A DNA stretch of 36,089 bases, taken from positions 1 to 36,089 of IMG/VR virus record IMGVR_UViG_3300033153_007919. One strand, 5' to 3'. Positions 1 to 36,089 of this stretch are shown here, one piece after another. Source of the DNA: a virus. Both the position numbers and the translations under genes were made by a program. Within the stretch, counting starts at the first letter, position 1; the number at the start of each line of letters is the position of its first letter. Under the pieces are notes generated by a model. It was not told the origin of the DNA. It was given only the letters and a program-made list of their open reading frames with translations, and made no database searches.

Positions 1-114
1 ATACTGTTAAATATTTTTTTTTGCTATCTATACTAAATTTTTTTATAATTCAATTATGTCATCAACTTCATTCTTTAGGAAGACTTTTAATTCTACCTAA
101 ATTACTAGCTTGGT
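1..114. repeat. Terminal direct repeat, left copy (circular closure)
   Basis: These 114 bases are identical to the last 114 bases of the window, including the run of nine T near the start. An HNH gene reads through without interruption when the two copies are merged. This is what a circular assembly with an end overlap looks like. A genuine short terminal redundancy cannot be excluded from sequence alone. Unique length is 35,975 bp. Confidence 0.95.
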
Positions 115-157
115 ATAGTCATTCATATCAAGGAATGTCTTTAAATATTTCTTTCAT
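1..157 (-). CDS. NUMOD4/HNH homing endonuclease, N-terminal part (continues at 36089..35578)
   Basis: Start ATG is at 157 in an AAGATT-ATG context; the reading frame runs off position 1 and continues at the right end of the window. The N-terminus reads MKEIFKDIPGYEGLYQ followed by ASNLGRIKSLPK, the NUMOD4 DNA-binding motif found at the N-terminus of phage HNH nucleases. Both glycines of GYEGLYQ are TGA codons, which directly supports TGA=Gly. The full protein is 184 residues when the circle is closed. It lies between a truncated DUF1353 gene upstream (167..367) and an intact DUF1353 gene downstream (35148..35567). Known for the family: site-specific nicking or cleavage and spread of the gene itself. 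Host benefit is not implied. Confidence 0.9.
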
Positions 158-166
158 AATCTTATA

Positions 167-367
167 TTAAGGTATAATACACTTATTATATATGAATTGT
201 TTTAAAAATCAAGTCTCAAATCATTTTTCTATTTCTATATAATATTCTTTTTTTTCATAACATAAATACCAAATAAATGAGTTATCTATTTTCCAAAGCC
301 TAGTTCATCATTCTTTTATTAAACTTCAGTTTTTATGTAATTTTAATACTTTAGTAAACTGACTCAT
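167..367 (-). pseudogene. Truncated DUF1353-like gene (66 aa)
   Basis: The predicted peptide begins MSQFTKVLKLHKNGSLIKEG and contains SFIWYLCYEKKEYYIEIEKG. This parallels the start of the intact DUF1353 protein at 35148..35567 (LHKNGTLMK, SFIWYINYSEKEYYVEVSRG). After GFETGF the similarity stops and the frame ends in TAA, before the conserved SIPR segment and the rest of the domain. It starts immediately after the stop of the upstream HNH-like gene and ends just before the NUMOD4/HNH start at 157. It is most simply a decayed or interrupted paralogue. The two copies differ at many residues, so the duplication is not recent. A short functional peptide remains possible. Confidence 0.65.
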
Positions 368-369
368 AA

Positions 370-1053
370 TTATCTATTTATTATTTCTTTAATTTGTGCA
401 AACTTAGCTTTAGCATCTATTATAACTGGATTATCATTTCATTCTAATCATAATGCTTTTTTTATACTCCATCAATATCTATTTATTCTAGTAAACACAG
501 TGCCTACATTTAATCATAGCATCTCACACCGTTCGGAAACACACATACCTCTATAGTTTACGTTATTATTTTTATTTCTTTGTTGTTCTTTCATTGTTGT
601 CCAACGACAGTTTTCATTATTATAATTTCAATTATTATCTATTCTATCTATTGTTGTATCTCCATTATTTGACTTAAAGTGTGTGTTATAAGAATCTCAT
701 ATATCGCTGTAAAACTCCCCAAAGGCATTCCACTCACACTTTATTCATCTTCAACCATAATTTTTATAACTAATTGAGTTTTTATAATTACATCTTTGTT
801 GTACTCAAGCCCATATATTATATATCCTAGTCTTAGATAATCAATGCTTAATACTTCTTTTTTGGAGATTTTCTATACTATAACATCAACAACTAACTGT
901 ATCTCAACTCCTCAAATGAGTTAATCTTATAATTTTTATATTTCAACAGTTACATTTACATTCAAAATATCTATTATATCATTTTTGTTTAACTTCTTTT
1001 ATAATTGTAAATCTGTTAAACTGTTCTCATTTTTCAATTTCTAATTTTGGCAT
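370..1053 (-). CDS. Phage HNH-type DNA-binding/endonuclease protein (227 aa)
   Basis: The order of motifs is that of a common phage family often annotated as HNH endonuclease. An N-terminal CxCxCGN zinc-ribbon-like segment (around residues 31-37, CKCNCGN) is followed by SCGCY, then HGLSKTRIYNIW, the YKNYGGRGI motif, and TIDRIDNNGNY with ENCRWTTMKEQ near residues 135-165. Most glycines in these motifs are TGA. The start at 1053 follows AAAATT directly. It is the first gene after the promoter at 1148-1176 and sits behind a pseudoknot-capable leader, so its translation may be controlled. The last 60 residues (SERCEMLGLNVGTVFTRINR) look like a helix-turn-helix segment. Confidence 0.85.
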
Positions 1054-1062
1054 AATTTTATA

Positions 1063-1131
1063 GTTAAGGTATAATTGGTGGCTAGAAATCCTTAACATTT
1101 CTAACCTTTTACAGGAGCAACCCAAACCAAT
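1063..1131 (-). ncRNA. Pseudoknot-capable 5' leader of the HNH-like gene
   Basis: On the transcribed strand ATTGGT (1131-1126) can pair with ACCAAT (1079-1074), enclosing a 9-bp hairpin GTTAGAAAT/ATTTCTAGC (1105-1097 with 1089-1081, one G-U). Its seven-base loop GTTAAGG (1096-1090) is perfectly complementary to CCTTAAC (1069-1063), ten bases before the start codon at 1053. Outer stem, hairpin and loop-to-flank pairing together make an H-type pseudoknot over the translation start. A promoter lies directly upstream. It resembles a riboswitch or autoregulatory leader in form, but I recognise no known class. Confidence 0.6.
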
Positions 1132-1147
1132 AACATTATATTAAAAT

Positions 1148-1176
1148 ATTATAAATCATCAAGTATATTATCTCAA
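1148..1176 (-). promoter_or_regulatory. Predicted sigma70-type promoter for the 1.05 kb to 33.4 kb block
   Basis: TTGAGA (1176-1171), a 17-base spacer and a perfect TATAAT (1153-1148). It lies at the 3' end of the preceding XkdW-like gene and fires into the structured leader. Distance to the leader stem fits a start around 1140. Confidence 0.7.
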
Positions 1177-1547
1177 AATTCAGACATTAATTCATTTTTC
1201 TTAGCAGCGTGTCTCGCCTTTATATCTAGTCATTCAGCATCTAATTTTGTCTGCTTCTTAGATTTATAATCATCTCAGTCATCTAACATTTCTAATGTAA
1301 TATAACTTAGTCTTTTTTCTCTAGCCTCCGCTTCTATTTGTTTAAACTCTTTTATTTTAGTTTCTTTATTTTGTATTATTTCTAATTCCATAAATGCAGT
1401 TTCTAGTTCTGCTTGAGTAGGTTGTGTTATTTCTGTATTATACCATTCTAATTGTGGTCATTTTCAGTCTGAGTTATCTATTACAATAAAATCTATTCAA
1501 AATTCTAATGCAGGGTATATTTGTAATATAGATTGTGATATATTCAT
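1149..1547 (-). CDS. XkdW-like small tail-associated protein (132 aa)
   Basis: The N-terminus (SILQIYPALEFG then VIDNSDGKGPQLEWYNTE) and the following QPTQAELE segment match the pattern of small proteins encoded directly after tail-fibre genes, often annotated XkdW-like or tail-fibre-associated. The C-terminal half (about residues 45-125) is charged and probably helical. It follows the collagen-containing fibre gene by 14 bp, so they are likely co-transcribed. The promoter for the next block is embedded in its last codons. Function in the particle or as an assembly factor is inferred from position only. Confidence 0.6.
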
Positions 1548-1561
1548 TGTTTAATTGGTTA

Positions 1562-4500
1562 TTAAGATAATCTATGTATTGAGAAAATATTTCAAACACT
1601 TCATCAATCAAGTGATATATCACTTCAACTACCCTGATATAATGTTACAGTTAAAACATCTGAAGCTGATAAAAATATTACCTCATTTATATTTAATGTA
1701 AATTTATTTCATGAGTTATTAGATGTATCAAAATGTGCTTCTGCTATAGATGTACTACCTTTTTTTAATTTAAGGAAATAAAATGTATTTTTAAGAGGTG
1801 GTAAAACTTTTACATTAATTTGATAATATCAATCATTACCAGCAGTAAAATCATAATTAGTAGAACTATCAAATTCATTATCTCAATCAAAACTTTCTGT
1901 ACTAAATTCAAGTTTAGTATCAGCTCAAGTTCATATAGTTTGGTTTGAACCTAAATAAGCCCTTACTCTACTAGTAAATCAAACAGCTCAACCTCAACCA
2001 GCATCTTGAAAAGTAGGAGCTTCTCATACTCAATTACTTGTTAATACTTGGTCTGCTGTTCATACTGCGACTGTATCAGCTGTTCAATCGGATGCCCACG
2101 TTATAAGTTCTCAGTCTGTTCAATCTGCTAAATCAGCTACATCTACATTACTAAGTGAGTTTCAAGTTCAGTTAGCATCAAATGTTTTGTTTGTAAGGGT
2201 GTCTGTACTATCTGCTGTTATTCCTGCATTATCATCTACATATTTTTTAGTAGCTGGTTCATAGTCAGCGTCAGGTGTGAATGCATCAGTGTTATCTAAT
2301 TCTAGTACATTTGATTTTAAAGCTAGTGCTGATAAGTCTTCATCTCAAGTATTAGTTCAAGATAGATTATTCGCTGATATATCTCAAGAAAATGTTTTAG
2401 CTCAAGCTATTGTTTGTGCTTGGTCATCTATATGTCAATAAGTAATTGTACTTTGTGCTAATTGTAAGTTTGATAACCCGTTATGGTCTGTTGGTACAAC
2501 CCCACTTACTGAAACTTGTGATGCTCTTGTTCATAATAAATATGTGATAGCTGTTAATTGTACTTTACCTGTAGTTCAATAAGAAGAACTAGAAGAATAA
2601 GTAAGTCTTGTGTATGCTACACTTTCAGGAGATGCTGCAGTAAAGTTTGCTAAATCTATACTTCTGAAATCCTCTGCTTCTGCTCATAATAATGTACTAT
2701 GTTCAGCTTGTGGTTGTATTAATATTGTTCTATATTTTTGACTATCTGTATCATCCGTTGTTGGTACTAATATTTGATAAACATTATAAAACTTACCTGT
2801 GCTTCATTCTGTTTCTACTCATGCTGATGGATTATAATTTATAAATCAAGCCCCAGTATATCTAAAAGGGAAACTTGCTGTTGTATCAAAATTTAATACA
2901 CTTCAACTATCTACAAAAGCTGTTGTATATGTTCATTCTATCCAAGCTGCTAAAGTTTCTTTTATATCTTCATCATAAATTACAGCAGAATCAAATCAAG
3001 GTGTTATTGCAGCATCTGTACTTGTATCTAAAGTATATGTTCATGCTGTAGCTCAACCCCCGCTACTTCTAAAAGTTCAAATTGTATTATGTAATACTAA
3101 ATGTGTTTCATAAGGCATAACTCAATGATATTCTATTAATGCAAATTTATCATTTGTTCAATAATGCGCAAAAGCTATTTGTACTGCACTAAAAGTCCAA
3201 GCTGTTGTACTCCAAGAAAAAGTCGTTCAATCAGTTGAATATAAGAAATAATTAGTATCTAATGTTGTATCATGTGCATCAGAAGTCCACGGACTTGATA
3301 AAGTCTTTTTTATTCATTGCCAGTAATATTCTATATCTCATGTAGAATGTGTTAATGTTACAGTTCTTGCTGTAGAATCATATTCTAATGTTAGATTATC
3401 TTGGTCAACAAAACCACTTAAAGATTTAGTATCTGCATCTGCTTGTCTTATTTCAGCTAAAGCTGATTCTACCTCAGAAGAATTATATAAACTTCATGAA
3501 TCTGTTATTGGTACATCAACTGCATCTTGGTCTCAAGTATTAGTTCAACTTGTATTTCAAACAACTGTATTTTGTGCTGAAGTTATATGAAAATATTCTC
3601 AAGCAGTTCAACCTTGTAATCAAGAAAGAGTATTATGCTCTGTTACTCATGCTGGAGAAAATGTTTGCTCAAATGCTGACTGAATAGTTCAAGTAGCAGC
3701 ATTTAATACAAACGCTATTCTTCATATAAGAACACCGTTTACTTGTAATCTTAATGGTAATACAGTTGGTGGTGATTGTGTTAATGCAGAATCTAAAGAA
3801 TTATGTTCATCTGTACCATATACCATAACTATTCAATCTGATACATCTTGATAAAACCATTGTACTCACCATTTAGCATTTCATATAGTTGTAAGAGTTC
3901 AAGAATCATCATATTGAGTGTTGTCCCATTGTGTTTGTGCATTTGCTTCAATTCATGCTGAACTATATGTATCATAACTATCAGTTCAAGATGTATCAAT
4001 TGCTGATATTTCATACTCATGAAATCAATCAAACATACTTCATGCACTTAATGTTACGTTCCTAGTTCCTATTTCTCATAATATAATTCAACCTATTCTA
4101 TCTGCTCTATCAAAAGGTTCAGTTTGGAAAAGTCTATTAAATACATGCGATGCAGTATCTCTAGCTATTTGATGTGTTTCTAATATATATAGTGTGTCAT
4201 CTTCATTTACAGCACTTCATAATCTAAATTCTGAATGAAAATTAAAGTTGTCAACATCTCTAGTTACTACTTGTGGAGTTCAAGCATTATATTCTACTCA
4301 TATATATCTAACAGAATCAGTAGGTATAACTAAATCAGTATCAGCCCCTATTTCAAAAGAATATTTATTTGCTAAATGTGCATCAGAACTTCTAATAAAT
4401 CAAGACAAGCCTGCAACTCTAATAGTATTACTTCATATATCAGTTATTTCTCATCAATCTACTAATCACGCTGAGTTAGTTATTCTACCACAGTCTCATA

Positions 4501-5131
4501 TATTATCTATATCAGGTGTTCATATAACTGGTATAGATACAGTAGTACCGTCTTGTGTTCAAGTATGGTTAGCTCTATCAAACGTATCATCCTCTATTGT
4601 TTGAGGGTCATAAACTGCTTTAGTCATATCTCAGTCTAAATCAGCATTTACTATAGGATTAGCTGCGTCTGTATCATCAACTGTTATATTAGTTCATCAG
4701 ACAACTGCTTGTACTACTCAAGGGTCTCATTGTGCTCAAGTATCACCTGTATCTCATTTATCTCAAGTATCTCATTTATCTCAAGTATCACCCTTATCTC
4801 AAGTGTCTCACTTGTCTCAAGTATCTCATTTAGCTCAAGCGTCTCAAGTATCTCCTTTTTCTCACTCAGGTATCCCAAAATCAAGTATTGCATCATTTTC
4901 TGTACCTGAATTATCTACAGTAGCATCTTCTCATGGAGATAATGTTGTTGTATCTCACACATTTACTGTAGCAGCGTCTCATTGGTCACCTTTTAATTCA
5001 GTCTTTAATGCTCTTTTAGTTGTTCAATCAGAACTTTGTGTAGTATCTGATACATCAACATAAGGGACAAAATCAGTGTCAACTACCGTACCTTGTTCCA
5101 AATCCATTATTTTAATTCTCTCGTTAGCCAT
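1562..5131 (-). CDS. Tail fibre with collagen-like stalk and C1q-like tip (1189 aa)
   Basis: The frame is open for 1189 residues only if TGA is read through. A short N-terminal region (MANERIKIMDLEQGTVVDTD, likely virion attachment) is followed at about residues 90-138 by 16 Gly-X-Y triplets such as GDTGDKGDT, a collagen-like stalk. A long repetitive Thr/Ser/Asn/Asp-rich body follows. Near residues 1010-1070 are fibre-typical segments (DGELITWASDGTADT, ADQVLTSNG). The last ~100 residues (FYFLKLKKGSTS, FTLNINEVIFLSASDV, VTLYQGS) resemble a C1q/TNF-like jelly roll, usual for trimeric fibre tips. Its job is inferred to be host recognition. It is the largest stretch of the virion operon, between a 66-aa protein and the XkdW-like gene. 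High TGA use makes it unreadable in standard-code hosts. Confidence 0.88.
4718..4864 (-). repeat. Collagen-like Gly-X-Y coding repeat (16 triplets)
   Basis: Nine-base units encoding G-D-T or G-D-K repeat in tandem within the fibre gene. Of the 17 glycine positions, 14 are TGA, two are GGT and one is GGA. Interchange of TGA with GGN at equivalent positions inside one repeat is internal proof of the Gly assignment. Confidence 0.95.
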
Positions 5132-5141
5132 TGGTTTTTTG

Positions 5142-5342
5142 TTAAGAATAAGAAGTAGTTACAGGGGTTCTTTCTGTGTAATTGCTTACTATACTATCTT
5201 GTGTTACTATATAATTATCGTCTTGTGTCATTAAATAATCTAATGCTTGGGTCATTATAAATCCTATTTCTAGTCTAGCTGTATTATCAGTAGTTACTGG
5301 AGTTCTTTCTGTGTATGCTGTAGTTGGTGGTGTTCTAGTCAT
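5142..5342 (-). CDS. Small Thr-rich virion-region protein (66 aa)
   Basis: This protein of unknown function contains the octamer TERTPVTT twice, near each end, with a more ordinary middle (LEIGFIMTQALDYLMTQDD). It has no TGA codon and is readable in either code. It sits between the stop of the polyvalent protein (5346) and the fibre gene (5131), with only 10-nt gaps, so it belongs to the virion operon. Its size and position would suit a short linker, hub or chaperone for the fibre, but nothing in the sequence proves that. Confidence 0.7.
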   Translation of the reverse strand: MTRTPPTTAYTERTPVTTDNTARLEIGFIMTQALDYLMTQDDNYIVTQDSIVSNYTERTPVTTSYS

Positions 5343-5345
5343 AAT

Positions 5346-8300
5346 CTATTTAGTTATTTGTTTGGTTCTAGGTACATCCTCAGTTAATCATGGCCTTATT
5401 TTAGTTGGTTTAATAAGTCTTGTTTGTACATTTCTAGCTTCAACTTCTCAAGCTAATCTTTTATATATATCTGGTCATTTTTTAAAACTTCATCATTTAG
5501 CAAATCATTCTACTTGTTGTATTTTATGTTGTATCTCATGTAATAGTGCAGATTTTTGACTTTTATTTAAAAATAATCATTTTTTACTAGTTTCCATAGC
5601 AAAATCTCATTTTAATAATTTATCCCAATTTACACTTGATACTTCTTTTATATTTTTAACTTTAGATAATTGTGTTTTTGTTAAGTCTTTTAATTTAACT
5701 CATATATCGTTACTAATTGTTATAGTATTTAATTCAGGTTCAAACAATCAAACAGTTCACTTATCAAGCTTTCAATATTTAATTTTTACATTTTTTAAAT
5801 CAGGATAATGTTTATATAGCTCTGGATGGTCTAGTATATCTCAAAGAACTTTTACATCTTCAACTAACTTAGGCTTAATAACGGCCTTACTATCGCTTAT
5901 TTCAAACCTCCATTTCCCATCAGTTCATTTTTCCCAACCTGTTTTCTTCCATATATCATCAGCTTTATTTCATGCTTTAGTCATATTTTTAGCTCTTTGT
6001 AGGTTAGTTACTGGTGCTTTTAATGATCATTCTCAACCTAGTAATTTAATTCTAGCTCATACCTTATCTGCCAAGTCATCAAATAATTCTCAAAGTTTAT
6101 CTTTAAGTTTAGCTCAGTATTTTTTAATATAATCATTTATTATTTTTGTAGCTTGTGTAACTTTTCATTTAGCTACATTGATTTTTGATAATATTCATTT
6201 TGTTATAACTTTAGCATCTTTAGGATTAATAACTTTACCTAATTTTGCTATATCATCATATATAGTTCAAGGCTCTATAAATCAAGCCTTACTATTTATT
6301 TGTTTAACTTTTTTAGTTAATTTTCTTGCTTCAGTTATAGCTTTTTGTGATTCTTTAACAGCTTTTGATAATGGCTTACCTTTTGTAACTCTATCTGCTA
6401 TTAATCATAACCTTTTAGACTCTGCAACTGCTTTTTGTGATTCAGTAACTGCTTTTGAAGTAGCTGTAGGAGTTTTTGTTTTCTTAATTACTTTAGGTTT
6501 AGTTACTTTCTTAGGAGGCTTGGTAGCACCTATTTTTTTTGGAGTAACTTTCCTAGCTTTATCATTGCTCACGACACTATCCACAGTAGACTTACTACTA
6601 GACTTTCAAGTAGTTTTCTTGTTTCAGGTATTGCTAATAGAACGAGGAACATTAGTAGTGTTAGCATTTTTAGCTGTTTTAGATTTTAAATTTTTTCATA
6701 ATTTAGATAAAGCTGTTGCCTCTTTAGATAATGGCGTTTTTTCTATAACTGCTTCAATTGATTTTCTAGACTTATACTTAGAAATAGCATTAGTCTTCTT
6801 AACTATCTTTTTTGGTTTAAGTTTTGCTACAGGAGCAGTAGGTGGTGTTTCAGGCGGTAAATCAGGTAGCTTATTTTTTGCTTTTGGTGGTAGTTTAGTA
6901 GGTTGTTTTTTATTTTTTGGTTTTATAGTAGTCTTTTTAACTACTTTAGGTTTAGTAGTAGTGTTATTGCCAATATTCATAATCCTGTCCACCCTAGACT
7001 TATGAGTAGTATTAGGCTTCACGAGATTATTAACAGTATTGATAGTTTCATTTACTTTATCTTTAGTATATAATTTTTTAGCTATGCTACCTTTAAAAGA
7101 TTCACTTGTAACTCATTTCTTTACTACTAATGCTCATAAAACTCATGGTGCTCATCATAGGATTGCTGATATAATAGCAGTTTCCATATCTCATAATCAG
7201 AAGATGTTTAGTTTTGCTTTTCTTCATACAGCTTGGTGTAATCATTTTTCTAGTTGATAAGCAGCTCTAATCTCTTTATTAATCTGCTTAATATCAATTC
7301 ATAATTCATTTCATCTAGTTTCTATTAATTTTTGTAATTTAGCTCTTTTTTGAGCAACTACCTCATTTGCAAAAGTGTTTTCAGGCTTACCTTTTATATC
7401 AAATTTAAGTTTTTCAGGATTAAAGTAATCATATAATTCTTTTAATTGTTCTAGTTTAGTATAATCAATATTTTTTGACTTACTAATTTCTTTTGATAGT
7501 TTATAAACTTCATAAAATTCAGGGTGTTCTGCCTTTAATTTTTTCAATGCCTGTGCATTTGTTTTAAGTTTATATGATTTCTTAATATCTTTTAAGATGG
7601 TTTCTACCATAGTTTTTGCCATATTCTTAGCTACACTAGGAGTTTCAGTAGTTCAGAATTTTTTTACTTCGCTAGTTTTTTCTTTAATTTTTTGTATTTT
7701 AAATTTTCAAGCATTATTAGCTGTTTGTTCTACACTTTTTCATACAAGATTATTTCTTAATGCAAATTCAGGTCAGCTTTCTCATGTAGCATTTTCTATA
7801 CCATCTCTATATTTTTTATTTAATTTCCAATCACTATCAAGTATCCTTTCAGCAACAACATTCCTAGTTTTTGTTAAGTCTACTTTAGGTAATCAAGGTA
7901 TTTTTTCTTTAACAAGAGTAGCTTTTTCTTTAAATCATTTATATATATCTTTAGCTCAATCAGTTATTTTACTAATAGTTTCAGGTTTAATAATAGGAGC
8001 TTTATTTTCTCAAGTAAATCATTGTTTTATATCTTGATTTAGTTTAGCTTTTTTCCCACTTGCTCATAAATAAGTAAAGAATCAATCAGTTATAAATGTT
8101 TTAAGATTTTGTTTATCTACATCATTCAAATCTCATCATAAAGCATCTACTGTTTTATCTACTATTACTGGCATACTTCATATTCAAACTCATTTAGCTA
8201 CATTAACCCAGTTATTACTTAAAGCTCAGATTGTTGCTCAAATAATAGGTCAAGCAAATTCATTTTCTAATATCTTTTTTCATGTATCTGTTTGTCATGC

Positions 8301-9041
8301 TGTACTAAATACAGTATTTATAATAGGGAAATAAACAGTTTGAGCTGTACTTGTTAATCAAGCTCAATATTGGAGTAAGTCTTGTCATACATTTGTTTCT
8401 TGTAAGTTTTGTGTTTCTCATGTTCATTCTACTCAGAATATTCATTCTCTTTCGATCGCAGTATAAGGATTTTCAAATTGTGTAGGCTTGGCATCTTCTC
8501 AAGTTATTAAATTTCATAATCAAGTTCAAGCCTTTGACACTAGGTTTAAATATCAAGCTCATGCTTGTCATACTCAAAACATTAATCTATTACCAACATC
8601 GTTTATTCATCTTGTTATTGCATTATTAGCAAGTGTATCTTTGGATAATTCAGGGTATAATTGGTTTATTTCATCTTTAGTTATACCATTACTAATATCA
8701 AAATGTAGTTCTCATATAAGTTTAGTATCTCTATTTAATTCAGGGTAAACTTTTGCAATTTCATCTATTGTATGTCATTCTAAGACATCATATATAAGGT
8801 CATCTAAAAAACTAGGAGTTTCTTTTTGAGTTGGTTGTGGATTTCTTACTAATGGTTGAGGTATTGGTGGAGTAAAATTAGTTGTTCATTCCCTACTAAC
8901 AGGTTCTCAAAAATTAAGAGATGGTGTAGGTTTAACATTATTAAAATCAAATAAATTAGGCTTAGTTTCTGTTTCTGTAACTCAAGGCTTATTAAGTGCT
9001 GTTAAAGCATTTGGTTTTATGTAGTTTTGATTAATTACCAT
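5346..9041 (-). CDS. Large polyvalent virion protein with C-terminal zincin-like metallopeptidase (1231 aa)
   Basis: This 1231-residue protein ends in TAG. Around residue 1168 is HEIQH followed by QVEGFAKGG and AGEVEARNVQTR, the signature of a metallopeptidase-like domain found at the C-terminus of large phage polyvalent proteins (HExxH zinc motif; the downstream GEVEAR supplies a likely third ligand or Glu). The N-terminal third has hydrophobic Gly-rich segments (about residues 250-330) that could be membrane-interacting. The middle (about 670-900) is Lys/Pro/Thr-rich low complexity, likely extended. Position among tail genes, after the M15 protein, suggests a particle protein ejected with the DNA. 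This placement is inference, as no homologue search was possible. Confidence 0.75.
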
Positions 9042-9055
9042 TATTAGTTTTGTTA

Positions 9056-11662
9056 TTAATTAAATCTACCTGTAATAGTAGTTCATGCCCCTGTTGTAGT
9101 TTCTCAGACATATTTCCTTCATCAAGTTGATTCTGTAATTTCATGTTCTTTTCACATTCTTTCTTCTGCTATTTTAATAAGTCTATCATATTCATCTACT
9201 GTTTGTTGTACTATTTTTTTAAAGTTTTTTTCACTACCTTTAAATCATTTTATTGTAGCTCCATCTTCTTCAAAATTTATTAATGAAGATAATTTACTTC
9301 ACGCAGCTTGTAGCATTCTAAGTTCTTCATTAGATAATGCCCCAAAAGTAGCTCATTCAGATTTAACATCTATTAAGTTTTGTAAAGTCTTTTTAGATAA
9401 GAAAGTTTGTACTTCTCATAAAAAGTTTTCTCTCTCTAATGCAGTCCAAGGCGACCATGCTTGTTGTATAGCTCAAACGCTGTTACTTAATGCTCATTCA
9501 TTATCCTCAGATAAGAAAGAAGAAACATCATCTTTTAATTTTTTAATCTTAATTAAATCTTTTTCTCTAGGTCATCATTTACTATTATTATATTCTTCTG
9601 CTTGTCTTTTAAATTCTTCTACACTACCAAATTGTTTTGCTATTTGTGCCATTTCATCTTTATTAGTACCAACTTTTCATGTAGTTAGGTAATTAGAGTA
9701 TTGAGGTATAGTAGCTGTATCAAAACCTGTTCATAATGCTTTATCTTTAACTCAAGTATATTCAAAATGTCATAAATCTTCTTCTCAAGCTATTTGTTCC
9801 CATCAGTTTTCTTTCATTATTTTAACTTGTTCTGCTGTTGGTTTTAATAAGTTACCATCTTTATCTGTTCAACCATATAAATCAATAGCCATTCAAGTTT
9901 CATGTTTAGATGTTCATGGAGCAGCTGCTAATCAACCTGTTCATGCTTGATAAGCATCATATAATGCTTGTTGTTCTTCTCTTGTTCTATATCAGTTTCA
10001 AACAATAGCTGTGTCTCACATTGCATTAAATGCTGTTAGTAAACTAGGAGATGCAACATTATCAACATTAACATTCTTAGTTGTTCAAAATTCATTTGTA
10101 TAAGATATTGTTCCTATATTTCAAGTAGGCACTACTGGTTCTGATACTCAAGCTTCTAAGTTAAATTTAGCTGTTTCTAGTCAGAATTTTGCTACATCTA
10201 AGTTATATTGAGCTTCTTGTGCAGCAGTCATAGTATCAGGTTTTAATCCTGTTTCATAAGTAGTTATTACTTCTCAAGTAGAACTATTTATTAACGCCTG
10301 TTGTCATGTTGCAGGGTCAGTTATTATTTGTGTTTTAACTCAAGCATTTGCTTGTTCATAAGCTCTTTGGTCTGCTATTTGTTCTCTTTGGAATTCTTGT
10401 CATTGTGCAGTTTGTAAAGCATTAAATGCCATTCATCTTTGTTCTGCCTGTAGTGCATCTGCTCTAGCTTGATTATCTTGTTCATATCAAAATTCTTTAT
10501 CTGCCATTGTTGTTTGATAATTTATATTTGCTTGTAAATTACCTATCTCATAACTCATTGATTTTATTTGAGCATTTGTATCCTTATTTTGTCTAGCTGC
10601 TAACATAGTAGCTCTATTTATACTTATTCAAGGATTTTCTTTTATAATTTCATCTAGCCTAGCGTCTCTTTCATCTACTAATCTTTGTAAATCTTCATTT
10701 TTTTGATTTAATTCTCTTGTATCTGATACTAAGTCAGGATAATTTGTAGCCATAAAATCTTTAAATGACAATACATCTTTACTTTGATTATTAAGTGATT
10801 CAGTTATTTTATTTGATAATTCTTCTAAAAAAGAAACTTCTTCTCATGCTTGATAAGTTCAATCAGCTCTATTATAAGCATCTAACATTGTATAACTTTG
10901 GTCATTTATGTTATCAGCTATTATTTTTTGATTATATTTTTCTTTAGCAGCTGCCAAGTATGGGTTGTTTATAAGTTCTTTTTCAAGTGTACTTCATATT
11001 TGTCAGCCTACATATGCACTATATAACTGGTCTTCAGTCATTCACATATATTTACTAACTATATCATATCTAGCTTTAGCGTTTGTATATTCAGGAGTTT
11101 GTGTAATTCATGTATCTTCTATTGCTTCTCATGCCATTAATCTAGTATATATATCTTGTGAGCTTTCTCATCATACTCTTGTTTTAATAGGGTTTCAAGC
11201 AGCGTCTATATTCCATTGATAATCTACTCATTCTATATTAGCAGTCAAAACTCAATCTTTACTTGTAGCAACTGTTCAATATTTAGTCTCTATCATAGAT
11301 TCAAGGTCAGCAATATTACTACCTTGGGTTTTCCATTCTTCTATACTTTGAGGAAGTCAAGCAGGCTTAATTTCTTCTATTTTTGGTGGTTCAGATACTT
11401 TTATAGGTTCTACTACCTTTTGTGGTTCTATTTTTACATCAGCTACTGGAGCTGGAGCTTGAGTTTGCACAGCAGGTGCTCATGTTCTTGTATCTATTGG
11501 TGCATCTGGTTGAACTGGTTTAGTTGGTTCTGTTGTAGGTGTTTGTAAAGCACTAATTGCTGCACCTTGTAATCAAGCTCAACTAATAGCTTCTTGTACT
11601 GTTTTCGCTCAAAGTTTTTTAGTAGCTTTCTTTAGTGATTCTTTATTAGTTTTAGTGGCCAT
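9056..11662 (-). CDS. Virion protein with embedded M15 D,D-carboxypeptidase domain (868 aa)
   Basis: The N-terminus is Ala/Pro-rich, followed by long Gln/Glu-rich, probably coiled-coil stretches (about residues 200-480). A peptidase M15 (VanY/D-Ala-D-Ala carboxypeptidase) domain lies at about residues 540-640: GYRTREEQQALYDAY, then SKHETGMAIDLYG with the zinc-binding His and Asp, and DLGHFEY with the last His. The key glycines are TGA. This family cleaves peptidoglycan stem peptides. In a structural operon it is best explained as a particle-borne wall hydrolase that opens the envelope during DNA entry. The C-terminal 200 residues (KKLKDDVSSFLSED) are helical and charged. It starts with the usual AAATT-ATG. 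Confidence 0.85.
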
Positions 11663-11677
11663 AATTTGTTAGTTATT

Positions 11678-11695
11678 TTATATTATATAATATAA
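11678..11695. promoter_or_regulatory. Perfect 18-bp AT palindrome before the M15 virion gene
   Basis: TTATATTATATAATATAA is a perfect inverted repeat 16 bases upstream of the start at 11662. A TTGTTT lies 18 bases before TATTAT on the minus strand, so it could form a weak promoter, an operator or a small RNA stem. None can be chosen from sequence. Confidence 0.35.
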
Positions 11696-11706
11696 GGTTT
11701 TCTTAA

Positions 11707-12222
11707 TTAAAAACAAGTTATTATTACAGTTACATATCAACTATATTCTACTTCATAGAAATTTATATCAAATCAAGTGCTTGTTATGTTTTCAATCCTT
11801 GCTCTTATATTATTAGCTGTATTATATTCATCAAGCTTTAAAGCTGTTGCAGTAGAATTTAAATCAGCTGTAGTTGGTACAATATAAGTTCAATTATATG
11901 CCCAATCTAAATTACTTCATATAGCTCTTCAATCAAACATTGTATATAATGTATTAGATGAACTTCAAGGGTTTCAATTTTCAACTCAATCTAATTTTAT
12001 GTATGTTGGTGTAAATCAACAAGTAATAGTTATGCTTGTAGTTGATGTTATATTTTGTTGTATTGTTGTAGCATATACATTACCTCAACTACTTCATATT
12101 ACTTCTTTTCATACCCTTAATTGTTCTTTAGTTTCTCAAGGTAAATATGTATTGTCATAATATGTATTTGAATCTTCTTTAATAATAGAAGTTCACTCAT
12201 CTAGTTTATCTGATTTTTCCAT
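11707..12222 (-). CDS. Predicted beta-rich structural protein (171 aa)
   Basis: I do not recognise this protein. After an N-terminal helical segment with TKEQLRVGKEVIG, the remainder is alternating polar/hydrophobic sequence rich in Thr, Ser, Asn and Tyr (NVYATTIQQNIT, GFTPTYIKLDG, STGFDINFYEVEYSG). This is typical of a beta-sandwich fibre, knob or decoration domain. It is flanked by the 493-aa tail protein and the M15 protein with gaps of a few bases on one side, so it is part of the same operon. A tail-knob or receptor-facing role is possible but not shown. Confidence 0.7.
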
Positions 12223-12226
12223 AGTT

Positions 12227-13708
12227 TTAATCGTTATTAAGTACATTCATATAGGCAGTAAACCTTGTTATAATAGGAGTATAGTCATCAGATGTTCCTG
12301 CTATTAGTGATATTTTAAATTGTATTTCATTAAAAGTACCAAAAGCCGATGATAATATTTCATCTCATGCTATTAATATTCTTTTTTCATCTCCATAAGT
12401 AGCATTATCTACTTCTTTTATTAATGTCCAACTATCTCAAATAGATGTTCTTCAATATACATTAAAACTAGAACCTGTTTCTAATCTAAATCATATCTTA
12501 ATTTTTACTAATTCTTTATCTTCCCAACTTATTCACTGATACATTTCAGTAGTTACATATCAATCAGCATATCAGAAAGCAGGTGGGTTTTCGTGCGATA
12601 CTTTATAAACTTTTGGAGCTGAATTATCATCATCAGCAATATAACTTAAAAGAGTAGAATGTGCTGTATATAAAAATTCTTTAGTTGTTCAAGTGTAAGA
12701 TTGTGTTAAACTTAGTGAAGCTCAAGGATAGTAATTACCATAAGTAAATACTCAATAATTAGCACTTTCCTTAGTTTTACCTGATATATATATAATTCAT
12801 TGTCTATTAGTTATGAATTGTGCTCAAGTACCATAATAACCTGCTCATAATATTCTAGCATTAGCGTTATCATCTAAATTTACTCTAAACTCTTGTTTTT
12901 GTGTTCAAGCTATTTTATATAATGATGCTGATTCACTATTAAATCATAATAAAGCATAATCATAGGCTCAATCATTAGTAACTGACATAATATTAAGATT
13001 AACCCATTCTTGTCTATATCTGATTGTTGTATTTACTCAATCCCATACATATTGTACACCAATATTTTGTTTATTTGTATATATTTTAAATGTGTCTTGA
13101 AACTCAGTAAATCAAGAAATGTATTCTTCTGATGGAAGTTCAAGTTGTTCTTCTAATACCTCTCAACTATCTATTACATAAACCTTATTCATTAAAGCAA
13201 TATATAAATTTCATGTACTACTTATAGTGAAGGCTCTTTTTAATGTTCAAGTTTGTACAGTTATTGTTGAAGCTAATGTACTTTGATATACTAATGAACT
13301 ATTAAATTTATGTATTTTAACAGTTCCAGAACTAGATTCAGTTATCATATAATAATACTGAACTCAACTAATAAAATTAATACCTATTCAAGTAATTCTA
13401 TCCCATGCACTTGTTCAAGTATTTAATGTATATTTTAATGTTCAACCAAGGTATATTTTACCATTAGTTAGACAAGTAATTAGTCAGATATTTAATCCTC
13501 ATAATTCTCCTGAATGAATCATATAAGATATTCAAGCATCAAAAGTATATCAAGTATCTGTTATAACTGAAGATAATTGTATTCAACTTAGATCTTTTCT
13601 TACTTCTATATTCTCTCATGCATAAAAAGAATTAGCAGGTCATTTATATATATCATCTGCTTCTCCTCAATCAAATCATTGTATATCAAATATTCTTTCT
13701 ATAGGCAT
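12227..13708 (-). CDS. Tail/stopper-like protein, beta-propeller-like repeats (493 aa)
   Basis: The sequence has regular short beta-strand repeats with Gly/Tyr/Thr turns (GKIYLGGTL, GNLYIALMNKVYVID, GIIYISGKTK, DYALLGF). Their spacing is that expected of a propeller or stacked sheet. Such proteins in short-tailed phages form the stopper or tail-hub beneath the portal ring. It directly follows the 246-aa connector-like gene with a 2-nt gap and precedes the 171-aa beta protein. Naming a specific family is beyond what I can see; the tail role is inferred from gene order. Confidence 0.65.
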
Positions 13709-13710
13709 AA

Positions 13711-14451
13711 TTAAGCTCTGTTAAGAATTAAATCATCATTATAAATATTATCTTGTTCTGGATATTCCATAGTTACAGGTCATTCTTTTCTTTGTGATAA
13801 GTTTTGTATAGCAGTAACCTTTTTACCCTCATAATCATTTTGTGCTTTTTGAATATCATTATTGGTTGCTCTTTTTGCCATTAAAGCAAAAGGTATAACA
13901 GACCATATTAATAGTCTTTGATAATCTACAGGTAATCTCATTTCTACTTCTGTAGTATCTATTGTATAATCTGCTATCTTTTTAATTCATGTTAATTTGA
14001 TTCTATCTGATAATGATGCAGTTCTAAATGAAGGTGCTATGAAATAACTATTGTCAGCTATCATATACATTGGATCATCTGTACTTTGATTTTCTACATA
14101 ATAATTCCATTCATGTTGTAAACTATCAGGACTTACAAGTCTAGCTTTTACATATATAGGTAGTCATGTTGTTGTATATGTATCTCAAGTATAATCAATA
14201 GCTACTCAAGATAATATTTTAGTTCAAGCTCTATCATAAGCAATTTCAGGCATAGCATATTCTGATATAAGTGTTGTATCATCTACTTTCCAACTATCCC
14301 AATTTCTTTCATTGTTTAGTTTAGTAGAAACAGCACTCCAAAACTCATCTTTAGCCTCATTTATATCCAACAAGAATTGTGCTTGTGAATACTGAGATGT
14401 AGATACTCATGTTCTAGTTCTTAGCTGTGCTTCTATATTAGTAATTAACAT
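13711..14451 (-). CDS. Head-tail connector-like protein (246 aa)
   Basis: The N-terminus (MLITNIEAQLRTRTG, STSQYSQAQFLLDINEAKDEFWSAV) is the short-helix pattern seen in head-completion/tail-accessory proteins encoded downstream of the capsid gene. The C-terminal part has the typical RLPVDYQRLLIWSVIPFALMAKRA helix, split in the middle by a beta region (YTTTGLPIYVKARLVSPDSL). It lies after MCP and the Ig-like protein and before the propeller-like protein, where short-tailed phages keep the connector that binds the portal. A direct homologue search would be decisive. Confidence 0.6.
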
Positions 14452-14480
14452 ATTATTTTTTAGTTAAATTGTATATTTAA

Positions 14481-14502
14481 TCCCCTAAGTATTCTTAGAG
14501 GA
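14481..14502 (-). promoter_or_regulatory. Intercistronic stem-loop between Ig-like and connector genes
   Basis: TCCTCTAAG and CTTAGGGGA form a 9-bp stem (one G-U) with loop AATA on the transcribed strand. No U-run follows, so it is more likely an RNA processing or stability element than a full terminator. Similar hairpins flank the neighbouring capsid genes. Confidence 0.6.
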
Positions 14503-14515
14503 ATGTATCTATAAT

Positions 14516-15529
14516 TTAAGCCCAAGTAGGAACTAATACTCAAGTAGCATCTGTAGCAAGTACATTACCTGCAGAATCTGTAGCAGTACCATTTCAACCA
14601 GTAGCATAAGTTACTGTTAATCATGGAGTAACAGAAGCAGAAGCATCTGCAATTGTAAGTACAACTAAGTCAGCAGTAGCTCAAGCAGCAACAGCCGATA
14701 CAGCATAAGTTGTTCATCAAGCATCAGTTTCAGCAACTACAAATCAACCATCATCTGCATTTGTAACAGAAGTAGCATCCATAAATTCATCCATTGTTAT
14801 AGTTAATTGTGTATCTGTGTCATAAGCAGCACTTTCTAATGTAGGAACTGTATTATCTATAGTAAATGTAGAATTAGTAACTGCATCAGTAGTAATAACA
14901 TTTCAAATAACATCAGTAACTAATGTAACAGTACAAGTAGCGTCAATATCTCATGCTGGTACATCTAGATCATAAGTGTAAACAGTAGTAGAAATTTTTG
15001 TCATATTAGTAGCAACTAATACTTCTCCATCTATAGCTATTTTAGCAATTGGTGCGTCAGCAACAGCTTCAGAGAATGTAGCTTTAATCTTTAATGTATC
15101 AGCATCTTTTGTGCTTATTGTACTAGCATAAGTGCTTCAAGCATCAACAGAATATAGTAAAGTAGCTGTTGGTCTTGTACAATCAGCAGTAACTATTTCT
15201 TCTCATGTTGTAGCAACTACCTGAGTTCAAACATTTCAGATTATATCTCTAAAATCAATAGTAAATGCAACTTCTCAAGAAGCGTCTCATTCTACCATTA
15301 CATAATCAACAGTATAACTTAAAGTATCTATTTTTGTAAATGTAACATTTTTTCAAGATATTGTTGAAGCATTAATAATAATATCTTCACTAGGTGTAAA
15401 AGCTAGAGTTAATGTATCTCAGATTTTAGCCGTAGCATCATCTGCATTATCAGATACAAATGTAACCGTGTCAAGAGTTGGAGCAACTGTTTCTCTTGTC
15501 CACCTTAATAGTTTTGGTTTTCTTCACAT
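14516..15529 (-). CDS. Ig-like (BIG/SwmB-type) repeat protein, candidate capsid decoration (337 aa)
   Basis: Three tandem beta-sandwich repeats of about 100 residues can be traced by recurring strands and turns (DTLTLAFTPSEDI, DTLKIKATFSEAV, TQLTITMDEFMDA) and matching GNV motifs (DIIGNVGTQV, DVIGNVITTD, DSAGNVLATD). These are bacterial Ig-like repeats. The second codon is TGA (M-G-R-K). It directly follows the major capsid gene and is separated from it by a stem-loop. A decoration/head-fibre protein is the most likely role, but an adhesive tail protein is possible. Strong Asp/Thr/Ala bias and few aromatic residues match secreted or surface-exposed folds. Confidence 0.7.
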
Positions 15530-15565
15530 AATATATTTATAGTTAAAATTAAAATTAAAATGAAA

Positions 15566-15587
15566 CCCCCGAAATTTCTTTAGGGAG
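15566..15587 (-). promoter_or_regulatory. Stem-loop after the major capsid gene
   Basis: CTCCC pairs with GGGGG (one G-U), and after a mismatch AAA pairs with TTT around a GAAA tetraloop; TTTCATTTTAATTTT follows. It could act as a partial terminator or 3'-end stabiliser, giving high capsid mRNA relative to downstream genes. Confidence 0.5.
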
Positions 15588-15600
15588 TAACATCTTAGTT

Positions 15601-16806
15601 CTATGCTTCAGCAGCTTTAGAAACAAGAGGAATTATACACATTTTTTCAGCACCTCTAGTTGTAGTTTTTAAACCATATCTAGCGTAGATGAAATAATTT
15701 GTAACTAATTTAAGTGGTTCTCTAGCAGATTTAACTGAAACACTTGGTCTTAGTGCCATTTTGATAGCACCTTTTTCCATTATTACAGTATTTAATACTT
15801 GTGCAGTAAAATCATTTGCACCAGTAGTCATATCTGAAGTTGCTAACATAGCACCTCATTTATTGATTATTGTTATAGAAGTTGTTGCATCAGTTGCAGT
15901 AACTCATTCTAACCTAGCTCTATCATCTGAAGATACTTCTATATAAGTAGAAACTCAAGGAGTTCCTGCACCATTAAGTGCATTTGTTAATATAGTAGTT
16001 ACAGCAGCAGCATTTCAAGTTAATGAAAACTCTCAAGGATTTGCAGCAGTTCCATCAGCAACAGCTAAAAATTTAACACCTTGTATATATATAAAATCTC
16101 AAGCAGTTATTAAAGTAGCAGTAGCTAATGAAGTTGAACTATATAAAGTTGAAGCTTCATAAGTAGACATTCAACCAAACATTCCTTGGAATCCTCTAGT
16201 ATATGAAACATCAGCTATATTATAACCTGCTTCTAATCATAGAGTTGCTAGTGATACAGTAGTGAATGAATCAACACATAGTGCTAATTTATCACCATTT
16301 ACACCAGTATTAGTTAGTCATGCTTTAGCATTACCGAATGTAGCAGAAATATTTTGTGAAGCTCATGTAGTTAATGTAACAGGAGATAATGTTCCAGAAT
16401 TTACACCGAATCCATTAGCATCATATTTCCATTTTGCATTTAATGCTTCAGCGAAGAAGTCTCAATCTATTCTTTTCTTGATTGCATATCAAGCGTCAGA
16501 TATTATATCAGGTTTAATGTTGATATAATTATCATCTTCATCTAGGTCATCCATTGCGAAATTAACCATTGGAGTAGTATCAATAGCAATTTGGTCGTTG
16601 CTAGTATCTACATCAGTTATAACTTGGTCAGTATACTTAATATAATCTCCTGTACTTCTCATTTGAACTAATGGAAGGTTTTTAGTCGTTCCATTTGGTA
16701 TGTCAATCATACCTGCTAAATCCATAGATATAAGAGTTTTATTAATATTCTCTTGTACAGCTTCAGCATAGTGAACTTTCACTACATATTGATAATCGTT
16801 TGCCAT
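15601..16806 (-). CDS. Major capsid protein (401 aa)
   Basis: The 401-residue protein ends in TAG and begins MANDYQYVVKVHYAEAVQEN. Its N-terminal arm, the Gly/Ala/Thr-rich centre (TLTTGASQNISATFGNAKAG, GYNIADVSYTRGFQGM) and closing basic strand (ALRPSVSVKSAREPLKL, TNYFIYARYGLKTTTRGAEKM) are typical of HK97-fold coat proteins, including the P22-like group. The order scaffold, coat, connector supports this. In the standard code the gene splits into a 105-aa N-terminal and an 82-aa C-terminal fragment, because internal glycines are TGA. A hairpin precedes and another follows the gene, pointing to special control of its expression. Confidence 0.85.
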
Positions 16807-16812
16807 TTTTTA

Positions 16813-16839
16813 ATTGTTATTGTTAAAGTTAATAACAAT
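16813..16839 (-). promoter_or_regulatory. Stem-loop in the leader of the capsid gene
   Basis: ATTGTTATT and AATAACAAT form a 9-bp perfect stem around a 9-base loop. It ends 6 bases before the MCP start codon and begins 8 bases after the scaffold stop. It could stabilise the capsid mRNA 5' end after processing or tune initiation. Confidence 0.55.
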
Positions 16840-16847
16840 ATTATGGA

Positions 16848-17399
16848 TTATTCCCATCAGTTTGCTTTTCTCCATTTACTTCTATCTGTAACAGATAGGT
16901 TTAATGAATCTGTCTCTGATATTTTAGTAAAATCAGTAGTCTTAGGCAAAACTGTTTTTCAAACACTAAACTCTTTAGTTGTTTTACTTTCTACTGGTAT
17001 ATCCATTTTTACGAATTTCCATGCTTTCTTTAAATCCATGTTATGATCTAACATTGTTTTACGGATTTCTTTCAAGTGTGGTTCTGCATCAGAGTTATTT
17101 CAGACAAATATATCTTCTTTCATAGAAGCTATATCTTTCTTACTACTTAAATCTTCTACAGTATCAGGGTTTAAGTTCCTCCATTCTTCAAGTTCAGCTT
17201 CTCTTTCAGCTAGTTTTTCGTTAGCTTCAGCAAGTTGCTGTTCCTTTTCTTTATTACTTTTATACAAAGCTTTAAAGTTAGAGTTATTTTTTTTCGCAGA
17301 GGTTTTATTGTTGTCTTCCTCTCCTGATTCAGTTGTTTCAGTTTCACTATCGCTAGTAGAGGCTGTAACTTCCTCATCAAGAATTTCTTGATTTTCCAT
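16848..17399 (-). CDS. Capsid scaffold protein (183 aa)
   Basis: The N-terminal 35 residues are acidic/Ser/Thr-rich (ILDEEVTASTSDSETETTES). A coiled coil follows at about residues 45-75 (KEQQLAEANEKLAEREAEL), and the C-terminus is basic (SVTDRSKWRKANG), the classic layout of a phage scaffolding protein that binds coat by its tail. It is placed immediately before the coat gene. TGA codons occur in the last third only. Ends NGWE before TAA. No protease domain is visible, so scaffold removal probably occurs by exit rather than self-cleavage (inference). Confidence 0.75.
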
Positions 17400-17450
17400 G
17401 TATCTATATATTATGCTATAAAATTAGCTTGGAGTTTAATGTCCAATTAT

Positions 17451-17473
17451 AAGGATTAATTTATTTAATCCCT
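17451..17473 (-). promoter_or_regulatory. Intercistronic stem-loop before the scaffold gene
   Basis: AGGGATTAA and TTAATCCTT form a 9-bp stem (one G-U) around ATAAA on the transcribed strand, in an 86-base gap after the 186-aa gene. No strong U-tract follows. It is the first of a series of hairpins bracketing the scaffold-coat-Ig gene group. Confidence 0.55.
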
Positions 17474-17485
17474 ACATATTGAATA

Positions 17486-18046
17486 TTAACTTACATCTGT
17501 CATTTCTTCATATCATGCTTCTTCCATAAGACTTTGTGTTTCTTTTTCTTTAGCATCTTGGAATAATTCACTTATTCATGTTATATATGCTTCTAGTGTC
17601 ATTAGACTATTTCTTTCTAGCTTTAACATATCTAGTTTTGTATAAACTGGTAAGTCAAACAAGTTAGAAGGGTCTACTTTTATATAAACATTACTCTCAG
17701 CATTTTCTATTCTTACTTCAAGAGCTAGTTTTAATACTTTTTCTCATTTAGTATTACCTAATGCAGATTTTATTTTTTCATAATAAGCTATATCTTGAGC
17801 TATCTTATCAGCTTCACTTTTTACAGCATCTGTCTTTTCTCTTGTTTTAAGTTCTTGTTTTATAATACTCATCATACTTTTTCACTCTATCATAAACTTT
17901 TTACACAATTTCTTAAAAGCAGGAGTTAATAAATACTTTTGAGACTGTTTATAGTTTTCTCTTCTAGTATCTGTATCAAGAGCTGCTTGTTCTTCATCTG
18001 TTAATTCTTCTTTTAATAAATCTGTTACTGTATCTATTCTTGGCAT
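17486..18046 (-). CDS. Helical protein between portal and scaffold (186 aa)
   Basis: Unrecognised. The protein is largely alpha-helical and charged (KSMMSIIKQELKTREKTD, VKSEADKIAQDIAYYEKIK, MEEAGYEEMTD), with few aromatic residues. It starts at ATG 18046 behind AATAATT and is 16 nt after the portal stop. In related phages this slot holds scaffold-like, head-maturation or portal-associated proteins. No Ser/His/Asp protease motif is visible, so I do not call it a protease. Confidence 0.7.
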
Positions 18047-18062
18047 AATTATTTATTATAAA

Positions 18063-20012
18063 TTAAATTACTGACTCTGCTGCTTGTTGTGAAGCAACAA
18101 TTGAGTTGCTAACATTTTGTGCTGAATTTAACATTCATGCATTTTGTGTTGGTTCTTGTGTTTGTTGTTTTTTTTGTATAGTAGCTTGAAGGTGTGCTAT
18201 CTGATGCATCTCCATTTCTTTTGTAAGTATAATGCTTCACATTTCCATAAGGTGAGCATCATCATCGTCTTCAGGATTAATGTCTATATATTCTCAATCT
18301 TGTAAAAGTTCATTTTCCATTGATTGTAAAGTTTGTTGTGGTGTTTTTGGTATTTCTATTTCTATATCTTCTGTAGATATTCAGTTTGCTTCTGCTATTC
18401 TTCTTAATGTATGTCTTTTAGAAGACTCAGGGATTGATTCGTCTTGTAAGATTAAAGGAGCAACTACTAAAAACGCCTGTGCTTGTTTCTTTTTTCTTGT
18501 TTCACTTTGAGCATTACTCTCAATACTTATAGCTAGATTTCATTCATATAAAAAGTCTTTCTTTTTTAATGTTATTGGTATTTGGCTTGTTCACATTCAA
18601 GCAAATATAAGTTTACTATCTGCATTACTAAAGTTTTGATAATATCATGCAAACCATATTTGTACTCATGCTTCTTCTCAGATTAAATCTATTTCTTCAT
18701 TTAAGTTTAAATTAACATCTGTATTACTTACTATTAATTGATTTGTTCAAAGCGTTTCTCTTTTATCAGGTGTAGTTCATGCTGCTATATCTCATATACT
18801 TGTAGATTTTTCTACTTGCCTATCCATTAATTGGTCTACTGTGATACTTGTATCTATTCTTAAATCTTTAGCTACAGGACTAACCAGGTTTTGTAGATTA
18901 ACCTGGGGTCAGTTAATTCCTGTAGATATTGGTATTCATTTATTAAATCAGAAAGCTAAGTCTTTACCGCTTACATAATCTTTGTTATATAAGTACATAG
19001 GATATAACTCAGCTCTCATTTTATCTAATCTTAGATTAGCTATGATTGCTTTTTGAATTTGTACGTCTCTAGTATAATTTGCTGGTCTATCTCAATAGAA
19101 ATTATCTCTTAGAGGTTTCCAATATTTGAATTTAATAGGGAATTTAATTGCTCAAGGATTCTTTTCTTCAAACTTATTACCTGCTTTTATATATCAAGCA
19201 TTTAATATTCTTGATTCACTATTTGCTAATAATACCCATATCTTTCTATTAATTATATTTCAATCTATCTCTTGTGTAACATGAGTAAAGAACAATAATA
19301 CTTCAAATAAATCTTTATCTGTAACTGTAGGGAATCATTGGTCTGCTTGACTATCTCTTTTAGTTTGGATAGCTCATTGTGCTTCTCCTCATGTAACTAA
19401 TTCTTCTGTGTTATATCATTCAGCTTCTAATTGTCCTCTACTTTTAATTGTAGGGAATCAAACATATCTATAATCTCATGTGAAAAAATCTCCATTAGGG
19501 TCAGGTATCGCTAATAATGGATTAATTACTTGGTTAATATTTCTTTTATAAACTCAATCCCAACCTACTTTAGCTGTAATTGATAATCATGTAGCAAATT
19601 TATCCCAAAACTCATAGTATTTAGTTGCTTTAGCATGAGGAGTTTGTCTATCCTCTTTATATGCTGCATTAAGCATTTTTATTTGTCTTTCTATTCAGTT
19701 CTTATCTCATTTAAACTTAATAGGAGACTTGTTGTGGAAACTTCTAGCTACTAATGCTGTATGCACATTAAATAGTGTAGTATCTCATATTTTACCTTTT
19801 TGTTTAGTTTGATTTCTAAGCAAAACTAAATCTGCTTCTATATTATCTCTTTCAGTATTTACATAAGTATCTCAATCACTTCTTTCTTGTTGGATTTTAA
19901 CTCTTAATTCTTCTTCTGTAGTATCTATCTCTTTAAGAAATGTAGCTACATCTTTTTGTATAGCATCTTTATTCTTAGACTCAATTAACTCTGTTGATTT
20001 GTTTTCTAACAT
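18063..20012 (-). CDS. Portal protein (649 aa)
   Basis: The gene follows the large terminase with a 9-nt gap and has the size (649 aa) and motif layout of P22-like portals. The N-terminal helical segment has QERSDGDTYVNTERDN. The wing/clip region includes LLAIPDPNGDFFTGDYRYV followed by TIKSRGQLEAEGYNTEE. The stem region carries KLDMRAEL-type and MYLYNKDYVSGKDLAF segments, and the C-terminal barrel is rich in Gln, Glu and Ala (IQKKQQTQEPTQN). The portal ring is the DNA entry/exit channel and docking site for terminase and connector. No frameshift was found over 650 codons when TGA is read as Gly. Confidence 0.85.
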
Positions 20013-20021
20013 ATTTTATAA

Positions 20022-21371
20022 TTAAATATTATATGGGTTATCGTTGATTTCTATATCTATTATTTCCTCATCATCTCCAAATATTTCTTCGTCTAATGTC
20101 TTTTCTCTTTTAAGTATATTGTTATATGGATTTAATACAAGTTTATTTTGTTCTTGTTGTGTTATTGGCGTCCTAATCAAGTATTCATATGTTATTGCCA
20201 TATATCTATAAGTATCTGCATAATGGGAAGTCCAATCATGTTTAGGCTTCTTAGTAAATTCTCATCTCTTCTCATCATATTCATATTGATACAAGCTTAA
20301 ATCATTCTGGAAGTCTTCTAGTCATTCTTCAATCCATATATGTTTAAATATAAGTCTTCAAGCATTAATTCAACTCTCTATTGAACTTAAAGGTACTACT
20401 TCACAATTATTTCACAATAATTTAACAGCTGTTTCTAATCTACTCATTCAACTTGATAGTTCTCTTTGTTGTATATCATGAGGGAAGAAGTGTTTATTAT
20501 ATTTATATTCCTTATTTAATACTATTCAAGCATAATGATCTAATCAATAACCTGTATTTTTATAACTATCTATAATTCTAATCTCTTGTCATACTGTTTG
20601 AGTGAATAACATAGTCATTGCATCAGATATACCCAAATCCCAAAACGTATCTACTGGCAACTTTGGATCATAGATATCTTTTTTAATTCTTCACTCCTTA
20701 TTAGCTTGTTGTAGTTCTTTTCAATAAACAGCTCATCTCATAAATGCTTCCCAACTACAATTATACTCTTGTTCAAACTCTTCTTCAGTCATTTCAGCTC
20801 TTGCATCTTTTATTTGTTCTGCATCTAATAGTTTAGTATCTGAATGAGTAAGTAATACAGTATAAAATCTAGGGTCAGTCTTAGCTCTTGTATATAGTTT
20901 ATGAAAAGCATTCTTACCTTTAGGTGTTCATATCCAAGTTACCCAACCTCTATTTGCATTTATCATAGGGAATATAATCTCTCAATAAATCCATGCTGGT
21001 TGTTGTGCATATTCGTCAAAAATAACACCCTTTAAGTCTAGTCATCTTAAAGAGTCTGGATTCTCAGCACCAAATAAACTTAATGTACTACCGTTTGCAT
21101 AAGTAACTATTAGTTCACTTGAATTATATTTGAATCATGTGATTTGATTTCAGTACTTTTGTATCATTCTCCATGCTATCTTCTTAGCTTGACGATAAGT
21201 AGGTGCTATATATCAATAATCTCCTATCTCTTGGATTGTTTCTAGCATTCAATCAAGAACTGCTCAAACTGTTTTACCTCATCTTCTATGAACAACAAGA
21301 ACATTAAACCTTTTTTTGTTTTTAATGTATTCTCTCTGCCATGGTCTAAGATTTTTAAGGTTTATTTTCAT
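20022..21371 (-). CDS. terL: Terminase large subunit (449 aa)
   Basis: ATPase and nuclease domains are both visible. Walker A is HRRGGKT at residues 28-34 (first Gly is TGA, second GGT) and Walker B is GVIFDEYAQQ around residues 115-123. A coupling-motif-like WIGTPKGKN segment lies near residue 153, and the RNase-H-like nuclease begins at FWDLGISDA around residues 243-251. Length is normal for TerL. It packages DNA into the prohead with TerS and portal, which flank it. The start is MKINLKNLRPWQREYI, a common TerL N-terminus. The acidic C-terminus (EEIFGDDEEIIDIE) would face the portal. Confidence 0.93.
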
Positions 21372-21397
21372 AGTTTCACATTACATAGTCTTCTTGC

Positions 21398-21517
21398 TTA
21401 TTCAGGAAAAGTATAAAATCAACTAATCCTAACACAATGTTTATCAGAGCATTCTTTACAATATCATACTGTTTGGAATCATGTATATTCTTTTCAGCAC
21501 TTATTACACTCTTTCAT
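21398..21517 (-). CDS. Tiny zinc-ribbon protein (39 aa)
   Basis: The 39-residue peptide starts MKECNKCGKEYTGFQTVGYC and has three CxxC/CxC-type pairs (CNKC, CKEC, later HC). This is consistent with one zinc ribbon. It lies between TerS and TerL genes, starts behind AATAATT-ATG and uses TGA for three to four glycines. Role unknown; small zinc proteins between terminase genes are sometimes DNA-end or nuclease helpers, but that is speculation here. Confidence 0.65.
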
Positions 21518-21621
21518 AATTATTGATTAATTAATATTTCTTGCCACAGCGTGAGCATAGTTACTCTAATGTCTATTTTAAAGCAATTTATTTTTGCCGT
21601 AAATTGCCGTAAAAGGTTTGG
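21518..21621. other. Intergenic segment between terS and the zinc-ribbon gene
   Basis: No convincing gene. It contains a tandem 10-base repeat TTTACGGCAA (twice) on the minus strand and an inverted pair GCAATTT/AAATTGC. A short frame ending CSRCGKKY looks like the tail of a zinc ribbon but has a stop just before it and no start, so it may be a gene remnant. A packaging-site (pac/cos) function between terminase genes is conceivable only from position. Confidence 0.35.
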
Positions 21622-22002
21622 TTACATCATTATTATTACTTCTCATGGTGTTTTTCATTCTTTACTTCCAAAGATAGCTTTCCTTTTAGTAGAGTTGTTA
21701 GCTAAGTCTCAAAGTATTTTGTGGTCTTGCCAAGATAACTTTTCTCAAGCTCTTACTTTATCTACAATATCGTTATAATGTATCTCATCAACTAAGTCCA
21801 TAATCTTTTCATCAGTTCTTAGTATTCTATCCATTAAATCGCTAGAAAGTCCGTTTTTGTCCAGTTCTTGAACATGTCTATTAACTGTTCAATGCCCTAA
21901 TCAAGTTTTTTCTTCTATTTCTTTTTGTGTTGATAAAGGCTCTTTAATAATAACCTTAGCCACTTTAGCTTGGTTCTTTAGCTTATCTTTTCTTTCAATC
22001 AT
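21622..22002 (-). CDS. terS: Terminase small subunit (126 aa)
   Basis: The protein has an N-terminal helix-turn-helix (PLSTQKEIEEKTGLGHGTVN, residues ~22-41) followed by helical oligomerisation segments (LDKNGLSSDLMDRILRTDEK) and a charged tail (LANNSTKRKAIFGSK). This layout, together with its place upstream of TerL and directly behind a strong promoter, supports TerS. It recognises the packaging start and forms a ring that regulates TerL. HTH glycines GLGHG are a mix of GGG and TGA. An ordinary HTH regulator is the alternative. Confidence 0.75.
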
Positions 22003-22025
22003 GATTTTTTAATTAAATTACATAT

Positions 22026-22053
22026 ATTATATTAAATTTTTTAAAATAATCAA
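22026..22053 (-). promoter_or_regulatory. Predicted late promoter upstream of terS
   Basis: TTGATT (22053-22048), 16-base spacer, perfect TATAAT (22031-22026), 24 bases before the terS start. The short leader ends in AATTAAAAAATC-ATG. It is the only strong promoter seen between the early genes and the virion genes, so it probably drives the whole virion operon. Confidence 0.65.
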
Positions 22054-22054
22054 T

Positions 22055-22162
22055 TTAATTCAATAATACCATTCCTATCCAAATTATATATATTAAAATT
22101 ATAGGTGGAAATATTATAGCTAAACCTATAAGCCCTATTATTATTAAGATTAGTCATATCAT
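22055..22162 (-). CDS. Tiny membrane protein (35 aa)
   Basis: Almost the whole peptide is one hydrophobic helix (IGLILIIIGLIGLAIIFPP). The last codons overlap the -35 of the late promoter. It could be a holin-like or membrane-tethering micro-protein, but 35 residues do not allow a firm call. Confidence 0.5.
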
Positions 22163-22192
22163 AGTGTTTTATTTATAAGTTATTTTATTTAG

Positions 22193-22327
22193 TTATTTAA
22201 GTAAGCCACGAAGTCTAAGAGATATAATACTCTTATGTATTAGCTCTTTGTCTAGTGTAGGGTAGTCTAAATTAATCTTTTCTATTAATTCAGAGTCCGT
22301 ATTTTTAGATCTTGGTGTATTACTCAT
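22193..22327 (-). CDS. Small hypothetical protein (44 aa)
   Basis: The peptide begins MSNTPRSKNTDSELIEKINL, is charged and has no TGA codon. Its start codon overlaps the stop of the upstream 37-aa membrane gene in a TAATG junction, which implies translational coupling. No function can be given. Confidence 0.5.
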   Translation of the reverse strand: MSNTPRSKNTDSELIEKINLDYPTLDKELIHKSIISLRLRGLLK

Positions 22328-22440
22328 TATAATCCTATAAAGTTACTAATAAAGGCATAAAATGTTATTGCGAATGCTATTGCTGTAGTTACTATAATTA
22401 TTCATATAGTAGATAGTATTAATTTAATCCAGTTTTTCAT
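22327..22440 (-). CDS. Tiny membrane protein (37 aa)
   Basis: A single hydrophobic helix (LILSTIGIIIVTTAIAFAI) follows the short basic start MKNWIK. It is coupled to the next gene by TAATG overlap and its start overlaps the end of the 46-aa zinc-ribbon-like gene. Compact overlaps and correct frame argue it is translated. Role unknown. Confidence 0.5.
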
Positions 22441-22559
22441 AATGCCATATTTATATAAACTAAATCTAATGCAATGTTTTTTTTACATTTTCTACAAATA
22501 TAATTAGCTCTACCTTTTCTTATAGGATTTTCGTAATCATGTTTACATTTTTTTATCAT
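22419..22559 (-). CDS. Small zinc-ribbon-like protein (46 aa)
   Basis: The peptide MIKKCKHDYENPIRKGRANY continues with ICRKCKKN, giving a C-x-H then CxxC arrangement able to bind one zinc. It overlaps the 37-aa membrane gene by 22 bases in another frame. Such micro-proteins are common in phage early clusters. No specific function is visible. Confidence 0.5.
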
Positions 22560-22601
22560 AATGTACTTAGTAAATCAAATACCTCTTTATTAATTCAATA
22601 C

Positions 22602-22898
22602 TTATCTATAAGACCTTTTTCATTTAGGTCCTCTATTACTTCTTTTTTTTCTCATACTTGCTTGTACTCCAGAAATTTTGTTCAAATCTTTCATATTCTT
22701 ATCTCTTTCATTTAACTTCTTTTTATTTTCTAAAATTTTATTAAGAGCTTTTATTATGTTACAATCTTCAATATTATCTAATATGCAATGTGTTTTACAA
22801 TTGGCATCATCAATAAGTGCATTAATTCATACATACAATATTCAATAAGGTGCTTCAATTCAGTCTTCTGTTATTTTTAAATCTTCACATCTATACAT
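22602..22898 (-). CDS. Hypothetical basic protein (98 aa)
   Basis: The N-terminal half has regularly placed Cys/His (CKTHCILDNIEDC, about residues 33-45), while the C-terminal half is very basic and helical (KKKLNERDKNMKDLNK, SMRKKRSNRGPKG). A nucleic-acid-binding role would fit. I know of no named family for this pattern. It belongs to the dense minus-strand run of small genes between promoter 25.8 kb and the late promoter. Confidence 0.6.
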
Positions 22899-22900
22899 AA

Positions 22901-23107
22901 TTATTTGTTTAATATATTATTAATATCCTCTTTTGTCATTTCATATAAATGATTTAATGCTATCCCACAACAAAAACAAACACCGTGGCAATCAATTAAT
23001 CAACATTTTTCATTACATATCCCATCAACTATGACTATATCAGTTTCTTTATCAGATAGTCATAAATCTTTTCAAATATTTTCTTTTGAGTGTAATATTA
23101 CATCCAT
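22901..23107 (-). CDS. Cys-rich small protein (68 aa)
   Basis: Six cysteines and a His cluster in the middle (GICNEKCG, IDCHGVCFCCG), enough for one or two metal sites. The C-terminal helix is MTKEDINNILNK. It is coupled to the preceding gene (stop 23107) by a TAATG junction. Unknown role. Confidence 0.6.
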
Positions 23108-23307
23108 TATAATAATATATTATCAATTAATATTGGTTCTCTATCTAGTATTCTATTTATTATATTTGCCATACTTTCTCACCATTCTTCTTGAAATTCT
23201 AATATATTAAATATTCTTTCGTTTATTTTTTCTCAATATAATGTAATTTCATAATGATGAATGTTTCAATCTATTTTCTCAAACTTTTTACTTACTATTT
23301 CGTGCAT
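23107..23307 (-). CDS. Hypothetical acidic helical protein (66 aa)
   Basis: The sequence is charged and helical (LYGEKINERIFNILEFQEEW), without cysteines or a membrane segment. It is translationally coupled to the Cys-rich downstream gene (TAATG). I do not recognise it. Confidence 0.55.
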
Positions 23308-23308
23308 A

Positions 23309-23503
23309 CTAATTTTTAAGACTTAAAATATCATCTAACTTTTTTCTTATAATTTCTCAAAGAATAATAAATCTTTCTGCTTGTCTATCACTTAATTCTC
23401 AATTATCTAAATCAATTCATTCAAATTGTTCCATTTCTCATAATTGCCTATTTATTGTATGTAATCATCTTATTCATACTTGATATTTACTAGGAGTTCT
23501 CAT
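23309..23503 (-). CDS. Hypothetical protein (64 aa)
   Basis: It begins MRTPSKYQVGIRGLHTINRQ and continues as a helical segment with SDRQAERFIILGEIIRKKLD. It ends in TAG one base before the next gene region. Possible DNA- or protein-binding helix bundle; no family recognised. Confidence 0.55.
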
Positions 23504-23524
23504 AATTTATTATTAAAAATTAAA

Positions 23525-23713
23525 TTATTCATTTATTATTCAAAGCATAATATCCACTTCTCTTGCTATATCTATTTTAAGTTTATTTACTGGTTCTTGT
23601 TTTTTCTCTCTTAATCTTTGTATGTTTTTCCTACTAACTTCATTATATTTTTCATCATCTACTTTATTTTGTGTTGTTTTTATTATATCAGATTCAGTTG
23701 GATGGTATAGCAT
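23525..23713 (-). CDS. Hypothetical charged protein (62 aa)
   Basis: The peptide is strongly charged and likely coiled (QNKVDDEKYNEVSRKNIQRL, REKKQEPVNKLKIDIARE). Its start lies inside the 3' end of the upstream 69-aa gene, with 50 bases overlap in a different frame, typical of a compact phage early cluster. Function unknown. Confidence 0.5.
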
Positions 23714-23873
23714 TTTCTAATAGATAAGAAATATAATATTGCACTTTATCTGATTCAATTTCAATAAGATTTTGATGTTGTAAATCAGTTAATTCTATAG
23801 TAACTCAATCTCCTGCTTCTCAATAAGTAGCATTGTAGTATCAATTTTCTTTAATTATTGTTAATTTTTTCAT
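23664..23873 (-). CDS. Hypothetical protein (69 aa)
   Basis: N-terminal beta-like segment (KKLTIIKENGYYNATYGEAG, VTIELTDLQHQNL) followed by SDKVQYYISYLLENAIP. It overlaps genes on both sides (Cro-like gene by 23 bases, 62-aa gene by 50 bases). Six TGA glycines fall in turn positions. No family recognised. Confidence 0.55.
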
Positions 23874-24063
23874 TTAATATTTTTATATAATATTTAATGT
23901 TTTCTAATTTAGGCATTCTTTCTCAACTTATTATTCTTGATAAAGTTGTTCAATCAATTCATAGCTCTTTTGCTAATATACTTTGATTGATTCTCTTCTC
24001 TATCATTATACTACATTGTAGTCTTTTTTCAATTAATTTTTTAAGTTTTTCTATATCATTCAT
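23851..24063 (-). CDS. Cro/C1-type (XRE) helix-turn-helix regulator (70 aa)
   Basis: The sequence RINQSILAKELGIDGTTLSR, then IISGERMPKLENIKYYIKIL, is the canonical Cro/C1-type HTH: helix 2 SILAKELGI, turn, recognition helix GTTLSRIISGE. Length (70 aa) is that of a single-domain Cro-like protein. It lies in the early operon and probably represses early transcription. The inverted-repeat region at 25.73-25.80 kb is a candidate operator. No paired CI-like repressor with a peptidase domain is visible, so I do not infer lysogeny. Confidence 0.8.
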
Positions 24064-24065
24064 AT

Positions 24066-24347
24066 TTAATTTTTTAGTAATGTTTCTATATTTTGTTTGT
24101 AAATATCTTTACCAGTATCAGTTAGTAATCAATAAGCTAGTGCTTTCTTTTTTTGTGTTTGTTTTTGTTGGAATTTATAAGTATTTCTTTGTGATTTTAT
24201 TTCTTTAATTTCATCTTTTAAATCATACTTATCAATTTCTAACCAATATATAGTTCTGTTTTTTTTATCTAAAAGTGAATCTATATATATTATTATTCAA
24301 ATTAATATACTTATTATTCAAAGTAGTATTAGTATTGTAGTAGTCAT
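24066..24347 (-). CDS. Membrane-anchored coiled-coil protein (93 aa)
   Basis: An N-terminal membrane helix (TILILLGIISILIGIIIYI, residues ~4-22) is followed by a charged coiled-coil segment (YDLKDEIKEIKSQRN, QQKQTQKKKALAYG). Topology resembles small spanin-like or phage membrane scaffolds, but it is far from the lysis genes, so that role is unlikely. It directly precedes the Cro-like gene with two bases between stop and start. Confidence 0.6.
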
Positions 24348-24372
24348 TTTAGTTAGTTATTATAAAATTAAA

Positions 24373-24540
24373 TTAATCCTTTATAAATTCATTTGTTCTA
24401 CAACTCATTAATCATTCTACTAATTCTCAACCAGTAGTATCAATAATTATTTTTGCATGTGGATGATAATTGTCATTAAGATATTTTATTAGTGGTTTAC
24501 ATAAATTAGTAAACTCTTCATATTTATTATCTTGTGTCAT
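24373..24540 (-). CDS. Small hypothetical protein (55 aa)
   Basis: MTQDNKYEEFTNLCKPLIKY is followed by LNDNYHPHAKIIIDTTGGEL and a short helical end. It starts three bases after the upstream stop. The HPHAKIIID core is like small phage proteins of unknown role. No function assigned. Confidence 0.5.
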
Positions 24541-24543
24541 TTT

Positions 24544-24930
24544 TTAATTATTATTAAATAAACTTTGTCTTTCTAAACTAGAAACAATTTCTCACAATTT
24601 TAGTTTTCTTCAAAAATCTACAATTCTATCTATTAGCAATATTGCCTCTTCTTTGGTTAGTTCTTTAGTGCTTCATTTTAAAGCTACCTCAAATTGCATT
24701 CATCACATTTTAATAGTTTTTACTCAAAATACTCATTTCATTAAACATTCTTTTGTAAATCATTTATCATAACCTAACTTATCTCAGATTATTTTAAAAC
24801 ATCTATAATAAGTTCTTTCTTGGGCTCTAGTTTTTTGCTCAGAAGTTAAAGGAAGTTTCTCAAAATAGTATTGTTCCTCATCTGTTGCAAAAACAAGTGC
24901 TTTCTCTATATCTTTTTTTACTCCTATCAT
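24544..24930 (-). CDS. NinB-like recombination-associated protein (128 aa, tentative)
   Basis: The order LPLTSEQKTRAQERTYYRCF, KIIGDKLGYD, TKECLMKGVFGVK, then STKELTKEEAILLIDRIVDF resembles the helical layout of NinB-type or related phage recombination proteins. These assist strand annealing and are encoded beside single-strand annealing proteins. Here it is immediately downstream of the annealing-like gene (24934..25458), which supports the guess. The match is by pattern only, so a profile search is needed. Several TGA glycines sit at turn positions. Confidence 0.45.
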
Positions 24931-24933
24931 AAT

Positions 24934-25458
24934 CTAAAAAGGTAAGTCGTTAGTTTCTTCTTTATGTGTTTTTCATTTTATATCTATACTAGAATATACT
25001 TTTTTATACTCTCTTTCTAGCCACATTTTTTGCTTATCACTTCTAGCTATTTTTTTAGCTTCATCTTTAAATTCCATTAATTTATCTAAGTCTTTTTCTT
25101 TTTTAATATCATCTATTATTTCTCATAAATCTCTTCATTTGTTTTTATTAAATCTATCCATTTCATCTCAACTTGCTATTCAATCTTTAATATCAAATCA
25201 AGCAAATGCTAATGCTCTACCAACTGCTACAGTCTCTAATTTCTCGAATGCTTTCTCCTTAGTTATATCTCATAAAGAACTTCAAGTAAAACACCTTGGA
25301 TTCTTTGCATCAACATCTAATATTACAGTTGCTTTAAAAGATATAATATCTCATACAGTTGTAAAATCAGTAGTTATTTGCCCATTCTTATATTTATCAT
25401 GAAATTTTTGTACTCTAGTATGAACACCTACATATCATTTTGGTAAAAATCCTGCCAT
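24934..25458 (-). CDS. Single-strand annealing (ERF/Rad52-like family) protein (174 aa, tentative)
   Basis: The pattern is MAGFLPKGYVGVHTRVQKFH, DFTTVGDIISFKATVILDVD, then the motif LETVAVGRALAFAGFDIKDG followed by IASGDEM. The ETxAVGRALAxxG motif with trailing IAS.DE is shared by many phage annealing-like proteins of the ERF/Sak type. The C-terminal 60 residues are charged and end in NDLPF, the acidic-hydrophobic tail seen on SSB-like proteins that dock partners. It forms a block with the NinB-like gene, the VRR-NUC nuclease and the replication initiator, consistent with phage recombination/replication. Confidence 0.55.
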
Positions 25459-25460
25459 AA

Positions 25461-25685
25461 TTAATCTTTAAAATTTAAACTATCTAAACTTTGATTTTTA
25501 TCATCTTCTAAATCAGTTACATCTTCAATTTCTTCTACATAATCTCTCATAAACATTAACTTTTCTAATCTATCTTCTGCTATATCTGTACTAAGGCTAT
25601 GTTTCCCCCTATGGGTATATAATTTTTTTGTTTCAATTATATCTCAATCTATTATTTCAAGTAATTCACTTTTATTTAGTATCAT
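25461..25685 (-). CDS. Hypothetical acidic protein (74 aa)
   Basis: The sequence (SELLEIIDGDIIETKKLYTH, DRLEKLMFMRDYVEEIEDV) is acidic and helical with an Asp-rich tail. It is the first gene after the promoter/operator region at 25.73-25.83 kb. It might be an early regulatory or anti-host protein, but I have no family evidence. Confidence 0.55.
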
Positions 25686-25724
25686 AGTATAATATTAAGA
25701 ATTAATGTTTAATATATAGTTTGT

Positions 25725-25800
25725 TTGTACAAGTTGTATATATTTTATGTTTTACAAATTATGTTGTAACTTCATAAGTTAATTTCTAATTTGTAACAAC
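25725..25800. promoter_or_regulatory. Candidate operator cluster (TTGTA-type repeats)
   Basis: Between the promoter at 25801-25828 and the 74-aa gene lies a set of related motifs. They are a perfect 10-bp inverted repeat TTACAAATTA/TAATTTGTAA (25752-25761 and 25787-25796), TTGTAAC twice (25764 and 25791) and a palindrome TTGTACAA (25725-25732). They fit a binding region for a dimeric HTH such as the Cro-like protein encoded downstream. The 115-base leader is otherwise non-coding. Confidence 0.45.
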
Positions 25801-25828
25801 AGTATATTCTTTTATTATCTTTTGTCAA
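25801..25828 (-). promoter_or_regulatory. Predicted strong promoter for the 25.7-22.0 kb early genes
   Basis: Perfect TTGACA (25828-25823), 16-base spacer and TATACT (25806-25801). It lies downstream of the 53-aa gene and directly next to the operator-like repeats. Confidence 0.7.
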
Positions 25829-25863
25829 ATTTATTATATACTTTCTTTGCTTAAAATATTTTA

Positions 25864-26025
25864 TTATAGCATTATTGCAGATTTGTTACCCAATATTTTA
25901 TTTTGGTTTTTTATTAGATATTTTTTTAATTCTTCATCTTTACAGTTCATAAAAAAAGATCTTAACTGTTTTATATTTGTTAATTGTTGGTTAGATGTTA
26001 TATAGCTAAAGTTGCTTACTGTCAT
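25864..26025 (-). CDS. Small hypothetical protein (53 aa)
   Basis: MTVSNFSYITSNQQLTNIKQ continues with a helical FFMNCKDEELKKYLIKN segment. It has no TGA codon. It starts four bases after the VRR-NUC stop and ends before the promoter region. Possibly a small helical regulator; no family recognised. Confidence 0.5.
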   Translation of the reverse strand: MTVSNFSYITSNQQLTNIKQLRSFFMNCKDEELKKYLIKNQNKILGNKSAIML

Positions 26026-26028
26026 TAT

Positions 26029-26409
26029 TTATTTATTATTAAAGTATTCTTTTATTTCATTTATATCATAGCAAAGTATATGAGTTCATTCTTGTTCTAT
26101 GATATGTTTTTTATGCTCTATTTGTGTTTTTTCTCTTTTTAGGTAGTTAGGTAGCCTTCATTCTTTTTCTAGTCTTATTTCGGATTTAATCCATTTATCA
26201 TATTCTTCTTTATTTTTTTTAACTTCTATTCAATAAAAGTTTCATTTGTATAAGCATATAATATCAGTGGCTCATGTACTTTGTAGTGTCATCATGTGAT
26301 TATATATCCCTTTTTTTATTAATACCTTTCAGCTGTTTAATTGTTCAACATAAGCTCAAAGTGATTTTAAATAACTAACTATTTGTTTTTCAATTGTTTT
26401 TTCTTTCAT
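26029..26409 (-). CDS. VRR-NUC domain nuclease (126 aa)
   Basis: The layout is that of stand-alone phage VRR-NUC nucleases (PD-(D/E)XK fold): EKQIVSYLKSLGAYVEQLNS at the N-terminus, catalytic GATDIICLYKGNFYGIEVKK around residues 45-64 (Asp then E-V-K), and C-terminal HKKHIIEQEGTHILCY. Glycines in GATD and GIEVK are TGA. These enzymes cleave branched or structured DNA and act in recombination/replication. Its start overlaps the end of the Rha gene by 31 bases in another frame. Confidence 0.8.
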
Positions 26410-27119
26410 AATTTAGGTTTAAAATCTAAGCTTTCTACTAATTTACTAACTTCTTCTTTAGCATAACGGTAAATTTCTTTATATGGTAATTTTCTTTTTA
26501 TTCAATCTATAATAACATTTTTACATCTATCATCTACAATCATTATAAATCATAAATCTCTAACTCATGATAAATCCCTTATTGGTTTTCACTCTTTACA
26601 ATCAACTATAAACTGCAAATGCTTATTAGTCATTTGTGTATATGTAGAGTATAAAGGATATGTTATTGGCTTTCATCTTTCTTTTTCTGCATATTCTGTT
26701 AATTGCTTTATAACATCAGTTTCTTCTTTCCTAAGTATTTTTCATTGTTTTCTAGATTCTATCCAACTGTTATTGCTTTGATTTTGTAATACCTTCTTCA
26801 TTAAAAAAAACTGTTCAACAAATTGTTCTTGTATCTCTAGAGCTTTTTTATAATTTCATAGTTGCATTATTAAAATTGAGAAAGCAGATTCATTTATTAA
26901 AAATCATCTAAATTCTATTTTTGTCTTTCAATGTTTAAAAGTTGTTTCTATAAATTTTTTAGAATATTTTAGTGGTAACTTTCTTCCCTCTAAATTTTTA
27001 ATTAATTTATAAATAGTTTTTAATAAATGTATATGCTTTACTTCTAATTTCTTTGCGATTAATTCACTTGTTGTAAAAATTTCTCATTTCTTAACTTGTA
27101 CTAATTCATTTTTTAACAT
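26379..27119 (-). CDS. rha: Rha-type antirepressor/regulatory protein (246 aa)
   Basis: The N-terminal domain follows the Rha pattern: FTTSELIAKKLEVKHIHLLK (helix-turn-helix-like), FIETTFKHGKTKIEFRGFLI, NESAFSILIMQLGNYKKALE and IQEQFVEQFF. The C-terminal half (SWIESRKQGKILRKEETDVI, YPLYSTYTQMTNKHLQFIVD, RDLSGVRDLGFIMIVDD) resembles the C-terminal domain commonly joined to phage antirepressors. Proteins of this class relieve repression or otherwise regulate early phage genes. It overlaps the nuclease gene downstream, ending in TAG. Confidence 0.75.
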
Positions 27120-27156
27120 ATTTTTATTATTAATTTTAAATACTTATTTAGTATAT

Positions 27157-27423
27157 CTAATTATAATGCTTTTGCAAATATAAAATACAATCTTGTCTTA
27201 CTCAATATCCTCTTTTAAAAGCATGAGCTTCTTGGTGGCAATTTTCTCTGCAAAGCAATACTCATTGATTAACATTATTCCTATCTTTTCAATAATTACT
27301 TTCGCTTCAATAGTAGCAATGGTGGAAATCAAGTATTCAGCTACTTGTTCAACATATAACACAACATCAATCACGGTTAAAAATTTCTTCTTTTGTCTTC
27401 TTACTGAATTTTGCTTTAATCAT
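27157..27423 (-). CDS. HNH endonuclease (88 aa)
   Basis: The HNH core is complete: FNRDGCCVICGTSSG with the first CxxC pair, LDFHHCYYG with the catalytic His pair, and VLLCRENCHQEAHA with the second Cys pair and final His. This zinc-supported HNH type occurs in small phage nucleases, some of which assist packaging or recombination. Here it lies in the early region and starts within the end of a 38-aa gene. It lacks the NUMOD motifs of the homing-type genes in this genome. Confidence 0.82.
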
Positions 27424-27532
27424 CTTGTCCAGTTATAAAATAAACTTGTGCCTGATATTCTCATTTACTTATTTTTCATTTGTTATATAAGTCATCTATC
27501 ATTTTTAGTCTAGTTAGTTTATCTAGTTTCAT
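27416..27532 (-). CDS. Tiny helical protein (38 aa)
   Basis: MKLDKLTRLKMIDDLYNKGK, then SKGEYQAQVYF. The last 8 bases overlap the HNH start, and its own start overlaps the end of the 41-aa gene. The LYNKGKISKGEYQ segment resembles short SHOCT-like helices found at protein ends, here free-standing. Role unknown. Confidence 0.45.
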
Positions 27533-27648
27533 AGTTCTTTTTTTAATTTATAAAGTAACTTTAATTGTAATTCAGATATTTCTCAATAATAGTTTTCTTT
27601 GTGAAATATTATACTTTGATTAATCTCATATTTATTTAGCGTTTTCAT
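27523..27648 (-). CDS. Tiny hypothetical protein (41 aa)
   Basis: MKTLNKYEINQSIIFHKENY followed by a short helical, Lys-rich end. It overlaps neighbours at both ends (17 bases upstream, 10 downstream). No function visible. Confidence 0.4.
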
Positions 27649-28042
27649 AATAAGTTTTTAATAAGTTAAATTGTCTTATTTTAACTTTCCATTCTTCGTA
27701 TTTTCACATATTTTTACAAGTAGCAACTGGCTTTTCTAAAGTAGTAAATGGCATTAATCTATCTTTTCAGTTTATTACAATCTTTAAACAATCTTTTCAC
27801 AATCTTCTTTTTCTGTACATCTTTGATAGTAAATTTAATACTTCTTTATTTCTTTTAAAATAATCTCTTTGCCACTTTCATCTATTAACTGATTCTTTTT
27901 TTCTTTTCTTTATATGTGGTTTATTATCTAAACATTTTCTACAAAGTCATTTTCATATATGCTCTCTCTTAGTAGAATTACACTCTATACATCTCTTATA
28001 TTTATAAGACCATCTTCATTTTAACCTACTTCAATCTCTCAT
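27632..28042 (-). CDS. Basic zinc-ribbon protein (136 aa)
   Basis: The N-terminal third carries CIECNSTKREHIGKGLCRKC, two CxxC pairs 14 residues apart forming a zinc ribbon like those of phage early DNA-binding proteins. The rest is Lys/Arg-rich and helical (KRKKESVNRGKWQRDYFKRN, LGKDCLKIVINGKDR). Nucleic-acid binding is likely. A translational or recombination role cannot be distinguished. It overlaps the genes on both sides. Confidence 0.65.
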
Positions 28043-28193
28043 TTTCTATATATTTTTTATTATTACAACGTAAAATATAATTTTTATCTAATTTTGTTAG
28101 CAATCTTGATTCATCTATACTTCATTTTTTTATATATCATTGTTTTACTAATTCTAAATATGTATTAGCTCTATTATATTCTTTTCTATTCAT
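28026..28193 (-). CDS. Small hypothetical protein (55 aa)
   Basis: MNRKEYNRANTYLELVKQGY is followed by KKGSIDESRLLTKLDKNYIL. It is helical and basic, starts behind AAATT-ATG and overlaps the zinc-ribbon gene start by 17 bases. No family recognised. Confidence 0.5.
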
Positions 28194-28196
28194 AAT

Positions 28197-28385
28197 TTAG
28201 TTGTTAAATTCTATAATAAGTTTATCAACATCAGAACGCCGATTTTTATGTTCGTTCAAACACCTGTTATTAGCTATATGTGATATTTGGTAAATCTTAT
28301 CAAACATTTTAGCTTTTGTTTTATCATCTTCATATCAATTACAACAAGTTATTTGTTCAATTAATTTCATATATTTATTTTCCAT
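28197..28385 (-). CDS. Small hypothetical protein (62 aa)
   Basis: MENKYMKLIEQITCCNGYED continues with KTKAKMFDKIYQISHIANNR and a charged end. It contains a CC pair and one downstream Cys, but not a clear metal site. It lies between a NUMOD4/HNH gene and the 55-aa gene. Role unknown. Confidence 0.5.
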
Positions 28386-28391
28386 AGTTTA

Positions 28392-28925
28392 TTATTTAAT
28401 ATATACTCTTCTTTTTTTATTATAGATTAATGAAACATAACTTTTTGAAATTCAATATTTTTTAGCTATCTCTCAGTTAGTTTTTCAAATAAGTCGTAAG
28501 AATCTTATTTTTAATGTTTGCCATCTGTAATAACTACAAGCTCTTTTTTTCTTATGAGTAATAAATCTACCATCCTTTATACATTGTTTAGTATTTTCAA
28601 GTGATGTATCTAGCTTTAAATTATCTAATTTATTATTTAGCTTGTTATTATCTTTATGTAATACTACTTTTTTACTACTTTTTTTAAGTTCTAAGAAACT
28701 TAATCACATTAAACGATTCAACCTAAGTAGTTTTAATTTTCAATGCTTATATAGTCAAATATATACATATCAGTTTTTATTAATATATGGTTTTAATATT
28801 TTTTCTTTAACTATTCTATATCAGTTTCTTCAAGTTTTTACCTTTCTTTCTAAACTTTTAACCTCTGATAGTTTGTTTATTTGGTATCTTCATTCGTAGT
28901 TTGGTATATCTATAAATGTTTTCAT
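28392..28925 (-). CDS. NUMOD4/HNH homing-type protein with divergent HNH core (177 aa)
   Basis: The N-terminus FIDIPNYEGRYQINKLSEVK is a NUMOD4 motif (GR.Q..KL...KS type). The core VVLHKDNNKLNNKLDNLKLD matches the HNH pattern (NHIDGNKLNN...NLEW) but with N to L before the His and the final W lost, so catalysis may be impaired. A C-terminal helix-turn-helix (NGEIAKKYGISKSYVSLIYN, ~residues 145-165) would bind DNA. It starts 7 bases after the Dam gene, and its leader contains an 18-bp exact copy of the Dam leader. Confidence 0.75.
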
Positions 28926-28931
28926 CTTCTA

Positions 28932-29429
28932 TTAGTTAAATATTACTAACATACTCGGGAAAGGAGCTGAATTTTTACTATCTCAAAATTTTAATCTACC
29001 TTTTATAAATTCTATTTCTACATTTGGTTTATTATAAATATATTCATGAAAATATCTAGTGTCTGTTCTAGCTGGTATAAGCATAACTATTAAATCACAA
29101 TAATCTTTTTTTATTTCTTCACTAGCTTTTTTTACCCAATCTTTTAATACTCTTCAGTATGGTGGGTTACAGAATACTTTACTTCTCTTTCATGGGAAAT
29201 GGTCAAAATCTATCATCCTTGTATGATAATTATCCTCTAATATACTCCAATTCTCTATTAATCAATCTCTACCTGTATCATCATAATAAATTCATATTTC
29301 AGTTTTACAGTTACTATTATTACAAGCAGGATCAAGATTAAAATTAAATCTTTCATTTAATTTATCATAAAAATCCTGTGGAGTTGCCCAATTATCTGTT
29401 TTTGAGCTAAAATGTAAATCTGTGTTCAT
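28932..29429 (-). CDS. dam: Phage DNA N6-adenine methyltransferase (Dam family, 165 aa)
   Basis: The signature of the phage Dam family is complete: SSKTDNWATPQDFYDKLNER at the start, FNFNLDPAC, catalytic CNPPYGRVLKDWVKKA (NPPY, ~residues 87-90), then LIPARTDTRYFHEYI, EIEFIKGRLKFGDSK and NSAPFPSMLVIF. The glycines of PPYG and KFG are TGA. These enzymes methylate adenine, protecting phage DNA or marking it for packaging. It has its own strong promoter (29462-29491). The short length is normal for this family. Confidence 0.92.
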
Positions 29430-29461
29430 ATCTTCTATTAGTTAAATTATAAATTAATATA

Positions 29462-29491
29462 AGTTTATCATATTTAGGGTTGTTTTGTCAA
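29462..29491 (-). promoter_or_regulatory. Predicted promoter of the methyltransferase gene
   Basis: Perfect TTGACA (29491-29486), 18-base spacer and TAAACT (29467-29462) in the 69-base gap behind the 150-aa gene. The leader downstream contains the 18-bp direct repeat shared with the next HNH gene. Confidence 0.6.
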
Positions 29492-29498
29492 ATAATGG

Positions 29499-29951
29499 TT
29501 ATTGACTTTTATTTAAAAACTCTTTTCTATGAAAATCAGTTATATCTGAATCATAAAAAATATCTCTCTTTTTTCATTTATTGTCTTCAATTTTATATCA
29601 TTTCTCAATTAACCATTCTTTAAATTTATGCGGTAATATACCAAATATTTCTTGGCAATCACATTCTCAAGCTTGGCTTATAGGATGTCTTCCACCATAT
29701 GAACATACCCAACATCTATTGTCGTTATTTGTTATTTTAACCTCTTCAAATTCTTCAAACTTAATAGGATCTAATTCTCTTATTCTATTTCAGTCTATAT
29801 CTGTTAACCATAGTGTATCTCATATTTTTCTATCTTGTTTAGCAAGTCTATAAGTAACATACATATCTTTAGTTAATGGATATTTAGTAATTCATTTTCA
29901 GTCTGCATTTTTTACAATGACTTTGTGAGTAATTACTTTGTTTGATAGCAT
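29499..29951 (-). CDS. Hypothetical Cys-containing early protein (150 aa)
   Basis: I do not recognise this. The first half contains VITHKVIVKNADGKGITKYP and MYVTYRLAKQDRKIGDTLWL, beta-rich. The centre has a Cys cluster CWVCSYGGRHP then AGECDCQEIFG, which could bind a metal, and the end is helical (HKFKEWLIEKGYKIEDN). It follows the replication initiator with a gap of 18 bases, so it is probably in the replication operon. Confidence 0.6.
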
Positions 29952-29969
29952 ATTTTTTATTTTTAATAA

Positions 29970-30710
29970 TTAAAGTATTCATAAATCTTTAGCTCTTTTA
30001 TTTCTCTCTTCTTGTGTCATAGTTTGTATTGGTTTTACTTCTTCTTTATTCCATTTACTACTATTTCATAACCATTTATGAAATCTTCGGCTTACATCAA
30101 ATGTTTTTTGCATTTGCCATAGTTCTTTTTTTCAATTAGGTTTTTTCTCACTCCAGTATAAATAAAATTCTTTTAATTCTTTTATAATATGTTCTTGTGT
30201 TGAATTATAATTATCTGTAAAATATTTTAAATCTATTTTTTCTTTTATTAATAATTCAAGATTTTGAGTAGCGACTTTAGGAGCGACCACTATATTATTT
30301 TCTTTATTAACATTATTTTCTTTATTAACATTATTAGTTGTTGTTACTTGTTTGTTACTTGTTTGTTGATGGCTTGTTACTTGTTTGTTATCTTCTGTGT
30401 TATTTCATTGATAGTCATCATAGTTATTTACCTTTACTATCGTATAACTAGCTTGTGATTTCTTTGTTATCTCTTGTGTTGATGTTAATTTGTCTAATGA
30501 TGTTCTTACTTGTTGTACTGATAATCCAGTTTCTTCTGATAACTTATTTAGTGATGTTAAATATTCTCATCTTTTAATATCTATTCATCTCCAAGTTTTA
30601 TCTTTGAAATTAGTTTTTAATAATATATGTAAGAATAATCTAAATGTATTTGGTTCATCATACCATTCCCATTCTATTATCTTACGATGTAATTGTATAA
30701 ATCATTCCAT
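29970..30710 (-). CDS. Replication initiator/replisome organiser, DnaD-like N-terminal domain (246 aa)
   Basis: The N-terminal domain GFIQLHRKIIEWEWYDEPNT, FRLFLHILLKTNFKDKTWRG, then IKRGEYLTSLNKLSEETGLS and VQQVRTSLDKLTSTQEIT is the winged-helix pattern of phage replisome organisers. A flexible linker holds a tandem NNVNKE repeat. The C-terminal part (WQMQKTFDVSRRFHKWLGNS, ~residues 200-225) resembles the partner-binding end. It recruits host helicase to the phage origin (family knowledge). It is preceded by a promoter and an attenuator-like leader at 30722-30842. The linker Gln/Asn/Thr-rich tract is typical. Confidence 0.8.
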
Positions 30711-30721
30711 AATTATATAAA

Positions 30722-30810
30722 TAAAAAAGTGCCAAACATTCGGACAAATGTTTGGCACCTAATACTAAAGTATTATAAATACTTATTTGTCCGACTATAA
30801 ATATTTATAC
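30722..30810 (-). ncRNA. Attenuator-like RNA B: loop-complementary terminator before the replication initiator
   Basis: On the minus strand, in order: TCGGACAAAT (30794-30785), hairpin AAGTAT-TTATA-ATACTT (30784-30768), then a 12-bp hairpin GTGCCAAACATT/AATGTTTGGCAC (30758-30729) with loop TGTCCG and six U. The loop with flanking stem bases (ATTTGTCCGA) is a perfect 10-base complement of the first element, so pairing there would open or lock the terminator. The replication initiator starts 18 bases after the hairpin stem. RNA A at 33318-33398 has the same architecture with different bases. Confidence 0.7.
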
Positions 30811-30814
30811 AAGT

Positions 30815-30842
30815 ATTATATTCATTTCCTAAAATAAAGCAA
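30815..30842 (-). promoter_or_regulatory. Predicted promoter of RNA B and the replication operon
   Basis: TTGCTT (30842-30837), 16-base spacer, perfect TATAAT (30820-30815). Spacing and hexamers match the promoter of RNA A. Confidence 0.7.
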
Positions 30843-30843
30843 G

Positions 30844-30870
30844 AAAAAAGTATAAAAATTAATTTATACT
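30844..30870 (-). terminator. Intrinsic terminator upstream of promoter B
   Basis: AGTATAAA/TTTATACT form a perfect 8-bp stem around TTAATT, followed by six T on the minus strand. It is the second of two terminators behind the structured RNA gene. Confidence 0.6.
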
Positions 30871-30892
30871 ACTAGTTAGTAATGTATTAGTA

Positions 30893-31050
30893 ATAAAAAA
30901 TTCTATTTCGTAATGAGTGATAGAATTTTTTATACCTCTCAGCTTAGGTTTTCTTTACAGCTAAGTTATATCGCCCACCAAGTAGGCTATAAGCAAAATA
31001 TAATTGGAGCGTCCTCACGCATATATTTATAACTTAATTGTTTACGCTTG
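30893..31050 (-). ncRNA. Free-standing structured RNA gene C (~155 nt)
   Basis: A non-coding segment with its own promoter and terminator. Inverted pairs on the transcribed strand are TAAGTTATA/TATAACTTA (31036-31028 with 30970-30962), closing over two hairpins: GCGT-GAGG-ACGC (31020-31009) and GCCTAC-TTG-GTGGGC (30987-30973). A third hairpin, CTTAGCT/AGCTGAG (30965-30959 with 30944-30938), shares bases with the long-range stem, so the two exclude each other. The extreme 5' ACCAAG is complementary to CTTGGT in the second hairpin. No open frame or tRNA/6S/tmRNA pattern is recognised. It is G+C richer than its surroundings, which supports function. Confidence 0.65.
30895..30931 (-). terminator. 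Intrinsic terminator of RNA C
   Basis: AAATTCTAT and ATAGAATTT form a 9-bp stem around a 13-base loop, followed by a T run on the minus strand. The element is symmetrical and could stop transcription from either side. Confidence 0.65.
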
Positions 31051-31056
31051 GTATGT

Positions 31057-31085
31057 ATAGTATACTAATTTAAGAATTAATGCAA
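31057..31085 (-). promoter_or_regulatory. Predicted promoter of RNA C
   Basis: TTGCAT (31085-31080), 17-base spacer and TACTAT (31062-31057); TATACT overlaps at 15-base spacing. It sits directly behind the terminator of the lysis operon, so RNA C is transcribed on its own. Confidence 0.6.
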
Positions 31086-31108
31086 CAAAAAAAGGCAAAA
31101 GATGCCTT
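31086..31108 (-). terminator. Terminator at the end of the lysis operon
   Basis: AAGGCA/TGCCTT stem around TCTTT, followed by seven T on the minus strand, 72 bases after the stop of the last lysis-region gene. Confidence 0.75.
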
Positions 31109-31179
31109 AATTTGCTTGTATTTTATTTCACTAATTTCTTAGCTATTTAACTATATGAATTTATTTAGATTTTACAAGT

Positions 31180-31317
31180 TTACTTTTTAGGTTTAAATAT
31201 TTTAATATATGATATAAGTAAAATAAATATAAATCTAGTTAAGAAAGTTTTATTAAATACTTTCAGTTGTTTATCTATACTTCATTTAATTCATTTTTCT
31301 ATTAGTTTTTTGTTCAT
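31180..31317 (-). CDS. Tiny membrane protein at the end of the lysis operon (45 aa)
   Basis: MNKKLIEKGIKGSIDKQLKV is followed by a hydrophobic segment TRFIFILLISYIKIF and a basic KPKK end. One membrane helix with positive flanks would fit a holin accessory or antiholin. It is the last gene before the operon terminator. Confidence 0.5.
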
Positions 31318-31324
31318 AGTTTAT

Positions 31325-31516
31325 TTAATTATCAATCTTAGGTAAAAATATTTCTTCCATTTCTTTATATTCTTGTTTAAATGTAGTTCATTTTGTTAAT
31401 ACTCCCCAGAAAATTGGCATTGATGATAATATATATAATAATATTACATATATAAAAAATAACATCAGCATTGGTATAGAAAGTATATAAAATATAATTA
31501 TTTTAAAAGTTTTCAT
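31325..31516 (-). CDS. Small holin-like membrane protein (63 aa)
   Basis: The first 38 residues are nearly all hydrophobic (FKIIIFYILSIPMLMLFFIY, VILLYILSSMPIFWG), enough for one long or two short membrane helices. A short soluble end follows (KEMEEIFLPKIDN). It directly follows the lytic transglycosylase gene (4-nt gap), which is where phages keep holins. The holin role is inferred from position and topology, without family match. Confidence 0.5.
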
Positions 31517-31519
31517 AAT

Positions 31520-32485
31520 TTAATCATTAGTAAGTAAAGGATAATTATCTACTATATATCTAGCTATTAACTCTCTTTTGTACCGAGCTAGTAACATATA
31601 GTTTTCTCTCATTTCTAGTCAATTACTAGCAATTTTTACATTACCATTGTAATTTTTAGCTATACACATAAATCTAACTTGATTAGTTTTAGCATATTGC
31701 CAACCACAAAATCTATCTTCTAAGTCTTGTACTATTTTATCATTTGCATAAGTAAGTTGATATTTAAACAACTCAGCACTATTATAAAATAATCTATCAC
31801 TTTCTAAATAAGCCTGTTTATGTGCTATTCTATTAATCTGAAAAAATCATATATCACTTGTGTTTCTACACTTTCAGTCGTATCTATTACATTCCATAGT
31901 TAGAATAGTTACAAGGTCAATAACTCTAGTTAATGAATATCATCTTTTAATCATTTCATTTACTTGGGTATCATATACTCTTACAGGTTGTTTATATCTA
32001 CCCCATTGTATTTCTGAGTAATAACCTTGTTTTTCATTAATTATATCTTTACCTTTTTTTACTCAATCTACTATATCTGATATAGCATTTATATCACAAT
32101 TATTTTCTTCTAATAATTCTTTATCTCATCTCATATATAGATTTTGACATAAATTGTCTGTAGATAGTTCATTTGCATTTACAGTATCAATGACATTATA
32201 ATTATAGTTCAAGTGGACCACAAGAGCAATTAATGATGTTAAACCTACTATTATTAATACTTGAGTTAGTCTTGTTTTAAAGTTTTGTATTAATTGTTCT
32301 CTTTTAGCCTTTTTCCTAGATTTTGCATTTATATCCTTTCATACTGAAATATATTTATATCAGTTTATAGATTGTGTGTATATAGTTTTCATAGTTTTGT
32401 TTTTATTTTGTAAAATTGTATTTATTTTTTCTAATTCACTTTCTTTACCTTTATAATTTAAAAAGGCTTTTTTTAATTTATTCAT
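31520..32485 (-). CDS. Membrane-anchored lytic transglycosylase (endolysin-type, 321 aa)
   Basis: A cytoplasmic basic N-terminus is followed by a membrane segment at about residues 75-91 (VLIIVGLTSLIALVV), then the exported domain. Its catalytic core is LTMECNRYDGKC around residues 196-207 with Glu198, followed by TSDIGFFQINRIAH, the SLT pattern E...S.G.FQIN of soluble lytic transglycosylases. GFFQ Gly is TGA. These enzymes cleave glycan strands of peptidoglycan. The membrane anchor is like a signal-anchor-release endolysin. The promoter at 32619-32648 starts this gene group, and two small membrane genes follow. Confidence 0.78.
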
Positions 32486-32577
32486 AATTGTATAAATTCT
32501 TTTTTAAGATTATTGAACTCTTTTTTTGTGAAAAGCATTTTACTTTTCTTGTATTGTATAGAATATAATTTTTCCAT
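32473..32577 (-). CDS. Micro-protein leading the lysis operon (34 aa)
   Basis: MEKLYSIQYKKSKMLFTKKE continues to FNNLKKEFIQLGIN; basic and helical. It is the first frame after the lysis promoter and its end overlaps the start of the lytic transglycosylase by 13 bases, so its translation may couple to it. Confidence 0.45.
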
Positions 32578-32618
32578 AATGTGGTAATTAAAATATAAAG
32601 TTTTTTGCTAGCAAGATA

Positions 32619-32648
32619 ATAATAACATATTAATGTTAATTAAGTCAA
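32619..32648 (-). promoter_or_regulatory. Predicted promoter of the lysis genes
   Basis: TTGACT (32648-32643), 18-base spacer and TATTAT (32624-32619). A palindrome TTGCTAGCAA lies about ten bases downstream, within the leader, and could be an operator or RNA stem. The rest of the 135-base gap holds only an AT-rich inverted repeat. Confidence 0.6.
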
Positions 32649-32712
32649 ATATTTGGCATAGTTTTTTATAATTTAAAAATTTAAATTATATGACTCAAGC
32701 CAGACTTCCTTA

Positions 32713-33306
32713 TTATATGCCTTTACTGTTTTCTCTTAAAAAAATGAAACCTTTATATAATTTTGTTTTTCAATTCAATATATTGTCCAATCAAGACCTA
32801 CTAAAATTTCAATTTTTAAATACATCTTTTTGGCAATCCCAAATTTTAATTAAGTTCATATCTTTTGTATACTGAAAAACTTTTTTTCTCAGATTAGGAT
32901 TTTTCTTTCAAGCCCAATGGTTCGGTGTTTTATTTCAAAGCTTATGATAAGAGTGTAACATATTCTCAGATTTAGTACACCATTCTAGATTATTTACATT
33001 ATTATTTAACTTATTTCAATCTATATGGTTCACATCAGGTTTATTTTTAGGGTTATCTATAAAAGCTAATGCTATTAATCTACTTACTTTAAAGTTTTTT
33101 TTATCCCACCTACTCTTATATAAACAAACAACCTTATATCAGTCCTTATCTATTGCTGGAGTTAATTTCAAAATCCTTTTTATAAAATTACCTACCCTAC
33201 TTGTAAATCCAGTTGAGTATACATTTCAATCCTTTGTTACATAGTATCTATCAAAATCTTCTACATATGTTAAATCTCAACTTGCCCCAATTATTAATGC
33301 ATTCAT
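32713..33306 (-). CDS. HNH homing-type endonuclease (197 aa)
   Basis: Complete HNH core: DVNHIDGNKLNNNVNNLEWC followed by TKSEN (about residues 103-127). The Gly is TGA and the Trp TGG. The N-terminal half contains FDRYYVTKDGNVYSTG, a NUMOD4-like segment, and the C-terminal half has a NUMOD1/HTH-like end (NGNFSRSGLDNILNGKTKLY, KGFIF). It is inserted between the 33.4-35.6 kb gene block and the lysis genes, and is preceded by its own promoter and attenuator-like RNA A. As a homing-type gene it may be mobile. Confidence 0.88.
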
Positions 33307-33317
33307 AATTTTAAAAA

Positions 33318-33398
33318 TCAAAAAACTACTAGACTCCGACATCTAATAGCTTTTATATAAAGTGATAAACACTTGCTGTCGGAGATGCAAACATTTAT
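33318..33398 (-). ncRNA. Attenuator-like RNA A: loop-complementary terminator before the HNH gene
   Basis: On the minus strand, in order: CTCCGACA (33384-33377), hairpin AAGTG-TTTAT-CACTT (33374-33360), and terminator hairpin CTATTAGA/TCTAGTAG (33349-33326, one G-U) whose entire 8-base loop TGTCGGAG is complementary to the first element, then six T. Order, spacing and the AAGT...ACTT hairpin match RNA B at 30722-30810, while the complementary bases differ on both sides. That is compensatory change expected of real pairing. The HNH gene starts 20 bases after the stem. Confidence 0.72.
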
Positions 33399-33404
33399 AA
33401 GACC

Positions 33405-33432
33405 ATTATAATAATTTATTTATTTTTTGCAA
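33405..33432 (-). promoter_or_regulatory. Predicted promoter of RNA A and the HNH gene
   Basis: TTGCAA (33432-33427), 16-base spacer and perfect TATAAT (33410-33405). The sequence downstream (TTATAAATGTTT) is close to that behind promoter B (GTATAAATATTT). Confidence 0.7.
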
Positions 33433-33688
33433 CTCTTAATCACCGGTTAAGAATAAATCTATTAACCTCTTTTTCTAATCTTACTTTATGAATAAATGGT
33501 TTTAGTTCTTTTCTAAGATACTTTATAAATTCTAATTCTTTTTCTTTAGTTGTTGTATAATAAGAAAACCAAGATTCTCATTCTATTTCTTGTTTTTCTT
33601 TTAGATTCTTATATGTATTATTAATTCAATTTATTTCAAACTGTTTATTTATAAGTCTTTCAAGTATTTCCTCTGTAAATTCTTTCAT
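33416..33688 (-). CDS. Hypothetical helical protein (90 aa)
   Basis: The protein is charged and helical throughout (EFTEEILERLINKQFEING, KEKELEFIKYLRKELKPFI), without Cys or membrane segments. It starts 5 bases after the 235-aa gene stop. Promoter A overlaps its 3' end. No family recognised. Confidence 0.6.
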
Positions 33689-33693
33689 AGTTT

Positions 33694-34401
33694 TTAATTA
33701 TATATTCTTTTACTTCAATCATCAGTTTTATATTCATATATAAGAAGTACATCTCAAGCCTTATCCATTACTTCTTTACTAAACTTATTATCTAGTATAG
33801 GATTATAATGTTTGTCTATCTTCCATATTTTAAGTAATTCTCATACCTCTCTAGTAAAAGTATCTCATCATTTAAAACTTCTAGCATGTGTTCAGAATAC
33901 TTTTTTATTTACTGCATATGTAAGTACATCATAACTCATTCATATTCTTTGTCATGTATATATTTCATCTAATCATTCACTAGAATAAACATTATTATGT
34001 TGGAATCAACCTCATTGTTCTGATATTTTATCTATATCTTCTTTATTTAAATAACCTTTTTTAATAGCATTTAAATACTCTGAATTTCAATTCTTTAACC
34101 ATAACCCCCAAGAGTATCAAGACTTAGTTAGATTAGCAAATATACTTGTTGTAATGGTTGCTTTTTTAACTATCATATCAAGTCATAGTTTTTTATTAAC
34201 TACTTCGCATTCTTTATTGTATATAGTTTCAAATACAGCTCATCAAGTAAATAATATTTTAGCTATAAAAAAATAGTTTACCATTTTATCTATAAATGGT
34301 TCTTGGAAGTCTATTCCATACATATTTCTTAGTATTTGGTGGATACTCCGAACGCAACAGTCAGCACGAAAGTTATTTATATTCTGATTAAAGGTTGTCA
34401 T
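33694..34401 (-). CDS. Unrecognised protein, possible papain-like fold (235 aa)
   Basis: The N-terminus is MTTFNQNINNFRADCCVRSI, with a Cys pair (residues 15-16) in a setting like the nucleophile segment of papain-like or C39-type peptidases. A His follows in GTHARSFKGGDTFTREVG (about residues 175-190) and an Asp in KAGDVLLIYEYKTDDGS. The Gly-rich centre (SEQGGGFQHNNVYSSEGLDE) is unusual. The spacing would allow a Cys-His-Asp triad, but this is only a suggestion. Its neighbours are small membrane/coiled-coil proteins, so a wall- or membrane-related job is possible. Confidence 0.6.
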
Positions 34402-34413
34402 AATAAATAGTTA

Positions 34414-34530
34414 TTAAGCTAATCTTCTTTTTAATTTTTTAATTCTATTAGGTTTAGGTTTTTTCTTTGCATCTTTTCTTTTTTGTATTGCTTTTTTAAG
34501 TCTTTCTTTTTTCTCTTTTGTTAAAGGCAT
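34414..34530 (-). CDS. Very basic micro-protein (38 aa)
   Basis: The peptide is more than 40% Lys/Arg (MPLTKEKKERLKKAIQKRKD, PNRIKKLKRRLA). It could bind nucleic acid or act as a membrane-active peptide. The start follows a poly-A-rich leader. No TGA codon. Confidence 0.5.
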   Translation of the reverse strand: MPLTKEKKERLKKAIQKRKDAKKKPKPNRIKKLKRRLA

Positions 34531-34541
34531 TTTTTAATAAG

Positions 34542-34727
34542 TTATTCAGATAAATTTGTTTCAGATAAATCTATTTCTAATTGGTCTGCTATTCTTTTTA
34601 TTGATGACATAATTTCTATATCTCTATCACTATGCTTTCTACATCATTCAACAAGAATATATAATTGTAAAAATATAGCAGTATATATCATTAATACTAT
34701 TATTTTATATAGGTATACTAGTTTCAT
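34542..34727 (-). CDS. Small membrane protein (61 aa)
   Basis: An N-terminal hydrophobic segment (LVYLYKIIVLMIYTAIFLQL, residues ~3-22) is followed by a charged helical tail (HSDRDIEIMSSIKRIADQLE). Its start overlaps the stop of the coiled-coil gene upstream (ATGAAACTAG). A spanin-like or holin-partner role is possible in this context. Confidence 0.5.
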
Positions 34728-35089
34728 ATTACATCGATTATCAACTGCCAAATAAACCCTCACATTCACATTACTATCGCAGTTCAGAACCACCATAGTA
34801 GTTTATCTATTCTGTTTACACTTTCTTTAGTTGCATATTTTTTATCAGCTGCTATTATAAATTCTTTTAATGTATCCTTTATTTCTTGTATATCTTTTTC
34901 CATTCTTTTGGTAATTTGAGTAAATAATTGTGTCTTTTTATCTACTTTATTAATCATATCTTCGTTTTTTTCTACTTTAGAATCCATAACCATACATCTT
35001 GGAGATATTATATCCTTAACAAAATCATGCCTTTCCTTTTTTCTTATTTCAGAACAATCATATTTATGTTCTACAATTTCTTTTTCCAC
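34718..35089 (-). CDS. Coiled-coil protein with C-terminal membrane anchor, XhlA-like (123 aa)
   Basis: A charged N-terminus is followed by a coiled coil (VDKKTQLFTQITKRMEKDI, QEIKDTLKEFIIAADKKYAT) and a final hydrophobic helix (LLWWFGTAIVMGMGGFIWQL). This is the topology of XhlA-type or similar phage lysis-accessory proteins. It ends in TAG after TGA-encoded glycines in the membrane helix. The standard code would stop before the anchor and lose it. It sits next to DUF1353, which is also often near lysis modules. Confidence 0.65.
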
Positions 35090-35147
35090 GATATTTTAAT
35101 AAAGTAGTAATATAATTAGTATACAATATTTTGTCTTTATTTCAAGA

Positions 35148-35567
35148 TTATTTTTTTAAAAAACAACACCATCATCAAATCCTAACTCATAAATAAATAC
35201 AAATCTTTTCTATAGTTTTAGCTCACTCAAGATTAAGTCATTCTAATAGTATTAAATCACATTCTTTTCTAGTTAATTCTTTTGATTGTTTAACTCAATT
35301 ATCTATATATTTCCGTGCTTTATTATTATAATAAAGCTTATCATGGAGTAAGTATGTTATATATTTAGTTTTATCAAAGAATGTCCATAATATCCTAGGT
35401 ATACTTCAAAAATCACTATGCACACCCCTACTAACTTCTACATAATACTCTTTCTCAGAATAATTTATATACCAAATAAAACTTTTTTGGATAATCCAAT
35501 CATTTATTCAAGCTACTTTCATAAGTGTCCCATTTTTATGTAGTATTACAGCATTAGTAAATTTCAT
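35148..35567 (-). CDS. DUF1353 family phage protein (139 aa)
   Basis: The family core is VEVSRGVHSDFGSIPRILW (about residues 50-68), then HDKLYYNNKARKYIDNG and TRKECDLILLEGLNL, ending in a hydrophobic IYLGVRIGGWCCF segment. The function of DUF1353 is not established; it is common in phages near lysis or tail genes. I chose the ATG at 35567 over the in-frame ATG at 35522 because the extra residues (KFTNAVILHKNGTL) are conserved in the truncated paralogue at 167..367. Confidence 0.85.
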
Positions 35568-35577
35568 AAATAATTTA

Positions 35578-36089
35578 TTAGTTAATAAATTTCCAAATAA
35601 ATCAAAGTGTTTTATTTCTTTTTCAATTACAAACAGATGATATGTGATTATGCTTAATATTAAAAAATCTATTAGCATCAGATATACTATCCCAAGCTTT
35701 TATAAAATTTCAATCTAAATCATATTGTTTTACTTTTTTAGATTGTTTATTTAATTTTCATAACATTCAAAACATTGGATTTTTTCTTCATAATATTCTA
35801 AAGGCATGTTTATGATTTTCTGAATATGTATTCCATTCTAAGTTTTCTACTCTATTATCTGTTTTATTTCAATCAATATGGTTAATTGTTTTTTTATTTT
35901 TCTTATTTATAATAAATGTAATTCATATTAACCTATGTACTAAAAAAGTTTTTCATTTTTTGTTTTTATTTAATCATACTGTTAAATATTTTTTTTTGCT
36001 ATCTATACTAAATTTTTTTATAATTCAATTATGTCATCAACTTCATTCTTTAGGAAGACTTTTAATTCTACCTAAATTACTAGCTTGGT
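35578..36089 (-). CDS. NUMOD4/HNH homing endonuclease, C-terminal part (start at 157 across the join)
   Basis: Continuation of the frame that starts at 157. It carries NHIDGNKTDNRVENLEWNTY (HNH_3 core; Gly of DGN is TGA, Trp is TGG), then HAFRILGRKNPMFGMLG and a NUMOD1-like C-terminus (SISDANRFFNIKHNHISSVC, NGKRNKTLGFIW). Domain order NUMOD4-HNH-NUMOD1 is the textbook arrangement for phage homing nucleases. Stop TAA is at 35580-35578, 11 bases before the DUF1353 start. Confidence 0.9.
35976..36089. repeat. Terminal direct repeat, right copy
   Basis: Exact copy of positions 1-114. See the left copy. Confidence 0.95.

Follow-up and report, generated by a model that had tools for sequence, protein, structure and literature searches.

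The longest noncoding gap of a code-25 phage genome (469 nt; positions 30711 to 31179) contains, on the minus strand at about 31052 to 30893, a feature that we read as a small, lineage-specific, stand-alone noncoding RNA gene whose product would act in trans. We hold this reading tentatively, at a little short of an even chance, and treat the stretch as an orphan sRNA candidate. The original prediction had proposed a free-standing, structured RNA gene. A free-standing noncoding unit is still the best reading, because the stretch lies between a terminator-like hairpin and the early operon, has a promoter-like site, ends in a hairpin with a U-run, is raised in G+C content, and is noncoding; "structured", however, was not supported. 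If transcribed, the feature would be an sRNA gene in a code-25 phage and would offer a handle on the timing of early genes, although its weight is limited by its being a single candidate for which no homologues were found.

The window analyzed here is the whole 36,089-nt virus record IMGVR_UViG_3300033153_007919, which carries 114-nt terminal direct repeats (1 to 114 and 35976 to 36089) and is therefore probably a complete genome. The gap is bordered on its late side by a 45-aa open reading frame (31180 to 31317), followed by a hairpin, T0, and on its other side by a DnaD-like gene with its ATG at 30710. Along the minus strand, T0 comes first, followed by TTGCAT, 15 nt, TATACT; the body of the putative RNA; T1 and a U-run; TTGCTT, 16 nt, TATAAT; T2 and a U-run (30758 to 30721); and the ATG at 30710. 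T0 separates the RNA from the upstream operon and resembles the terminator at the same junction in a sister phage, G012. The features referred to below are as follows.

31092 to 31108, minus strand: T0, terminator-like hairpin at the end of the upstream late/lysis-side operon (6-bp stem and T7 tail in a consensus scan; -7.3 kcal/mol)
31059 to 31085, minus strand: promoter-like site of the RNA, TTGCAT (31085 to 31080), 15-nt spacer, TATACT (31064 to 31059) (motif matrix, 10.25 bits)
30937 to 31052, minus strand: putative small RNA body, 116 nt, 36% G+C, containing helices that exclude each other (sequence reading)
30893 to 30933, minus strand: T1, hairpin ATAAAAAATTCTAT / ATAGAATTTTTTAT plus U-run, where the RNA probably ends (14-nt inverted repeat, 100%; -10.0 kcal/mol)
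30813 to 30840, minus strand: second promoter-like site, TTGCTT, 16-nt spacer, TATAAT, from which the DnaD-gene transcript may start (9.85 bits)
30711 to 30808, minus strand: leader of the DnaD-like gene, with T2 (30758 to 30729) and an upstream 10-nt loop complement (30794 to 30785) (hairpin scan, shuffles)
29970 to 30710, minus strand: DnaD-like helicase loader, downstream of the RNA (code 25; phrog_2514, E 1.1e-28)
26379 to 27119, minus strand: antirepressor/Rha-like regulator (protein scan)

The phage reads TGA as glycine

To our knowledge, metagenomes are the sole source of what is known about code-25 phages, and our literature searches found no paper on their noncoding RNAs. Under the standard code the genome gave only short open reading frames, and reading through TGA gave long genes on the minus strand. 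TGA fell at expected glycine positions, both in the collagen-like GDTGDKGDT repeats of the protein encoded at 1562 to 5131 and in the HRRGGKT of the terminase; judged by these positions, the phage uses code 25 (TGA as glycine) throughout its genome. Absconditabacteria and Gracilibacteria use this code (PMC10746230), and since TGA is read as glycine, the host probably belongs to one of these groups.

All recognizable genes of the phage lie on the minus strand. Besides the helicase loader and the regulator listed above, we identified a terminase, an HNH endonuclease, and a major head protein, and found no integrase among the proteins scanned. None of the 23 large genes has a Shine-Dalgarno motif, and across the whole genome gene starts are often preceded by an A/T-rich sequence like TTAACTAATA. 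A terminase 67% identical to that of this phage was found on a contig (L040) of a MAG labelled Robiginitomaculum, which is probably a misbinned phage contig of a code-25 host.

Promoter-like sites in the gap

The motif TTTGCAA-N16/17-TATAMT recurs on the coding strand before genes of related code-25 phages (loci L028, L029, L030, and L021). Compared with shuffles it was enriched in L028 (5 sites versus 0.69 expected) and L030 (5 versus 0.66), and less clearly in the genome of this phage (4 versus 1.59). The same motif also occurs in this phage at 27177 and 33432 on the minus strand.

The RNA had been credited with a promoter of its own. A promoter-like TTGCAT/TATACT is indeed present and is like the motif of the related phages, but by our matrix, trained on nine sites from related and other phages and not on this one, it comes only about 21st genome-wide, and its 15-nt spacer is suboptimal. 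At a threshold of at least 9.8 bits, the 470-nt gap held three sites on the minus strand and none on the plus strand, compared with a mean of 0.19 in shuffles, of which 0 of 300 had three. We had this region in view when setting both matrix and threshold. Since the threshold was chosen after the scores had been seen, and since one of the three sites (31177) lies upstream of T0, this clustering counts as support for an RNA gene and not as proof.

Composition and coding potential

As predicted, the feature is richer in G+C than its surroundings: G and C make up 42 of the 116 nt of the body (36%), versus 21.5% in the other noncoding DNA (binomial P = 2e-4). In so A+T-rich a genome, no other compositional feature hints as strongly at an RNA gene.

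The stretch had also been described as lacking an open frame. Short frames do exist, and one might therefore suppose that the locus encodes a very small protein, through either a 24-aa frame starting with GTG or an 11-aa frame starting with ATG. A missing Shine-Dalgarno motif is no bar to this and is uninformative on coding, because all 23 large genes also lack one. However, the frames scored -0.46 (24 aa) and -0.21 (11 aa) per codon, below the 5th percentile of 24-codon windows from real genes (-0.05), and the neighboring 45-aa gene scored +0.05. The longer frame would moreover need a GTG start, whereas the large genes examined start with ATG, as they do by construction of the list. None of the frames has coding-like codon usage, the stretch is noncoding, and a small protein is scarcely credible.

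Pairings and predicted fold of the body

The inverted pairings of the original prediction, including two that exclude each other, were all present on direct reading; they lie on the minus strand, which the prediction had not named. A 9-bp long-range helix sets TAAGTTATA (31036 to 31028) opposite TATAACTTA (30970 to 30962), and CTTAGCT (30965 to 30959) stands opposite AAGCTGAG (30945 to 30938). These two helices use common bases and are thus mutually exclusive. The 5' end of the RNA, ACCAAG (31052 to 31047), is complementary to CTTGGT (30982 to 30977), the center of the hairpin GCCTAC-TTG-GTGGGC (30987 to 30973). The proposed pairing of the 5' end with the loop of an internal hairpin accordingly has its complement in place, but a complement as good arose in 483 of 5000 shuffles.

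The statistics of the fold were similarly close to chance. The body has a minimum free energy of -24.2 kcal/mol (z of -1.0 to -1.1), which 261 of 2000 dinucleotide shuffles equaled or bettered, and the 9-bp perfect inverted repeat was equaled in 14 of 300. The whole segment reached z = -1.74 with the terminator hairpin included, and in a genome-wide fold scan the outlying windows near the gap were those containing terminators. When compared with shuffles, the nested fold did not clearly stand out, and the switch helices did not either. Because the body fold, the 9-bp repeat, and the 5'-end complement stand at such chance levels, we consider the pseudoknot and the switch to be possible drawings of the predicted pairings and not findings. 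By eye we also considered an HDV-like nested pseudoknot and rejected it, as the hairpin expected after the second helix is absent and so is P4.

These values would suit a spacer that is inert or in decay, possibly left over from a lost gene, in which the inverted repeats arose by chance. Such a spacer would also fit with the failure of our searches to find a relative, with the absence of the element from the sister phage, and with the fact that 4% of all 116-nt windows in the genome are as G+C-rich as the body. It would not, however, readily explain why the stretch exceeds other noncoding DNA in G+C, why promoter-like sites occur on the coding strand only, or why terminator-like hairpins stand on either side, and we consider it rather unlikely.

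Terminators and the leader of the DnaD-like gene

Two tandem terminators had been expected behind the RNA. T1 does follow it directly, but the strong second one, T2, lies about 135 nt further on, beyond the coordinates of the feature. T2 is a 12- to 15-bp hairpin (-19.5 kcal/mol; 30758 to 30729, minus strand), and because its U-run ends about 10 nt before the ATG, it belongs to the leader of the DnaD-like gene and is not a second terminator of the RNA. The 14-bp stem of T1 was not listed by the consensus terminator scan. T1 is a weak hairpin, and since it is nearly all A/U, termination there is possibly leaky.

Within this leader, UCGGACAAAU (30794 to 30785) is the exact 10-nt complement of the T2 loop region AUUUGUCCGA (30749 to 30740), and neither of the two sequences recurs elsewhere in the genome. 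When the 145 nt separating T1 from T2 were shuffled, such a loop complement arose in 2 of 20,000 cases, which makes it a statistically firmer signal than the pairings of the RNA body. Because the upstream copy is predicted to fall largely within the apical loop of a different hairpin, a kissing-loop attenuator in the DnaD-gene leader is conceivable. Alternatively, the two 10-nt copies could be paired protein-binding sites (operators) in the DNA.

The feature itself could also work as DNA, its inverted repeats being protein sites in a DNA element, namely a replication origin, an attachment site, or a regulator-binding region. The position at the late/early junction, adjoining a DnaD-like helicase loader, would suit such an element, and there are more inverted repeats nearby. 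However, the gap contains no iteron, only two weak direct-repeat pairs; no integrase occurs among the proteins scanned; and the neighboring 30711 to 30890 would be a likelier place for DNA sites. We regard a DNA element at the feature as clearly improbable.

The chief rival to an sRNA gene, unlikely though it seems to us, is a leader at the 5' end of the early (replication) operon. The transcript would again start near 31052, but the body would act in cis, through alternative folds or through contact with RNA polymerase in the manner of put RNA, to let polymerase pass T1 and T2 into the DnaD-like gene. The feature is on the same strand as this gene and directly upstream of it, with two terminator-like hairpins between; two of its helices are mutually exclusive; and in G012 a TTGCAA/TATACT promoter of the same motif sits directly before the first early gene. 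There is also precedent, since the put RNAs of HK022, which are about 70 nt long with two stem-loops and are located downstream from early promoters, act in cis to suppress terminators (PMC9378689). Our feature is like put in being an RNA near an early promoter with terminators beyond it on the same strand, but the predicted folds contain no two-stem element near the start, and blastn among phages found no sequence similarity. Nor did any part of the body sequester T1 in the style of an antiterminator in the computed folds, and the early operon of G012 lacks such an element. Beyond T1 there is a further promoter-like site with a comparable score; because the DnaD-like gene could be transcribed from this separate site, the RNA is not required as that gene's leader.

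A bolder proposal joins the two regions. Here, a pseudoknotted RNA, in which ACCAAG/CTTGGT crosses TAAGTTATA/TATAACTTA, would switch to the CTTAGCT hairpin and, jointly with the loop complement in the DnaD leader, control the entry of polymerase into the replication operon as a new class of riboregulator. We judge this very improbable.

How the RNA might act, and known phage RNAs

If the feature is an sRNA gene, as we prefer, we infer that the TTGCAT/TATACT promoter would direct host RNA polymerase to initiate near 31052 and that transcription would end at T1, the A/U-rich hairpin, giving an RNA of 115 to 160 nt. Like other phage sRNAs, it would most likely work in trans, forming short base-paired contacts with a host or phage RNA. 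The natural regions for such pairing would be the 5' end and the A-rich loop that separates CTTAGCT from AAGCTGAG.

Three roles had been suggested for the RNA: a regulator, an anti-defense decoy, and a replication-related RNA. An antisense regulator of phage genes found no backing: the best duplex with a phage gene start (-29.8 kcal/mol; phage genes only) was matched by 96 of 100 shuffles. We also tried an antirepressor-targeting RNA like sar or 24B_1 and rejected it, as 168 of 300 shuffles paired equally well with the antirepressor-like gene at its start (27119). A replication RNA has a sole point in its favor, the position beside the DnaD-like gene. As for a decoy, the RNA could be an RNA anti-CRISPR (Racr) or otherwise mimic a host defense RNA. 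Solitary CRISPR repeats encoded by phages serve as RNA anti-CRISPRs (PMC10651486), and Absconditabacteria and Gracilibacteria depend almost only on type V-A CRISPR (PMC10746230); the hairpin CCTAC-TTG-GTGGG is faintly like a Cas12a handle stem. However, the Cas12a-type handle TCTAC-N3-6-GTAGA occurs nowhere in the genome on either strand. The feature resembles the Racrs of PMC10651486 in being a small phage RNA gene and differs in having no type V-A repeat-like core, and we find a decoy exceedingly doubtful.

Among known systems, PreS (LPR1) of phage lambda is an RNA of about 88 nt that acts in trans, regulates host dnaN, and depends on Hfq (reviewed in PMC12197685). Our feature shares with it a short, noncoding, phage-borne RNA with its own gene between operons; PreS has Hfq and a known target, whereas the feature is a candidate from sequence only, with no match in the phage collection. 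Lambda OOP RNA, which is antisense to cII (PMC12197685), is likewise a small RNA beside replication-initiation genes, but here the RNA and the neighboring genes share a strand and no antisense gene lies opposite. 6S RNA is also free-standing and of similar length, yet its covariance model (RF00013, 187 positions) had no match in the genome, although controls matched, and we rejected it.

Homologue searches and a sister phage

The RNA had been called one of unknown class, and searches of the Rfam/Infernal type bore this out. At gathering score, Rfam gave no matches in the whole 36,089-nt genome, and a permissive search of 30700 to 31120 returned only chance matches to miRNA and rliI families, far below gathering scores. 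ARAGORN found no tRNA or tmRNA genes. With blastn, neither the 186-nt element nor 801 nt around it gave anything significant against phages, and the 186-nt element gave nothing significant against plasmids. DNA patterns matched in IMG/VR only in unrelated, mostly G+C-rich, coding-looking sequence. The element was not found in 18 related viral records, and two single-sequence covariance models run over 25 loci matched only this genome itself.

A phage that shares the junction, G012 (IMGVR_UViG_3300002231_003970), was retrieved by its terminase and again by a DUF1353-like protein; a search with the lysis-side protein retrieved no junction-sharing phages. Its terminase is 75% identical to that of our phage in the best segment, and its DUF1353-like protein is 62% identical. 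Because the ends of the G012 record overlap by 17 nt, the junction can be read across them. It contains a terminator after the lysis-side genes and, about 200 nt on, the promoter directly before the first early gene. The stretch between these two is A+T-rich, and a counterpart of the RNA is absent from it. Since this sister phage lacks it, the RNA may be an accessory of our phage's lineage, or young, as far as the single comparison with G012 suggests.

The early gene of G012 (L028:77-153) is immediately preceded by a stable hairpin, AAGTCTT...AAGACTT, which lacks a U-run and stands just before the ATG. Both phages may share a 5' hairpin in front of their first early gene.

Follow-up and report, generated by a model that had tools for sequence, protein, structure and literature searches.

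Two RNA leaders of the same design, RNA A and RNA B, are present in a 36,089-base virus record (the whole stretch of DNA analysed, referred to below as the window). In each of them, the loop of a 5' hairpin, H1, is complementary to the loop of an intrinsic terminator lying upstream of a gene (Table 1). The two may well be paralogous leader transcription attenuators, in which pairing between the loops would favour read-through; the design is well supported as a structure and moderately as a mechanism. The parts of the leaders, the complementarity of the loops, their covariation, and the recurrence of the layout in relatives can be read directly from the sequences.

The window has open reading only if TGA codes for a residue. 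The TGA codons of its terminase align with columns that are glycine in a standard-code relative, which itself has no in-frame TGA, and code 25 is thus the right one for the window. This code (TGA=Gly) is used by Absconditabacteria and Gracilibacteria, and is common to many of their phages (PMC10746230). The genes, mostly on the minus strand, include those for a tail fibre, endolysin, major head protein, terminase, Rha/antirepressor, Dam methylase, and a DnaD-like loader. The last of these follows RNA B, and an HNH endonuclease gene follows RNA A. The earlier note had one copy preceding a replication initiator; the gene is indeed a replication gene, but by PHROG assignment it codes for a DnaD-like helicase loader. 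Two HNH endonuclease genes of the window (35578-36087 and 32713-33306) belong to the same PHROG family, phrog_59, and one of them has a NUMOD1 domain. The 235-aa neighbour of RNA A and a recombinase-like gene, used as queries, returned no relatives.

Anatomy and statistical support of the leaders

The promoter, hairpin, terminator with a complementary loop, and six U residues of RNA A were found where the earlier note had placed them, and in the same order in RNA B. Folding, which had also been proposed there, recovered H1 and the terminator in both RNAs, and their loop geometry fits an H-type pseudoknot; the whole fold of RNA B has an MFE z score of −6.4. H1 starts 5–6 nt past the −10 box in either RNA and, according to the folds, carries the 5' element in its 10-nt loop. 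The element had been described as free; its complementarity to the terminator loop holds, but it is displayed by a 12–13-bp stem.

Table 1. Positions of the features of RNA A and RNA B in the window
Feature	Position	Strand	Basis or content
RNA A, whole	33432-33304	−	promoter, H1, intrinsic terminator, ATG of HNH nuclease gene
Promoter of RNA A, TTGCAA-16-TATAAT	33405..33432 (TTGCAA 33432-33427; TATAAT 33410-33405)	−	10/12 consensus match
ATAAATGTTTGC, RNA A	33398-33387	−	sequence
H1 of RNA A, 12-bp hairpin, 10-nt loop AUCUCCGACA	33365..33398	−	MFE fold and covariation with B
Element in H1 loop of RNA A, CTCCGACA (RNA CUCCGACA)	33377..33384	−	8/8 complementary to terminator loop
AAGUG-UUUAU-CACUU alternative hairpin, RNA A	33360..33374	−	weaker; overlaps H1 3' arm
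Intrinsic terminator hairpin of RNA A	33321..33354 (stem 33354-33342/33333-33321)	−	fold
Terminator loop of RNA A, TGTCGGAG (RNA UGUCGGAG)	33341-33334	−	sequence; fold
U6 of RNA A terminator	33325-33320	−	sequence
ATG behind RNA A	33306	−	sequence
HNH endonuclease gene behind RNA A	32713..33306	−	code 25; Pfam HNH_3 2.6e-9; PHROG 59 9.6e-39
RNA B, whole	30842-30708	−	promoter, H1, intrinsic terminator, ATG of DnaD-like loader gene
Promoter of RNA B, TTGCTT-16-TATAAT	30815..30842	−	sequence
H1 of RNA B, 13 bp, loop AGUCGGACAA	30774..30809	−	MFE fold
Element in H1 loop of RNA B, UCGGACAA	30787..30794	−	8/8 complementary to terminator loop
Intrinsic terminator of RNA B, loop UUGUCCGA at 30747-30740, U6 30728-30723	30727..30760	−	terminator scan and fold
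DnaD-like helicase loader gene behind RNA B	29970..30710	−	code 25; PHROG 2514 7.6e-29

A middle hairpin, AAGTG-TTTAT-CACTT, had been claimed for both RNAs. It is present in RNA A, while the corresponding hairpin of RNA B, AAGTATT-TAT-AATACTT, is in another register, and none was seen by reading in the relatives L015 and L024 described below. In folding, H1 is the stronger structure (−5.5 vs −2.7 kcal/mol in RNA A, −6.7 vs −2.1 kcal/mol in RNA B), and the two hairpins are mutually exclusive, since both use the bases of the H1 3' arm. The distance from terminator to ATG is 14–17 nt, so RNA A and RNA B would be mRNA leaders as well as possible ~80-nt RNAs.

Promoter-like sites occur in the window at chance frequency (60 found vs 53 expected in shuffles), which makes the promoter match of RNA A weak when taken alone. 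On the plus strand at the two loci, where a countertranscript of the pT181 type over the 5' hairpin would be encoded, there was no terminator, and promoter-like sites were not above chance. With regard to ribosome-mediated (leader peptide) attenuation, direct reading revealed short ATG-started ORFs across H1 in RNA A (33394-33353, minus strand, 13 codons) and L024 (near 2484, 12 codons), and none in RNA B or L015. A third likely RNA lies on the minus strand at 30880-31052, between a terminator (31108-31092) and RNA B; it has several stems, including a 14-bp A/U terminator with arms at 30893-30906/30920-30933, a fold z score of −3.3, and no match in an Rfam search.

There are exactly two occurrences each of TCGGACA and TGTCGGAG in the 36-kb window, solely as these element/loop pairs, and the element CUCCGACA has no other exact occurrence there. 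To score the layout, we used a scanner modelled on the A/B pattern, in which the hairpin, the terminator, and the complementarity of the loops contribute to the score. RNA A scored 46 and RNA B 47, while the maximum in 200 dinucleotide shuffles of the whole window was 39.5. In 1.18 Mb of other contigs, three matches scored 38 or more, two of them arising from opposite strands of a single long perfect repeat. When both loops were given, a shuffled terminator loop was equally good with P = 0.00025–0.0015 in each of four RNAs (A, B, and the two relatives). That the leaders are ordinary terminators of preceding genes with loops that match by chance, a reading to which the ready folding of AT-rich DNA lends something, is thus hardly credible: in addition to these scores, a promoter stands directly upstream of H1, and H1 itself covaries.

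Covariation and recurrence in relatives

An alignment of RNA A with RNA B needs no gaps between the −10 box and the end of H1. Among the 12 pairs of H1, eight are invariant, two have one-sided changes, two have two-sided (compensatory) changes, and none is broken, and sliding the partner along in the A/B comparison destroyed the pairing; with two sequences, a shuffle control of this covariation has no power. The loop pair is likewise kept with different bases, in agreement with the covariation that the earlier note had reported. Its suggestion that the element is duplicated or mobile fared unevenly: duplication is plausible, for A and B only, while mobility is unsupported, in that the window has just these two copies, their flanks have nothing in common, and the scans of unrelated contigs brought up no further one.

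Code-25 relatives were gathered by terminase searches, and two of them have the A/B layout with unrelated loop letters, bringing the instances to four, all in TGA=Gly phages. In L024 (+2486-2595), the loops are GTGGTTAT/ATAACCAC, pairing over 9 bp in full, and the leader lies upstream of genes for a replisome organizer and DnaB helicase. In L015 (+197-257), the loops are CCGTGAA/TTCACGG, the promoter (TTTGCTT and TATAAT) is in the same place as in RNA B, and the leader precedes a 52-aa ORF near the terminase. In both, the terminator is just 5' of the ATG. When an 18-kb segment of the L024 contig was shuffled 150 times, the L024 score of 47 was never reached; the L015 score of 38.5 was reached in one of 600 shuffles of its own contig. 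L015 is the weakest instance, as the scanner looked for the A/B pattern. The earlier note had named relatives without the complementarity, or alignment in the promoter part only, as evidence against the element; what we found are relatives that keep the complementarity with wholly different letters.

Conservation is patchy, as the apparently complete TerL relative G012 has no A/B-type layout. The ends of this 33.6-kb record (L150 start and L151 end) overlap by ~17 bases, which makes a complete circular genome probable. The other relatives are for the most part unscorable fragments, and such a leader may fall outside them. In G012 (L150 77-162), two 9-bp hairpins, ATAAGTCTT/AAGACTTAT and TCTTTGGCA/TGCCAAAGA, come after an early promoter, TTGCAA-16-TATACT; they exclude each other and overlap the first gene's start codon, and this region is possibly a translation-level cousin of the A/B leaders. 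A candidate upstream of a DnaD homologue in L002 was rejected, having 5–6 bp only, and the standard-code TerL relatives (L165-L188, L196-L229) contained no convincing instance. The DnaB of L024, used as a query, returned its own contig only, and at the DNA level A and B resembled phage records in chance AT-rich pieces only. The pattern TCGGACAA-N-TTGTCCGA occurred in at least 119 stretches of viral contigs; of the 80 listed loci that were scanned, none matched the leader layout. One contig, L189, is filed under a Robiginitomaculum MAG and has a terminase 67% identical to that of the window's code-25 phage; it is probably a mis-binned candidate-phyla phage.

The comparison of the four RNAs bears on two other readings. 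Compact H-type pseudoknots beside terminators are typical of the preQ1, SAM-II, and fluoride riboswitch classes, and the resemblance would suit a leader that senses a ligand or protein, with the pseudoknot as its aptamer. We consider this improbable: no unpaired residues are conserved across the four RNAs, the downstream genes have no common pathway, and Rfam gave nothing at gathering score, with chance-level matches only below it (E-value thresholds). Element and loop also constitute an inverted repeat in DNA, and B lies beside a replication gene, as operator or origin half-sites with only an apparent RNA look might. This is very unlikely, since the spacing of the two halves varies widely from copy to copy (31 to 62 nt), the letters of the half-sites are not kept, each half is placed exactly within a hairpin loop, and the second hairpin has its U tract on the coding strand.

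Loop pairing and the proposed attenuation

All four leaders combine a promoter, alternative structures, and an intrinsic terminator upstream of an ORF, the combination by which attenuators are generally recognised. We infer promoter activity and termination from these parts. According to the model that we prefer, attenuation by loop pairing, transcription would start on the first base of H1 or beside it, and H1 would fold first and display the 8-nt element in its loop. Once the terminator loop leaves the polymerase, it would pair with the element, yielding an H-type pseudoknot composed of the H1 stem and the element:terminator-loop helix. The 5' arm of the terminator would then be held as a crossing loop, and closure of the terminator stem would be blocked until the pairing breaks. 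With the pseudoknot formed, RNAP would read through into the gene; with the pseudoknot lost or blocked, termination would release a ~80-nt two-hairpin RNA.

The geometry of the four RNAs is consistent with such a pseudoknot. Its loops would measure 2, 2, 1, and 3 nt (L1), 0, 0, 1, and 1 nt (L2), and 23, 26, 14, and 32 nt (L3). In every case, the element lies against the H1 3' arm (L2 of 0–1 nt), 1–3 nt are left on its 5' side, and 14–32 nt cross H1, which is the canonical H-type arrangement. In nested folds of growing A and B transcripts, the element:loop antiterminator helix precedes the complete terminator. With crude energies, computed with a fixed pseudoknot penalty of 9.6 kcal/mol, the pseudoknot is more stable than H1 plus the partly formed terminator up to the point where the final stretch of the terminator 3' arm emerges. 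At ~9 nt short of the U-tract end, it leads clearly in A and L015, and comes close to a tie in B and L024. The antiterminating sign of the pairing and its strength are predictions. The loop match could instead serve dimerisation or stability of the RNA, termination being the default.

The linkers differ among the RNAs, with 11 nt in A, 1 nt in L015, 13 nt in B, and 19 nt in L024. In A and L015, they are too short for the loops to pair with the terminator closed, so pseudoknot and closed terminator should be mutually exclusive; B is borderline, and L024 would allow both. Cis kissing with both stems closed was rejected on the same grounds. A simple strand-exchange antiterminator was rejected as a common mechanism, because it fails for L024, where the 21-bp H1 is better by ~11 kcal/mol; L024 would therefore work only by true loop pairing.

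Kissing between molecules is free of the linker limit, and the ~80-nt RNA might act as a small trans-acting two-hairpin RNA that dimerises with, or kisses, sister leaders, so that template copy number feeds back on the gene. The loops of A and B differ, which would prevent strong cross-talk, neither loop has another exact target in the phage, replication genes lie behind B and the L024 copy, and the leader-derived P4 CI RNA, which terminates its own operon, is a precedent (PMC4825925). This reading is possible, but we think it rather unlikely, because copy control would be less sensible for the genes behind A (HNH) and L015 (a 52-aa ORF), and because the canonical H-type loop geometry suggests pairing in cis. 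Cognate loop pairs (−12.3/−10.7 kcal/mol) are much stronger than non-cognate A-B pairs (−7.0/−3.8 kcal/mol), as is expected if the circuits must not interfere, and equally from simple drift. A c4-like action on other phage genes was rejected, there being no exact loop match elsewhere in the phage, as was a type III toxin-antitoxin RNA (ToxI-like), as the loci have no tandem repeat and the genes are HNH and DnaD-like.

For the attenuation model, the most economical candidate signal would be a trans-acting partner that occupies the H1 loop, such as terminated RNA from another template copy. The attenuator might then be self-addressed: the terminated leader would itself be the trans regulator, by kissing the H1 loop on sister transcripts still being made. 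We offer this version tentatively and regard it as unlikely; if true, the number of template copies would determine phage gene expression with no need for a separate antisense gene, and divergence of the loop letters would keep the circuits of paralogues apart.

Comparison with known systems

The A/B design had no match in the open-access papers searched, and there was likewise no report in them of a phage RNA switch in code-25 candidate phyla. If the proposed mechanism is true, these leaders bring a phage RNA switch into the code-25 (TGA=Gly) candidate-phyla world.

Several known systems share features with the leaders. In Listeria, the terminated riboswitch RNA SreA acts in trans (PMC8079631). 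A leader termination product could regulate in both cases; SreA does so on another mRNA, whereas the only exact phage match of A and B is the leader itself. In the fluoride riboswitch, a pseudoknot and an intrinsic terminator compete as the RNA is being transcribed (PMC8752731). The fluoride and preQ1-I riboswitches are in this respect like the A/B proposal, but have a conserved ligand pocket, and no such pocket is conserved in the leaders described here. In the satellite phage P4, internal complementarity of the seqA-seqC leader controls premature termination before replication genes, and the regulator CI RNA is derived from the leader (PMC4825925). Both P4 and A/B thus have phage leaders with internal complementarity; CI RNA, however, arises by processing of the transcript and has two separate pairing sites, terminator-loop pairing is not described there, and the sequence is unrelated to A/B.

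The pT181 repC leader has a 5' hairpin, an intrinsic terminator, and antiterminator pairing, with hairpin loops used for recognition (PMC4878617). Attenuators of the pT181 type share these features with the design proposed for A and B, and both repC and B head replication genes. In pT181, the antisense RNA is separate and the antiterminator acts on the terminator 5' stem, whereas in A and B the H1 loop would act on the terminator loop, and an antisense gene is not evident. The partner of the element in A and B is the terminator loop, with a few closing bases at most, and not the terminator 5' arm; a pT181-type antiterminator was rejected for this reason. If the model is true, A and B represent an attenuator whose antiterminator hits the loop of the terminator, not its stem, an arrangement that would leave the recognition letters free to change at fixed terminator strength, as A, B, and the two relatives suggest.
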